From IMG/VR virus record IMGVR_UViG_3300021404_000002, positions 1 to 44,963 of that record: DNA of 44,963 nt; one strand, written 5' to 3'. The first letter of the stretch is position 1. Every line of letters begins with the position of its first letter. The notes beneath the pieces are model-generated. The model saw only the letters and a list, made by a program, of their open reading frames with translations, was not told the DNA's origin and did no database searches. Source of the DNA: a virus. Position numbers and translations under genes: made by a program. This document shows, one piece after another, positions 1-44,963 of the stretch.

Positions 1-127
1 GACCAAGGACGATCACAAAGTTGCGATGATCGCAACCCTTATGGATGCCAAAGGCTTCCTGCTGGACGAAGACTACACCCGAGATCTTGCTAACTCCTTG
101 TGGGATCAGGAGGAACAACAGAAGGCC
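1..127. repeat. Left copy of 127-base terminal duplication (assembly overlap)
   Basis: Bases 1-127 are identical to 44837-44963. The duplication lies inside the coding region of the DNA polymerase and keeps its frame, and 127 is a usual maximum k-mer of de Bruijn assemblers. I read it as the signature of a circular assembly, not a biological terminal repeat. Confidence 0.9.
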
Positions 128-1135
128 ATAGCCAAAAGCTTTGGCCTAGACAACATCAACTCACCACAACAGGTGGTTGCTGCATTGGAGAAGATCGGTC
201 TTGTCCCCGATCAGGTCACGCCCAAGGGAAACCCCAAGGTTGACAAGGTGTTTCTTAAAGCGCATGTGGAGCATCCGCTGGTGCATGCAATCATCGAGGG
301 AAAGAAGGCAGGCAAGTGGAGAACGACTTGGGTGGAGAAGTTTCTGAACTCCGTAGACGCGTATGGCAGAGTGCACCCATCCACGAATACGCTACGTGCC
401 CGGACTGCGAGATTCAGTATCACTGGGATACCTGCCCAGACTCTGCCAAGCTCCGATTCACTTGTACGTTCCTGCTTTGTGGCCGACACGAACGAGGTGA
501 TGGTGGGCGTTGACTATGCCCAGCAGGAGCTGCGGTTTGCCGCAGCTAAAGCACCAGATGCACGAATGATTCAAGCATTTAAGCATAATGAAGACCTTCA
601 CACGATCACCGCTGAAACGGCCTGGCCTGGTCGTGGTGTGGAGATGCGTAAATACGGCAAGGGTGGAAACTTCGCCACTGTATACGGCGGGGGTGCCAAG
701 GCGCTCATGTCACAGTTCGACATGACCAACGAACAAGCTGTAGCTGTGATCAGCGCTATCCGCAAGGCCTACCCTGGCCTACGTGCCATGTCAGATAGGC
801 TCGCAGCACAGGCTGAGAAGCAAGGTTTCATCACCACGTGGACGGGTAGGAAGCTTCCTGTAGACCCGAACAGGTTGTATGCAGCCTCCAACTATTTCAT
901 TCAATCAGGTTGCAGAGACATCACTGCTCAGGCTATGATTAGACTGTACGATGCCGGGTATGTGGAACACATGCGTTTGGCCATCCACGATGAGCTGCTG
1001 TTCAGCCTTCCGCAAGGCTTGGGAAACGTCCACGAAGTGGTAGAGTTGATGAGCACTAGGGTTGGACCGCTTGACATCCCTGCCGAAGCTAAGATAGGCT
1101 CTAGAAGCTGGGGATCACTTTACGAGCATGAGTAG
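1..1135 (+). CDS. polA: DNA polymerase I (family A), C-terminal part; joins 44178-44836
   Basis: This is the polymerase domain of a family A replicative DNA polymerase that synthesises phage DNA. The reading frame enters at base 2 and continues from the right end of the window, giving one 597-residue protein when the circle is closed. Motif A reads VGVDYAQQELRFAA (near base 510), motif B has K-Y-G-K-G-G-N-F...YGGG (near 650-690), and motif C is AIHDELLF (near 980-1000). These carry the two catalytic aspartates (DY and HDE). The N-terminal part at 44178 has a DEDD exonuclease motif (ALDTETTGLDIY) and no room for a 5'-3' exonuclease domain, so this is the short form common in phages. Four small plus-strand genes follow, probably cotranscribed. 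Confidence 0.97.
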   Translation, partial: TKDDHKVAMIATLMDAKGFLLDEDYTRDLANSLWDQEEQQKAIAKSFGLDNINSPQQVVAALEKIGLVPDQVTPKGNPKVDKVFLKAHVEHPLVHAIIEGKKAGKWRTTWVEKFLNSVDAYGRVHPSTNTLRARTARFSITGIPAQTLPSSDSLVRSCFVADTNEVMVGVDYAQQELRFAAAKAPDARMIQAFKHNEDLHTITAETAWPGRGVEMRKYGKGGNFATVYGGGAKALMSQFDMTNEQAVAVISAIRKAYPGLRAMSDRLAAQAEKQGFITTWTGRKLPVDPNRLYAASNYFIQSGCRDITAQAMIRLYDAGYVEHMRLAIHDELLFSLPQGLGNVHEVVELMSTRVGPLDIPAEAKIGSRSWGSLYEHE

Positions 1136-1140
1136 TTACT

Positions 1141-1218
1141 GTGTATGTAGTTGCATACGATGCAAACTTCTGGTACATTGTCGTAGACGGAAGCGAGGCT
1201 GTGACGCATGAGATATGA
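1141..1218 (+). CDS. Possible 25-residue peptide gene
   Basis: A GTG-started frame of 26 codons runs from just after the polymerase stop and overlaps the ATG of the next gene by 11 bases (ATGAGATATGA). The peptide begins MYVVAYDANFWYIVVDG and has no recognisable motif. No good ribosome binding site precedes it. It is listed because it fills the only gap between the polymerase and the next gene in a tightly packed unit. It may be untranslated. Confidence 0.25.
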   Translation: MYVVAYDANFWYIVVDGSEAVTHEI

Positions 1219-1390
1219 TAGGGAAACTCTTCGATCGAAGATCGAGTGGGAAGGTGATGAGGGTATCACCTGGTTCAAGCCTTCTGAAGTCCCGGAAGAG
1301 TTGGAGGAGCTGTGGTCTAAGGCTCTAGAAGCTCGCGTCTTGTTTGATGACCTTATGGAACAGATTACGGCTGAGTTGGAGGACGAGTAA
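1208..1390 (+). CDS. Small acidic hypothetical protein
   Basis: This is a 60-residue acidic protein with a helical, Glu/Leu-rich C-terminal half (PEELEELWSKALEARVLFDD). I do not recognise a family. The ATG at 1208 is chosen because the downstream gene starts two bases after its stop codon and the unit is otherwise gapless. Only a weak purine stretch (GGAAGCGAGG) precedes it. It is probably cotranscribed with the DNA polymerase. Confidence 0.6.
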   Translation: MRYDRETLRSKIEWEGDEGITWFKPSEVPEELEELWSKALEARVLFDDLMEQITAELEDE

Positions 1391-1391
1391 G

Positions 1392-1562
1392 ATGGCTGTA
1401 GGCTATCCAGGTGTTAATGGCGCTCCTGGCCAGGAGCCTAAGGAAGAGGGCAAGGTCACCGGAACCGTACTCGGTTCCGATGCGGTCAACTCTCTGGTTC
1501 GACAGTCCGATGGACAGGTTGTGATCGTGGACAACAAGAGCGGTAAGCGTGCAGGCAAGTGA
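1392..1562 (+). CDS. Small hypothetical protein, Gly-rich N-terminus
   Basis: This 56-residue protein starts MAVGYPGVNGAPGQEPKEEG and ends with a basic tail (NKSGKRAGK). No family is recognised. The start at 1392 is supported by a strong ribosome binding site, TTGGAGG, 11 to 16 bases upstream. The same arrangement (TTGGAGG, a few bases, then GTAAGATGGC) recurs before the gene at 1603. An upstream in-frame start near 1344 is rejected because it lies deep inside the previous gene. Confidence 0.65.
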   Translation: MAVGYPGVNGAPGQEPKEEGKVTGTVLGSDAVNSLVRQSDGQVVIVDNKSGKRAGK

Positions 1563-1602
1563 TGGACGATGAGGCTTGACACAATTTCTTGGAGGCTGTA
1601 AG

Positions 1603-1737
1603 ATGGCAGAGTACCGATACCGCTGTGATGACTGCGATTTTGTGACAAACGCCTACGGCAACGACTCAGCCGCTAAGGCTGCGCTAGAGCTTCACCGGCA
1701 GCACTGTTTGAAGCGCAAGCAACAGAATGGTTATTAG
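1603..1737 (+). CDS. Small putative zinc-finger protein
   Basis: This is a 44-residue protein with CDDC at residues 8-11 and HRQHC at residues 31-35, a spacing that could hold one zinc ion, with a basic C-terminus (LKRKQQNGY). Small zinc-finger proteins of this size are common in actinobacteriophages, with unknown roles. A TTGGAGG ribosome binding site lies about 10 bases upstream. Its stop codon is immediately followed by the noncoding RNA array. Confidence 0.6.
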   Translation: MAEYRYRCDDCDFVTNAYGNDSAAKAALELHRQHCLKRKQQNGY

Positions 1738-1740
1738 ACG

Positions 1741-1904
1741 CCAGCCTTGTGGGCTGGTAGAGCTTGGGACTCGGCCAACAGTTAATTCCAGCGATGAGGA
1801 ATCCCAAGAGGATATGGCACGCTGGAGCGCGATATCCAACAAAGCTAGATGCTACCTTAGGCCCCCTGGTACTGGCTGTGGGTACGAATGTCAGCCCATC
1901 TAGC
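1741..1904 (+). ncRNA. Structured noncoding region with several perfect stems
   Basis: No credible coding frame is present. Perfect inverted repeats fold in order: CCAGCC/GGCTGG (1741-1757), CTTGGGA/TCCCAAG (1763-1808), GGATAT/ATATCC (1810-1837), and an 8-base outer stem GCTAGATG/CATCTAGC (1844-1904). The last stem encloses two further hairpins, TACC...GGTA and GGCTG...CAGCC, a three-way-junction shape like a tRNA lacking one arm. A D-arm-like GCTGGTAGAGC occurs at about 1753. It could be degenerate tRNAs or a structured RNA of unknown role. The stems are seen directly; a functional RNA is inferred. Confidence 0.4.
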
Positions 1905-1906
1905 GA

Positions 1907-1980
1907 AGCGGTGTGACTGGAGGTTGGTTCCAGGCTGGGCTCATATCCCAGAGACGCGAGTTCGAATCTCGCCACCGCAA
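1907..1980 (+). tRNA. tRNA-Met (CAT), initiator-like
   Basis: The cloverleaf is clear. The acceptor is GCGGTG/CACCGC plus an A:A opposition at the 1-72 position. The D stem is CTGG/CCAG. The anticodon arm is CTGGG-CTCATAT-CCCAG with anticodon CAT at 1942-1944, and the T arm is GCGAG-TTCGAAT-CTCGC with discriminator A. Three G:C pairs next to the anticodon loop and an unpaired end of the acceptor stem with A72-A73 are the known hallmarks of bacterial initiator tRNA. One extra base sits before the D stem and the variable loop has four bases. CCA is not encoded. Confidence 0.8.
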
Positions 1981-2034
1981 CTAGGACACGCCGGTTCGCT
2001 ACCGGCTTCTCTGAAGGAAGGTTGATCCCCTTCT

Positions 2035-2130
2035 GGGGAGTGACAAGTTCGGAACTAGGTGACCAAACTGGCGGCACGTAAATGCCGAGAAGTGAGATCT
2101 GCATAGGTGGTTCGACTCCACCCCTCCCAC
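2035..2130 (+). tRNA. tRNA-like element, possibly class II tRNA-Tyr (GTA)
   Basis: The T arm is canonical (GGTGG-TTCGACT-CCACC, 2106-2122) and is followed by CCTCCCA, which pairs with GGGAG at 2036-2040; the two ends of this acceptor stem are mismatched. A perfect 5-base anticodon stem CGGCA/TGCCG (2072-2087) carries a 6-base loop CGTAAA, one base shorter than normal and without U33. About 18 bases of variable region fit the long arm of bacterial tRNA-Tyr. I see no good D arm. It may be a diverged tRNA-Tyr or a tRNA-like RNA. Confidence 0.4.
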
Positions 2131-2145
2131 GGAGACAAAACTTCA

Positions 2146-2214
2146 CCCTGTTGAAAAGTCTGCATCAAAAATAAGGAACAGGGTCGTTCACCCCAATGGC
2201 GATACAGCGGGGTG
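2146..2214 (+). other. Spacer hairpins in the tRNA array
   Basis: The spacer holds a CCCTGTT/AACAGGG stem (2146-2183) and a CACCCC/GGGGTG stem (2189-2214), the second ending two bases before the next tRNA-like element. No gene is seen. The stems may guide RNA processing. Confidence 0.35.
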
Positions 2215-2216
2215 TT

Positions 2217-2287
2217 TCTCAGGTAGCTCAACGGAAGAGCGGGCGCACCTAGAGCCACGGATGAAGGTTCGAATCCTTCCCTGAGAA
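2217..2287 (+). tRNA. tRNA-like element with abnormal anticodon arm
   Basis: The acceptor stem is perfect (TCTCAGG/CCTGAGA, extendable by one T:A pair). T8-A9 and a perfect D stem (GCTC/GAGC) follow, and the T arm is canonical (GAAGG-TTCGAAT-CCTTC). The 22 bases between the D and T stems (2241-2262) should hold the anticodon arm, but only three of five stem pairs form and the nominal loop ACCTAGA has C instead of U at position 33. The nominal anticodon would be CTA, but this should not be trusted. It is either a decaying tRNA or one with a deliberately altered anticodon arm. Confidence 0.5.
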
Positions 2288-2290
2288 CAA

Positions 2291-2346
2291 GCCACCACCA
2301 AGTTCGCACCTACTACGTTTCTCCGTCCTGGGAAACCGGTGGTGGC
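2291..2346 (+). ncRNA. Long perfect-stem RNA element in the tRNA array
   Basis: A perfect 9-base stem GCCACCACC/GGTGGTGGC (2291-2299 with 2338-2346) encloses an inner hairpin of about seven pairs, GTTTCTC/GGGAAAC (2317-2323 with 2330-2336, one G:U pair). There is no coding potential. It sits exactly between two tRNA-like elements, so it may be a processing signal or a separate small RNA. Confidence 0.35.
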
Positions 2347-2350
2347 CCAA

Positions 2351-2418
2351 GTGCCCGTAGCTTAAGATGGCAAAGCGGCGGTAGTAGCAGTATGTGGGTT
2401 CGAATCCCGCCGGGTACA
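2351..2418 (+). tRNA. tRNA-like element with shortened anticodon region
   Basis: The acceptor stem GTGCCCG/CGGGTAC is fully paired with one G:U at position 3-70. T8-A9 and a paired D stem (GCTT/AAGC) follow, and the T arm is GTGGG-TTCGAAT-CCCGC. The stretch between the D and T stems is only 17 bases (2377-2393), about five fewer than a normal anticodon arm plus variable loop, and it does not form a stem. No anticodon can be assigned. All other arms are intact, which argues against random decay. Confidence 0.45.
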
Positions 2419-2450
2419 CGCGGGCATTTCTACAGAAAGGCAAGCAGGCA

Positions 2451-2549
2451 ATGACTCCGGAGCAGAAGAAGGCTTACGAGGACGCTCTGAAAGAAGCCAA
2501 GGATTACGAGAAGAAGATGAAGGAAACCGAGAAGAAAGAGACCAAGTAG
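2451..2549 (+). CDS. Small charged helical protein
   Basis: This 32-residue protein (MTPEQKKAYEDALKEAKDYE...) is made almost wholly of Lys, Glu, Asp, Ala and Tyr and should form one charged helix. An AGAAAGG-type ribosome binding site lies upstream. Its stop codon overlaps the GTG of the next mini-gene (TAGTG). No function is recognised. Confidence 0.5.
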   Translation: MTPEQKKAYEDALKEAKDYEKKMKETEKKETK

Positions 2550-2653
2550 TGTGTCGATGTTCCTGTTCTGAATGTGACAAAGGCAACCACTGCCACAGGT
2601 GGTCTCAGGGCTGCCCGCCCATCACTGGGGGTGCAACCGATGGCCAAGCATAG
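2549..2653 (+). CDS. Cys/His-rich mini-protein, unit 1
   Basis: This 34-residue frame begins MCRCSCSECDKGNHCHR and has six cysteines and two histidines in the first 22 residues, suggesting metal binding. It starts with GTG overlapping the preceding TAG. The pattern C-x-C-S-x-C-x-x-G-x-H recurs in the next two units, each in the following reading frame. The next gene starts inside it at 2640. No function is known. Confidence 0.45.
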   Translation: MCRCSCSECDKGNHCHRWSQGCPPITGGATDGQA

Positions 2654-2837
2654 AGGTAATCATAGTTGGGGGAGCAACAAAGGCTATGAGGCACAGCATG
2701 CACCGACAGCCCCTAGTGGCTGTACACCCAACACTTGTGGCTGCTCAGGCTGCCGATCGGGTATTCACGGCCACGGAGACAACGACGTCAACCTTCACTG
2801 TTGGGAACATCGGGATAATTGTCACTTCGGCTGCTGA
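2640..2837 (+). CDS. Cys/His-rich mini-protein, unit 2
   Basis: This is a 65-residue protein with a basic, His-containing N-terminus (MAKHRGNHSWGSNKGYE) and a C-terminal Cys/His module: TCGCSGCRSGIHGHGD, then LHCWEHRDNCHFGC. The ATG at 2640 follows a GGGGGTG ribosome binding site and lies inside the end of unit 1. Cysteine and histidine spacing suggests one or two metal sites. It is clearly related to unit 3. Confidence 0.55.
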   Translation: MAKHRGNHSWGSNKGYEAQHAPTAPSGCTPNTCGCSGCRSGIHGHGDNDVNLHCWEHRDNCHFGC

Positions 2838-2955
2838 TGGAGCCTGTACACTGTCTGGATACTGCTGGTGTTCGGGCTGCGCCAGGGGTCACGGTGACGA
2901 CACGATAACTACACACTGTTTCACACACGGCAACAGATGTCATCTCTCCTGTTGA
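2836..2955 (+). CDS. Cys/His-rich unit 3, start not identified
   Basis: The frame after unit 2's stop encodes ACTLSGYCWCSGCARGHGDD, then THCFTHGNRCHLSC, matching unit 2 (CxCSGC...GHGD...HC..H..NRCH..C). The frame is one base ahead of unit 2. No ATG, GTG or TTG precedes it closely in frame. Translation would need a +1 shift at the TGC-TGA end of unit 2, a CTG start at about 2851 (GGAG lies 8 bases upstream), or a far-upstream start overlapping unit 2. It could also be a pseudogene copy. A terminator follows at once. Confidence 0.4.
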   Translation, partial: DGACTLSGYCWCSGCARGHGDDTITTHCFTHGNRCHLSC

Positions 2956-2966
2956 CACACAAAAGA

Positions 2967-2990
2967 CCCCCGGTCCATTAGGACCGGGGG
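2967..2990. terminator. Strong bidirectional terminator
   Basis: A perfect 10-base stem CCCCCGGTCC/GGACCGGGGG with loop ATTA is followed by TTTCT on the plus strand and TCTTTTG on the minus strand. It lies exactly between the converging polymerase/tRNA unit and the virion/lysis unit, so it should stop both. Confidence 0.93.
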
Positions 2991-2999
2991 TTTCTACAT

Positions 3000-3272
3000 C
3001 TAGCTGGCGTTCATTTTCTGCTCAGCACGAAGTGCGTGTGTGGAAGCTTCTGATGCGGAGACCGCATCATAGTCTGTGGCGAAGTTCGCATACAGCGAAA
3101 CCACCAGAATGTAGAAGATGGATGCTTTGGACCAAAACCCTGGTGCGAAGAAAAACACCAGCGTAACCAACGGAATGTTCAGAAGCCAAAAATAAACCAT
3201 CCACAGGTGGAAGCGCGTCTGCCATTCCGGATCATTCTCGAATTTGTTTCGGAAGGTTCTGAGCTTCCCCAT
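3000..3272 (-). CDS. Two-helix membrane protein (lysis-cassette member)
   Basis: This 90-residue protein has two hydrophobic stretches (LWMVYFWLLNIPLVTLVFFF at about 23-42, and ASIFYILVVSLYANFA at about 50-65) between a basic N-terminus and a polar C-terminus. It is the last gene of the late unit, downstream of the endolysin and a small holin candidate, so it could be a second holin or an antiholin. A GGAAAC sequence precedes the ATG. The family is not recognised. Confidence 0.7.
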   Translation of the reverse strand: MGKLRTFRNKFENDPEWQTRFHLWMVYFWLLNIPLVTLVFFFAPGFWSKASIFYILVVSLYANFATDYDAVSASEASTHALRAEQKMNAS

Positions 3273-3274
3273 GG

Positions 3275-3619
3275 TTACACGTTTCCGATAGCGTACCAGT
3301 TGGTGCCGTCAGACATCCACGAGGAACTGTGTGCAGCAGAAGCTGCCAGGGTCACAGCACCAGCAGGACCAATCAGCGAACCACCGGCAGCAGCTACAGT
3401 CACGGTGAAGGCAGCAGCGTCCTTGGTGACAGTGTACTGGCGCCCCACATACTTGAGTCCCTGGTTGGAGGTTGCACCGGCAAGAGCCGCTGCATTCGGC
3501 AGGGTCACAGTTGCGTTAGCAGCTTGTGCCTCAACAAAAACATTGTAGTCGTTGTCGGTAACAGTGTAACTGCCAGCAACAATTTTGACAGTCTCGTTCA
3601 GATCATCGAAGCCGGACAT
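3275..3619 (-). CDS. Small beta-rich virion-type protein
   Basis: This is a 114-residue Ala/Thr/Val-rich protein ending in SSWMSDGTNWYAIGNV. The pattern NQGLKYVGRQYTVTKDAAAF...IGPAG and the terminal SDGTNWY occur in C-terminal modules of many phage tail fibres and head decoration proteins. Its ATG overlaps the TAA of the holin candidate upstream (TAATG). It stands among lysis genes, so it may be a virion tip or cell-binding module. The role is inferred. Confidence 0.65.
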   Translation of the reverse strand: MSGFDDLNETVKIVAGSYTVTDNDYNVFVEAQAANATVTLPNAAALAGATSNQGLKYVGRQYTVTKDAAAFTVTVAAAGGSLIGPAGAVTLAASAAHSSSWMSDGTNWYAIGNV

Positions 3620-3792
3620 TAGGCTCCCTTTCCAAGGTAGGTGTGTACGACAGCAGCAACCCCAGCCGATGCTGCCGAGAGAAGAAGACCGGTGGTTACA
3701 GAGCCACCCTTGAGAATAGTGGAAACAAAAGCTGCCACAAAAATAAGCAGCCCAGTCTGCACATCGTGCACGGTGAACTTGGGGAGTTTCAT
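3619..3792 (-). CDS. Putative holin
   Basis: This 57-residue protein has a short N-terminus (MKLPKFTVHDVQ), then two hydrophobic helices (GLLIFVAAFVSTIL and TGLLLSAASAGVAAVVHTYL) split by GGSVTT, and a short basic end. Size, two membrane helices and a position right after the endolysin fit a class II-like holin, which forms lesions in the cytoplasmic membrane so that the endolysin reaches the wall. Start and stop codons overlap with the genes on both sides, implying coupled translation. No holin family motif is claimed. Confidence 0.7.
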   Translation of the reverse strand: MKLPKFTVHDVQTGLLIFVAAFVSTILKGGSVTTGLLLSAASAGVAAVVHTYLGKGA

Positions 3793-4718
3793 TATACCGC
3801 CTCGATCAGATAGGCCAGCGGAACATTTTCACTGCCTGCAAGGCGAGTGATTGAAATCTTTTCCACATCAGTGGGCAGCGGACTCGGAAACGGGAAGACC
3901 CTCGGCTTGTTAGCCGGAACCACAAAGTCGAGATTGAAGTCGGTCCAGGCACCGTTGATGAAGGCAGTGACTCGAACATGGGCATCACCCATGTCTGAGC
4001 CTAGACTAAACCAAACGTTGCCCCAGCCAGCGGCACCTTGGCGACACGGCGGCGGAAGCACGAGAGTGGTTGCGTTCAAACCAGCAGCCACAGTCCCTTG
4101 AGAAAGAGCAGGCATATCGTCTCCTGTGTTTGTCGGAGGGTCGGCGACCCCGTTGAAGAGGTTACCCAGTTGGGCAACTGTGCCCTTGAAAGCATTCGTG
4201 TCGATCGGTGTGCTGGTGTATTGCCACACAACAGGTGTGGCGCCTCCGTAGGGAGCCCACCCAGGACCGGTGTCAGAATAGCTTGTGTAGTTACTGGATA
4301 CCAGAGCGACTCCAGCGGCCGTCAGACGGCTCAGATTCCCGCCTACCATATTCCAGTACCACTGGGGCACGTAAGCGCCCCAGACACGCCCTCCAAGCCC
4401 TTCTAGGGCTATTTTGAAAGCGAGGATCTGGTCCACTGTGGGCTTGCTTCCACCAGAGGTTTCCACATCCAGCATACAAGGGACATTACCGGCATAGGCA
4501 AAGTAGTAGGCTGCCTGCACGGCAGGGTCTATCTCCTGCTTCAGAAAATGGTAGGCGCTGAACAGTAGGTTGCGATTGGCTGCCTGTGTCTTGAACCAGG
4601 AATATTGGGAATCCCTGTAGTAGTTTCCCTCAGTGGCCTTGGCCACGATAGCTACAGCATCGGAGGGGACATTCATCTGTCCCTGATAGGACGACACATC
4701 GTAGTATTTAATCGTCAC
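3792..4718 (-). CDS. Endolysin, GH25-type muramidase
   Basis: This 308-residue protein would hydrolyse the glycan backbone of peptidoglycan to release progeny. The N-terminal 190 residues match glycoside hydrolase family 25: YYDVSSYQG at 5-13, VAKATEGNYYRD, AYHFLKQ, the catalytic CMLDVETSG (D84, E86), and WQYTS with a later IDTN. The C-terminal 110 residues form a separate domain (LVLPPPCRQG...NVWFSLGSD) that may bind the wall. The start overlaps the stop of the peptidoglycan-binding gene upstream. A holin candidate follows. Confidence 0.92.
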   Translation of the reverse strand: MTIKYYDVSSYQGQMNVPSDAVAIVAKATEGNYYRDSQYSWFKTQAANRNLLFSAYHFLKQEIDPAVQAAYYFAYAGNVPCMLDVETSGGSKPTVDQILAFKIALEGLGGRVWGAYVPQWYWNMVGGNLSRLTAAGVALVSSNYTSYSDTGPGWAPYGGATPVVWQYTSTPIDTNAFKGTVAQLGNLFNGVADPPTNTGDDMPALSQGTVAAGLNATTLVLPPPCRQGAAGWGNVWFSLGSDMGDAHVRVTAFINGAWTDFNLDFVVPANKPRVFPFPSPLPTDVEKISITRLAGSENVPLAYLIEAV

Positions 4719-5065
4719 TGTTGTCCATCCCCAGCAGGCTCAAGGACTCTTGGTAACTCAGTGAAGAGGCGGGAAGCGCTCGAACCATCCCATCTGACCC
4801 AATCCGTTCCGCTTCCCGTATAGCGTCTGCTCTCTGCCTCTGGATCTCTGATCCAACAAACATCTCCGAGTGTTGACGCTGTGCTGGCGTCAACCATGCC
4901 CGTGGGCGGGAGTCTGTGAAGTCGCTGCCATCCTCTGATCGCACGAACGGTGTCCTCATCAAGGTGTCCTGTTCTTGGTAGTCTTAGAAGAAGTTGAACG
5001 GTTTCCACTTCCGGACCCACTGTTCCCAGAGATATGTCCTTGACGAACCAACTCGGTGTATCCAT
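4715..5065 (-). CDS. Peptidoglycan-binding domain protein
   Basis: This 116-residue protein contains a PG_binding_1-like three-helix domain: LGTVGPEVETVQLLLRLP, then TVRAIRGWQRLHRLPPTGMV and DASTASTLG. Such domains anchor lytic enzymes to the wall. The ATG at 5065 is chosen because GAGGAGG lies six bases upstream; an in-frame start 15 bases earlier lacks this. It overlaps the endolysin start by four bases and the upstream coiled-coil gene by 107 bases. It probably assists lysis as a second polypeptide or targeting factor. Confidence 0.8.
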   Translation of the reverse strand: MDTPSWFVKDISLGTVGPEVETVQLLLRLPRTGHLDEDTVRAIRGWQRLHRLPPTGMVDASTASTLGDVCWIRDPEAESRRYTGSGTDWVRWDGSSASRLFTELPRVLEPAGDGQQ

Positions 5066-5267
5066 CAATGGCCTCCTCAAGGTTACAGATGCGCTCGTCC
5101 TTTTCCTGGGCTTCCTCCTCCAACACCCTTACACGAGTGCTGAGGGTTGCTATGAGGATCTTCTGATCCTCGATGGTTCTCTTCTTGATGTTTGTCCTGC
5201 CGACGTTTACAGCGGTAACAACCACCACCACAGCAGCAAGAATATCAAGAAGATTTTTTAGCTGCAT
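4959..5267 (-). CDS. Membrane-anchored coiled-coil protein
   Basis: This is a 102-residue protein with an N-terminal membrane helix (LLDILAAVVVVVTAVNVG), a charged coiled coil (about residues 30-70) and a Ser/Gly/Asn/Thr-rich tail. The shape recalls spanin-like or accessory lysis proteins of actinobacteriophages, but no motif proves it. The ATG at 5267 has a TAGGAGG ribosome binding site formed partly by the stop of the gene upstream. The low-complexity tail is encoded in the region overlapping the next gene. Confidence 0.7.
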   Translation of the reverse strand: MQLKNLLDILAAVVVVVTAVNVGRTNIKKRTIEDQKILIATLSTRVRVLEEEAQEKDERICNLEEAIDGYTELVRQGHISGNSGSGSGNRSTSSKTTKNRTP

Positions 5268-5275
5268 GTCGCCTC

Positions 5276-7366
5276 CTAAATAATCACGCGGCATTGCAGG
5301 ATAATGTATCCACCGTGTGCGTTTGAGTCTTGGTTGCCTGCGGTGGAGGTTTTAGCTAGCTCAGGAGACTGTTGTTCAAAGGTGTAGTCGTCCACGACCA
5401 CCAGGTTGGTGGTATTGTAGTTGAGATCTTGGAAAAGAACCAGGTTACCTGAGGAGGTAACAGCTTCTAGAGCAGTCAGCCGTTGGAAGGCGTAGCCATC
5501 CGTGCCGTGAAGAACACCGTTTCGGTCTGTCTCATGATCCATGCACAGCATGGGTATTTCAATAAGGGTCTGTCTGTTGACGCCGGGCAACGCCCGCAAC
5601 TGATAGCCGTTCAAAACCGGTGTGTAACTGTTGTTGTTGTTCGAACCACGATGCAGAACAAACTTGAACTGGAACCACTCTTGAGCGTTACCGATATCGG
5701 ATATGAAAAATGGTGTAGTAGAAGCAGACACTGAAGATCCGGTAACACCCGCAACAATACTAGTCAAAGCCATGTTGGGGTTTTGACCATAGATGTCTAT
5801 GCTACCATCTGTAATATTCTGATGTCTCATATAGACATATTTGAAGTGTTTCGGTTCTAGAGTGTTGTATCGGATCTTTGGTGTGTAAATATAACCACTC
5901 GCTACACGAGTGGTGACAGTCGGGCCACCAGTATAGTACAGGGAAGAACCAGCCGACCACATCACAGAGTTCTTGGTGCCTGTGACTATGACACTGTTTA
6001 CGGGACTGCCAGAGGCAGGGAAATATCCACCACCACCGACATCGTAGGGCATCAGATCGTTGGCGTATGGCTGACTGTTGGTTGAAGTAACCTGGGACAG
6101 GTCGATCTTTACCAGACCGTCTGTGGACGAAGCCTCTGAAGGATTAACCCAGCCCTGCTGCGGTATCAGGTTGTTTCCCTGGTTGCCGATCAGCATGAAG
6201 CGATCATATCCGCAGATGGCCTGAACCCCTGTTGAGGTGGGGTCTTGAACAACCAACGGACCATAGGTGAGGTTACCGTTGCTGTCTGTGGTCCCCACAC
6301 GGAAACCCTTGTTGGTACCGATGCCCACGAAAGAACCGATGTAGGCATACATCGAGAGGATGACCTCACCAAAGGGCATTTGACAGCAGACCACACCAGA
6401 GGTGAGGGTTGGCAACGCACCACCAGAATCTAGAACAAACTTGTGTACCTGGCTGACTTGGTTGGCATCATGTCCGCTGGTTATGATAGCTGATTGTGTT
6501 TCACTGATGTCTGTAAAAATATAGCTGCTGCTTTGGTGGGTGAACTTGGGTGTTGGCAGAGTAGGCGGGGAACCGCCCACCAGCTCATAGACGTTGTTGT
6601 CTAGGCCAGCCACAAGACGGCCCTTCACCCAGCCGAGAACATAGTTACCTGAGGTGGATGGAACATTCCACGCCAGAGTAGCTGCTGCGGAGCTGGCGAT
6701 AGCACCCTTGTAGATACCGGTCTTGTCCGCATAGTAGTAGTTGGTTCCGTCAGTGGTCAAAGTGTTGGCCAGGCCGGTAAGACCGCCTGGCATCGTGTAC
6801 ACTGTGGCAACAGCACCAGCTTCTGTGATGCACCTAAGAGTCTTCGCACCCACATCAAGCACTAGCGCACCATAGTGCGTAGAGAATGTAGGGTTGTACA
6901 CAGCAGCCAGCTTGATAGGGCCAGTAAGAATCAGTGAAGGAACCGGGACCGCCTGCGGCAACAGCGAAACCTGCCCTGGCGTAGACAGAGTGTCTACGCC
7001 CTCAGAATACGAATACCTGAGACTGAGTGTGTTGTCTTCGGAAGTGTCCAGGAACTGCGTTCCCGCACCCTGTATGAAGCTACTCTGGCTGCGAAGCCAC
7101 CAACCCCAGATGGACTGCTCACCCGGAACCTGCTGATTGTCGAACTGATCCTTGCGGATGGGAGAGAAACTACGCTGATAGATTTTGCGGAAGTAGGAGC
7201 CTCGAAGGGACTCACCACCGATGAACGGAATACCTGCGATAGCGTAGTCGTATGCGATATCGGTTCGCTGGAACTGTGTGGATAGGACACCAACCCCCGG
7301 CAGGAGACCGGCCGGGGAAGGCTGAAGAATGCCGTTGGTGTTGTTGAGCAGAGACGTCAAGCCCAT
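5276..7366 (-). CDS. Large virion/tail protein
   Basis: This 696-residue protein is rich in Gly, Ser, Thr, Asn and Tyr, with repeated WDxxG-like and beta-rich segments such as TTDGTNYYYADKTGIYKG and VLGWVKGRLVAGLDNNVYEL, which suggest a beta-propeller-like tail component. It lies directly downstream of the tail spike gene and upstream of the lysis cassette, the usual place of distal tail genes. AGGAGATCACG precedes the ATG. No family name can be given. A role as tail tube/needle or spike partner is inferred. Confidence 0.8.
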   Translation of the reverse strand: MGLTSLLNNTNGILQPSPAGLLPGVGVLSTQFQRTDIAYDYAIAGIPFIGGESLRGSYFRKIYQRSFSPIRKDQFDNQQVPGEQSIWGWWLRSQSSFIQGAGTQFLDTSEDNTLSLRYSYSEGVDTLSTPGQVSLLPQAVPVPSLILTGPIKLAAVYNPTFSTHYGALVLDVGAKTLRCITEAGAVATVYTMPGGLTGLANTLTTDGTNYYYADKTGIYKGAIASSAAATLAWNVPSTSGNYVLGWVKGRLVAGLDNNVYELVGGSPPTLPTPKFTHQSSSYIFTDISETQSAIITSGHDANQVSQVHKFVLDSGGALPTLTSGVVCCQMPFGEVILSMYAYIGSFVGIGTNKGFRVGTTDSNGNLTYGPLVVQDPTSTGVQAICGYDRFMLIGNQGNNLIPQQGWVNPSEASSTDGLVKIDLSQVTSTNSQPYANDLMPYDVGGGGYFPASGSPVNSVIVTGTKNSVMWSAGSSLYYTGGPTVTTRVASGYIYTPKIRYNTLEPKHFKYVYMRHQNITDGSIDIYGQNPNMALTSIVAGVTGSSVSASTTPFFISDIGNAQEWFQFKFVLHRGSNNNNSYTPVLNGYQLRALPGVNRQTLIEIPMLCMDHETDRNGVLHGTDGYAFQRLTALEAVTSSGNLVLFQDLNYNTTNLVVVDDYTFEQQSPELAKTSTAGNQDSNAHGGYIILQCRVII

Positions 7367-7375
7367 CGTGATCTC

Positions 7376-9103
7376 CTAGTCCAGGAACCAGGTCCAGGTA
7401 GGTGCCGTGCTGCTGTAGGTGAGCGTGATAGAAGCTCCAGAAGGCACCCGAATAGACTGGCCTTGCGAAGCTCCTGTGATGCCCGTAACAACACCATTGA
7501 CAGCAATAGCGGTGATTGTGGCACCGACCACGTAGACAGTGGCATCCGTTCCGAAGTGGTTTGTAACAGACCCTCCGCTGGCTGGAACAGCCGGTGGCGT
7601 GACAGAGCCCACTGGGTTGTATCCGGTGTTACCAAACACCTTTGCAGACGATCCAGCATTCAAGCTGATCACACCAGTAACACCAGCGATGGTATTGTTG
7701 GAGCTTATGATGTTGCTGGTGTACGGTCCACCTGCTTCAGCAATACAGTAGGTATAGTGCGCGGCACCATTGGTCAAGTCGAACTTGTTGCCAACAACTG
7801 TGTTGTTGTCAGAGCCCAGCCGGATACCCTCCACAGTGCCAACGCTAGACGGGTTGCCGAATTGGTTGCCGGTGATGATACAGTTGGGTCCAGTGGTTCT
7901 AATAGACTGATAGCGGGTCTGGTCAAATCGGTTGTCTTCAATGCGGGTGGGGCCAGAGTTTTCCACCTGTATAGCTGCTGAAGTATAGGTGCCGGAGCTT
8001 CCGATCACGTTACCTACGATGTTGGAATATCCAGCCACAAGACGAACTAGATAACCAACGTTGGTCTGCGGTGCGAAAGCAGGCTGCTGTGCAGCCGTAG
8101 TAGCGTTTGCCTGTAGAATATCGTTGAAGGCAATAAAGCCTTCCTCACAGAATACTGTCATGATTCCTGCGGAACCATTGACAATACGGTTGCCCTGCAC
8201 CTGGATACTGTACGAGAAGTTGGTGATATCACCATCTAGCATAATGCCGAAGTTGGGAACTGCCGTAATGTTGCAGTCCCGGATGAAGCTGTAACGAACA
8301 CCGTAGAAGTGAACACCGTTGCCTTGACCGGCTACAGTACCGGCCATGTTGGAACCGTCGATGGTGAGACTCTCAACACCCACGAAGTTTTGAACATATC
8401 CAGCAGTTCCGGCTGATGCCGGAATGGGCGTGCTGATAACATCGGCCTGGAACCCTGCTGCGGGCTTGATGGTGGTAGTACTTCTGCCGTCACCCTTCAA
8501 AACAACACCAGTCTGGATGGGCGTCAGCCCTGTACCACTGATGACATAGGTTCCCTTGGGGAAGTACACAACACCGCCAGCAGTGTTCGCCAGAGCAATA
8601 GCAGCGTTTATAGCCGTGGTGTCATCCGTGACACCATCACCTTGTGCACCGTGATACTTGACATTAAACCAGTCCGTAGTTCCCTCATTGTTGGTGAGGT
8701 TTTTGTTGGACACAGTTTGCGCATCTCTGGTTCCGACCACGCTAGAGCCAACACCGAGACCGTGTACAGAATGGCCACTGGCGTCATTACTGGTTGAGGC
8801 ATCAATGTGAGAACGGGCTTCACGGAAGTCTCGTCCAATGTCCACATGCGTCACTGTCTGGTTGATCGGCTGATTCTGCGCAGCGGTTCCATCAATGCCA
8901 CGGACGATAGTCCAGGTTGTGCCGGACACGTTGGTGCAGTCACATGCTTCCTGTAGCGAAGTACCGATACCGAAGGCGAATGTGAACGGCGTAGCAGGCC
9001 AGCTAGTGGAGGAGTTCACGGAGATGGCAGTTACGCCAGAACCCGCTGCTGCGGTGATAAAGGTCTGCGGAACATTTGTCCCGTACTGCTGTCCTGTAGG
9101 CAT
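7376..9103 (-). CDS. Tail spike, pectate-lyase-like beta-helix
   Basis: This is a 575-residue protein. Residues 1-130 form an N-terminal virion-attachment region with the tail-protein pattern NVSGTTWTIVRGIDGTAA and HVDIGRDFREARSHID. From about 145 a Pectate_lyase_3 type domain begins (KYHGAQGDGVTDDTTAIN, then GGVVYFPKGTYVISG and LKGDGRST), followed by a parallel beta-helix with repeated N-x-I/V-x-G-N rungs. The C-terminal 70 residues are a small beta-rich domain. Such spikes bind or cut host surface polysaccharide. Enzymatic activity is not provable from the motifs alone. Confidence 0.9.
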   Translation of the reverse strand: MPTGQQYGTNVPQTFITAAAGSGVTAISVNSSTSWPATPFTFAFGIGTSLQEACDCTNVSGTTWTIVRGIDGTAAQNQPINQTVTHVDIGRDFREARSHIDASTSNDASGHSVHGLGVGSSVVGTRDAQTVSNKNLTNNEGTTDWFNVKYHGAQGDGVTDDTTAINAAIALANTAGGVVYFPKGTYVISGTGLTPIQTGVVLKGDGRSTTTIKPAAGFQADVISTPIPASAGTAGYVQNFVGVESLTIDGSNMAGTVAGQGNGVHFYGVRYSFIRDCNITAVPNFGIMLDGDITNFSYSIQVQGNRIVNGSAGIMTVFCEEGFIAFNDILQANATTAAQQPAFAPQTNVGYLVRLVAGYSNIVGNVIGSSGTYTSAAIQVENSGPTRIEDNRFDQTRYQSIRTTGPNCIITGNQFGNPSSVGTVEGIRLGSDNNTVVGNKFDLTNGAAHYTYCIAEAGGPYTSNIISSNNTIAGVTGVISLNAGSSAKVFGNTGYNPVGSVTPPAVPASGGSVTNHFGTDATVYVVGATITAIAVNGVVTGITGASQGQSIRVPSGASITLTYSSTAPTWTWFLD

Positions 9104-9110
9104 TCTATTC

Positions 9111-10016
9111 CTAGAAGTCGTAGTGGGAAGGAATCTGGAACTTGTCCCGCTGCTTGGCAGCTTCCTGCTCTAGACGCTCGTTGTACAACTGGCCGAAGTA
9201 TTGTGACACCCTTGAGGCAGAACCTGGCTGAACATACTGTGCACGCTCGGAAGCCTCCACGGAAGAGATTGAAAGCCGAGGGCCTTCGAGCTGCGGAGAC
9301 AGCTTCATACACGCACCGAAAACAATCACATCATGCGACGTGGACGGCAGGCCAGTCACTGCGGCATAATCATCGGTAAGATTTACCAGCTCAGTCGGTT
9401 CCTTACGATAGGTGATTTTGATTTGTCTACCGGGAACGATGTCATCGGAGATGAACAGTGATTTGCCGGAGGCTCCCAGCTCACCTGTGGTGGTGTCCGC
9501 CTGACCTACGAACCGCCACGACCTTGCGAACGGCCAGACGTGCGACGGCCCGATGAGTTGGTACTGGACCGAGAGGATTTCCTCCGCATCGGCGGGGAGT
9601 CCGTATTCGTAGACAACAGAGATTTTGGGGATGTTCGTGGTGTTCGTGGCCCAGATTTTGGGGTAGACCCCCCGGATGGTATCATTGATTGCCTCTGTCA
9701 AACGGATAGTGGGCCAGATGGGGGAGTTCTCAACCTTCGCACCCAGAAGGTGCGAATTGGCTGTACTAGATGCATAACCACGGCCAAAGGGCGCAATAGT
9801 TATTGTGTTAGCATTCTGGTTCACAGACTGCACAAGCATCAGTTCCTGATTGTCCACCTCGATTGTTCCACGTGAAACCTGTGAAGCATCCGCCACCCCG
9901 ATGAGGGTGGCACTGTTTGTGATGTTCGCGGAGAGGGCAGTAAACTGCTGCTGGTTTTGTGAGAAGCCAGAAAGCTCCTGACGAACACGGTCAATCAGAT
10001 TCTGAAGGGTTGGCAT
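9111..10016 (-). CDS. Putative head-tail adaptor / connector protein
   Basis: This 301-residue protein starts MPTLQNLIDRVRQELSGFSQ, has a beta-rich segment (TIEVDNQELMLVQSVN...FGRGYASSTA), then LTEAINDTIRGVYPKIW and a helical C-terminus (YFGQLYNERLEQEAAKQRD). The N-terminal helix plus internal ring-type helical region resembles adaptor proteins placed between portal and tail in short-tailed phages. Position between capsid and spike genes agrees. Identity is inferred from architecture, not from a decisive motif. Confidence 0.6.
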   Translation of the reverse strand: MPTLQNLIDRVRQELSGFSQNQQQFTALSANITNSATLIGVADASQVSRGTIEVDNQELMLVQSVNQNANTITIAPFGRGYASSTANSHLLGAKVENSPIWPTIRLTEAINDTIRGVYPKIWATNTTNIPKISVVYEYGLPADAEEILSVQYQLIGPSHVWPFARSWRFVGQADTTTGELGASGKSLFISDDIVPGRQIKITYRKEPTELVNLTDDYAAVTGLPSTSHDVIVFGACMKLSPQLEGPRLSISSVEASERAQYVQPGSASRVSQYFGQLYNERLEQEAAKQRDKFQIPSHYDF

Positions 10017-10790
10017 TTAGGCTCCAGTGGACTTTACCGTAACGGTTCCACCTACCATATTGGTAGTGACGTCAGCGCGAAGGAAGCGCATAGCAGCGTG
10101 ATTGGCCCCAAGAGAGACCAGTGCAGTAGACTGCGCTGTGAAGGACATGACACCGTTAGTAATGGTTGGGGCTCCAGTGGATCCCTGAATAGCTGCCGAA
10201 GTCAATGGAACAAAGGTCACATTGTCTACAGAACCGAAGAAGGTAACAGCACCGGCTGTTGTGCCAGCACTTGTCACAACCTGAAACGTTGGTGTCTGGT
10301 GTGCGGAACCCTGATCGGTGACTGTGCCTGTCACAGTTGTGGTGGCTGCATTCAGGTTCGTGACAGAGTTAATGGAGCCACCAGCCACCGGAAGAGTGCC
10401 ACTAGTTGTGGTGACTGTCATAGGCGTCTGAGACGCCGTAACGAACACATTGATGGTTGGGTTGGTTCCACCAGTGGTTGCTGTGCAACGAGCACGCAGG
10501 TTGGTGAAGAAGACAGAACCAGAACTCAAGACCTCTGTGTCACCTGTAGTGCTATTTCCTGTAGCAATGGTAGTCCACGTGTTACCATCATAGGTTCCCT
10601 CCAACACAACTGTTGATGTAGCAGGTGCTCCAGTGATGACGCTGGTGTAGGCAGCGTAGTTGAAACCCACACCACAGTCCCAAACGGACTGTGGGCTATT
10701 TGCTGGGTTCAGAACACCAACAGCCAGGGGAACCACACCAGTGGTAAAAGTTACATTGCTCTGAACGGTTGTGCCTGTGTTACTCGCCAC
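10017..10790 (-). CDS. Beta-rich structural protein
   Basis: This is a 257-residue protein, very rich in Thr, Val, Gly and Ser and nearly free of charge, with a discoidin/jelly-roll-like pattern (VVLEGTYDGNTWTTIATG ... FFTNLRARCTATTGG). It may be a head decoration or tail-fibre protein. It starts with GTG and overlaps the upstream gene by 11 bases, so it is probably translationally coupled. No family is recognised. Confidence 0.7.
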   Translation of the reverse strand: MASNTGTTVQSNVTFTTGVVPLAVGVLNPANSPQSVWDCGVGFNYAAYTSVITGAPATSTVVLEGTYDGNTWTTIATGNSTTGDTEVLSSGSVFFTNLRARCTATTGGTNPTINVFVTASQTPMTVTTTSGTLPVAGGSINSVTNLNAATTTVTGTVTDQGSAHQTPTFQVVTSAGTTAGAVTFFGSVDNVTFVPLTSAAIQGSTGAPTITNGVMSFTAQSTALVSLGANHAAMRFLRADVTTNMVGGTVTVKSTGA

Positions 10791-11163
10791 GAGCGGTCTC
10801 CCTAATTAGTTGCATATCCTTAGACTGATCAACCATTTCAGTCACCTGCTTGATAGTCTCGTTGGAGACAGTATCGTAACCGCCCTTGCCATTCGGCGCC
10901 ACCTGGAAGTCTCGGCCGTAGGCCATACCGGTGTCCGAGGACATCTTTTCTGCAAACTTGAGTTTAGCCATTCCTGTACCATCAGGCTGGATACCTTGGG
11001 TTCGGAGATCACGATAGAGGCTAAGCTCCCGTTCATGAAGGTTGTCTCGGGTTTTATCAGCACCATAGGCACTTCGTGCGAAGCCAACCATTTGGCGCTT
11101 GGAACGAACACACTCTCCCCAAGTCTTGTGGTCTTGAGTGGGGCAGCCTGTGGAACAAGGCAT
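10780..11163 (-). CDS. Conserved-type virion-cluster protein with Cys N-terminus
   Basis: This 127-residue protein has an N-terminal MPCSTGCPTQDHKTWGECVR, where three cysteines and one histidine could bind zinc, and a basic, helical remainder. Its ATG overlaps the stop of the upstream gene (TAATG). No function is recognised; its place among small genes between the capsid and the tail genes suggests a minor virion or assembly protein. Confidence 0.7.
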   Translation of the reverse strand: MPCSTGCPTQDHKTWGECVRSKRQMVGFARSAYGADKTRDNLHERELSLYRDLRTQGIQPDGTGMAKLKFAEKMSSDTGMAYGRDFQVAPNGKGGYDTVSNETIKQVTEMVDQSKDMQLIRETARGE

Positions 11164-11561
11164 TAGTCAAAGGCTCCCTTGGTTTCATACGGAGCCCAAC
11201 CGTTGGGCGACTGGTCACCATCACCAGGAGTGGCATACTCGCACTTGACGCTGTAGATGGTGTTGTCCAAAACCTTGCGCTCGTCCAGGTTGGTCAGGTG
11301 CATGTCCCCACCGATGAAGCCGTCGTGATTAGACATGTAGTCTGCCTGGTGCGGTGCACGTTCAAAGTCTTTGCCAGGGTCACCACCACGGGTGGTGCCC
11401 ATCGGACGAGAAGTCTGGCCAGGGTTGTAGACAAAGTGCGTCTCCTTCCACGGCCCATCAATGGGCGTGTTGATTCTGCCCATGCCATCAGTGCCCGCAC
11501 TGTCGTCCGGGTGAATATCCGGGTTCATGCCAAAGCGTGCGGTACCCGCGCGTCCACTCAT
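11163..11561 (-). CDS. Hypothetical virion-cluster protein
   Basis: This is a 132-residue, Gly/Asp/Pro-rich protein (MSGRAGTARFGMNPDIHPDD...) with little predicted regular structure. It resembles in composition the 123-residue protein at 25302, including IDGPW and GxMGTTRGGD-like segments, but I cannot show homology. Start and stop overlap its neighbours by one to three bases. Function unknown. Confidence 0.65.
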   Translation of the reverse strand: MSGRAGTARFGMNPDIHPDDSAGTDGMGRINTPIDGPWKETHFVYNPGQTSRPMGTTRGGDPGKDFERAPHQADYMSNHDGFIGGDMHLTNLDERKVLDNTIYSVKCEYATPGDGDQSPNGWAPYETKGAFD

Positions 11562-11815
11562 TAGTAAATCCCCTGTCCGGTCGGTCCAGGACCCTGGAAC
11601 GGAATAGCCTTGCTACCGGCGTTCGGGATAGGCCCCATATTGGTCATGTCTTTGCCCGCCGCAGCTGGTTTCTTGCCCTTGGTCGGTGGACTGGTGGTCT
11701 TCTTAGCAGAGGCTGCCTTTTTGGCAGCAGGCTTTTTGACAGCCGGTACAGCCTTCTTGACCGAAGAGATTTTCTTGGCAGACTGTACGGCTTTCTTAGG
11801 CTTCGGAGGCGCCAT
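11561..11815 (-). CDS. Histone-like Lys/Ala/Pro-rich basic protein
   Basis: This 84-residue protein consists largely of Lys, Ala and Pro: MAPPKPKKAVQSAKKISSVK, then VKKPAAKKAASAKK and TKGKKPAAAGK. Such tails resemble the C-terminal domain of histone H1 and bacterial Lys/Ala-rich DNA-binding proteins. The last 25 residues are not basic (MTNMGPIPNAGSKAIPFQG...). It may bind packaged or injected DNA. It forms a pair with the basic protein upstream; their stop and start codons overlap (TAATG). Confidence 0.7.
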   Translation of the reverse strand: MAPPKPKKAVQSAKKISSVKKAVPAVKKPAAKKAASAKKTTSPPTKGKKPAAAGKDMTNMGPIPNAGSKAIPFQGPGPTGQGIY

Positions 11816-12003
11816 TACTTCCCCTTAGCAGCGTCGCTGCGGCCCTTGGCCGACAGCTTAGCCATCTTGGTAACCCCGTACTTTTTACGGCCCGCAGCGG
11901 CTGCAATAGCCGCTCCCTTGGCACCTCCACCGGCTGCCTTCTTGACAGCGGCGAAACGTCCACCCTGACCCAGGGGCGCATTCTTGTTAGGCTTGGTAGC
12001 CAT
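11815..12003 (-). CDS. Small basic Ala/Gly/Lys-rich protein
   Basis: This is a 62-residue protein beginning MATKPNKNAPLGQGGRFAAV, with KKAAGGGAKGAAIAAAAGRK and a basic C-terminus. A strong AGGAGAATCGA precedes the ATG. Its composition suggests nucleic-acid binding or a virion DNA-condensing role together with the next gene; this is inference. Confidence 0.65.
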   Translation of the reverse strand: MATKPNKNAPLGQGGRFAAVKKAAGGGAKGAAIAAAAGRKKYGVTKMAKLSAKGRSDAAKGK

Positions 12004-12012
12004 TCGATTCTC

Positions 12013-12978
12013 CTAAGAGGTTGCGAGGAAATCTCCCCCGACACCGGAGGCTATAATGCTTGCACGATCAGTTGCGCTGATCGGTTGGTTGTTGGTGAAC
12101 ACCTGCGTTGCAGCAGCTATCTGATCTGTGGACTGATATCGCACAGCGGTGAATACACCGCCGTTGTTCAACACGGTGAAGAACCGATTCAGCCTGTAGC
12201 GGAACATCATGCGGTTGTCCGCCATCGGACCCTCTTCAATATAGGGAGGGTTGTAGATTTGCGGCTGGTTGTCACTGACGGATACAGCCTCGATCATGAT
12301 TGACGCCGGAGACGTGAGACCCTGCAAACTAAAGGTCGGTCGATAACCTGCCGGACTACTCGGACGCTGGTACACATTGATGCTCAATGTGCTATTCGGG
12401 GTGGTCAACCCTCCACTGCTCACCTCAGATGACAAACCATCACTGTCTAGAATAGCGGCAGCAGCGCCACTGGCCGCTGCCACATGGAAAGCCAAGGCGG
12501 CTGGCTTCTTCAACTGCTCAGCAGGTACGTGGGTATTCGGAGGAAATATTGTTCCAGACACTAGATCCTGTGACGTCCCATAGATGTTGTGCTCTAGCAC
12601 AGCAGTAGAACTTGTACCATCCAAAACAATTGCGGTAGCCAGAGCGTCCGTGTTCGGAATATCTTTGTCACCGATACCTAGAGTCGGTGCCGGTATAAAG
12701 GTAAATGTTACAGAAGATCCACTGTCACTGGCGTTCCAGGTGTGGTACCAGCCGGACAGCGTTGCAGCATCTGGGGTCCTTAGACCTTCAAGTTTGAACC
12801 AAGGGTTTGGTGCTGCGGTGAATTCACTTGCCCAACCGGGTTGGTGTGTTACTATCTCATTGCCGGTAAGAAGAAAGACCAGCACCAAATCTCCAGGATT
12901 GGGCGACCCGCCTAGTGGTACGTTAATAGAGGTTGCCGCTGTTACGCTGGTCGTGTTGGAGAATTTGATGCTGGCCAT
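12013..12978 (-). CDS. Structural protein downstream of the capsid gene
   Basis: This 321-residue protein is beta-rich at the N-terminus (MASIKFSNTTSVTAATSINV...GDLVLVFLLTG, then VTFTFIPAPTLGIGDK) and has a different, more basic C-terminal part (MADNRMMFRYRLNRFFTVLN). The first domain resembles proteins of phage virions with a WYHTW-type carbohydrate-binding-like fold. AGGAAGCAA precedes the ATG. It could be a head fibre or decoration protein. Confidence 0.7.
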   Translation of the reverse strand: MASIKFSNTTSVTAATSINVPLGGSPNPGDLVLVFLLTGNEIVTHQPGWASEFTAAPNPWFKLEGLRTPDAATLSGWYHTWNASDSGSSVTFTFIPAPTLGIGDKDIPNTDALATAIVLDGTSSTAVLEHNIYGTSQDLVSGTIFPPNTHVPAEQLKKPAALAFHVAAASGAAAAILDSDGLSSEVSSGGLTTPNSTLSINVYQRPSSPAGYRPTFSLQGLTSPASIMIEAVSVSDNQPQIYNPPYIEEGPMADNRMMFRYRLNRFFTVLNNGGVFTAVRYQSTDQIAAATQVFTNNQPISATDRASIIASGVGGDFLATS

Positions 12979-12990
12979 TTGCTTCCTGTC

Positions 12991-13941
12991 CTAGGTGTTC
13001 TGGAGACTGGAGGTCGTACGAACCTGGTAGAGTGCAGCCTGCCTGTAGATGGACCACCCGGCAACACCGTACCAACCGATGGGGCGGGCCCTCATCAGCT
13101 TGTCAACCACGGGGCCAATCACCACGTGGAACTCCTCAGCACAAGCTTCAGCCAGTGCCTGCTGCCCTGCGAACAGGGTGTAGAAAACACGGGTAGCTGC
13201 GGAACCGGTGGTGTCCTGGAAGGCACGCGGGGTCTCCACGAAGAAGGCGCCCTCGTACTCACCAACCTCACCGGCCCACACGGAGCCAGGAGCCGAGTAT
13301 ACGTGCGGTGCACGCCAGCCAGCGATAGTGCCGGACTCGGAACGGAGGTCGTAGGAGACCTCCGGGTGGATAGCAGCCCAGTACAGCGAACCCTTCTTGG
13401 GAAGAGCCTTGCCGGTACGGAGCTTGGTGACTGCCGCCCGAATGTCACGGGACTGGATAACATCGGTACCGGTGATGGAGCCGTTGGCACCACCAGACAA
13501 AACCATAGCACCGCCCTGTTCGCGGATGACGTTGGTTCCGCCAACCAGAACAGAGAGAACAACAGAGTCGATCGAGTCAACCATGTTGAAGGCAACGATG
13601 TTGGCAATAGCCGGATCGATGTCGGAGAAGCTGAACAGGTTCAGCAGTCGGGTGCGAAGCACGGCATTGCCATACTCTGCGAGGGTAACCGAAATAGTGG
13701 TCGGGTTGCCGATGGCAACTGCGTCCGGATCAACGGTCTCGGTAAGGGTGCTGGTGGCCTGATTCAGGTCATTGTACAGACTGAAAACCACGGAAGAACC
13801 CGGCTTGTCCTGCTGTGCAGGACGCTTGTCAGCAATCTCACGGTGGAGCGGCTGAGCACGAAGCTGGAATTCAACAAGGCGGTCGTAGGCAGTCTGGACA
13901 AGGGCAGCCACAGCACTAGTGCTGGTATAACTGTTTGCCAT
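12991..13941 (-). CDS. Major capsid protein
   Basis: This 316-residue protein forms the head shell. The N-terminus has helical VAALVQTAYDRLVEFQLRAQ, then IADKRPAQQDKPGSSVVFSL and the capsid-type segment LTETVDPDAVAIGNPTTISV followed by LAEYGNAVLRTRLL, the pattern seen in HK97-fold proteins of the N4-gp56-like family. A helical P-domain-like segment (AVTKLRTGKALPK) and YWAAIHPEVSYDLRSE follow. It sits directly after the scaffold gene, as in most tailed phages. AGGACATGAA precedes the ATG. Confidence 0.9.
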   Translation of the reverse strand: MANSYTSTSAVAALVQTAYDRLVEFQLRAQPLHREIADKRPAQQDKPGSSVVFSLYNDLNQATSTLTETVDPDAVAIGNPTTISVTLAEYGNAVLRTRLLNLFSFSDIDPAIANIVAFNMVDSIDSVVLSVLVGGTNVIREQGGAMVLSGGANGSITGTDVIQSRDIRAAVTKLRTGKALPKKGSLYWAAIHPEVSYDLRSESGTIAGWRAPHVYSAPGSVWAGEVGEYEGAFFVETPRAFQDTTGSAATRVFYTLFAGQQALAEACAEEFHVVIGPVVDKLMRARPIGWYGVAGWSIYRQAALYQVRTTSSLQNT

Positions 13942-13950
13942 TTCATGTCC

Positions 13951-14436
13951 TTATGCGGATGCGAGGTTGACCCCCTGAGCCTGGAGAGCAGCCAAAAGTT
14001 CATCGGTTGCCTTCTGCGGATTCGCGGGGTCATACTGAATCTTGTTGATGATGGACTCAAAGTCCTGTTGGACAGAGGTGTCATACGCAGACATCGCCTG
14101 CATAATCTCATAACCCTTCTGTGCCTCTTCGGACAGGGTAGTATCACGTTCACCGGAATTCTGTGCAGGGCTGCGTCCAACACCAAACAGTTCCTTGTTT
14201 TCGTCCACCCACCTATCCACGGACTCATCGTCCGTACCCAGATCTGCGGGATAGAACTTGCTAACCCTAGAATCCAGGCCTCGACTGGCCAGAGCCTGAC
14301 TGACTACAGCACCACGGTTGGTCTGCTGGAAGGTTTCACGTTCCTGCTGAAGCTCCTTGATGAGCTTCGACTGCTCCTTGAACTTCTTTCGAAGTTCCTT
14401 GATGCCTTCAGTCTCTTCATTCTGCCACTCGGTCAT
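13951..14436 (-). CDS. Capsid scaffolding protein
   Basis: This is a 161-residue acidic, helical protein with a coiled coil (KELRKKFKEQSKLIKELQQE, about residues 11-35). The helical C-terminal part ends in QKATDELLAALQAQGVNLAS. Size, charge, coiled coil and position immediately before the major capsid gene are the usual marks of scaffolding proteins. The ATG at 14436 has AAGGA upstream; the frame stays open into the tRNA-Ala gene, but a start there is not credible. Confidence 0.82.
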   Translation of the reverse strand: MTEWQNEETEGIKELRKKFKEQSKLIKELQQERETFQQTNRGAVVSQALASRGLDSRVSKFYPADLGTDDESVDRWVDENKELFGVGRSPAQNSGERDTTLSEEAQKGYEIMQAMSAYDTSVQQDFESIINKIQYDPANPQKATDELLAALQAQGVNLASA

Positions 14437-14543
14437 ATTCCTTGCTTCTCCCTTATAGGCCGCGTCAGTCCGGGGTTGGCTGACGGATACCGGTTCTCCA
14501 GACTGTGATACGTACAGCAAGCGCTGGATTAGCTTGTGCAGTG

Positions 14544-14617
14544 TGGACCAACTCGGATTCGAACCGAGAACCTGTTGCATGCAAGGCAACCGCTCTACCA
14601 ATTGGAGCTATAGGCCC
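14544..14617 (-). tRNA. tRNA-Ala (TGC)
   Basis: A complete cloverleaf: acceptor GGGCCTA/TTGGTCC with the G3:U70 wobble that is the classic alanine identity element, and one T:T mismatch at 6-67. The D stem is GCTC/GAGC, the anticodon arm is GTTGC-CTTGCAT-GCAAC with anticodon TGC, and the T arm is CTCGG-TTCGAAT-CCGAG. The discriminator is A and CCA is not encoded. It lies alone between virion genes on the late strand, apart from the plus-strand RNA array. Confidence 0.93.
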
Positions 14618-14640
14618 ATACCCCGAAGGGCTGTTTAGTT

Positions 14641-15630
14641 TTAGAAACCAGGAGCGCCAGTGGTCTGCTGCTGGAATGAAGTCTTGCCTGTGCCAGCCTG
14701 CCCAGCAAAGGCAGCAGTTTCCTGCTGACCCAGACGTTCCACGTTCAATTGTGCCTGACCGGACTGGCCAAGATACTGCTGCTCAAGAGTGGTCTGGTTG
14801 ACTGGTGCTTGAGAAGTATAGATCTGTGAAAGCTTGTTGGCAGTCGGTAGAATCTCAGCAATCTTCTGATAGGCGGACTGCGCCTGAGAATAGGTAACAC
14901 CCTGCTGTGCATACTTGTATGCATCTTGACTATTAAGATCCAGGCCATTCTGTAGAGCAGAACCCTTGATCTGGGCCTGCGTCAGCATGGTTTGAAGCTC
15001 TGGTGTGGGTGTGTTATCATTCAGGAAAAAACCCGCTAGTGCTGAGGTGGGGACGCCCAACTCATTGAATGCCTGTTTCACAGAAGGTGGTGCTTGAATA
15101 GTGGCTTGTACAGCCAGTCCAACACGATCCTGTAGTTCAGTAGGTGACACATCGTCGCCAATCCACTGATTCAACTGGTCTTGGCTGCCAAACTGCGTAG
15201 ACAGACCATTCTGTCTGAGTGTGTCTTTGTAGGCAGCCTCAGTGGACAAGTACTCGGCAGGTGTCAAAACCTGCAAACCATTCTGTATGCGGGTTTGGTT
15301 GCCTGCGAACCGCTGCTTATACTCAGGTGTCTGTTGCAAGAGCACGGTGATTGTGTCTGCACCATAACCGTTCTGTAGATAGCCGAGAATGGTTGGTGCC
15401 AAAGTACCCAGACCATAGGAGTTGAACAGCGTAGTAAGTGCTGCATAGGCATCGCGTTCCTGGCCAGGAAGTCCAGCTAGTTCATTCTGTAGCTGCTGGT
15501 TCGGGTCTAGGGGCGCAGCCCCACCTGGATTACCAACCGCTGTGTAGTTGTTGGGAAGCGGGATCTGAGGCGGGAGCGGCGGTGGGAGCGGTCGCGGGAT
15601 TGGTGGCGGGGGCTTAGGTGCAGTAGCCAT
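14641..15630 (-). CDS. Putative internal virion (ejection) protein
   Basis: This 329-residue Gln/Ala/Pro-rich helical protein has an N-terminal Pro-rich stretch, then helical repeats (YLQNGYGADTITVLLQQTPE, LSTEAAYKDTLRQNGLS) and a Gln-rich end. It follows the transglycosylase and NlpC/P60 genes in the ejection-protein block. Large Gln/Ala-rich helical proteins in this position are typically packaged inside the head and released into the cell. The ATG at 15630 has AGGAG upstream. Confidence 0.65.
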   Translation of the reverse strand: MATAPKPPPPIPRPLPPPLPPQIPLPNNYTAVGNPGGAAPLDPNQQLQNELAGLPGQERDAYAALTTLFNSYGLGTLAPTILGYLQNGYGADTITVLLQQTPEYKQRFAGNQTRIQNGLQVLTPAEYLSTEAAYKDTLRQNGLSTQFGSQDQLNQWIGDDVSPTELQDRVGLAVQATIQAPPSVKQAFNELGVPTSALAGFFLNDNTPTPELQTMLTQAQIKGSALQNGLDLNSQDAYKYAQQGVTYSQAQSAYQKIAEILPTANKLSQIYTSQAPVNQTTLEQQYLGQSGQAQLNVERLGQQETAAFAGQAGTGKTSFQQQTTGAPGF

Positions 15631-15639
15631 CAATACTCC

Positions 15640-16953
15640 TTAGTACTCGAATCCGAAGTTGACTAGCACCTGATGCGCATTGGTCATGAAAGCATCTTGA
15701 GCATTGTCTGTCTGCAACCAGGACGGCTGTTGACGAACCTGATGTTCAAAGTCATACATGGGCATGGCTTGAGCCTGCCCATCCTGCGTATATTGCAAGG
15801 CAGACTTTATCAAAGGGGTGTTGATGTTCATCTGGCCGGGTCCCTGTTCCAGCAACTGCTGTGCCCTCTGAATATAGGGCGAGGCAATATCTGAAGTATT
15901 CATCCCGCTATTGATCTGCTGTGAATAAGCAGGGTACATAGCTGCGGCTTGTGTACGAAGCTGGGAGGTCACACCTTGTACAGATTGCTTACCGGCGATG
16001 ATCTGCTGTATCTGACTATCCAACTGTGCCTCAGGAATCTGCACACCAAGATCTAGCATAGACTGTCTGATCTGTTGCTCATAGGTTCCAGCCTGTCCGC
16101 CATAGTGCAGACCAGACACAGGCTTCAAAAAGTCTGCCAGTTTCTGATCAATCACAGCAGTGTTCTGATCATATCCGCCCATGAGGGCGTTGGTTGCAAA
16201 CTCTTGCGCCTGCTGCGGAGTAAGCGCCACACCCAGTTGTGCAGCGGTATTTGTCATCTGCGCCTGTAGGTTATCCACATTCTGCGACCACGTAGCAGGA
16301 TCAGATTTCATAGTTGCGAAAGCTGTACGTGCGCTAGAGCTGGTGTTCGCCCACCAAGAACTGTTCTGCACCGCAGCGATGAACTTGTCTGTGGACCATG
16401 TACCAGATACTGCCTGATTGAAGATGTTGGTAAGCTCTGGCACTGAAGTAACCAAGGCCGCCACGGTAGGGTATTCAGACTTGAGCTGATCCAGCGACAG
16501 CATGGGAACGTTGGTGGTGATAGAATCGACCACGTTAGAGTTTCCCAGGCTCACACCATTGTTGTCATGAGTTACCGGCGTGGTTGTGGGAAGACCAGAC
16601 TGCGACAGAATCTGACTGGCATAGCCCATACCGGCTGTGGTGTTGCTGGGCCCAGCATTATAGGCTGCCAACGCCAGTTGCAGGTTGCCTGATTCCAACT
16701 GAAGCAGATACTTCATGTAGGCCACGTAGGCATTCAGCGCATCGCTAGGGTTAGTAGGGTCTCCCTTGCCCACAAGGGACCAAGTATCGGGCTCGAACTG
16801 TGCCAAACCCTTAGCACCGGTAGGTGACACTGCGTTAGGATTCCATGAGGACTCCAGGTTGATTTGTGCAGCAACCACATCAACAGGAATACCAAGCTGC
16901 TGTGCAGCCGAGGTAACCCAGTTTTGATACTGGGGAGGGACATAAGTTGTCAT
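15640..16953 (-). CDS. Virion transglycosylase (SLT domain)
   Basis: In this 437-residue protein, residues 10-120 form a soluble lytic transglycosylase domain: VAAQINLESSWNP with catalytic E34, SPTGAKGLAQFEPDTWSL, and LALAAYNAGPSNT. It cuts the glycan strands of peptidoglycan so that DNA can pass. The C-terminal 300 residues, from VPELTNIFNQAVSGTWSTDK on, are homologous to those of the NlpC/P60 protein next to it. It overlaps that gene by four bases. It is a likely internal virion protein comparable in role to T7 gp16. Confidence 0.9.
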   Translation of the reverse strand: MTTYVPPQYQNWVTSAAQQLGIPVDVVAAQINLESSWNPNAVSPTGAKGLAQFEPDTWSLVGKGDPTNPSDALNAYVAYMKYLLQLESGNLQLALAAYNAGPSNTTAGMGYASQILSQSGLPTTTPVTHDNNGVSLGNSNVVDSITTNVPMLSLDQLKSEYPTVAALVTSVPELTNIFNQAVSGTWSTDKFIAAVQNSSWWANTSSSARTAFATMKSDPATWSQNVDNLQAQMTNTAAQLGVALTPQQAQEFATNALMGGYDQNTAVIDQKLADFLKPVSGLHYGGQAGTYEQQIRQSMLDLGVQIPEAQLDSQIQQIIAGKQSVQGVTSQLRTQAAAMYPAYSQQINSGMNTSDIASPYIQRAQQLLEQGPGQMNINTPLIKSALQYTQDGQAQAMPMYDFEHQVRQQPSWLQTDNAQDAFMTNAHQVLVNFGFEY

Positions 16954-18533
16954 GGCGTGGTACTCGCTTGGAAGCTAGTGTCCGGCGCCAGGGAACTGGC
17001 TGTAGGGGGCGTAGAAGGCGGTGTAGCGGCCGTAGAAGTCAGTGTGGGGAAACTAGTTGCCCCAGACAGTCCGCCCGCGTCAGCGCGCGTGTTAGAGGTT
17101 ACAGAAGTGGGTGCGGTCTGCGGAGCAGCGCCGAGATCATTAGTCTGCAAACCCATGTCCGTCAGAATCTGACTAGCGGTGGTCGTCATGGCCTCTCGGG
17201 CATTGTTGGTCGTCAGCCACTTGGGGTCGGTTCTCAACTGTTTCTCAAAGTCGTACAGGGGCTGCTGTACCGGCTGTGGCTCACCTGTGGTTGCTCCCTG
17301 CGGGAGAGCCGACTTCTGCAAAGCTCCACGAAGTGTAGGGTCAAACAGGTCAATCTTGTTAGGATCAACCTCCCAGATCTTTGCCTGTGCAGCAAGGTAG
17401 GGTGCTGCGATCTGGCCGACAGTCACACCCTGTTTGATCTGATCAGCATAGGCTGGGAAAGACTGCTCAGCTATTGTCTGGATATTGGCACGCTGTGCCT
17501 GTAGAGTGCCGGTACCTGCCACAATGCCGGAGACAGCAGACTCCACATAGGAGTCTGACAAGGGAACACCTTGCTCACGAGCATATTCACGAAGACCGAG
17601 TTCGACCTGCCCGGCATAGCCGGAGAAATGTCCCTGTTGTGATAGCTCAAGATACTTGGACAGATAGCCGTTGATTTGAGCATCATTCATATTGGTGACC
17701 AAAGCCAGATCTGCCAGCGTGTTCATCCCAGAAGTGGAAATGTGCACACCGAGCTGCGCAGCCAAATCAGTAAGCTGTGTGACCTTGTTGGTCATGTTCT
17801 GCTGGTACTGTGCGGGATCAGTCTTTTTCAGCTCAAGCATCTGCCTGGCAGATGCAGAGTTGTTCTTCCACCAGTCGGTGTTTTGTAGTGCAGCCTGAAA
17901 CTGATCAGTTGACCAAGTACCGGCAACAGCCTGGCTGTAGATATTAGCCAGTTCTGGATCAGACTCCATGAAAGAGGCTGCCAGACCGTAGTTCTCATTC
18001 AGCGTAGAAGACGACGGGGACTGTAGTCCCAGGCTTCCGAAGAGATCGTAGGTGGGTTGTGCACTAGGAATAAGCGCACTGAAGTTGGCACCATTCACAC
18101 CGGTAACACCCGAGGTTTGAGCATGAGTTAGCCCACCATCGAAGGTGGTGGTGTTGAGAACACCAGGTGCACGACCAACACCAGTGATTCTAGATTCGGT
18201 AGAAACTGGTGTGAGATGGATCGGCACTGAAGGGTTGTCTGCTACGAACACCATACCGTTGCCAGCATACATCCCCACGTGATCCGACTGTCCATTGTTG
18301 TCGGAGTCGAAAAAGACCAGATCACCAACTTGTGCCTGCGCCAGGGGCACACTACGCAGCGCAGCAATCTGCGCATTAGAAGTCCTGGGAATGTTGATTC
18401 CGAAATGCTGCATGCCATACCACATAAGCCCTGAGCAGTCGAAACCACCTGGGGCTTGCCCGCCCCAAACATAGGGCTGTCCAGCGTACTGCATCAGATA
18501 CTGAAGAATCTGCGTTCCACTGACTGCTGCCAT
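16950..18533 (-). CDS. Virion NlpC/P60 peptidase with shared C-terminal module
   Basis: In this 527-residue protein, residues 1-110 form an NlpC/P60 cysteine peptidase domain: GGFDCSGLMWYG with catalytic C33, and NGQSDHVGMYAG with H85. It would cleave peptide stems in peptidoglycan. The rest, from DPELANIYSQAVAGTWSTDQ on, matches the neighbouring transglycosylase. The ATG at 18533 is chosen for its GAAGGAG ribosome binding site. The same frame remains open upstream through a Pro-rich stretch (18534-18666). Confidence 0.88.
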   Translation of the reverse strand: MAAVSGTQILQYLMQYAGQPYVWGGQAPGGFDCSGLMWYGMQHFGINIPRTSNAQIAALRSVPLAQAQVGDLVFFDSDNNGQSDHVGMYAGNGMVFVADNPSVPIHLTPVSTESRITGVGRAPGVLNTTTFDGGLTHAQTSGVTGVNGANFSALIPSAQPTYDLFGSLGLQSPSSSTLNENYGLAASFMESDPELANIYSQAVAGTWSTDQFQAALQNTDWWKNNSASARQMLELKKTDPAQYQQNMTNKVTQLTDLAAQLGVHISTSGMNTLADLALVTNMNDAQINGYLSKYLELSQQGHFSGYAGQVELGLREYAREQGVPLSDSYVESAVSGIVAGTGTLQAQRANIQTIAEQSFPAYADQIKQGVTVGQIAAPYLAAQAKIWEVDPNKIDLFDPTLRGALQKSALPQGATTGEPQPVQQPLYDFEKQLRTDPKWLTTNNAREAMTTTASQILTDMGLQTNDLGAAPQTAPTSVTSNTRADAGGLSGATSFPTLTSTAATPPSTPPTASSLAPDTSFQASTTP

Positions 18534-18666
18534 GTGTTTGTTCTCCTTCGGCGCCGTAGGCGCAGCTTTTGTTTCTCTACGGGTATCTTTTGCTGGGCTT
18601 GGAACGGGCACCGGAACAGGTTCGGTAGATGGGTGTTGCTGAACCGGTGCCCGAACGACTACGGTC

Positions 18667-19749
18667 TTACGGGGTTGTGGTGGTAGGGCCGGATGCTTGC
18701 ATACCGCTCGCGGGTCCAGACAGAGCCTTGACGAAGGCGTTGAAATAGGTTGTAGCTGCCTGGTAGGTTCCCTCCTCTGGGGAGGCGAGAGCTTGCTGTC
18801 CGGCAAGGAACTGAACGCCGCGAGTAGCAATACCACGCTGAGAAACTTCGTTGGTCGTCGTGCTGGAACCACTAGTCTGTCCAGACTGATCCACCGGGAG
18901 ACCTGTGTTAGGGTCGATGGTAGCCTGCTCAACGTTAGAGCCAGACTGCGACTCCTTCAACGTCCCGGTGTTTGCTGCCTGCTGATACGAAAACACATTA
19001 TTCAGAAAAGACTGGTACTCAGCAGACGTCGGATTTCTACCCATGAGGCGGAAGTAAGAATCCGCCAAGGTGCCCATCACTGTAGCAGGATCCATATAGG
19101 AAGTGTACGTAGTATTGCTCTGATTAACAGCATCTTGTGAATTGTTCGGGTTTCCCGTACCGGGAAGCTGGTCAACATCGCCAACCTGCTGCTTGGTAGG
19201 CAGCGCATTCCAGCCATTTTGTGCTGCGGCTGACAGAACCTGGTCAGGAGTAGACAGTGTGGCATTGCCAGCAGAAGTCTGTAGAGCAGCCTCTTGAACG
19301 GCCAACTGCCACGCTAGAGAAACCTCAGCAGCCGTAGGCGACTTTTTAGAAGTAATGAGGCCAGCAGCATACATCTCATTAACATACTGCTGTTTCTTAT
19401 CAGCATTACCATACCAGGTAGAGATGCTGTTCAGTTCCTGCTCAACCGTCTGTGTACCCTTGGGCTGGTTGACAAACGGTGTTCCACTCTGTTTTCCGCT
19501 ACCGGTGATTCCCAGCACCGAATTGATACCAACAATAGAGTTGGGATTCAACTGGGAGTTGAGAGTCATTCCGATCAACTTGCCGTTGACCGAAACAGCA
19601 CCGGTATAAAGACCGGTGCTACTGTCCTGCGTCCAGGCACCGGAGGATACAGCACCTGGACTAAGATTCACCGGGTTGTTTGGGTTGCCAGAGTCTGCCG
19701 GTGTAGCCGCTCCCGTAGGCGCCGGAAGTGGCATAGTGGGAACGGTCAC
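18667..19749 (-). CDS. Putative internal virion protein
   Basis: This is a 360-residue Ala/Thr/Gln-rich helical protein. The N-terminal third is beta-rich (DSSTGLYTGAVSVNGKLIGM). Later segments include EVSLAWQLAVQEAALQTSAG and SYFRLMGRNPTSAEYQSFLN. It starts with GTG overlapping the stop of the giant protein (GTGA). It ends in a Thr/Pro-rich tail just before the NlpC/P60 gene. An ejection protein is the likeliest role; no enzymatic motif is seen. Confidence 0.65.
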   Translation of the reverse strand: MTVPTMPLPAPTGAATPADSGNPNNPVNLSPGAVSSGAWTQDSSTGLYTGAVSVNGKLIGMTLNSQLNPNSIVGINSVLGITGSGKQSGTPFVNQPKGTQTVEQELNSISTWYGNADKKQQYVNEMYAAGLITSKKSPTAAEVSLAWQLAVQEAALQTSAGNATLSTPDQVLSAAAQNGWNALPTKQQVGDVDQLPGTGNPNNSQDAVNQSNTTYTSYMDPATVMGTLADSYFRLMGRNPTSAEYQSFLNNVFSYQQAANTGTLKESQSGSNVEQATIDPNTGLPVDQSGQTSGSSTTTNEVSQRGIATRGVQFLAGQQALASPEEGTYQAATTYFNAFVKALSGPASGMQASGPTTTTP

Positions 19750-22700
19750 TGGATAGGCTCCTTGAAATCATCCTTGCGTAGGAAGCGATCATACAACTGA
19801 GCAAACTTAGAATCCTTCTGCATCAGTTGAGCAACCGCAGTGTCGTAGTAGCCCGCAATATCTTCATTACCAACAGAAGAGATAGACTTGGAGTAGCGGC
19901 CCTGGAGGGCTGCATACACAGCATCACGAATCTGCGCATATGCATTCAGGGATCTGATATCACTACGTGCCGGGTTGGCCAGCAGAGCTGGGTCCTGCGC
20001 AATAGTGAACAGAGCCTGAATACGGGTCAGGTAGCTGTTGGGGTTGTACGCCCCATAGTTGCTATAGAATGCCGGATTGTACAGCGTGTTGCCTGGGCTA
20101 GGATCACCCGTAGCAGACACAAAGTTAGTCAGTTGCTTCTTGATGTCACGAGCATTCACATCATTAATGGAGGACAGACCGCGTGCCTGAACCAAAGCCT
20201 GCGCTTGCGCAGACAGCCGACCATACTCAGCCCAACCAAGATTCACCTGTTCCTGCGTAGCAGCCTGCTCTGGAGACAGCTTCTGCCGAAGCCCGCGAGC
20301 GACCTGCCAGTCATAGGCCATCTGGTCATAGTTGCCGTTGCCTTCAGGACCGACGATAGCGGCCCCAAGCTCAGGGAACTGGTCCAACAGACCAGAATAC
20401 TTGTTGACTGCCTTAGAGGCTCCCACAGTGGCGCTGATGCCGGTAGGGTCTGTAGACAGAGACTGTGTGAACACCATGCCAGAAGCACCGTACTTGTTGT
20501 AAAAGTCCTGCTGTGCGTTCTTGGGATCAGCAGACTGCATACGACGGTATTCGTCAATCAGGAACTGGTGTCCCGGTGCGGGCTTGAAACCTAGCGGAGA
20601 CAGCCGATTGGCTATTAGATCAACAGCAGTCAACCACTTAGCCTGAGTTTGAACATCGCCCCAGTTGGGGGGTGTCTGTCGCTGACCATTCAGGTAGTCG
20701 TAGTACTGTTCCTGATAGATCGACCATACAGTTTTGGCATAGGATGCCGAATCACCCGGGTGACCGGAAATCAACGTAGCCAAAGTCCCTGCGTCGTTGA
20801 CGCCGGAAGGAATCAACTGCTGCATACTGTTCTTGTCCACCATGTTGTTGAGCATGGACTGAACCACAGCATCGTTCATTAGCTCAGGGTGCGATAGCAC
20901 AATCTGGTTAGCCGGTATAGAAACCAGCGGGCCAAACCCAGGATTCCCGATAGCATCCAAATAGGTGGGTGAAATCAGCGTCTTGGCATCGATAGGAACA
21001 TCCGTCAAACCCCCGAGAGAGCCAGCCAAAGCCTTCGGCATGTGAAACACAAAAGAGGTTTGATCCCACGGTGTGTTCACATTGGCCTTCTGGCCGGTGG
21101 TGTTGTCGATAGTGAACGGGGAATTCCACAGGGCACGCTTCGCCTGATAGGCTCGCCCAAGCAAACCCGGATTCTGCATGATAAGCTTCGACCACGAAGA
21201 CAGTGCATTGAACCAAGCATTGAAGAAAGGACTCACGAACCTCAGTGTATGTCCAAGGTCATTGAACCTTGAAGTGTCATACACCAGATTTTGCAGATCC
21301 TTCTTGGCTGCCAGATGTGCGCCAGAAACCAGCATGTCGCGAGTGCCCTTGTCGGTTACATCACGGCCGGTCTGATTGATCCACGACTGTACATCGCTGG
21401 TTAGACGGTTTTTGTACAGCGAGTTGTACAGCGGGTGCCGAACAATAATATCATCTGGCAAGGTACCAGTCATGTGCATCAGACTATCTGATGCCTTCTT
21501 CAGAAGGTTGGTCGGACCATCACCGCCGTGAACCAGCGCAGCCACGTTTGCATGGATGTCAGGCCGCTGTGCGGCATCGGGCATAGCCCGCTCCAGCGTA
21601 TCCACATTGAACTTGCCACGAACAGCATCATCACGCATTGCATCAGTGGGCAGATAGGTCTTCACCATAGAAGCAATCTCATTGACCTTGATGTCGGGAT
21701 CGCCGACATGCAAAGCCTTCATATAGCTTCGACCCTGCGAGGTGGAAGTCATCCACTTGGCTACATCATCGAGTGGTGTCCCAGCAACGATCTGCTTAGC
21801 CGCAGGATCAGGCATCATCTGGTTTCTGATATAGTGCACATAGGCACGCTCATACTGCCCAGGATGATCGATAGCATTCAGTGAAGCGAAGCCCTTTCCA
21901 CGAAGCGCCATCTGTGTGGCATGGGACATCTTTGATGCCCCGTCAATCGTGGACATGAACGTGGGGTGCGAGGAAGTCGCATAGCGCTGATAGTCACCGT
22001 TAGGGCCACCGAAAGCCTCATCCCAGGAGATGTTAGATCTGGGGATCTTAAAGGTTCCCTCACCAAGACGGTGACTCTGGTTGACAAATGCGGGAGGTGT
22101 CTTCTTCAGCGTATCATAGATCCGCTTCTTGTCCTGAAGCTGCTGCGGGGTGATCCGAATGTCCTGGGGGATATTGTTGACTCCCCAACCACGTTGAGTC
22201 TTGTACTGGGCCAGCAGGCCATCATAGTTGGCTTTAGCAATACCAACAGACTGCTGATACTTACCCATCACGTTATCAACGATCAGGTTGTTGTTCACAC
22301 GAGCGTAGTTGTTTCGCAGGAAGTTTCCTGCGCCTTCCACAGTGTTGTTGATTGTGTCCAAACCGCCAAGCTTGGCCACACCCCGAAGAAAGTCGTCACC
22401 AACGTGGTTGAACACACGGTGGCCGGTCATCAGAGTAAGCGGCTTCCAAAGCCCATAGACGTTATCCATGAGGTAGCCCAGCATGTCCTTAGCGTAGGCT
22501 CCGGCGTTTCTGATAGGTGCCAGTAGTCCAGTGTCCTGCATGCGATCCAGAGCATTTTCAAGCTGTTTCAGATTTGCCAAGGGCATCGCTCCAGCCTCAA
22601 GCTGGGTGATAAGCTGCGGATGAAGAACTACGCTCTCATCATCGGACGGCAGAATGGCAGCCGGATCTTCCTTATCAACCGTTAGAGTCCCGTACGCACG

Positions 22701-24392
22701 GGACTTGGCAGCCATGTAAATAGACTGCCCCTTCTTACGAGTGGTTGTGAGGATTTTCTGCATCTGATCCGAGGGAAGACCATATTTCTGGCCTACCTTG
22801 TTGTAGACATCATTCTCGATGTTGGTCCACACACGCTGACGATCACCGATAGGTGCGTTAGCATACTGCTGTGTATAGGCAACCTTTTCGTCCGGGGTGA
22901 GGCTAGAAGACTTGTTCAACCAGGTTCGTGCATACTCTACGGCATTGTCCTGGTTGTGGTTGATCAGACCAGGAACGCGATCAGTCAAGGACTGATAGAA
23001 ACGAACTGGATACGCGTACATGGCATTGTGAATAAAGTGCAGAGCAGAAGTGTCACGAGTATTGGCATACTTGCCAGCGCCCTTAAGCTCAGCCAGCTTA
23101 TTGGTTATTGCTGAAGATCTGGTGATATCCCGCTGCATGCCGAACAGCTTTGCTACACGAGCGGCTGTATCAGGATCCATGTTTACACTAGACTGCGCAG
23201 CCTTAGCCTTGACGGCATTAACCTTCTGCAACCAGTCATCACGTTCTGCTTCTGAGGAAGCAGTCATAGCGTACTGTTCATTGATCTCTAGCGGCATGAG
23301 CATATTGCTCACTTGTGCGGCCAGGTTCTGGTTCTGGTTAGCCAGCTTGTCTAGCGACTTGGCTGAAGAAACAACCTCGCCTGGAACCTCAGCAGCATTC
23401 TGAACCTGATTCAGCGCATCCGGAATACCGGCCAACACCTGACGAATCAGGTTCGACTCCTCAGGAGTCTTAGCGGCTGCGAGAAGCGCAGCAGTCTCAT
23501 AGCGCAGAGGGTTGGCATTGTCAGACGTGCCCTTGACGATAGGGTGCTCAGCGAGCTGAGCAAAGTCCATGTTAGGAACAGCCTGGTCAAACTTGGCAGA
23601 ACTGGGGGCATTCAACTTGGCAATACGTTCAGCCGAAGAATCCGAGTTTAGAACCGGAGCATTCTTCATGACCCGAAGAGTATCAGCAACTCTGGTGATG
23701 TGGTTTGCCGGATCCGCGAACCAGTCAACAAGTGCATCCATTCCACCCGACGCTATCTGAGTGGCCATGTGCACAGGGCTGGACTTGTCATTCAGGTAGG
23801 CGTCCCGCTGCTGAACATTCAGAGGATCTACGAACTGATGATCCAGTGAAGGCGACCATTGAACAGTGAACGGCCCGACATGTCCCTGATCATTGGCTGC
23901 AAGCACCAGCGAACGGCCCATAGAAATATGCGCAGAGGCATTCCAGGACTGTGCCCACAGAGAGCTCTGAGCCAGTGACCAGTTCGCATGACCCTGTGAG
24001 GCCTCATAGCCCGCATGCCCCATGTAGATAGCAGCAGTTGATATGGGTCGCTTGATCAGATTCTGAAGAACCCAGTTGTCCGCATGAAAAGCTGGTGAGA
24101 CTGTGTGTGTCTCAACATCGTGCCAAATCTGGCCGATGTCCTGAAAAGGGTTACTGAGAGACCAACCCTTAGACTTGTCCTGCTGGTTCTGCTGGTCTTG
24201 TGCAGCAGACTGCTCCTGTGCGGCCGTGATAGCGGCCAACTGCTGTTGCTGCTGTGCCTGTTGAATCTGCGGTTGGCCGATAACCTGTGAGCCACCGATA
24301 GCACCTGACTGGGGCGTCAGAGCCCCAGATTGCCCCAAAGCACCGCTAGGTTGTGGCTGGGCTCCCAGGTCCTGAAGGGTTGGCTGTGTCAC
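19746..24392 (-). CDS. Giant internal virion (ejection) protein
   Basis: This 1548-residue protein is the largest of the genome. The N-terminus is Gln-rich (about residues 10-90) and the remainder is mostly helical and soluble, with a conserved-looking part near residues 1090-1130 (RFVSPFFNAWFNALSSWSKL). It has no tape-measure-like periodic membrane segments. Giant proteins next to transglycosylase genes in short-tailed phages are usually ejected to form a trans-envelope channel. GTG at 24392 has AGGA five bases upstream; an in-frame TTG at 24413 lacks one. Confidence 0.8.
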   Translation of the reverse strand: MTQPTLQDLGAQPQPSGALGQSGALTPQSGAIGGSQVIGQPQIQQAQQQQQLAAITAAQEQSAAQDQQNQQDKSKGWSLSNPFQDIGQIWHDVETHTVSPAFHADNWVLQNLIKRPISTAAIYMGHAGYEASQGHANWSLAQSSLWAQSWNASAHISMGRSLVLAANDQGHVGPFTVQWSPSLDHQFVDPLNVQQRDAYLNDKSSPVHMATQIASGGMDALVDWFADPANHITRVADTLRVMKNAPVLNSDSSAERIAKLNAPSSAKFDQAVPNMDFAQLAEHPIVKGTSDNANPLRYETAALLAAAKTPEESNLIRQVLAGIPDALNQVQNAAEVPGEVVSSAKSLDKLANQNQNLAAQVSNMLMPLEINEQYAMTASSEAERDDWLQKVNAVKAKAAQSSVNMDPDTAARVAKLFGMQRDITRSSAITNKLAELKGAGKYANTRDTSALHFIHNAMYAYPVRFYQSLTDRVPGLINHNQDNAVEYARTWLNKSSSLTPDEKVAYTQQYANAPIGDRQRVWTNIENDVYNKVGQKYGLPSDQMQKILTTTRKKGQSIYMAAKSRAYGTLTVDKEDPAAILPSDDESVVLHPQLITQLEAGAMPLANLKQLENALDRMQDTGLLAPIRNAGAYAKDMLGYLMDNVYGLWKPLTLMTGHRVFNHVGDDFLRGVAKLGGLDTINNTVEGAGNFLRNNYARVNNNLIVDNVMGKYQQSVGIAKANYDGLLAQYKTQRGWGVNNIPQDIRITPQQLQDKKRIYDTLKKTPPAFVNQSHRLGEGTFKIPRSNISWDEAFGGPNGDYQRYATSSHPTFMSTIDGASKMSHATQMALRGKGFASLNAIDHPGQYERAYVHYIRNQMMPDPAAKQIVAGTPLDDVAKWMTSTSQGRSYMKALHVGDPDIKVNEIASMVKTYLPTDAMRDDAVRGKFNVDTLERAMPDAAQRPDIHANVAALVHGGDGPTNLLKKASDSLMHMTGTLPDDIIVRHPLYNSLYKNRLTSDVQSWINQTGRDVTDKGTRDMLVSGAHLAAKKDLQNLVYDTSRFNDLGHTLRFVSPFFNAWFNALSSWSKLIMQNPGLLGRAYQAKRALWNSPFTIDNTTGQKANVNTPWDQTSFVFHMPKALAGSLGGLTDVPIDAKTLISPTYLDAIGNPGFGPLVSIPANQIVLSHPELMNDAVVQSMLNNMVDKNSMQQLIPSGVNDAGTLATLISGHPGDSASYAKTVWSIYQEQYYDYLNGQRQTPPNWGDVQTQAKWLTAVDLIANRLSPLGFKPAPGHQFLIDEYRRMQSADPKNAQQDFYNKYGASGMVFTQSLSTDPTGISATVGASKAVNKYSGLLDQFPELGAAIVGPEGNGNYDQMAYDWQVARGLRQKLSPEQAATQEQVNLGWAEYGRLSAQAQALVQARGLSSINDVNARDIKKQLTNFVSATGDPSPGNTLYNPAFYSNYGAYNPNSYLTRIQALFTIAQDPALLANPARSDIRSLNAYAQIRDAVYAALQGRYSKSISSVGNEDIAGYYDTAVAQLMQKDSKFAQLYDRFLRKDDFKEPIQ

Positions 24393-24573
24393 TGTTTCCT
24401 GCCTCAAATTCAAAGTGCGGGATGTTGGCGAACGTATCTGCTGGTGCGTTTCTCAAAACGTCCATGGCCACTCCCGGAGCAAGCTCGATATTCTGAGCCG
24501 CATGCGGATCCTGGTTGAAGTTTTCCAACACGTTACCCATGAAATTCATCGGTGTAGCTAGCGGAGTACTCAT
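24346..24573 (-). CDS. Small virion-cluster protein
   Basis: This is a 75-residue protein (MSTPLATPMNFMGNVLENFN...) with a Ser/Pro/Gly/Thr-rich end. Its start overlaps the stop of the gene before it (ATGA) and its end overlaps the giant protein's start by 47 bases, so translation is likely coupled. No family is recognised. Confidence 0.6.
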   Translation of the reverse strand: MSTPLATPMNFMGNVLENFNQDPHAAQNIELAPGVAMDVLRNAPADTFANIPHFEFEAGNSDTANPSGPGSPATT

Positions 24574-25046
24574 CGGCCAGGCATTCCATTCACCATGTTC
24601 ACCAGCATACGGGTGGACGGATTAGCATCCGGCATATTTGCCAGCATCTGAAAGTAGGGCATTGCCTGCTGAATCTTTCCCATGTCTGTCTGCGCAGCTT
24701 GCATGGTGGCCTGCTGAGGACCGATAGGTCCCGGGCCGGGACCAAGAGCAGCACCGCTTGTTACAGGTTCATTAGGCCTCTGTGTGGGTGCAGAGAAGGG
24801 AACGACCTGAGCAGCGGCCGGATTCGGTGGCAATTCGCCAGGCTGACCACCAGGAACCTGCATAGGCGCACCCTGCGGAGAGGGAGAAGCAGAAAGTGAA
24901 GCACCCTGCTGTAGAGCCTGGAATTGGCTATTCTCCCCATACTTTGCGTTGGGTAGCTGGCGGAGTGCTTGAGCAGGTCCGCCATCAGTTCTCTTCGATA
25001 GAGGGCCCGGGCCCGAAGCTCCTGCCGGATTCTGCGGTGGGGGCAT
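24570..25046 (-). CDS. Pro/Gly/Gln-rich virion-cluster protein
   Basis: This 158-residue protein is mostly low complexity, with Pro, Gly, Gln and Ala runs (MQVPGGQPGELPPNPAAAQV) and a short helical end (DMGKIQQAMPYFQMLANMPD). It is probably an unfolded linker or assembly protein. GGGAGAG precedes the ATG at 25046; the gene overlaps its upstream neighbour by 62 bases. Confidence 0.6.
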   Translation of the reverse strand: MPPPQNPAGASGPGPLSKRTDGGPAQALRQLPNAKYGENSQFQALQQGASLSASPSPQGAPMQVPGGQPGELPPNPAAAQVVPFSAPTQRPNEPVTSGAALGPGPGPIGPQQATMQAAQTDMGKIQQAMPYFQMLANMPDANPSTRMLVNMVNGMPGR

Positions 25047-25302
25047 CAAACTCTCCCGAGGTTAGCATTTCAATTTCACGAGAAGCCTGTTCAGCAAAGG
25101 CCTGCCGAGATCGCTCAGCGCGGTACTTGGCTAGAGACTCTTCAGTGAGTGAGTAGAAGAAGCTGTGAAAGGCTTTGAAAAGATCCCCGATCAGTTCGAA
25201 GAACGCACCGAGAATAAGCCACTTGGAACCCTTCTTGGGTGAGAGGGGGTTGTAAACAACCCCGATCTCGTCGTCGTCATCGTCCACCGGGATTCGTTCC
25301 AT
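24985..25302 (-). CDS. Acidic protein with hydrophobic middle segment
   Basis: This is a 105-residue protein with an acidic N-terminus (MERIPVDDDDDEIGVV), a hydrophobic/aromatic central segment (WLILGAFFELIGDLFKAFHS) that could be an amphipathic or membrane-active helix, and a charged helical end. The ATG overlaps the upstream TGA. It might take part in DNA ejection; this is inference. Confidence 0.6.
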   Translation of the reverse strand: MERIPVDDDDDEIGVVYNPLSPKKGSKWLILGAFFELIGDLFKAFHSFFYSLTEESLAKYRAERSRQAFAEQASREIEMLTSGEFDAPTAESGRSFGPGPSIEEN

Positions 25303-25673
25303 CAACTAGCAGAGCTTCGCTCAGTGCCCACGGACGGAGCACCCTTGCCCTGGCCCGGATTGTAACTACCACCGACAGGAGTGGACCGGAAACCTCGGAT
25401 ACCCTCGCCCGGCCACTTGTTCGCAACGCCAGTTCCACCGGCCATAGCGGTGAAGTCCATCGAATGACCACTCAGGCCGTCATCATCAACCAGACCCATC
25501 CAGTTGGACTCGATAGCCCCGGTGTTCTCCGGAACAGAGCCGGACTCGAAAGTGTGTTCATCAACGCGGTTGCTTCCCATGCCATCAGGACCCATACTGC
25601 CCTGACGGGGCGGGTCCGGAGGAATAGCATCGGAGAAATTAGGAAGACCGAACTGCCTACCACCCTGGTCCAT
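25302..25673 (-). CDS. Gly/Pro-rich hypothetical protein
   Basis: This 123-residue protein has little regular structure (MDQGGRQFGLPNFSDAIPPD ... GGTGVANKWPGEGIRGF). The ATG at 25673 follows GGAAGG by nine bases; an in-frame TTG upstream lies on the ribosome binding site. No family is recognised. Composition resembles the 132-residue protein at 11163. Confidence 0.6.
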   Translation of the reverse strand: MDQGGRQFGLPNFSDAIPPDPPRQGSMGPDGMGSNRVDEHTFESGSVPENTGAIESNWMGLVDDDGLSGHSMDFTAMAGGTGVANKWPGEGIRGFRSTPVGGSYNPGQGKGAPSVGTERSSAS

Positions 25674-25674
25674 T

Positions 25675-25887
25675 TTAACCAACCTTCCGACCGCAGCAAG
25701 CGGTCTTCACATAGCTAGGAGTTTTGCCCTTGGCAGGGACTACAGTGCCGATCTTAGTGCGTGAACCACACAGTTCACAACCGGCCGGATTCTGAAACTT
25801 TCTAAGTGCACGAACGAATCCTTCGCTCGTGGTATCTACGCCCTCAGCTTCCAAGAGCTTCTTGAGGAGAACGATGTCAGCAGACAT
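25675..25887 (-). CDS. Small zinc-ribbon-like protein next to portal
   Basis: In this 70-residue protein, an N-terminal helical part (IVLLKKLLEAEGVDTTSEGF) is followed by CELCGSRTKIGTVVP and KTACCGRK, a Cys pattern able to hold one zinc ion. AAAGGA lies upstream of the ATG. It directly follows the portal gene. Function unknown. Confidence 0.65.
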   Translation of the reverse strand: MSADIVLLKKLLEAEGVDTTSEGFVRALRKFQNPAGCELCGSRTKIGTVVPAKGKTPSYVKTACCGRKVG

Positions 25888-25905
25888 TGAATAATATTCC
25901 TTTGA

Positions 25906-27720
25906 TCATCCTGCGGGACCTTGACGTTTGACTGAAGCTTGGAGGTTGGGTGCGCCACTTCCACCGGAGAGCCCTGCAAGCATAGACATGATATCTTGCT
26001 GCTGTGGTGCTTGCGGCATTTGGCCACCAGGCGGCCCTGGAGGGCCTTGTGGGGCTCCAGGAGGTCCGGGTGGACCTCCTATACCAGGAGGACCCTGCGG
26101 AGGCCCCTGAGAGGCATCTGTGCCCGGAGGCGGTGGCTTAGGAGTGAAGGCCTTCAGGATCGCCTCATGCAATGGGATACCAGACTCACGAGCCTTCATC
26201 ACACTAGCCAGTTTGGTTAGCGTGTCCGTGGGGTCCATACCCTGGGCAGCCATAGCAGGGACAGACATGGCGGTCTGTGCAAGCATCTGCTTCAGTGCAT
26301 CAGTCAGCTCTTCGGTGTCGATCTGCTCCATGACTTGATCAACGTTAACGTCGAAAGGCAACTGTCGCAGAGCAAAGTCACGACTGATGAGTTTGTCTCC
26401 ACGTGCTTGCAGAAGGAACACAAGGGCGCGGTTAGGGTCCATTCCCGCAGCCATACCGTAGGTGACATCGACTTGGTAAATCCCCTTGATATCACGACTC
26501 GGAACATAGGTTTCCTCAAACTGTTGACCGTTGACTTGGACACGAATGAACCTCTGCTTGTTGGGCCAGAACTTCTCATCCATCTCGAAGGCTGCGCCTA
26601 CGGCGCGCCTCAGACAATCACCGAGAATCAGTTGGTAGGTGCGAACCTTAGAGTCGATAGTCCCGTTAAGCTCTTCCATGCCACGGCCGGTTACGATCGA
26701 GCCTGGAGACTTACCAGTCGCACCCTCAGGGAAACGAGCACCAACAGTCATGTCCTGCGACAGCAGCTCACCCTGCTGCCAAGCAGCAGGAGGCATATCA
26801 GCGGCCACATAGCGAATGCCAGCAGGGTCTGTAGAGCGGATCACACGGTCACGGCCGAAGGGGATGTTCACGACATCCGGGCCGACAACCAGCGGAGCAT
26901 TCACAGACTTTTTAGCTGCGGCCATACCCATCTGTGCGAACACAGCACGAGCAACCTGGATCCAGATCACATCGTCATAGGCTCCACGGTTTTCTTCATC
27001 AAACTTGGGTGTCTCGGCAATGTACACCGGACAGCGGCCAAACTTGTTGGGGATCCGAACCAGTTCAAGATTGTCTCGACTGGGAAGGTACCAGACCAGA
27101 TCATCGTGGTCGTAGTAGGCAATCAGTTCAATTTTCTGGTTACTCTCGGCGTGAGTCCCCGCCCTCAGCGCGGCTGCAAGATGAGGGAACTTCGCACAGA
27201 GCGAGTCCACGTCAGAGTCGTACACCTTGAAAAAGTAGCGCGTTCGCGCGTACACATCCAGCTCATAGTAGCAGCCGATAGGATTCTCAAAGCGAAGTCG
27301 GGGCCCAGCTTCACAGTAGGCATCGCCGAAGTGCGGCTCAAGAATCAGCGGAACAAAACTGTAGGTGTTGAGCCAGTCCGCTGCTTCAACCAGATTGACT
27401 TTCACCCTGGAGTTTTCCAGATAGTTGTGGGCAATCAACGTGCGCCGCTGTGCATACTTTTTCTCACGGTCGGACACCATCACACCAGCAGTGCAAGAGA
27501 TTGTTGGCATAACACCGATCTGCTCCGCAGAGTAGCGGGCTGCCACATCGATAACATTCGACACGATAGGCTTGCGAAAGTCATCGGCCAGCAGCCCGGG
27601 TGCAACACGGTCCAACTCAGAAGCACGCACAGCACGAACCTGGCCCATTCGCAGGTCGCGTTCATAGTGCCGAAGCTTGGTGGCATTCACCTTCCGGGCA
27701 ATGTCTTCAATATTTGCCAT
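25906..27720 (-). CDS. Portal protein
   Basis: This 604-residue protein forms the dodecameric ring through which DNA enters and leaves the head. It follows the terminase gene by three bases and has the usual portal size. Segments such as VVSNVIDVAARYSAEQIGVM-like stem entry, VKVNLVEAADWLNTYSFVPL and the long helical region before QVDVTYGMAAGMDPNRALVF fit phage portal proteins. The C-terminal 80 residues are unusual: a run of Gly-Pro-Pro and Gly-Pro-Gln triplets like collagen. Confidence 0.88.
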   Translation of the reverse strand: MANIEDIARKVNATKLRHYERDLRMGQVRAVRASELDRVAPGLLADDFRKPIVSNVIDVAARYSAEQIGVMPTISCTAGVMVSDREKKYAQRRTLIAHNYLENSRVKVNLVEAADWLNTYSFVPLILEPHFGDAYCEAGPRLRFENPIGCYYELDVYARTRYFFKVYDSDVDSLCAKFPHLAAALRAGTHAESNQKIELIAYYDHDDLVWYLPSRDNLELVRIPNKFGRCPVYIAETPKFDEENRGAYDDVIWIQVARAVFAQMGMAAAKKSVNAPLVVGPDVVNIPFGRDRVIRSTDPAGIRYVAADMPPAAWQQGELLSQDMTVGARFPEGATGKSPGSIVTGRGMEELNGTIDSKVRTYQLILGDCLRRAVGAAFEMDEKFWPNKQRFIRVQVNGQQFEETYVPSRDIKGIYQVDVTYGMAAGMDPNRALVFLLQARGDKLISRDFALRQLPFDVNVDQVMEQIDTEELTDALKQMLAQTAMSVPAMAAQGMDPTDTLTKLASVMKARESGIPLHEAILKAFTPKPPPPGTDASQGPPQGPPGIGGPPGPPGAPQGPPGPPGGQMPQAPQQQDIMSMLAGLSGGSGAPNLQASVKRQGPAG

Positions 27721-27723
27721 GGT

Positions 27724-29661
27724 CTATTGTTCCCACCATCTAGTAGAGTTGGAGATGTAGGGACCGTCCACAGCCGGCTGTTCAGTGATCTGACCCTGCG
27801 AAGCCTGGAACCAGTCGATGTTCAAAATAACCTGTTCTTCACGTTCACGCGGAGAGAGAAAGCCAGAATCCCAGTGTGACGCAACGTCCTGCTGATCCAG
27901 CAGTTCACGACACCGGATCTCCGTAAACCACAACGCCATCACACAGTCTTGGACAGGCGCCCGGTTCATGTTCGGCGTAGGGTACCAGGCAACCAACTGT
28001 TCCACAAGGGCTTGGACTCCAGCATGGTTTCTTCGGGATGGAAGCTCCAGAGCGTTGTGCCCGGCCTCGTAGCCTTTGAACAAGCTTGCCATAGTGGCCA
28101 CGCCCCACTGCGTATCCCATTTATTCTTTCCTGTCGTGTGGGCAGTCATACGAACACCGCGTGAGGACATCCAGGTTCTCAGGTCCTCATCTTGGAGGAT
28201 ACTAGCCTGGTATGCGTTGGACTCGATACGCCATTCATTCACTCCGTAACGTCGTGTCCATTCCTTCATGACCGCTGAAGTCTGCGCAGGGAGCGCGCCG
28301 TGTTGGTTCCAAACATCTAGAAGATATCGGCGACCTGTAGATAGATCAGCTCCCACAACCACCATGGCCGTATAGTTTGTGGCGGCTGGGTCCAGTCCCG
28401 CAACTACGTAAAGTCCAGCCATGCCTTCTGATCGAACACCAGGAAACCCGGGGACAATGACACCCGGAAGACGACCGCCATTGGTACATCCATCGATTTC
28501 CGCCTGTGTGAAAGTAGTAGATTGTGAAATCTGTGCCTGCATGTAGACACGGGACCAGGCCTCAGCAGACATCTGGTTGCGCTTCTCAGCAAGCGCCGGT
28601 CCGTTCCACATCGGATAGAGGCCCTGCTCGTCCGGCTCGATCTTCACCAAGCCAGCAGGTTCCACGTTAGTACGCGGCCAGAGAGTCTTCCAGTTTTTCG
28701 GATCCTCAGTCATCTCCAGCACAGCAGGCTGTGACAGATACGTATAGGGCGACTCGCCCGTCACATACCACTCAGGCTTCCTGATCTCCGAATACAGATC
28801 CTGTGCAGCCAGACGAGTGCCGACGATAATCAGCTTACCCGAACCCGGCTCAAGGCGGGAACCGACGATAGACTGAATCCATTCGATCTGCTTCGCGTAC
28901 TCATGTGCGTTGTCCAGGTCGGCACAATCGTCAAGAATGATCAGGTCAGCACGAGCACCGTAGATCTTTTTACGGATACCGAGTGCCTGCACCGTAGGGT
29001 GCCCCGACATGTTCCTCGGACGGATGTCCGGGTTGACAATGATCACATCCTGCGTCCACTTGGCGCCGTTGCCGTTGTAGCCCTCAGCTGGGGCGAAGTC
29101 CCGCTTGATGTCCTTGAAGGCGATGATGTCCTTGTCCAAGATATTCTTGATAGCCTCAAGGTTCTTCTTGGCACGGTCGGCAGATGCCGACACCAACAGC
29201 ACACGGATGTTCGGGTCCTGGATGATCCGCCATGCAACATAGTTCACACAGAACAGTTGTGACTTGGCGTGGTGCGGAGGAGTGTTGATCAGAAGCAGGT
29301 TGTGATGACCAGGAACGTACGTCTGCTGCGGATGCAGCGAACGAGGGTCACGACCCTCCAACAGATCCAGCCACTGCAACTGATGGTCAAATAGACGCTG
29401 ACCCAGATACACCCTGGAAAAAGTCTCGAAGTCGGGAACAGCCGCTACAGGCTCGCCAGCCTGCTTCGAGCGGATACGCTCAACCTCATCCGAGAACTCC
29501 TTAGCGGGCATCGTATTCGTGCCATTAGCACGATACTTCCAATATTCATAAGTCTTGTAGGACACACCAACAAAGTCACAAGCACGCTGAATGTCCCACC
29601 CCGAAGCAAGCTTATCAAGCAGAATCTTCTGCTTGTCTAGAGTGGACCATTCCTTAGGCAT
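27724..29661 (-). CDS. terL: Terminase large subunit with N-terminal HTH
   Basis: This 645-residue protein is the packaging motor ATPase and nuclease. Residues 10-45 form a helix-turn-helix (GWDIQRACDFVGVSYKTYEY) of the type usual in small terminase subunits. The ATPase has a Walker A-like loop LINTPPHHAKSQ (about 125-135) and Walker B DLIILDDCAD (about 239-248). The nuclease starts at VVAGLDPAATNYTAMVVVGA. No separate small terminase gene is seen nearby. It is the first gene of the late unit. Confidence 0.93.
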   Translation of the reverse strand: MPKEWSTLDKQKILLDKLASGWDIQRACDFVGVSYKTYEYWKYRANGTNTMPAKEFSDEVERIRSKQAGEPVAAVPDFETFSRVYLGQRLFDHQLQWLDLLEGRDPRSLHPQQTYVPGHHNLLLINTPPHHAKSQLFCVNYVAWRIIQDPNIRVLLVSASADRAKKNLEAIKNILDKDIIAFKDIKRDFAPAEGYNGNGAKWTQDVIIVNPDIRPRNMSGHPTVQALGIRKKIYGARADLIILDDCADLDNAHEYAKQIEWIQSIVGSRLEPGSGKLIIVGTRLAAQDLYSEIRKPEWYVTGESPYTYLSQPAVLEMTEDPKNWKTLWPRTNVEPAGLVKIEPDEQGLYPMWNGPALAEKRNQMSAEAWSRVYMQAQISQSTTFTQAEIDGCTNGGRLPGVIVPGFPGVRSEGMAGLYVVAGLDPAATNYTAMVVVGADLSTGRRYLLDVWNQHGALPAQTSAVMKEWTRRYGVNEWRIESNAYQASILQDEDLRTWMSSRGVRMTAHTTGKNKWDTQWGVATMASLFKGYEAGHNALELPSRRNHAGVQALVEQLVAWYPTPNMNRAPVQDCVMALWFTEIRCRELLDQQDVASHWDSGFLSPREREEQVILNIDWFQASQGQITEQPAVDGPYISNSTRWWEQ

Positions 29662-30099
29662 ATCCAGTTACTCCATCATAGGGTGACCTTCGGTGGTCGT
29701 TGGGGGCTCCATAGGGGGAACCATCTTAAGGAGGGGGTTACTCACTAACCCGTTTCGTTCGTAACCCACGGCAACCCCTACAGGGTTGCCTTACGACCAC
29801 CAGATGACGAACACCAGTGAGTCATCTACTAGTTAAGTATAATGGAAGCCCGAAGGGCTTCCTACTAGTTAGTAAGTAACTAGTAACCCTAACGGGTTAC
29901 TTACTGTGTTCCGAACCGGGTTAGGAACACTAAAACCTACTCACTTATACTACCGTCGATTTGATCAAGGTGTGAGCTGGTTTCACCAAAATCGTTACCA
30001 AATTGTTACTAGAATTCTGTCTAGACTGTCCTAGACTGTCCAGGTAAAGCGTAGATTTCTAGAGACCTCACCGTGACATAAGGACACCCTTAGTAGATC
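29662..30099. promoter_or_regulatory. Divergent regulatory region with hairpin array
   Basis: No gene is seen. Four perfect hairpins occur: GGCAACCC/GGGTTGCC (29770-29790), GGAAGCCC/GGGCTTCC (29844-29862), GTAACCC-TAAC-GGGTTAC (29883-29900) and GTGTTCC/GGAACAC (29906-29930). They are separated by repeated CTACTAGTTA and ACTAGTAA boxes. A TATAAT lies at 29838-29843. The region separates the late minus-strand unit from the early plus-strand unit and very likely holds promoters and operators for both. The same hairpin and CTAGTA style recurs at 44068-44118. Confidence 0.55.
30021..30040 (+). repeat. Tandem 10-base direct repeat
   Basis: CTAGACTGTC occurs twice in direct tandem. It could be a protein-binding site or a minimal iteron; only two copies are seen. 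Confidence 0.6.
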
Positions 30100-30216
30100 A
30101 TGAAATTTAGGAAAAAGTTTGCGGAGTGCAGCACAGCACAGCGCCGTCAATGGTTTAACATCGTGGGGTTGATTAGGTGCAAACTGCCTGTCTATGTCTT
30201 GACAACGATGTTGTAA
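30100..30216 (+). CDS. Possible 38-residue basic peptide
   Basis: An ATG frame encodes MKFRKKFAECSTAQRRQWFN and a hydrophobic end (VYVLTTML). The start has the GATCATG context common to the early genes further right, but the nearest AAGGA is too far upstream (about 17 bases). It is listed because it is the only plausible coding frame in a 1-kb intergenic stretch. Confidence 0.25.
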   Translation: MKFRKKFAECSTAQRRQWFNIVGLIRCKLPVYVLTTML

Positions 30217-30695
30217 ACACCTGAACCAGCAGCCGCTCACAGCCTGCATCAACTAGTTGCTCAACTACTGTATGTGGCCATCAACAGTGTGACATCGCTG
30301 TGTTCGTGCGTATGTGTGCTGTATGCACACGTGTTGACAGTGTATGTGGCTGTTGTCGGCTGATACTTGCACGTTTACGCAAGTGTGCAGGTGTTGCTAC
30401 GCCATACAACACTGTCACTGTGATGTCAGCTACTGTCATAAGAGTGTGTTGGTGGATAAGCGGAGGATAATCCTCCGCTTTGTTGAGTGATTAGTCCGTA
30501 GGAAGCTCTGCTTCCGGACCGGAAATGCAACGCATTTCCTCGCAGGTGACTTTGTCTTTCCTTCCGCGCGAGTGAGTGTTGTATATGTGCCCCTCTATGG
30601 CGTGGCGAGGGTCACGTGAGGCTCTGTGAGTGTGTCTGTGTGTGGTCGTATGCCAGAGCCTCTGTGAGGCTCTTAGCGTGGCTGTGAGGGGTTGA
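30217..30695 (+). other. Noncoding leader/intergenic stretch
   Basis: I see no convincing gene here. The stretch is rich in GTGT and ACTGTCA words and has small hairpins (GTGTGC/GCACAC near 30310-30330, CTTGC/GCAAG near 30366-30384). At 30490-30540 two adjacent hairpins, GGAAGC/GCTTCC and GGAAATGC/GCATTTCC, follow the terminator-like stem. A minus-strand frame covering 30491-30799 is judged a shadow. Confidence 0.45.
30458..30480 (+). terminator. Terminator-like hairpin
   Basis: A perfect 10-base stem AAGCGGAGGA/TCCTCCGCTT with loop TAA is followed by TGTTG. It could end a short upstream transcript or insulate the early promoter at 30696. The T tract is short. Confidence 0.5.
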
Positions 30696-30714
30696 TTGAC
30701 AGAGGTGCTAGTGT
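30696..30714 (+). promoter_or_regulatory. Early promoter/operator motif TTGACA-N4-TGCTAGTGT
   Basis: TTGACA (30696) is followed after four bases by the extended -10-like TGCTAGTGT. The same combination occurs upstream of the WhiB gene on the opposite strand at 43929-43948 (five bases between the boxes). The TTGACA is too close to be the -35 of this -10, so it may be an operator half or part of an overlapping promoter. It would serve the first early gene at 30750. Confidence 0.5.
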
Positions 30715-30749
30715 GTGAAGCACAACGAACACGACGGAGGATGAGGATC

Positions 30750-30872
30750 ATGAAGCGTTGCTCTGTGTGCCAGGTGTGGGGCTGGGGACGCGTGTTCATT
30801 CAGATCACGCTGAGGTGTGGCAAGTCGTGGGACGTGTTGGTGTGCACCGGCTGCGAGAAGCACCTGCACTAA
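30750..30872 (+). CDS. Small zinc-ribbon protein
   Basis: This is a 40-residue protein with CSVC at residues 4-7, a middle CGK and CTGC near residues 32-35, a typical two-knuckle zinc ribbon. The ATG at 30750 lies nine bases after GGAGG; an ATG at 30741 directly abuts it. It is the first early gene and is closed by its own strong terminator. Its role is unknown; such small zinc proteins often bind host transcription factors or nucleic acid. Confidence 0.6.
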   Translation: MKRCSVCQVWGWGRVFIQITLRCGKSWDVLVCTGCEKHLH

Positions 30873-30889
30873 TTCCTTCGTGTTCGTAT

Positions 30890-30916
30890 GGACCAGCCCG
30901 AAGGCTGGTCCTTTTT
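30890..30916 (+). terminator. Rho-independent terminator
   Basis: GGACCAGCC-CGAA-GGCTGGTCC followed by TTTTT. It separates the 30750 gene from the following early genes. Confidence 0.92.
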
Positions 30917-31061
30917 CGTGTGTACGGAGCCTGGGTGAGTGGTAAGCTGTTGACTAGTCTTGTATTGATCAAGTAACGAACATGTCACAGCGTGTGCTGT
31001 GACCAGCCAACACTATCGTTACATTGTCGTGACTTGACAGCTAAGGCTGTCAGGAGGAGAG
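30917..31061 (+). promoter_or_regulatory. Early leader with two perfect hairpins
   Basis: A TTGACT at about 30951 may be a -35 element. Two perfect hairpins follow: GTCACAGC-GTGT-GCTGTGAC (30984-31003) and TGACAGC-TAAG-GCTGTCA (31035-31052). A GGAGGAGAG ribosome binding site (31053-31061) then precedes a TTG at 31068 that opens a frame of only nine codons. This may be a leader peptide. From 31098 to 31289 I see nothing certain. Confidence 0.45.
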
Positions 31062-31289
31062 TTCTCGTTGCAAGGCCAGGTACGAACAACCGAATAGCTC
31101 GGCTCCCTACAGCGCCGGATGATGCTCACGCTCGTTACGTAAGTGGGGACTACCGAACGGTTGCAGTGGTTGGCGGTTGCTTGATCCTTCTCAACTGAAG
31201 AAGCGGTGTGTACCAAACGGAAGCCAGAACGCCACGATCCTTTACAGGTGAGCGGAAGGCTGCCTAGTACGGCACACTGTGTTGATTAT

Positions 31290-31409
31290 GATCATTCTCT
31301 CTCCTTGAATGATCGTAGGCAGGCCTACCAGTGGTGCAAGCTGTTGGCTGGTCTGTCTGCGGTCATACGTTCCCAGACACAACGCCTGGTGACGTTGAGA
31401 GGAGAGATC
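31290..31409 (+). promoter_or_regulatory. Hairpin pair and ribosome binding site before 31410
   Basis: GATCATTC/GAATGATC (31290-31314) and the near-palindrome GTAGGC-AG-GCCTAC (31315-31328) lie upstream of GGAGAGATC-ATG. Confidence 0.55.
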
Positions 31410-31601
31410 ATGAACTGGTATCGAGTAACTGTCGAGTTCAACAACATTGACAGCGAGGGTCAGTCGTTCGTGGACAAGATCACCACCTTTCAGGTGGCCA
31501 AAAACGAGCACATGGCGTGCCTGATTGTCGGCGGTGAAGAGTGGGCTGGTGAGGACTTCAGCCACGTTGTGGACGTCTACGCCGTTCTGGAGACGAACTG
31601 A
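31410..31601 (+). CDS. Small early protein
   Basis: This 63-residue protein (MNWYRVTVEFNNIDSEGQSF...) is acidic with alternating beta-like segments. The start at ATG 31410 is set by the GGAGAGATC context shared by the early genes; the frame stays open upstream, but that part contains the hairpins and reads as leader. No family is recognised. Confidence 0.7.
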   Translation: MNWYRVTVEFNNIDSEGQSFVDKITTFQVAKNEHMACLIVGGEEWAGEDFSHVVDVYAVLETN

Positions 31602-31617
31602 CAAAGGTCGAAACCAC

Positions 31618-31679
31618 GGACATGCAATGCATGTCCTGGTCCGTGTGTTGTGCACACGCTGACGAGACCGTAGGAGAGA
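31618..31679 (+). promoter_or_regulatory. Start-associated hairpin before 31683
   Basis: GGACATGC-AAT-GCATGTCC (31618-31636), an 8-base perfect stem, lies upstream of TAGGAGAGA. Confidence 0.55.
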
Positions 31680-31682
31680 ATG

Positions 31683-31952
31683 ATGGACGAGATCGTGGAC
31701 TACATGGCCGAATACCGTATGGCTCCTGAGCTGATCCTGACTGGCTTTCGTAAAGAGGTCAGTTTCACGCTTGAGGTGGCCAAAGTCGGCGGCGGGACAC
31801 TGGGCAAAACATATGAGCCCGGTGAGAAGTGGATCGTCAACAGCTTCATCGATCACGAGCTGATGGAGTCTGTAGTTGTGGAAACTGTGTTTGCTGAACA
31901 AACCCACATGGATGTCATCAAGACATTCGCGGACAGTTGGTTTGGTGTCTGA
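31683..31952 (+). CDS. Small early protein
   Basis: This is an 89-residue protein from the second of two adjacent ATGs (31680 and 31683); the second is better spaced from AGGAGAGA. The sequence (MDEIVDYMAEYRMAPELILT ... TFADSWFGV) has helical ends and a beta-like centre. No family is recognised. Confidence 0.7.
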   Translation: MDEIVDYMAEYRMAPELILTGFRKEVSFTLEVAKVGGGTLGKTYEPGEKWIVNSFIDHELMESVVVETVFAEQTHMDVIKTFADSWFGV

Positions 31953-31975
31953 TCAAGAATTGACAGGTTTGCTTT

Positions 31976-32042
31976 GGTCACACGCCGTGTGACCTTAGTT
32001 GATCAATCAATCCGATTGGTCTTGACAAAGGAGAGAATAATC
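31976..32042 (+). promoter_or_regulatory. Start-associated hairpin before 32043
   Basis: GGTCACAC-GCC-GTGTGACC (31976-31994) is followed by TTGACAAAGGAGAGAATAATC-ATG in sections. A TTGACA also stands just before the hairpin (31960-31965). Confidence 0.55.
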
Positions 32043-32195
32043 ATGGCTGCTGCCACCATCAAGGCTGTCGCTGACTTCTTCGGGCGGAAGCCCGGTCAGA
32101 CCCTCAAGGACTGGTCGGAGGAGTGGAAGTTGCTGTCCGAGACGGACAAGGAGCAGATCAAGGAGGGTATCGGAAACGGCACCCTGACCTACTAG
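32043..32195 (+). CDS. Small early protein
   Basis: This is a 50-residue protein, MAAATIKAVADFFGRKPGQT then LKDWSEEWKLLSETDKEQIK, likely a three-helix bundle. The pattern of a short N-terminal helix followed by LKDWSEEWKxLxxxDKEQIKxG is common in small actinobacteriophage early proteins of unknown role. The ribosome binding site GGAGAGA is ideally spaced. Confidence 0.7.
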   Translation: MAAATIKAVADFFGRKPGQTLKDWSEEWKLLSETDKEQIKEGIGNGTLTY

Positions 32196-32220
32196 CCCCG
32201 TCGAAACCCCGGGAGGGGTC

Positions 32221-32274
32221 TGTACAAGTTGGCTACTTGTGCACTGATGAGACAAGCCACGAGGAGAGAAGATC
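32221..32274 (+). promoter_or_regulatory. Start-associated hairpin before 32275
   Basis: TGTACAAGT-TGGCT-ACTTGTGCA (32221-32243, one G:U pair) lies upstream of GAGGAGAGAAGATC-ATG. Confidence 0.55.
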
Positions 32275-32703
32275 ATGGGAAATCCAGAACTGAACTACAC
32301 CCTGTTCGATCTGGTCGATGCCGTACGTGAGGCAGCGGCCGAAAACCCCGACTTCGTGTATGCGCGTCGGGACTTCCCCAACTGTGAGGGTGTTTGCACC
32401 TACACCATGTCGGACGGGACTCCTGACTGCATCATCGGTGTTGGTCTGGCCAAGTGTGGTGACCCTGTTCCCGCCTGGGATGAGCAAAAGTTTTATCGGA
32501 TCTCGAAAGATCGTGAAATCGCAGGTTTCGCTAAACGTGTCTGGGACGACTATTTCAACCCGACCAGTGAGAGCGAATACATCGCGTTCAATTGGTTGGC
32601 TTGTGTGCAAACCCGCCAGGACGCCGGTGAAGCTTGGGGCGAGGCTATCGAGGTCGCTAACTCAAGATTCCCCCGCATTATGGAGATCCACCCTGCCCGC
32701 TGA
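32275..32703 (+). CDS. Early protein of a three-member paralogous family (a)
   Basis: This is a 142-residue acidic protein. The key segment is CTYTMSDGTPDCIIGVGLAK (about residues 40-60), matched by CYYTTEDGCPDCIIGHAMAR in the gene at 32784 and more distantly by MTECILGQVF in the one at 33465. The N-terminal helix (LFDLVDAVREAAAENPDFVY) and the C-terminal helix (NWLACVQTRQDAGEAWGEAI) also match. The conserved Cys-Ile-Ile-Gly core suggests a fold seen in other actinobacteriophage early proteins of unknown function. Tandem duplication is likely. Confidence 0.75.
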   Translation: MGNPELNYTLFDLVDAVREAAAENPDFVYARRDFPNCEGVCTYTMSDGTPDCIIGVGLAKCGDPVPAWDEQKFYRISKDREIAGFAKRVWDDYFNPTSESEYIAFNWLACVQTRQDAGEAWGEAIEVANSRFPRIMEIHPAR

Positions 32704-32714
32704 TTCTAGCGGTT

Positions 32715-32783
32715 GGTACACGTTTCATACGTGTACCTTCCAGATGACTCAGAAGGGTTGTCTATCTCTCAAGGAGGGTGATC
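32715..32783 (+). promoter_or_regulatory. Start-associated hairpin before 32784
   Basis: GGTACACGT-TTCAT-ACGTGTACC (32715-32737), a 9-base perfect stem, lies upstream of AAGGAGGGTGATC-ATG. Confidence 0.6.
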
Positions 32784-33173
32784 ATGTATCGCAACGGTGA
32801 CAGAATCGACGCCGAAAAACTGATTCAGGCGGTGCGTGAAATCGCGGCGGAGTGGCCAGACGTCGTGTACCCGGCCAATCTCGATTCGAGCGGACCGGCA
32901 TGCTACTACACGACCGAGGACGGCTGCCCGGACTGCATTATCGGACATGCCATGGCTCGCATCGGTCAGGCACTCCCCGCACAACAGCGCAGCGGCATGA
33001 ATGAGTGCCGCCTGCTCAACTATAGTGTTCGAGAGACGGTCTGGTCGGGCGTACTCAACACCACGCGGGAAAATCTGCTGTGGTTGGCCACGGTGCAGAA
33101 CTACCAGGATAGCGGTTACACCTGGGCCACCGCTGTGAGCCGCGCGGATAACGAGCTTGAAGGGCGCGAATAA
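32784..33173 (+). CDS. Early protein of a three-member paralogous family (b)
   Basis: This 129-residue protein is a paralogue of the gene at 32275: helix AEKLIQAVREIAAEWPDVVY, then CYYTTEDGCPDCIIGHAMAR and a C-terminal LWLATVQNYQDSGYTWATAV. Its TAA overlaps the next ATG (TAATG), so 33173 is coupled to it. Function unknown. Confidence 0.75.
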   Translation: MYRNGDRIDAEKLIQAVREIAAEWPDVVYPANLDSSGPACYYTTEDGCPDCIIGHAMARIGQALPAQQRSGMNECRLLNYSVRETVWSGVLNTTRENLLWLATVQNYQDSGYTWATAVSRADNELEGRE

Positions 33174-33385
33174 TGTCTATGTCGCGCAGGCACTATCGTG
33201 AAGTGGCACAGCTCATCAAAGAAGCCTACAGTGAGCATTTCGATACAGAATGCTCGCCTGCCTACGTGCAAGGTTGGCTTCTGTCGTATGTGGCGGCGGG
33301 GTTGGCAACCATGTTCGAGTTGGACAACACCAACTTCGACCGGTACAAGTTCATAGAGGCTTGTTTCCCGTACACTGGTGAGTAG
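33173..33385 (+). CDS. Small early protein
   Basis: This is a 70-residue protein (MSMSRRHYREVAQLIKEAYS ... FIEACFPYTGE), mainly helical. The helix-start RRHYREVAQLIKEAY and the DTECSPAYVQGWLLSYVAAG segment recur as a small family in actinobacteriophages with unknown role. It is translated from the overlapping stop/start of the preceding gene and has no hairpin of its own, unlike most early genes. Confidence 0.7.
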   Translation: MSMSRRHYREVAQLIKEAYSEHFDTECSPAYVQGWLLSYVAAGLATMFELDNTNFDRYKFIEACFPYTGE

Positions 33386-33391
33386 TTCGTG

Positions 33392-33464
33392 GTGCTGGGG
33401 CTCTGTCCCAGCACTGCCTAGATCACGCCAGTGGTCTGTTTCGCAAAGGAGAGAAGGTCACAGC
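33392..33464 (+). promoter_or_regulatory. Start-associated hairpin before 33465
   Basis: GTGCTGGG-GCTCTGT-CCCAGCAC (33392-33414) lies upstream of AAAGGAGAGAAGGTC; the ATG follows after a longer spacer. Confidence 0.55.
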
Positions 33465-33794
33465 ATGTGTGAATCGTGTGAGCTGCCAGAAGCTGCTGAT
33501 GAGTGCGTGGCTGCTGGTATCGCCTGGCTTGACCGGAATGTCCCTGGTGACTGGCGAAGCCGTGTGAACCTGCGCACCCTGAACATCGAAAACATGACTG
33601 AGTGCATTCTGGGCCAGGTGTTCCGGGACGCAGCCATCGCCCGCGATCACTGCGGCTACGAATATGCGGTAACAACCTTCTTTGAAGGTATGTACGAAGA
33701 TTACATCACTGGTCCTTTGGGCTTCAGCAACTTTGAAGACATCGACTGCGCCGAAATGACCGAAGCTTGGGTACGCGCGCTCAGCGCAGAGTAA
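33465..33794 (+). CDS. Early protein of a three-member paralogous family (c)
   Basis: This is a 109-residue acidic protein starting MCESCELPEAADECVAAGIA. Its central NMTECILGQVFRDA corresponds to the PDCIIG core of the genes at 32275 and 32784, so it is a diverged third member. The CxxC at the N-terminus is not shared. The ATG at 33465 is set by the ribosome binding site; upstream in-frame codons cover the hairpin. Confidence 0.65.
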   Translation: MCESCELPEAADECVAAGIAWLDRNVPGDWRSRVNLRTLNIENMTECILGQVFRDAAIARDHCGYEYAVTTFFEGMYEDYITGPLGFSNFEDIDCAEMTEAWVRALSAE

Positions 33795-33814
33795 CGCTAG
33801 TCAACCTAGCTAGT

Positions 33815-33891
33815 GGTCAGCAGCTTAAACTCTGTTGACCTCTAAGATGGCTGAGTGGCTGTCTGTTTCAAAGAACGAGGAGAGAATGAAC
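33815..33891 (+). promoter_or_regulatory. Start-associated hairpin before 33892
   Basis: GGTCAGCAG/CTGTTGACC (33815-33840, one G:U pair, 8-base loop) lies upstream of GAGGAGAGAATGAAC-ATG. Confidence 0.5.
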
Positions 33892-34140
33892 ATGGGAAAG
33901 TATTTCGTTGAGGTGCAGAGCGGCGGTGAAACCACCACGATCCCAGTCGAGGCCTACTCACCTGTTGAGGCAGCTTTTATTGCGGGAACTGGGGTGGGCG
34001 TCACCATTGGACTCCTCGGTACTGGCGGTGTCCTGAGCGATCTCACGGCTGAAGATGCCGGTGCCGAAATCATGGACATTGCTCAACAGGAGCTGTCTGG
34101 TGTGCTCGTTCGGGAGGAACGCTATGTCAACGCGCACTGA
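33892..34140 (+). CDS. Small early protein with hydrophobic middle
   Basis: This 82-residue protein begins MGKYFVEVQSGGETTTIPVE, then has a hydrophobic Gly-rich stretch (AAFIAGTGVGVTIGLLGTGG) that could be a membrane helix, and an acidic end. The second ATG (33892) is better spaced from GGAGAGA than the one at 33886. It overlaps the next gene by 17 bases. Function unknown. Confidence 0.65.
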   Translation: MGKYFVEVQSGGETTTIPVEAYSPVEAAFIAGTGVGVTIGLLGTGGVLSDLTAEDAGAEIMDIAQQELSGVLVREERYVNAH

Positions 34141-34336
34141 CCAGGGTGTAATCACCAAGCTGGAAAAGCTGTTGGGCAGCTTTTCCTGGCGTGTAACACT
34201 CGACAACGGCAACAGCTATCAAACCGTGCCTAATTCCATGGTTTCGTACGAGATCGACAACAGTGTTTATCGCGGTGTGACAGTGCAGTTGTCCCTCACA
34301 GACCGTTTCCGCGTGTTCGACATTACGGTGATCTGA
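34124..34336 (+). CDS. Small early protein
   Basis: This 70-residue, beta-rich protein begins MSTRTDQGVITKLEKLLGSF and ends in FRVFDITVI. The start at 34124 follows CGGGAGGAACGCT. It lies within the end of the previous gene and has no hairpin of its own. No family is recognised. Confidence 0.6.
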   Translation: MSTRTDQGVITKLEKLLGSFSWRVTLDNGNSYQTVPNSMVSYEIDNSVYRGVTVQLSLTDRFRVFDITVI

Positions 34337-34354
34337 AAAGGAGAAGTGATCAAA

Positions 34355-34576
34355 ATGGCCCTTTATCTGGTGCTGCGCACCGACTGCATCAGCTACGACG
34401 AATACGACGGTGCGGTGATTTCTGCTGAGTCTCCGTCGCATGCCTTGGCCATTGCCAGGGAAAATCTTTCCGGTGCGGTGACGGCGTATGGCTTCCACGA
34501 AGACAACACCGTGGTTGAGGAGATCCTCAACACCGTTGGGTACGGAGTTCTTTTGGGGTCATTCAACGCAGGCTGA
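34355..34576 (+). CDS. Small early protein
   Basis: This is a 73-residue protein. The start MALYLVLRTDCISYDEYDGA with later SPSHALAIARENL resembles small proteins in which a beta strand leads into a helix that begins with SPSHALA. The pattern is common in actinobacteriophage early regions. AAAGGAGAAGTGATCAAA precedes the ATG. Function unknown. Confidence 0.7.
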   Translation: MALYLVLRTDCISYDEYDGAVISAESPSHALAIARENLSGAVTAYGFHEDNTVVEEILNTVGYGVLLGSFNAG

Positions 34577-34582
34577 CAGTTC

Positions 34583-34650
34583 GACTGGTCTGCATCTTCG
34601 GGTGTAGGCTGGTCTCTCTGGCAGGGTGCTGGAGTCAAGGAGGGAAGATC
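34583..34650 (+). promoter_or_regulatory. Long start-associated hairpin with TTCG loop before 34651
   Basis: 34583-34596 pairs with 34601-34614 over 14 positions, several of them G:U, closed by a TTCG tetraloop, a known very stable RNA loop. AAGGAGGGAAGATC-ATG follows. Confidence 0.6.
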
Positions 34651-34893
34651 ATGGCTATGCCGACATGGCGAGTCACTTTCACGGTAATGCCCGGCTCGGT
34701 GCCGGTGCCTGGTGCAAAAATCCACGTAGACGTCACTGCTCCAAACATGGATCAGGCTATCTTCCAGGCGACCATTGAAATGATTGCTGCTTTGGAAGCT
34801 GCCTCACAAGCTGGTCTGGAGACCGTGTTCAACCGCATGTGTGAAGCTGTTGTGGGACACGAGATCGACGTGGACGTGGAGAGGAGGCACTGA
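34651..34893 (+). CDS. Small early protein
   Basis: This 80-residue protein has a beta-rich N-terminus (MAMPTWRVTFTVMPGSVPVP) followed by a helix (MDQAIFQATIEMIAALEAAS). The shape resembles the proteins at 33892 and 34355 (beta strand, then an S/N-x-x-x-A helix). No family name can be given. The next gene starts two bases after its end. Confidence 0.65.
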   Translation: MAMPTWRVTFTVMPGSVPVPGAKIHVDVTAPNMDQAIFQATIEMIAALEAASQAGLETVFNRMCEAVVGHEIDVDVERRH

Positions 34894-34894
34894 C

Positions 34895-35173
34895 GTGGAC
34901 CCGAACAAGACGCTTGAGAACATCCGTGAGCTGATCAAGGCTGCAAACAGCGACCCAACAGTTATCTACGAAGATGGGGGCTGGATGTTTCTGTTGATCG
35001 AAGAGCTGGACGGGTGGCTGTCCAAGGGTGGTTTCCTGCCCGATCGTTGGGTCGGAGGCGAACGTTTCGTAGCCTGTGGAGAGCAGTTTAAGGTGATCGA
35101 CACGTCGTTTGACGACAACGATGGTGAGTACTCCCGCTACACTGTGTGGGTTGAAGAGGGACTAGAAGACTGA
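34895..35173 (+). CDS. Small early protein
   Basis: This is a 92-residue acidic protein, MDPNKTLENIRELIKAANSD then a Trp/Gly-rich middle (WMFLLIEELDGWLSKGGFLP). The start is GTG at 34895, preceded by GAGGAGG. A similar pattern (ENIRELIKAAN...ELDGWLSKGGFLPxxW) is frequent in actinobacteriophage genomes, function unknown. A strong hairpin follows its stop. Confidence 0.7.
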   Translation: MDPNKTLENIRELIKAANSDPTVIYEDGGWMFLLIEELDGWLSKGGFLPDRWVGGERFVACGEQFKVIDTSFDDNDGEYSRYTVWVEEGLED

Positions 35174-35184
35174 ATGTAGCCCTT

Positions 35185-35252
35185 AGTCTACGGACTCCGG
35201 TCCGTAGACTTTGGAAGTCATTCAGGTCGAATGACGGATAGGAGAGAACGAC
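35185..35252 (+). promoter_or_regulatory. Two hairpins between early genes
   Basis: AGTCTACGGAC-TCCG-GTCCGTAGACT (35185-35210, 11 pairs) is followed by TTT and may terminate. GTCATTC-AGGTC-GAATGAC (35217-35235) is the start-associated hairpin for 35253, followed by TAGGAGAGAACGAC-ATG. Confidence 0.6.
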
Positions 35253-35555
35253 ATGTTCATTGAACACAGGTGTCCACCCTGCCCGCTGTGCGGGGAACAG
35301 ACTATTTTCACGGTGGACACAGAAGCTCTCGCACAGTGGCAGTCTGGCCGACTCATCCAGGACTGTTTCATGTCGTGGTCTGATGAGGACCGTGAAACCC
35401 TCAAGTCGGGCTATTGCCCTCGGTGCTGGGAGCTGGCTTTCCCGGAGGACGAAGAGGACGACTGGCAGGATGAAGAAGACCTCTACACTGCCATGGAACT
35501 GTTGGACCCCGAATCCGACCTGTTCGAGTACGAGCGTGATTGGTATGTGGACTAG
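35253..35555 (+). CDS. Early zinc-binding-type protein
   Basis: This is a 100-residue protein. CPPCPLCGEQ near residues 7-14 and CPRCWE near residue 55 supply four cysteines for one zinc site. The C-terminal 40 residues are very acidic (FPEDEEDDWQDEEDLYTAME), suggesting a DNA-mimic or protein-binding tail. The stop overlaps the GTG of the next mini-gene. Confidence 0.7.
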   Translation: MFIEHRCPPCPLCGEQTIFTVDTEALAQWQSGRLIQDCFMSWSDEDRETLKSGYCPRCWELAFPEDEEDDWQDEEDLYTAMELLDPESDLFEYERDWYVD

Positions 35556-35683
35556 TGAAGATCTTCAACTGGAGGCGCCTTCTCAGGCGGCATTATAAAA
35601 ACTGTTGCCGCAATCCGAAAGGTCCGTGCGCTACGGCCGGTGGTTGTAGCGGATCCTGTAACTGTCCTGTAGGGAGGGACTGA
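35555..35683 (+). CDS. Cys-rich 42-residue mini-protein
   Basis: A GTG overlapping the preceding TAG opens a frame with a basic N-terminus (MKIFNWRRLLRRHYKN) and seven cysteines in the second half (CC, then PCATAGGCSGSCNCPVG). Its stop overlaps the next ATG (TGATG). The C-S-G-x-C core recalls the Cys/His-rich units at 2549-2955. Metal binding is inferred. Confidence 0.5.
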   Translation: MKIFNWRRLLRRHYKNCCRNPKGPCATAGGCSGSCNCPVGRD

Positions 35684-35871
35684 TGCACCCCGACGTGGTG
35701 GAAGTCATCGCAGAGCGCGAGCTGCGCTCACAACACAAGTACCTGTCCCGGTGGAACAAGTACGATCAGGCCGACGAGTCGGCGTGGACCCAACACGACC
35801 AAGAGAATCACGGAATGCCCTACGCGATCTGCACAGTGTGCGAGTACAAGGCAGCCGCTGAGAGACACTGA
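35683..35871 (+). CDS. Small early protein with Cys/His end
   Basis: This is a 62-residue protein, MHPDVVEVIAERELRSQHKY, with HDQENHGMPYAICTVCEYKA near the end. His and CxxC could bind zinc. AGGGAGGGACTG precedes the ATG. It is the last early gene before the convergent terminator. Confidence 0.65.
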   Translation: MHPDVVEVIAERELRSQHKYLSRWNKYDQADESAWTQHDQENHGMPYAICTVCEYKAAAERH

Positions 35872-35890
35872 GAGAAGATCAAAAGATATG

Positions 35891-35917
35891 GCCCCTGTCC
35901 CGGTATGGGACAGGGGC
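35891..35917. terminator. Strong bidirectional terminator
   Basis: A perfect 11-base stem GCCCCTGTCCC/GGGACAGGGGC with loop GGTAT is flanked by TCTTTG on one side and AAAAGATAT on the other. It lies between the converging early and replication units. Confidence 0.93.
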
Positions 35918-35928
35918 TCTTTGTCGTT

Positions 35929-36180
35929 CTAGGGCAGGTACAGGCCCTCTGGAGTACGGTTCTGGTTGGCTTGTTCCCAAGCGTCTGTGAGTGCGAAGGA
36001 GGCCTCCAACAGACTGGCATACTGTGCCAAGAGGCGAGGAACGTAGTCGTAGATCGTTTCAACTGCTTCGTTGATCTCTGGGACGATCTCCCAAGCTGTG
36101 AGATCAACGCTGTGTAGAAAGTGAACAGCAGTCTTAAGCTCTGACCAATCGTTCACCAAGACAACATCTTGTTCAGTCAT
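35929..36180 (-). CDS. Small hypothetical protein
   Basis: This is an 83-residue helical, acidic protein (MTEQDVVLVNDWSELKTAVH ... ALTDAWEQANQNRTPEGLYL). Its ATG overlaps the stop of the gene before it in the context GATGACTGAACAA. It is the last gene of the replication unit. No family is recognised. Confidence 0.65.
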   Translation of the reverse strand: MTEQDVVLVNDWSELKTAVHFLHSVDLTAWEIVPEINEAVETIYDYVPRLLAQYASLLEASFALTDAWEQANQNRTPEGLYLP

Positions 36181-36352
36181 CAATAGTCACCCACTTACCG
36201 TTTCGGTAAGTCATAAGCACCCAATCTCCTGAACCACAATACTCGAAATCCCAACCGTCCACAGTGAAGCCGTCTGCTTCATAGCCACTGGGCCAGGCGC
36301 TTTCGGATGTGTTCAAAACACGTAGCCATTCCCTAGCAGTCTCTTCAGTCAT
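36173..36352 (-). CDS. Small hypothetical protein
   Basis: This 59-residue protein begins MTEETAREWLRVLNTSESAW, with DFEYCGSGDWVLMTYRNGKW near the end, a strand-turn-strand pattern. The ATG at 36352 lies in GATGACTGAAGA, overlapping the preceding stop. Function unknown. Confidence 0.6.
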   Translation of the reverse strand: MTEETAREWLRVLNTSESAWPSGYEADGFTVDGWDFEYCGSGDWVLMTYRNGKWVTIDD

Positions 36353-36593
36353 CGAGCAGATCCTTTGTGAGAACAGTGATTCGGCTGATATCCAAAGGCT
36401 GAGACTTCTTGTTGTCATGGGCCTTGTGCTCAAGCCAGTCAACCCACACACGACCTACAGTGTAGAAGCGACCTACATGCGCCTCAATCCGGGTAATCGT
36501 GCCAATACCTACAGTGTAGGAACTTTCCCCAGACCAGATAACCTTAACACCCTCCAATATCGGCGTTCCACGCCAATCCTTTATCTCATTCAC
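36345..36593 (-). CDS. Small beta-rich hypothetical protein
   Basis: This is an 82-residue protein. EIKDWRGTPILEGVKVIWSG and YTVGIGTITRIEAHVGRFYT form an SH3-like beta barrel pattern. A GTG at 36593 preceded by GGGAGGG overlaps the stop of the sigma-like gene. Function unknown. Confidence 0.65.
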   Translation of the reverse strand: MNEIKDWRGTPILEGVKVIWSGESSYTVGIGTITRIEAHVGRFYTVGRVWVDWLEHKAHDNKKSQPLDISRITVLTKDLLDD

Positions 36594-37252
36594 TAGCCCT
36601 CCCACTGATGTTGCAGCTCGGCTTGTGCCGACGCTGAAGAACGAACACGGCGACGTTCGAAAGGATTGTCTCCGCCTACATGTCCACGGAGTTTGTCCAA
36701 CACTCGATTGACCCTGGAAGCAGCCGCAACACGTGAAATACCCAAGTGACCGGCCACTACATCAGCACCGGCATCCCTGCCGGGATCGCCCTTGAATGCC
36801 CACACCAGGATCTGATAGTCGGATTGTTTAAGCTCGCCAAGACCTGAGCAAACATCCAGCCACAGTGCCCGATCAGGGTATTCAAATTCGAACAGTTCAC
36901 CAGTGGACGTATGCTCAATCACAGCCGGTATAACCTCGCGTAGAATACGCCTGCTGTAAAAGAACAAATCCTCTGCCCTGTAGCCGAGAACAGAAGCCTT
37001 TTCACGTTGTGCATACGCACCTGCGGTGCGAACCATTTCTTTGACCAAACCGTTGAAGTTGCCAACATTGATGTAGCGCTGATATTTGCGTGGCTTCTCC
37101 AGCGTGTCCAGCCAACAGACCTGAATAAGGTCATCCAGTTCGGTGTATCCTATGCAACCAGCGCGCCCTTGTCGCGCACCCATAGTGATTGCCTTCGCCA
37201 CTTCTTCCTCAGTCAGTGGCGGCTGTTCGTCAACTGCGTACTGTGGATCCAT
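36593..37252 (-). CDS. Sigma-70-like RNA polymerase sigma factor
   Basis: In this 219-residue protein, an N-terminal region-2-like part has YTELDDLIQVCWLDTLEKPR followed by KEMVRTAGAYAQREK. The C-terminal region-4-like part has a helix-turn-helix (DVVAGHLGISRVAAASRVNR, about residues 163-182) with a basic tail. This matches the layout of short (ECF-like) sigma factors found in many actinobacteriophages. It would redirect host RNA polymerase, perhaps to the late promoters at 29.7 kb. It overlaps the exonuclease gene by 23 bases. Confidence 0.65.
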   Translation of the reverse strand: MDPQYAVDEQPPLTEEEVAKAITMGARQGRAGCIGYTELDDLIQVCWLDTLEKPRKYQRYINVGNFNGLVKEMVRTAGAYAQREKASVLGYRAEDLFFYSRRILREVIPAVIEHTSTGELFEFEYPDRALWLDVCSGLGELKQSDYQILVWAFKGDPGRDAGADVVAGHLGISRVAAASRVNRVLDKLRGHVGGDNPFERRRVRSSASAQAELQHQWEG

Positions 37253-37985
37253 TTAGCCTCTTCGTTTCCTTGAACCAGCCACCACAATCATTGCAACGAT
37301 ACTGCTGGTATATTCCTGTCGCGAGTCGTCGCTCTCCGCGACGCTGAAAACTACCACTCCCACAGAAGGTACAAGCCTTGATTTCAGGGTTGTCATCGTA
37401 CAGCAAAACATTGGGATGATTGGTGATCCAAGACCGAAGCTTATCGTACAACTTTTCTGTAATCACAACATCCTGCATGTTGTATTCGCGCATACGCGCC
37501 CAAGCTTCTGGATCACCAGCCATACACTTGACCCACAGATCGTGACCCTCGTGCTTGACCTTGTTCACACCTAGCAGCTTACCGGCCACATAATCCAGCT
37601 TCATGCTGGGCCAGCCGAAGACACGCTTCACAGTCTGGTATAGGTCGATCTGCTGGTATGGTGCTGGAACTGGGTATCCCTGTTCAATGAACGCGCTATT
37701 CAAGCGGGGAATGTCAAACTTCTTACCGTTGTACGTGATAACAGCATCGGCTAGGTTCACAGCATCGTAAAGGTCTACAAGACCCCATCCATCCTCAGGA
37801 TCGATGTGCTCGTATCTGGGACCGTAGATGAAGTACGTCTGATCTATATCGTGCCATTTGTACGATGCGCACAACAGCTCTGAAGACTCCATCAATTGAT
37901 TCAGGCCGATGTGCTGCTGTCCCCAAAGCTGCCAAACATGTGCAAGATTGGGCGTGGTCTCAATGTCCACCGTCAACAGCTTCAA
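37230..37985 (-). CDS. DnaQ-like 3'-5' exonuclease with C-terminal zinc ribbon
   Basis: This 251-residue protein has RNase H-like DEDDy exonuclease motifs: LTVDIETTPN (D7, E9), VITYNGKKFDIPRLN, and YNMQDVVITEKLYDKL. The last 60 residues carry CTFCGSG and CNDCGGW, a four-Cys zinc ribbon preceded by basic residues, which may bind nucleic acid. It may proofread or degrade nucleic acid beside the DNA polymerase, which has its own exonuclease domain. A TTG start is supported by GGAAGGTG upstream and overlap with the preceding stop. Confidence 0.88.
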   Translation of the reverse strand: MKLLTVDIETTPNLAHVWQLWGQQHIGLNQLMESSELLCASYKWHDIDQTYFIYGPRYEHIDPEDGWGLVDLYDAVNLADAVITYNGKKFDIPRLNSAFIEQGYPVPAPYQQIDLYQTVKRVFGWPSMKLDYVAGKLLGVNKVKHEGHDLWVKCMAGDPEAWARMREYNMQDVVITEKLYDKLRSWITNHPNVLLYDDNPEIKACTFCGSGSFQRRGERRLATGIYQQYRCNDCGGWFKETKRLNGSTVRS

Positions 37986-38140
37986 AAAAGATACACCTTC
38001 CTTCGTTTACAGTGGCCGCAGGTTTCGCACCAACGCTCCGCGTAATTACCGCCCACATATTCCCACCTCTTGTACCTGTGTGGCCAATGCGGTATCCGTC
38101 TGACCTTTCTCATACCCTCATCTTGAATGTACACCTTCAT
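37982..38140 (-). CDS. Small basic zinc-finger protein
   Basis: This is a 52-residue protein, MKVYIQDEGMRKVRRIPHWP, then WCETCGHCKRRKVYLF at the end. CxxCxxC plus nearby His gives a possible zinc site in a strongly basic context. Its ATG overlaps the preceding TGA and its TGA overlaps the next TTG. Probably nucleic-acid-binding. Confidence 0.6.
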   Translation of the reverse strand: MKVYIQDEGMRKVRRIPHWPHRYKRWEYVGGNYAERWCETCGHCKRRKVYLF

Positions 38141-38250
38141 CCGAGCATCAACACCAAGCCGCAGACAAAAATTCCAACACTGACTATCAGCAAACCGAGT
38201 GTGCTAGCGCAGGTTCGCCCGCCAGGATGGCGGTAAGGGTCCTCATTCAT
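38137..38250 (-). CDS. Small single-pass membrane protein
   Basis: This is a 37-residue protein, a polar N-terminus (MNEDPYRHPGGRTCAS) and one hydrophobic helix (LGLLIVSVGIFVCGLVLMLG). It overlaps its neighbours at both ends (ATGA). Function unknown. Confidence 0.55.
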   Translation of the reverse strand: MNEDPYRHPGGRTCASTLGLLIVSVGIFVCGLVLMLG

Positions 38251-38507
38251 CGAATACCCAACTCTCGCTCAAGGTCTGCTGTATGGCGCTCAGATTCACT
38301 GAAGTCCTGTACCGAACTACCATCACTACGGAGTACTCCGATAAGCTTGTGCGTCCCATATTCCGTCCCTACCAAGCCCTTAGCTGTCGTAAGAGCGGCT
38401 AGATCATCTGGGGCCTTTACAACTACGGCGTTCGCGCTGGTGGTGTACTCATATGTATATACGGCAAAGTAAGTGCTTTTGGCTGGAGTTTTGTCTCTAC
38501 CAAACAT
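38247..38507 (-). CDS. Hypothetical protein
   Basis: This 86-residue protein has the N-terminal beta-rich pattern STYFAVYTYEYTTSANAVVV, then KLIGVLRSDGSSVQDF and a charged helix. The ATG overlaps the preceding stop. No family is recognised. Confidence 0.65.
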   Translation of the reverse strand: MFGRDKTPAKSTYFAVYTYEYTTSANAVVVKAPDDLAALTTAKGLVGTEYGTHKLIGVLRSDGSSVQDFSESERHTADLERELGIR

Positions 38508-38911
38508 CAGACCTCGCCAGCATCGTAGTCCGGGATAGGGATCCCGTAGGTTTCGTCACCATCTGCTTCAAACCACTTGGCCCCGATGTTGAGCTTGGCC
38601 ACTCGTGCCGCCTGAGCGGCCCGTGAAGCCTCTTCTGAGGTCTCCTGTATAGGCTGATACCCCTGGAGTTCTGCTAGCTCCTCAGCGTCCACCGTACGGA
38701 CTGTCTCCGGCATTGGAGTACCGGCCCACTCCCACGAGTGGGGCTCAACATTGGTGGCCCCAAGCTCATCCGTCATCTCATCAAAGATCATGCGTACCTT
38801 ATCGATAGAGGTGTTCTTTCGGATCTTCCAAGTGGTCTCTCGATCACCATCGGCGATGCGGAGAAGGAGGGAGCCTCGATCCAGAGGCTCCCAGCTAAAC
38901 TTACTGGTCAC
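38507..38911 (-). CDS. Hypothetical protein
   Basis: This is a 134-residue acidic protein. The N-terminal half is beta-rich (RGSLLLRIADGDRETTWKIR) with IDKVRMIFDEMTDEL; the C-terminal half contains EEASRAAQAARVAKLNIGAK. The GTG start overlaps the preceding TGA. It lies in the replication unit; function unknown. Confidence 0.65.
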   Translation of the reverse strand: MTSKFSWEPLDRGSLLLRIADGDRETTWKIRKNTSIDKVRMIFDEMTDELGATNVEPHSWEWAGTPMPETVRTVDAEELAELQGYQPIQETSEEASRAAQAARVAKLNIGAKWFEADGDETYGIPIPDYDAGEV

Positions 38912-39018
38912 TTGTTCCTCTTAATAAAAGCTATGTAGAAGAGTGTCACCAGAATGGTGAGCAGCATCATCTGTGTGATGGCAAACTCATTGCGCAGCAA
39001 GGCCTCTAGCTCAGTCAC
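38908..39018 (-). CDS. Small single-pass membrane protein
   Basis: This 36-residue protein has a short acidic N-terminus (MTELEALLRNE) and one hydrophobic helix (MMLLTILVTLFYIAFI) followed by KRNK, so the C-terminus is probably cytoplasmic. GAGGGA precedes the GTG, which lies inside the end of the preceding gene. Function unknown. Confidence 0.5.
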   Translation of the reverse strand: MTELEALLRNEFAITQMMLLTILVTLFYIAFIKRNK

Positions 39019-39328
39019 AATCCCTCACATTATCAAAAGGTGCAACAACATCCTCGAAGAGCTTGACCTCGATACCAACAGTCTTAGCGTACATAGCCTC
39101 AGTCAAAGCCTCACTAGAGGTGAGGTACCCCGGAAGCACGACCACCAAATCAGCCGCGTCAACACAGTACCGAAGTCGTTCAAGCAGAGTGTCTCTGGCC
39201 TTGGCAGGGTTTACCACAGTGTAGTCGGTCAACCACACGATCTCACGCTCAGCCTTGAAGAACCACTCGGGATTCCTAAGGTCGCCGCACAGGTAGAGCA
39301 GCTTGTCGGCGTTGTGTCGGTCAGTCAC
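39011..39328 (-). CDS. Nucleoside 2-deoxyribosyltransferase-like protein (DUF4406 type)
   Basis: This 105-residue protein has LLYLCGDLRNPEWFFKAE near the N-terminus, YTVVNPAKA in the middle and DAADLVVVLPGYLTSSEALT near residue 70. This is the Rossmann-like pattern of the NDT/DUF4406 group (glycan or nucleotide base exchange). In phages these may act in nucleotide salvage or base modification; substrate is unknown. The GTG overlaps the preceding stop (GTGA). Confidence 0.75.
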   Translation of the reverse strand: MTDRHNADKLLYLCGDLRNPEWFFKAEREIVWLTDYTVVNPAKARDTLLERLRYCVDAADLVVVLPGYLTSSEALTEAMYAKTVGIEVKLFEDVVAPFDNVRDCD

Positions 39329-39525
39329 AGGTTGTCCTCTCCCTCTTCCAAGCTAATCAGATCCCAGGCAATATCAGCCAGACCGATGTCTGGCTCCTCG
39401 AACCAGTGACGAATGTGTGTCATCCAAGCTTCCTTGGATGCATAGCTGTTCCAGCTATCGCGAACGCGCTCTTCCCAAAACTGGCCACGATCATTGGCCA
39501 AGGATGTTGCGGAAATAGGACTCAC
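39325..39525 (-). CDS. Small acidic hypothetical protein
   Basis: This protein has 66 residues from the GTG at 39525, or 58 from a TTG at 39501. The sequence (EERVRDSWNSYASKEAWMTH, then WFEEPDIGLADIAWDLISLE) is acidic and helical. A GGAGG lies directly next to the GTG, so the start is uncertain. It overlaps the TOPRIM gene. Confidence 0.55.
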   Translation of the reverse strand: MSPISATSLANDRGQFWEERVRDSWNSYASKEAWMTHIRHWFEEPDIGLADIAWDLISLEEGEDNL

Positions 39526-40132
39526 CCTCCAACAAATACATGCTGTTCACATCTTCACCTTGTGGTAGTTGTACCATCTCCACAGACTGTGGAAACCTTT
39601 CCTTCCAAGATTTGAGAAAACGCCTACCGGCGTCATCACCATCGCCGAACACTACGATTCGGCTGAAGTCTTCGAATAGTCTGGTCCAGTGTCCTTTCCA
39701 AGACTCTGCTCCGGGCTGGCCCACTGCATCGAATCCAAGTTGATCGAGTATGAGAGCGTCAAGTTCCCCTTCAGTGACGCATATGGTGTCACCAGCGGTG
39801 ACAAGAGATCCGACATTATAGAGCCTAAGGCTCGAACCAGGTCTTCCGAGGTACTTAGGACACCCAGCCTCAGCACAGTCGTGTCCCCGAATGCATCGGT
39901 AGCGTAGATCGACCACCCCTGAACGTGTGACAAAGGGGATGACAAGTCGTCGGTATGCAGCCTCACTGTCGCCGTGGATTGGTTCATCAACTACTCCCAG
40001 TCTTGCCGAAACGGCTGTGTCCTCGGTAATTCCTCTTCCGTCCAGGTAGTCTGCGGCCAGATACAGGTGCGTCTGATACTGTGCCGTCTGGCTCTCCAGC
40101 AAGAGCCGTTGCTCTGGCGTAAGCCTCTGCAA
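39491..40132 (-). CDS. DNA primase, TOPRIM part
   Basis: This is a 213-residue protein beginning MQRLTPEQRLLLESQTAQYQ. It has an RNA-polymerase-like linker (AADYLDGRGITEDTAVSARL), the primase segment YRRLVIPFVTRSGVVDLRYR, and a TOPRIM core: ICVTEGELDALILDQLGFDA and VVFGDGDDAGRRFLKSW, with the E and DxD metal ligands. It is read in the frame one base ahead of the zinc-finger part. A GGAGGT lies seven bases before the TTG, so separate initiation is plausible. A +1 frameshift would instead give a single bacterial-type primase. Confidence 0.85.
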   Translation of the reverse strand: MQRLTPEQRLLLESQTAQYQTHLYLAADYLDGRGITEDTAVSARLGVVDEPIHGDSEAAYRRLVIPFVTRSGVVDLRYRCIRGHDCAEAGCPKYLGRPGSSLRLYNVGSLVTAGDTICVTEGELDALILDQLGFDAVGQPGAESWKGHWTRLFEDFSRIVVFGDGDDAGRRFLKSWKERFPQSVEMVQLPQGEDVNSMYLLEGESYFRNILGQ

Positions 40133-40331
40133 GAGATAGACCTCCCTGTCTGTGTAGAAGACCTACAGCGTCTCCTTGGACGCCACAAGCGAAGCATTTG
40201 AAATAGTAGTCGTTGTACCAGGCGGAGGGGTGTCGTTCCTCATGGAACGGGCACAGCATTTTAGAACTGTTGGCTGTGAACTGTGCCCCGAACTCTAGGA
40301 GAATAGGTTCGATGTTGAACCTAGCTGGCAT
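39987..40331 (-). CDS. DNA primase, CHC2 zinc-finger part
   Basis: This 114-residue protein starts MPARFNIEPILLEFGAQFTA, then MLCPFHEERHPSAWYN and FKCFACGVQGDAVGLLHRQG: the C-x2-H...C-x2-C zinc motif of DnaG-type primases, which recognises the template. The frame continues 146 bases past the start of the TOPRIM part with a sequence that no longer looks like primase (PVSGRRLPGRKRNYRGHSRF). The ATG at 40331 overlaps the preceding gene by 11 bases. Confidence 0.8.
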   Translation of the reverse strand: MPARFNIEPILLEFGAQFTANSSKMLCPFHEERHPSAWYNDYYFKCFACGVQGDAVGLLHRQGGLSLAEAYARATALAGEPDGTVSDAPVSGRRLPGRKRNYRGHSRFGKTGSS

Positions 40332-40674
40332 GCTTAAGCTCGATGAGTTTGAAAACCACATCTTGGCCAGTTCCGTTGGTACGACACCACGCCTTGTTTT
40401 CAATGACCTGTAGAACAGTCATCGTGGGATTACCGAGCCAAGTCCAGATGCCCTTTGCAGCGTTAGCATTTATATGCACAACCTGGTTGCCGACTTCAAT
40501 AGGCTCCACCTTCTTGGTGAAGGTGACTTCCATGTCCCATTCTGAAGAATTGAACTTCTCCCGTGTTGGGGCGTTATCAGCCGTGTAGACTTGCCAAATA
40601 AGTTCGTCTTCGTGGAGGTCCCTGCGAATCTCATTGGAAATAGGTATGTTCTTAAACGTCTTCTTCTCGGCCAT
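40321..40674 (-). CDS. Hypothetical protein of the replication unit
   Basis: This is a 117-residue protein, beta-rich, beginning MAEKKTFKNIPISNEIRRDL and containing AAKGIWTWLGNPTMTVLQVI. The ATG at 40674 is chosen over an in-frame start nine bases earlier since AAGGGA is better spaced. Position next to primase suggests a replication accessory. No family is recognised. Confidence 0.65.
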   Translation of the reverse strand: MAEKKTFKNIPISNEIRRDLHEDELIWQVYTADNAPTREKFNSSEWDMEVTFTKKVEPIEVGNQVVHINANAAKGIWTWLGNPTMTVLQVIENKAWCRTNGTGQDVVFKLIELKHAS

Positions 40675-40825
40675 CCAAACCAAATCCCTTCAGGATCTGT
40701 TCCTTGTAGTGCTTAAACACGAACTGGTAGACTGGGTGGTTAGGTGTGAGATAAGACTCGACCACCGCACAAAACTCATGCAGTGGGAACGTAATCACAC
40801 GTTCCTTCTCAGCTTCCCTCATCAT
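40652..40825 (-). CDS. Small hypothetical protein
   Basis: This is a 57-residue protein from two adjacent ATGs (40825, 40822): MMREAEKERVITFPLHEFCA, then HPVYQFVFKHYKEQILKGFG. It overlaps the resolvase gene by 17 bases and the next gene by 23. No family is recognised, but overlap on both sides and lack of alternatives support it. Confidence 0.55.
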   Translation of the reverse strand: MMREAEKERVITFPLHEFCAVVESYLTPNHPVYQFVFKHYKEQILKGFGLDGREEDV

Positions 40826-41168
40826 CGATGAAATCCTTCAAACGGAGGACAACGAAGCTGTCCTCGATCCTATGGCGCGGGTTTTTTACTACCAGGATCG
40901 GTACCGGGGTGACTGAAAGGTTCCTGGCCTTGGCGTAGTTGGCTGCTTCTCGCTCTGCTTCTGTGAGCCAGGCGTGCAGGCTGAGTGAACTGTTTCGATC
41001 TCGGCGAGCCTTGAGTTCAGCGATGAAAGCACCTCCGCCAACGCTAATGTCTCCTTCGTCGTTAGCTCCCGCTTTCGCAAGTCGTTCACTTGGCACTCCT
41101 GACTCCCGCAGGAACAGAAGGATGTCTGTTTCAAACTGGCTACCAACTCTTCGAGCGTCATTAGTCAT
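40809..41168 (-). CDS. Holliday junction resolvase-like nuclease
   Basis: This 119-residue protein has the Hjc/PD-(D/E)xK pattern: VGSQFETDILLFLRESGVPS, LAKAGANDEGDISVGGGAFI and ELKARRDRNSSLSLHAWLTE, giving the E, D and ExK active-site residues, with a helix that includes NYAKARNLSVTPVPILVVK. It would resolve branched DNA before packaging. The ATG at 41168 overlaps the preceding gene. A competing frame from 41161 is judged a shadow. Confidence 0.82.
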   Translation of the reverse strand: MTNDARRVGSQFETDILLFLRESGVPSERLAKAGANDEGDISVGGGAFIAELKARRDRNSSLSLHAWLTEAEREAANYAKARNLSVTPVPILVVKNPRHRIEDSFVVLRLKDFIDDEGS

Positions 41169-41382
41169 CGGCCCTGGCCCACCGAGTATCGGCTTCTTCA
41201 ACGAAATATGCAGCTACCAAGCCCCATCTCCGCTTATCGGCGACCATGTTTCCCCCAACGCTGGCAGCAGTACGACGATTGTCGTACGGACCGTAGAAGG
41301 AATCATAGGAAGCATCCCCCCTGTGGGTTGACACAACCACCCTGTACACCTTAAAGGTGTCTTGGTGCAGAATACGAGCCAT
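41161..41382 (-). CDS. Small hypothetical protein
   Basis: This is a 73-residue basic protein (MARILHQDTFKVYRVVVSTH) with YGPYDNRRTAASVGG and KRRWGLVAAYFVEE. Its start overlaps the stop of the ATPase gene (TAATG). The YGPYxxxxTA...G pattern recalls small actinobacteriophage proteins without known function. Confidence 0.65.
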   Translation of the reverse strand: MARILHQDTFKVYRVVVSTHRGDASYDSFYGPYDNRRTAASVGGNMVADKRRWGLVAAYFVEEADTRWARADD

Positions 41383-42155
41383 TACTCCAACTCCTCAATC
41401 ATCGCGATGGTCGGATCAACCAGAAACTGAAAACTACTGTACCCGGTAGCATCGGCAAAGCCGTTGCGATTCTTAACCGGTGCAAGATAGAAGATACCAT
41501 CCACATGTGCAGTGGTCAACACCAACGTAGAAAACTTGGACACCTTGTTTAGGATAGCCTTCATAGGCTGACAAGGATGACCGTCCTCATTCTCACTCGT
41601 GTGGCAGGCGATCACTATACAGGCGCCAGTGTCACGTGCGAGCTTGTCCAAGTATCTGACAATACCCTCCAGTGAACCACCGCCATCTTCGAAATAGTCC
41701 ACCTTCATCAGGATGTCAACGACCACCAGATGCGGGTTATCACCCCACAACTCCTCAAACGCCATCATCTCCTCTTCGATCTCCTCAAGCGATGGTGAGG
41801 CGTTGAAGTTCCAGCGGACCCAATCCATGTCAGACAGCTTGCGAGCGGCCCACTGTGGATCCTCTAGAGCCCTCTCACGCATGTCCCTGGAGTCTTGCTT
41901 GGTTCGTCTCGCCAGGAAGCGAGACACAATATCCATCTCGTTGGTGTCGTTGCTGATGTAGAGTGTCGGAACCTTCATGGTGTCAACCAAGTGGCCGATA
42001 AACATGGTCTTCATAGAACCTGGGACACCACCAACCAACACAGTGCCTCCACGATAGAAGCGGATCCCTCGCTCCTTCAAAGAGCGGAACACATCAGGCA
42101 GTGGTTCGCCATTGGTGAGCCCGCGCCCAACGGCGCGGGCCAACTTGAACGACAA
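41382..42155 (-). CDS. RecA/DnaB-like ATPase
   Basis: This 257-residue protein has a Walker A loop GGVPGSMKT (42-50), Walker B HLVVVDILMK with D147, the sensor-type CIVIACHTSENEDG, and MKAILNKVSKFSTLVLTTAH. This is a RecA-fold ATPase of the type that replaces DnaB helicase or RecA/Sak4 in actinobacteriophages. It is probably the replicative helicase core or a recombinase. TTG at 42155 is the first credible start; its ribosome binding site is weak. Confidence 0.85.
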   Translation of the reverse strand: MSFKLARAVGRGLTNGEPLPDVFRSLKERGIRFYRGGTVLVGGVPGSMKTMFIGHLVDTMKVPTLYISNDTNEMDIVSRFLARRTKQDSRDMRERALEDPQWAARKLSDMDWVRWNFNASPSLEEIEEEMMAFEELWGDNPHLVVVDILMKVDYFEDGGGSLEGIVRYLDKLARDTGACIVIACHTSENEDGHPCQPMKAILNKVSKFSTLVLTTAHVDGIFYLAPVKNRNGFADATGYSSFQFLVDPTIAMIEELE

Positions 42156-42161
42156 GGACTA

Positions 42162-42575
42162 TCAGCCCCAAACCGGATCGCAAACCTTCTCCGGGCAGAA
42201 GTAACCCTTCCAATCGCCCTTGGCAGAGCGTCCAGTCTTCACATCACGCTCACCATGCTCACACTCAAACTTGGATCCACCAGAAGCCGCAGGCTTCTTC
42301 CAACCGGAAGACTTGGTACTCGGGCCAGTAACACCGGTGGCAGTCTTCACATGCCGCTGGAAGGTTGCCTCAGACTTGGCAGCCAGGTCCATCAGCTCAG
42401 ACAGCCGATCCTGATCGGCGAGAGTATACTCAGCCTCATCCATGCCGTTGAAATGGAACACAATCCACGAGTTGTTTCCACCACCCTTGAGGGTGACAGT
42501 CATGAACTCACGGTTGGATTCAGGCTCAGCCTCCCAAACGTCCTGCTCCACGGCCTCATCCTTCTTCGTAACCAA
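42162..42575 (-). CDS. Protein with C-terminal zinc-ribbon, linked to nuclease
   Basis: In this 137-residue protein, residues 20-75 (FMTVTLKGGGNNSWIVFHFN, then ADQDRLSELMDLAAKSEAT) form an acidic domain. The C-terminus has CEHGERD and GYFCPEKVCDPVWG, a Cys/His zinc site after a basic linker. The TTG at 42575 follows directly after the nuclease stop, with GGAG six bases upstream. It may bind single-stranded DNA for the neighbouring ATPase and nuclease; this is inferred. Confidence 0.65.
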   Translation of the reverse strand: MVTKKDEAVEQDVWEAEPESNREFMTVTLKGGGNNSWIVFHFNGMDEAEYTLADQDRLSELMDLAAKSEATFQRHVKTATGVTGPSTKSSGWKKPAASGGSKFECEHGERDVKTGRSAKGDWKGYFCPEKVCDPVWG

Positions 42576-42576
42576 T

Positions 42577-43413
42577 TCAGTCTCCAATGAAATAGGGGTT
42601 GTACCTGTCAAAAACACGGGTAGTTTCGGTGTCACCTGATTGGAGGAAGCAAGCTTCTGCAACACCACATCGTGCACACTTGAATCCACGGTTGGGGAGG
42701 AAAACTCCGGACTCAACTCCATTCTTCCACTCCTGAGCTAGTCTGTCAACAGTTTCCAGGTTCCAGTTCGAGACGTCCATCTCGTAAAACTCATCGTCTT
42801 TAAACATGTAGTTGGAAGCTATGAAAGACCAGCCACCCCACATGTCTGTAAAGGGCGGAGTGGTGTATTTTGTCTGCCTAGCCAGCCACTGCTTAAACAA
42901 GACTGTGTAAATGCCAAGCTGTTGATCAGAGTCAGGGCGAGAAGATCCAGTCTTCATATCCACAATAGACCAGGTTGAGGTCTTCCTGTCAAGCCACGCT
43001 CTATCCACAAAAGCCTTGATGACAAGGCCCGAGGGCAGAGTGTGGGAAATGTCCACCTCAACTTCATCCCATTGTAGGCCACGATCAGCCCACTGGCGGA
43101 CGTACCTAGGACCCTTCTCCGACCAGTGTGCGTAGCCCTGCTTGTTATTGCCGTAACCAGCCGTCCGCCACTGTGTCTCGTCCTCCCAGCCGCTCTCCCG
43201 TGCCTCCTGGCACGCTAGGTGAAAAGCGTAGTGAAAAGCTTCCTCAGGTGTCCCATCCCAACCGTCCGTATCAATCCACTCTGTTGCGGTATGCACCGCA
43301 CTACCACCGAGTAGATACCAAGCAGGTGGTTCGGGAAACTTTCGAATCTTTGCTAGTTCGTATGCTTTGCCACAATACAGGTATGAACTAATCGAGCTGT
43401 GACTTGCGTGCAA
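42577..43413 (-). CDS. RecB/Cas4-like nuclease with Fe-S cysteines
   Basis: This is a 278-residue PD-(D/E)xK nuclease. SSISSYLYCGKAYEL gives the N-terminal helix and first cluster cysteine. Active-site motifs follow: GSAVHTATE, AFVDRAWLD and WSIVDMKTG, then QLGIYTVLF. CARCGVAEAC near the end supplies three more cysteines for an iron-sulfur cluster, as in Cas4 and AddB. It likely processes DNA ends in recombination. TTG at 43413 is chosen because the similarity begins there; it overlaps WhiB by 26 bases. Confidence 0.88.
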   Translation of the reverse strand: MHASHSSISSYLYCGKAYELAKIRKFPEPPAWYLLGGSAVHTATEWIDTDGWDGTPEEAFHYAFHLACQEARESGWEDETQWRTAGYGNNKQGYAHWSEKGPRYVRQWADRGLQWDEVEVDISHTLPSGLVIKAFVDRAWLDRKTSTWSIVDMKTGSSRPDSDQQLGIYTVLFKQWLARQTKYTTPPFTDMWGGWSFIASNYMFKDDEFYEMDVSNWNLETVDRLAQEWKNGVESGVFLPNRGFKCARCGVAEACFLQSGDTETTRVFDRYNPYFIGD

Positions 43414-43921
43414 TCTCCGCCTTCTTTCGGTTCCGGTATGCTTTGCAACGCTCTGCGTTGGTTGTGTTTCTACTGTCGGGATACTTGGGGTTTTTCCCAC
43501 CGAGACGACTGCTGTCGTCACGCATTTGACCGCGTGAGTTGAAGTATACCCCGCCGAACACACCGTACACCTTGTCGCCGGGTTCAGTTGCAGCTTTTAG
43601 ACACAGGTCCTTCACTGGACAGTTGGGGCACAGTCTGCGCCAAGGCGCATCCGGGAGCTGATACTCTCCCAAGCTCTCAGGAAAGAATATATCAGGATCG
43701 ACGTCTTTGCAAGCCGCTTTCAGTCGCCAGTCCCGAGGGGCCGTAGCCTCCCAGCTCTTGTGTTCGACAGCCGTCAAGGTGGTCTTGTGTGTTCGTGCAG
43801 GCTGTCGAAGGTAGGCCAGGCTGTTCTCACCCAGGCCCTGGTAGAAGAACTCCTTGTAGTGCCCCTGAGCTAGGAGGCTCAGATCAGGTGTGAACTGCTG
43901 CTCAGTTCGTCCGGTTACCAT
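43388..43921 (-). CDS. WhiB-family iron-sulfur transcription regulator
   Basis: This 177-residue protein has the WhiB domain in its C-terminal half: AACKDVDPDIFFPESLGEY, then CPNCPVKDLC (C-x2-C-x5-C) and the GVFGG turn followed by a basic end (AYRNRKKAEIARKSQ). Four cysteines ligate a 4Fe-4S cluster that contacts sigma-A. WhiB proteins are confined to Actinobacteria and their phages. An 80-residue N-terminal extension without known motif precedes it. No ribosome binding site is seen; a -10 box ends seven bases before the ATG, so the transcript may be leaderless. Confidence 0.9.
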   Translation of the reverse strand: MVTGRTEQQFTPDLSLLAQGHYKEFFYQGLGENSLAYLRQPARTHKTTLTAVEHKSWEATAPRDWRLKAACKDVDPDIFFPESLGEYQLPDAPWRRLCPNCPVKDLCLKAATEPGDKVYGVFGGVYFNSRGQMRDDSSRLGGKNPKYPDSRNTTNAERCKAYRNRKKAEIARKSQLD

Positions 43922-43928
43922 GTGGAAG

Positions 43929-43948
43929 ACACTAGCACACGGTGTCAA
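43929..43948 (-). promoter_or_regulatory. whiB promoter/operator motif TTGACA-N5-TGCTAGTGT
   Basis: Read on the minus strand, TTGACA is followed by five bases and the extended -10 TGCTAGTGT, which ends seven bases before the whiB ATG. The same motif pair lies at 30696-30714. The -10 placement predicts a leaderless mRNA. Confidence 0.55.
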
Positions 43949-43959
43949 GCCCCACAGGG

Positions 43960-43987
43960 TTGTCATGATAAGTCGGACATCTATGAT
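43960..43987 (+). promoter_or_regulatory. Possible sigma-70 promoter
   Basis: TTGTCA, 16 bases, TATGAT on the plus strand, upstream of the better promoter at 44016. It may add to expression of the polymerase unit. Confidence 0.35.
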
Positions 43988-44015
43988 GTCCTCTACGTCC
44001 ACCGACCAAGGTTGC

Positions 44016-44044
44016 TTGACAGACACTATCTGGTTCGCTACAAT
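44016..44044 (+). promoter_or_regulatory. Sigma-70-type promoter of the polymerase unit
   Basis: Consensus TTGACA (44016-44021), exactly 17 bases, then TACAAT (44039-44044). The transcript would include the hairpins at 44068-44118 before the polymerase gene. Confidence 0.8.
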
Positions 44045-44067
44045 ATGAACGTAGTGAATAAGTGGTT

Positions 44068-44118
44068 GGGAACCTAACGGTTCCCTACTACTAGTAGTAA
44101 GCAGCCCTGTAGGGCTGC
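44068..44118 (+). promoter_or_regulatory. Leader hairpin pair with CTAGTA boxes
   Basis: GGGAACC-TAAC-GGTTCCC (44068-44085) and GCAGCCC-TGTA-GGGCTGC (44101-44118) are separated by CTACTACTAGTAGTAA, itself a palindrome core. The TAAC loop and the CTAGTA spacer words match the array at 29770-29930. Confidence 0.6.
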
Positions 44119-44141
44119 TAGTAACTATATACCCCTGTGGG

Positions 44142-44170
44142 TTGCACACGGCCGCTAGCCGTGCTACAGT
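44142..44170 (+). promoter_or_regulatory. Likely leaderless promoter of polA with operator palindrome
   Basis: TTGCAC (44142-44147), 17 bases, TACAGT (44165-44170) with TG before it; the -10 ends seven bases before the polymerase ATG, as in leaderless actinobacterial genes. The spacer holds the palindrome CACGGC-CGCTA-GCCGTG (44147-44163), a possible repressor site. Confidence 0.6.
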
Positions 44171-44177
44171 GGGTCCC

Positions 44178-44963
44178 ATGAGACAACTCGCCAACGGCAG
44201 CATCCTAGTCCCTGAGGACTATAGGGACCTGGCCAAGATGTTTGACTGGATGGAACGCCAGCACACGCTGGCGCTGGACACAGAGACCACAGGTCTCGAC
44301 ATCTACTCTGATGGCCACAGGCTCCGCTTGATCGCTTTGGCTACGCCTTCACAGGCGTATGTGTTCCCGTACGAGACGTTCCCGGACAAGATCTGGCAAA
44401 CTCTTAAGAGCTTGCTTGGCAAGCGGCTTATCATGCACAATGCAAGTTATGACATCCAGGTGACCAATCGTCACTTCGGTGACGAACTGCCTCGTTACAT
44501 CGAAAAGCTTTGGTCGCAGACTAGGGACACCAAGATTCTTGCCCATCAGATCGATCCTCGTGGACGTGATGAAGGCGGTATTGGACAGTCTCTAGAAGAG
44601 CTTCTGGCACATTATGTGCCAGACTGTCACAAACTTAAGAAGGAACTGACAGATGAATACATCCGACTCAGAAAAGCAGGGGAGCTACCAAAGGAAGCCT
44701 CTGCCAAAATTGCGGACATGTACCGATGGATGCCAATTGACAACGAACTCTTCCTCATCTACGCAGGGACAGACGCCATCGGAACAGCCAGGCTCTTCCA
44801 GCAACTCCAAAAGCAAATAGACATCAAGTCAAAACTGACCAAGGACGATCACAAAGTTGCGATGATCGCAACCCTTATGGATGCCAAAGGCTTCCTGCTG
44901 GACGAAGACTACACCCGAGATCTTGCTAACTCCTTGTGGGATCAGGAGGAACAACAGAAGGCC
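44178..44963 (+). CDS. polA: DNA polymerase I (family A), N-terminal part; continues at base 1
   Basis: The first 262 codons of the 597-residue polymerase lie here, up to the window end; codons from 44837 on repeat the start of the window. MRQLANGSILVPEDYRDLAK is followed by the 3'-5' exonuclease motif ALDTETTGLDIY and later MHNASYDIQV-type (HNASYD) and YAGTDAIGTARLF motifs, giving the DEDD residues. There is no ribosome binding site before the ATG (44178), and the -10 box ends seven bases upstream, which supports leaderless translation. The polymerase domain is at 1-1135. Confidence 0.95.
   Translation, partial: MRQLANGSILVPEDYRDLAKMFDWMERQHTLALDTETTGLDIYSDGHRLRLIALATPSQAYVFPYETFPDKIWQTLKSLLGKRLIMHNASYDIQVTNRHFGDELPRYIEKLWSQTRDTKILAHQIDPRGRDEGGIGQSLEELLAHYVPDCHKLKKELTDEYIRLRKAGELPKEASAKIADMYRWMPIDNELFLIYAGTDAIGTARLFQQLQKQIDIKSKLTKDDHKVAMIATLMDAKGFLLDEDYTRDLANSLWDQEEQQKA
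44837..44963. repeat. Right copy of 127-base terminal duplication
   Basis: Identical to bases 1-127; see the left copy. Removing it joins the polymerase gene in frame. Confidence 0.9.

Follow-up and report, generated by a model that had tools for sequence, protein, structure and literature searches.

Early gene junctions of phage T7 carry RNase III sites, long stems that are cut by the host enzyme. RiboJ, engineered from a plant satellite RNA, puts a hammerhead plus a hairpin before the ribosome site and fixes the 5′ end of the mRNA. In phages, clustered hammerheads were proposed to turn long transcripts into single-gene mRNAs by processing, and cleavage was demonstrated for prophage hammerheads (Perreault et al. 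2011, PMC3088659). Phages were thus already known to carry hammerheads. In cluster K mycobacteriophages, the start-associated sequence (SAS) is 13 bp long and conserved, and the extended SAS (ESAS) have inverted repeats with a consensus (PMC3203893).

The window analyzed here is a 44,963-nt stretch, IMGVR_UViG_3300021404_000002, from a soil phage. Nearly all of its early genes begin with a small folded RNA of their own. Its predicted hammerheads share with those of Perreault et al. (family RF02276) the catalytic core, the type II topology, the occurrence of several per genome, and the location near start codons, but they are a minority of the leaders, most positions being taken by an unrelated hairpin-pseudoknot, here named HPK for hairpin-plus-pseudoknot leader element. 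As in T7, early gene junctions each have a folded RNA that would split the early transcript; unlike in T7, at least two are predicted ribozymes, and HPK contains a pseudoknot. As with RiboJ, a hammerhead plus a hairpin stands just ahead of the ribosome site, but here the arrangement is natural and repeated along the early gene cluster.

The initial annotation likened the leaders to the cluster K elements. Both are repeated actinophage elements with inverted repeats ahead of non-structural gene starts, but the likeness goes no further, as SAS and ESAS have conserved sequence while structure alone is kept here, along with pseudoknots and hammerheads. The 13-bp GGGATAGGAGCCC is absent before the window starts, which carry GGAGAGA or GGAGGG, and so are 17-bp inverted repeats that follow a common consensus, the window stems sharing no sequence. 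Neither HPK nor a hammerhead was found in a scan of TM4 25000-52797.

Hairpins in early gene leaders

Among the early leaders of the window and of seven close relatives, 69 have a GGAG(A/G)G site. In 45 of these, a stem of 8 bp or longer is perfectly paired, versus 1.2% of dinucleotide shuffles, which confirms the hairpins as real and puts them well beyond chance. Individually, the leaders of genes 31680, 32043, 32784, 33465, and 35253 exceed dinucleotide shuffles (P 0.00-0.03), and those of 31410, 32275, 33886, 34651, and 35683 do not by perfect-stem length.

Eleven perfect hairpins of 7-14 pairs had been listed as preceding nearly every early gene cluster. Watson-Crick stems of at least 7 bp are indeed present at 30984, 31035, 31290, 31618, 31976, 32715, 33392, and 35217, but the stem at 32221 has 9 pairs only with G.U allowed, that at 33815 contains one G.U, and that at 34583 several wobbles. 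All stems fall short of 14 pairs, an 11-bp perfect hairpin at 35185 was unlisted, and 3 of the 11 (30984, 31035, and 31290) are not gene leaders. On the other hand, GGAGAGA or GGAGGG and GATCATG do stand ahead of starts, and the hairpin is missing, as claimed, from genes that are coupled to an upstream one, the longest stem being 4 bp at 33173, 34127, 34355, and 34895. That stem sequences differ while pairing is kept is confirmed by strong covariation in aligned leaders. Thus, ‘structure, not sequence’ stands, but not the stem-loop alone as the unit, with two leaders predicted to be type II hammerheads and most others hairpin-plus-pseudoknots.

Predicted type II hammerheads

From their letters and modeled folds, 31606-31669 and 32200-32253, both on the plus strand, are predicted to be complete type II hammerheads. 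The former, before gene 31680, was recognized by core letters and stems, by its minimum-energy fold, and by a homologue in the relative L018. It has stem II GGTC/GACC followed by GAA, core CTGACGA, stem III (A)CCAcGGACATGC-aat-GCATGTCCTGG(T), and stem I CGTGTG-ttgtg-CACACG, with C17 at 31641 and predicted cleavage at 31641^31642. The minimum-energy fold of 31600-31676 is the hammerhead, and in L018 stems I and III are rewritten by compensatory changes with the core unchanged. This hammerhead is absent from the matches of an Rfam scan of the window.

The latter, before gene 32275, was recognized by an Rfam match, a descriptor, and relatives. It has stem II GTC/GAC followed by GAA, core CTGATGA, stem III ACCCC-GGGA-GGGGT, and stem I TGTACAAGT-TGGCT-ACTTGTGCA, with C17 at 32220 and predicted cleavage at 32220^32221. 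Its stem I loop TGGCT is able to pair with AGCCA at 32255-32259. RF02276 matches 32199-32261 with 26.6 bits (E 0.038), short of the gathering score (37), which is the curators’ detection threshold rather than a ribozyme property. The family scores 33.2 bits in L010 and 29.6 bits in L014, and copies in contigs L159 and L179 reach the gathering score.

Both window hammerheads contain all of CUGANGA, GAA, A15.1-U16.1, and H17, and three stems meet at the core with stem II open, according to the descriptor and the fold at 31600-31676. A descriptor of all core letters matches only leaders, each match lying directly 5′ of a ribosome site: the two in the window and homologues in L010, L014, L018, and L020. 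Among 186 type II hammerheads from other viral contigs, 139 are followed within 60 nt by a ribosome site and start (median 23). We infer that the window hammerheads cut in the cell.

The hairpin-plus-pseudoknot element

Most non-hammerhead leaders are HPK. Its hairpin 1 contains a tandem U.U internal loop above a 2-bp foot, and the loop of its hairpin 2 pairs with a strand upstream of hairpin 1, forming an H-type pseudoknot; the ribosome site follows. The strict descriptor, NN-UU-stem-UU-N′N′, finds 24 early-strand matches, 2 on the opposite strand, and 0 in block-shuffled sequence over 226 kb.

Covariation is strong. Among 13 aligned leaders, hairpin 1 forms 97.4% of its pairs, with both sides altered in 11 of 12 pairs; the covariation score was reached by 0 of 500 shuffles. 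A held-out covariance model, built without window sequence, matches 32693-32765 (E 8e-4) and 35163-35238 (E 3e-4). For the pseudoknot, a leader’s own partner beats other leaders’ partners in 33 leaders of the window family (p about 1e-4) and in 37 Streptomyces phage leaders (z 7.8); a permutation test limited to 8 new leaders did not reach significance. The pseudoknot is short (3-4 bp) in some leaders or unclear, as at 32043 and 33886. Outside the U.U loop, itself required by the descriptor, HPK has no invariant unpaired letters.

HPK occurs in nine cultured Streptomyces phages, including FlowerPower, Abafar, Immanuel3, Manuel, and Stella. Examples of HPK leaders are those at Immanuel3 41105, FlowerPower 27065, L013 14936, and L012 15034. 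In distant relatives with a 40% identical terminase (L025-L081), strict matches are sporadic and the leader context is absent; a related-locus search with an early protein as query found no relatives. Rfam 15 gave no match at E up to 10 for the HPK leaders of the window and no credible match for those of the relatives and Streptomyces phages; a ZTP riboswitch match in L014 (26.3 bits, E 2.7) was rejected, being far under the cut-off with the core absent. HPK is simply built, is repeated many times per genome, and covaries strongly, and it seems to be a new RNA family, one found in several copies in phages that can be grown on laboratory Streptomyces strains.

All HPK and HPK-like leaders of the window are on the plus strand. 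The leader of gene 32784 (32700-32763) is identified by the descriptor, the held-out model, and fold z -5.8. Its pseudoknot strand CTGA at 32700-32703 overlaps the upstream stop codon, hairpin 1 is GG-TT-[GGTACACGT ttcat ACGTGTACC]-TT-CC at 32711-32741, and hairpin 2 is AGATGAC-[TCAG]aagg-GTTGTCT at 32742-32763. The leader of gene 35253 (35170-35235), with similar leaders in L016 and L018, is identified by the same two means and fold z -5.4. It has strand CTGAATG at 35170-35176, hairpin 1 CC-TT-[AGTCTACGGAC tccg GTCCGTAGACT]-TT-GG at 35181-35214, and hairpin 2 GTCATTC-aggtc-GAATGAC at 35217-35235, in whose 5′ arm and loop the letters CATTCAG can pair with CTGAATG instead.

The leader of gene 33465 (33376-33437), identified by sequence and fold z -2.9, has strand TGGT at 33376-33379, hairpin 1 GTGCTGGG-gctctgt-CCCAGCAC at 33392-33414, and hairpin 2 AGATCAC-gcca-GTGGTCT at 33420-33437. 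An HPK-type leader of gene 32043 (31972-32021) matches the strict descriptor (fold z -2.7 versus shuffles) as CT-TT-[GGTCACAC gcc GTGTGACC]-TT-AG followed by hairpin GATCAATC-aatcc-GATTGGTC, this hairpin 2 being absent from the minimum-energy fold. The leader of gene 33886 (33815-33864), weaker and only HPK-like, has GGTCAGCAG-cttaaact-CTGTTGACC with the one G.U and hairpin 2 AGATGGC-tgagtg-GCTGTCT; it is not significant by perfect-stem length alone. Before gene 34651, an imperfect hairpin GGTCTGCATC-ttcg-GGTGTAGGCT (34585-34608), not above shuffles, is a doubtful member.

Proposed punctuation of early mRNA

On balance, we consider it likely that the early region is punctuated at the RNA level, leader by leader, as judged from sequence and fold for the hammerheads and, by extension, probably for HPK. 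The stretch from an early gene’s stop codon to the following ribosome site holds a compact folded RNA of 55-70 nt, in the order hairpin 1, hairpin 2, GGAGAGA, and start. In a hammerhead, hairpin 1 is stem III and hairpin 2 is stem I, and cleavage would fall between the two. The upstream mRNA would then end in a 3′ hairpin and a 2′,3′-cyclic phosphate, and the downstream mRNA would begin with a 5′-OH and a 5′ hairpin and keep its ribosome site. In five gene families, one leader has a hammerhead and another has HPK at the matching place. HPK, in the hammerhead’s place, would do the same job of separating single-gene mRNAs and standardizing their ends, whether through its own cleavage or as a barrier to nucleases and read-through translation. 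We infer that HPK acts in mRNA processing or protection, to the benefit of the phage, although a role in translation only or as a protein-binding site would explain HPK almost equally well.

In translation, HPK could insulate a gene from ribosomes ending upstream or keep the ribosome site open, involving no RNA processing. The positions are suggestive: hairpin 2 ends a median of 10 nt ahead of the ribosome site, and the pseudoknot strand is at or near the preceding gene’s stop codon, overlapping it at 32784 and in 8 of 25 cases in Streptomyces phages, where it is otherwise mostly within about 16 nt; with only these 8, overlap was rejected as a rule. However, hammerheads occupy the matching place in the same gene families, which points toward mRNA ends, and we regard the translational role as unlikely. 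Binding of one phage or host protein controlling all early genes jointly would explain the uniform architecture with a tandem U.U loop kept within one phage group, and pseudoknots are known operator sites, as in T4 gene 32. Such a protein would find little shared sequence to read besides the U.U letters and the shape, making this role improbable.

HPK itself could be a new self-cutting RNA class, as it replaces hammerheads in gene families in the same order of hairpin, hairpin, and ribosome site, and matches no Rfam family. Known self-cutting classes have an invariant core of unpaired letters, whereas HPK has none beyond U.U and therefore gives no pointer to self-cutting, so we think this equally improbable. 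The broader proposal, that HPK is a new self-cutting or otherwise self-processing RNA alternating with hammerheads as gene-by-gene punctuation of early mRNA, we also hold doubtful. The leaders could possibly be T7-type RNase III sites. A role of the hairpins as DNA, in terminators, promoters, or operators, is brought to mind by inverted repeats between genes and a terminator-like site at 30890, but is very unlikely. The leader stems precede UUCC, UUGG, or a second hairpin rather than a U run (T run in DNA), they are wholly different in sequence and therefore unreadable by any single DNA-binding protein, and the pseudoknot pairing is sensible only in RNA. Hairpin promoters for an N4-like virion RNA polymerase were also rejected, as the loops vary and no RNA polymerase was recognized among the proteins examined; the sole match of a 1555-aa virion protein is a PHROG of unknown function.

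Returning to RNA-level punctuation, the same gene slot holds either a hammerhead or a hairpin-pseudoknot, which allows a direct question about what the slot is for: its function is whatever both do. If HPK works as proposed, these phages would carry a natural set of ribozyme-like insulators such as those hand-built in synthetic biology.

Non-coding region before the first early gene

The hairpins at 30984, 31035, and 31290 lie within a 480-nt non-coding stretch ahead of the first early gene, and those at 30984 and 31035 are not kept as hairpins in relatives. The site at 30890 is the one true terminator-like site. A minus-strand gene at 31288 was rejected, the ORFs ranging from 14 to 137 codons without conservation. 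The hairpin at 31290 contains an invariant non-coding block, ATGATCATTCTCTCTCCTTGAA (31288-31309, plus strand), whose first 19 letters are exact in 14 IMG/VR contigs and which has 21 invariant columns among 9 aligned relatives. The block is antisense to the early-gene start consensus AAGGAGAGA..ATGATCAT, the GGAGAGA start motif.

Structured leaders before early genes

Early leaders, running from the stop codon of one early gene to the ribosome site of the next, were compared with those in early regions of close IMG/VR relatives (terminase about 82% identical). Across the window and seven relatives, a perfect stem of at least 8 bp occurs in 45 of 69 leaders with a GGAG(A/G)G site and in 1.2% of dinucleotide shuffles, confirming that the hairpins are commoner than in shuffled sequence. 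As the initial annotation had stated, genes coupled to an upstream gene lack the hairpin in a stem-length survey of leaders. Of its 11 hairpins, all described as perfect, 8 do have a perfect stem of 7 bp or more and 3 contain wobbles; one further such stem, not in its list, lies at 35185. Three of the 11 (30984, 31035 and 31290) fall within a conserved non-coding region and do not serve as gene leaders. The stereotyped start GGAG(A/G)G..GATCATG looks like an extended match for the 3′ terminus of 16S rRNA, the complement of which is AAAGGAGGUGAUCC.

Hammerhead leaders

Read side by side, two window leaders show the plan of type II hammerhead ribozymes. The leader at 32200-32253 begins with GTC-GAAA, followed by one hairpin, TC, another hairpin and CTGATGA-GAC, and is listed by Rfam as Hammerhead_II at 26.6 bits, below cut-off; that at 31606-31669 has the same plan, and its computed fold is the hammerhead. 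Among the loci scanned, a descriptor requiring every core letter matched only leaders, namely these two and homologues in the IMG/VR viral loci L010, L014, L018 and L020, always directly 5′ of the ribosome site. The 31606 copy and the homologue in L018 have the same core but build stems I and III from different sequences.

In other viral contigs, 186 type II copies were found in 115 loci, 139 of them with a ribosome site and start at most 60 nt away, an arrangement that Perreault et al. (PMC3088659) also reported; above cut-off, Rfam lists up to seven hammerheads in a single locus. By descriptor, L159, L179 and L133 carry 7-8 type II copies apiece; most hammerheads in this set sit directly upstream of genes.

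A hairpin-plus-pseudoknot leader

Most of the remaining leaders share, judging from sequence, one structure, a hairpin plus H-type pseudoknot (HPK). It opens with strand a and a spacer of about 4-12 nt. Next come two bases and UU, an 8-11-bp stem, UU and two bases complementary to the first two, then a second hairpin (c-a′-c′, with loop a′ pairing with strand a) and GGAGAGA. Over 226 kb, a strict descriptor of the UU-flanked first hairpin matched 24 times on the early strand and twice on the opposite one; block-shuffled sequence gave no match. The UU.UU loop is constant in this strict set by construction, and the wider set has other mismatches in its place.

Stem covariation, proposed earlier as a check, is strong. 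In 13 equal-length leaders, 97.4% of cells pair, both sides are changed in 11 of 12 pairs, and the covariation score is reached by no shuffle. A model built without window sequence recovers two window leaders, as well as leaders in further genomes absent from its training set.

The pseudoknot was tested by swapping the upstream strands of different leaders. Strands matched the partner in their own leader better than foreign partners, both in the family of the window (p about 1e-4) and, strongly, in Streptomyces phages (z 7.8); in eight more leaders (L101, L104, L111) the test was not significant, with 7-bp pseudoknots in two of the eight. Perfect pseudoknots of 6-7 pairs include CTACTGA/TCAGTAG in L013, CTGAATG/CATTCAG in L010, CTGAGTT/AACTCAG in the cultured Streptomyces phage FlowerPower, and CTGGAT/ATCCAG and CTGAGT/ACTCAG in another, Immanuel3. 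L239 and L243 are further viral contigs with HPK leaders, each with its own pseudoknots.

Rfam has no family matching the HPK leaders of the window, relatives or Streptomyces phages; an earlier description may exist outside the open-access literature. The likeness to start-associated sequences (SAS/ESAS) of cluster K mycobacteriophages did not hold: those are conserved in sequence (PMC3203893), unlike the window leaders, where stems are rewritten and structure is kept. The scanned part of phage TM4 has neither HPK nor hammerhead, and its extended sites resemble TTGACA-type promoter palindromes.

Exchange and possible role

By protein clustering, five early-protein families have a hammerhead leader in one member and an HPK in another. 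The hammerhead gene at 31680 has HPK counterparts in L007, L012 and L013, and that at 32275 in L010 (5441) and at 32784, a second copy of this family in the window. Likewise, hammerhead genes L010 5940, L018 5001 and one of L014 are matched by HPK genes in L013 (15032) and the window (33465), in L016 (14237), and in L007, L010 and L012, respectively.

Hammerhead cleavage would fall between the two hairpins, leaving the upstream mRNA with a 3′-terminal hairpin and the downstream mRNA with a 5′ hairpin followed by the ribosome site. Because the HPK has the same layout in an equivalent slot, we infer that both delimit single-gene mRNAs. The HPK, whose function is putative, might be cut by itself or by a host nuclease, or might block nucleases or ribosomes; self-cutting is disfavoured because the HPK has no invariant unpaired letters.

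Genome ends and non-coding blocks

The 44,963-base record has ends identical over 127 bases (1-127 and 44837-44963), so that joining them gives a circle, or an overlap, of 44,836 bases. Its terminase is 44% identical to those of Streptomyces podoviruses of subfamily Beephvirinae.

Upstream of the early genes, an invariant non-coding block at 31288-31309, ATGATCATTCTCTCTCCTTGAA, recurs in L007, L009, L010, L012, L013, L014, L016, L018, L087 and more IMG/VR contigs. The block runs antisense to the consensus at early starts, AAGGAGAGA..ATGATCAT. Streptomyces relatives have a start motif of their own, GGGAGAGAG, and there the antisense sequence, CTCTCTCCC, sits in a hairpin loop. As each antisense segment is complementary to its own group's motif, the two vary together from one group to the other. 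Block and loop are possible candidates for an antisense regulator by which the phage would control early translation. Another conserved block without coding function, ATCGTTAC..CGTGACTTGAC..GGAGGAG(A/T)GTTCTCG at 31010-31075, precedes the first by about 210-280 nt, and a typical intrinsic terminator (GGACCAGCCCGAAGGCTGGTCCTTTTT) at 30890-30916 lies 3′ of the small gene at 30750.
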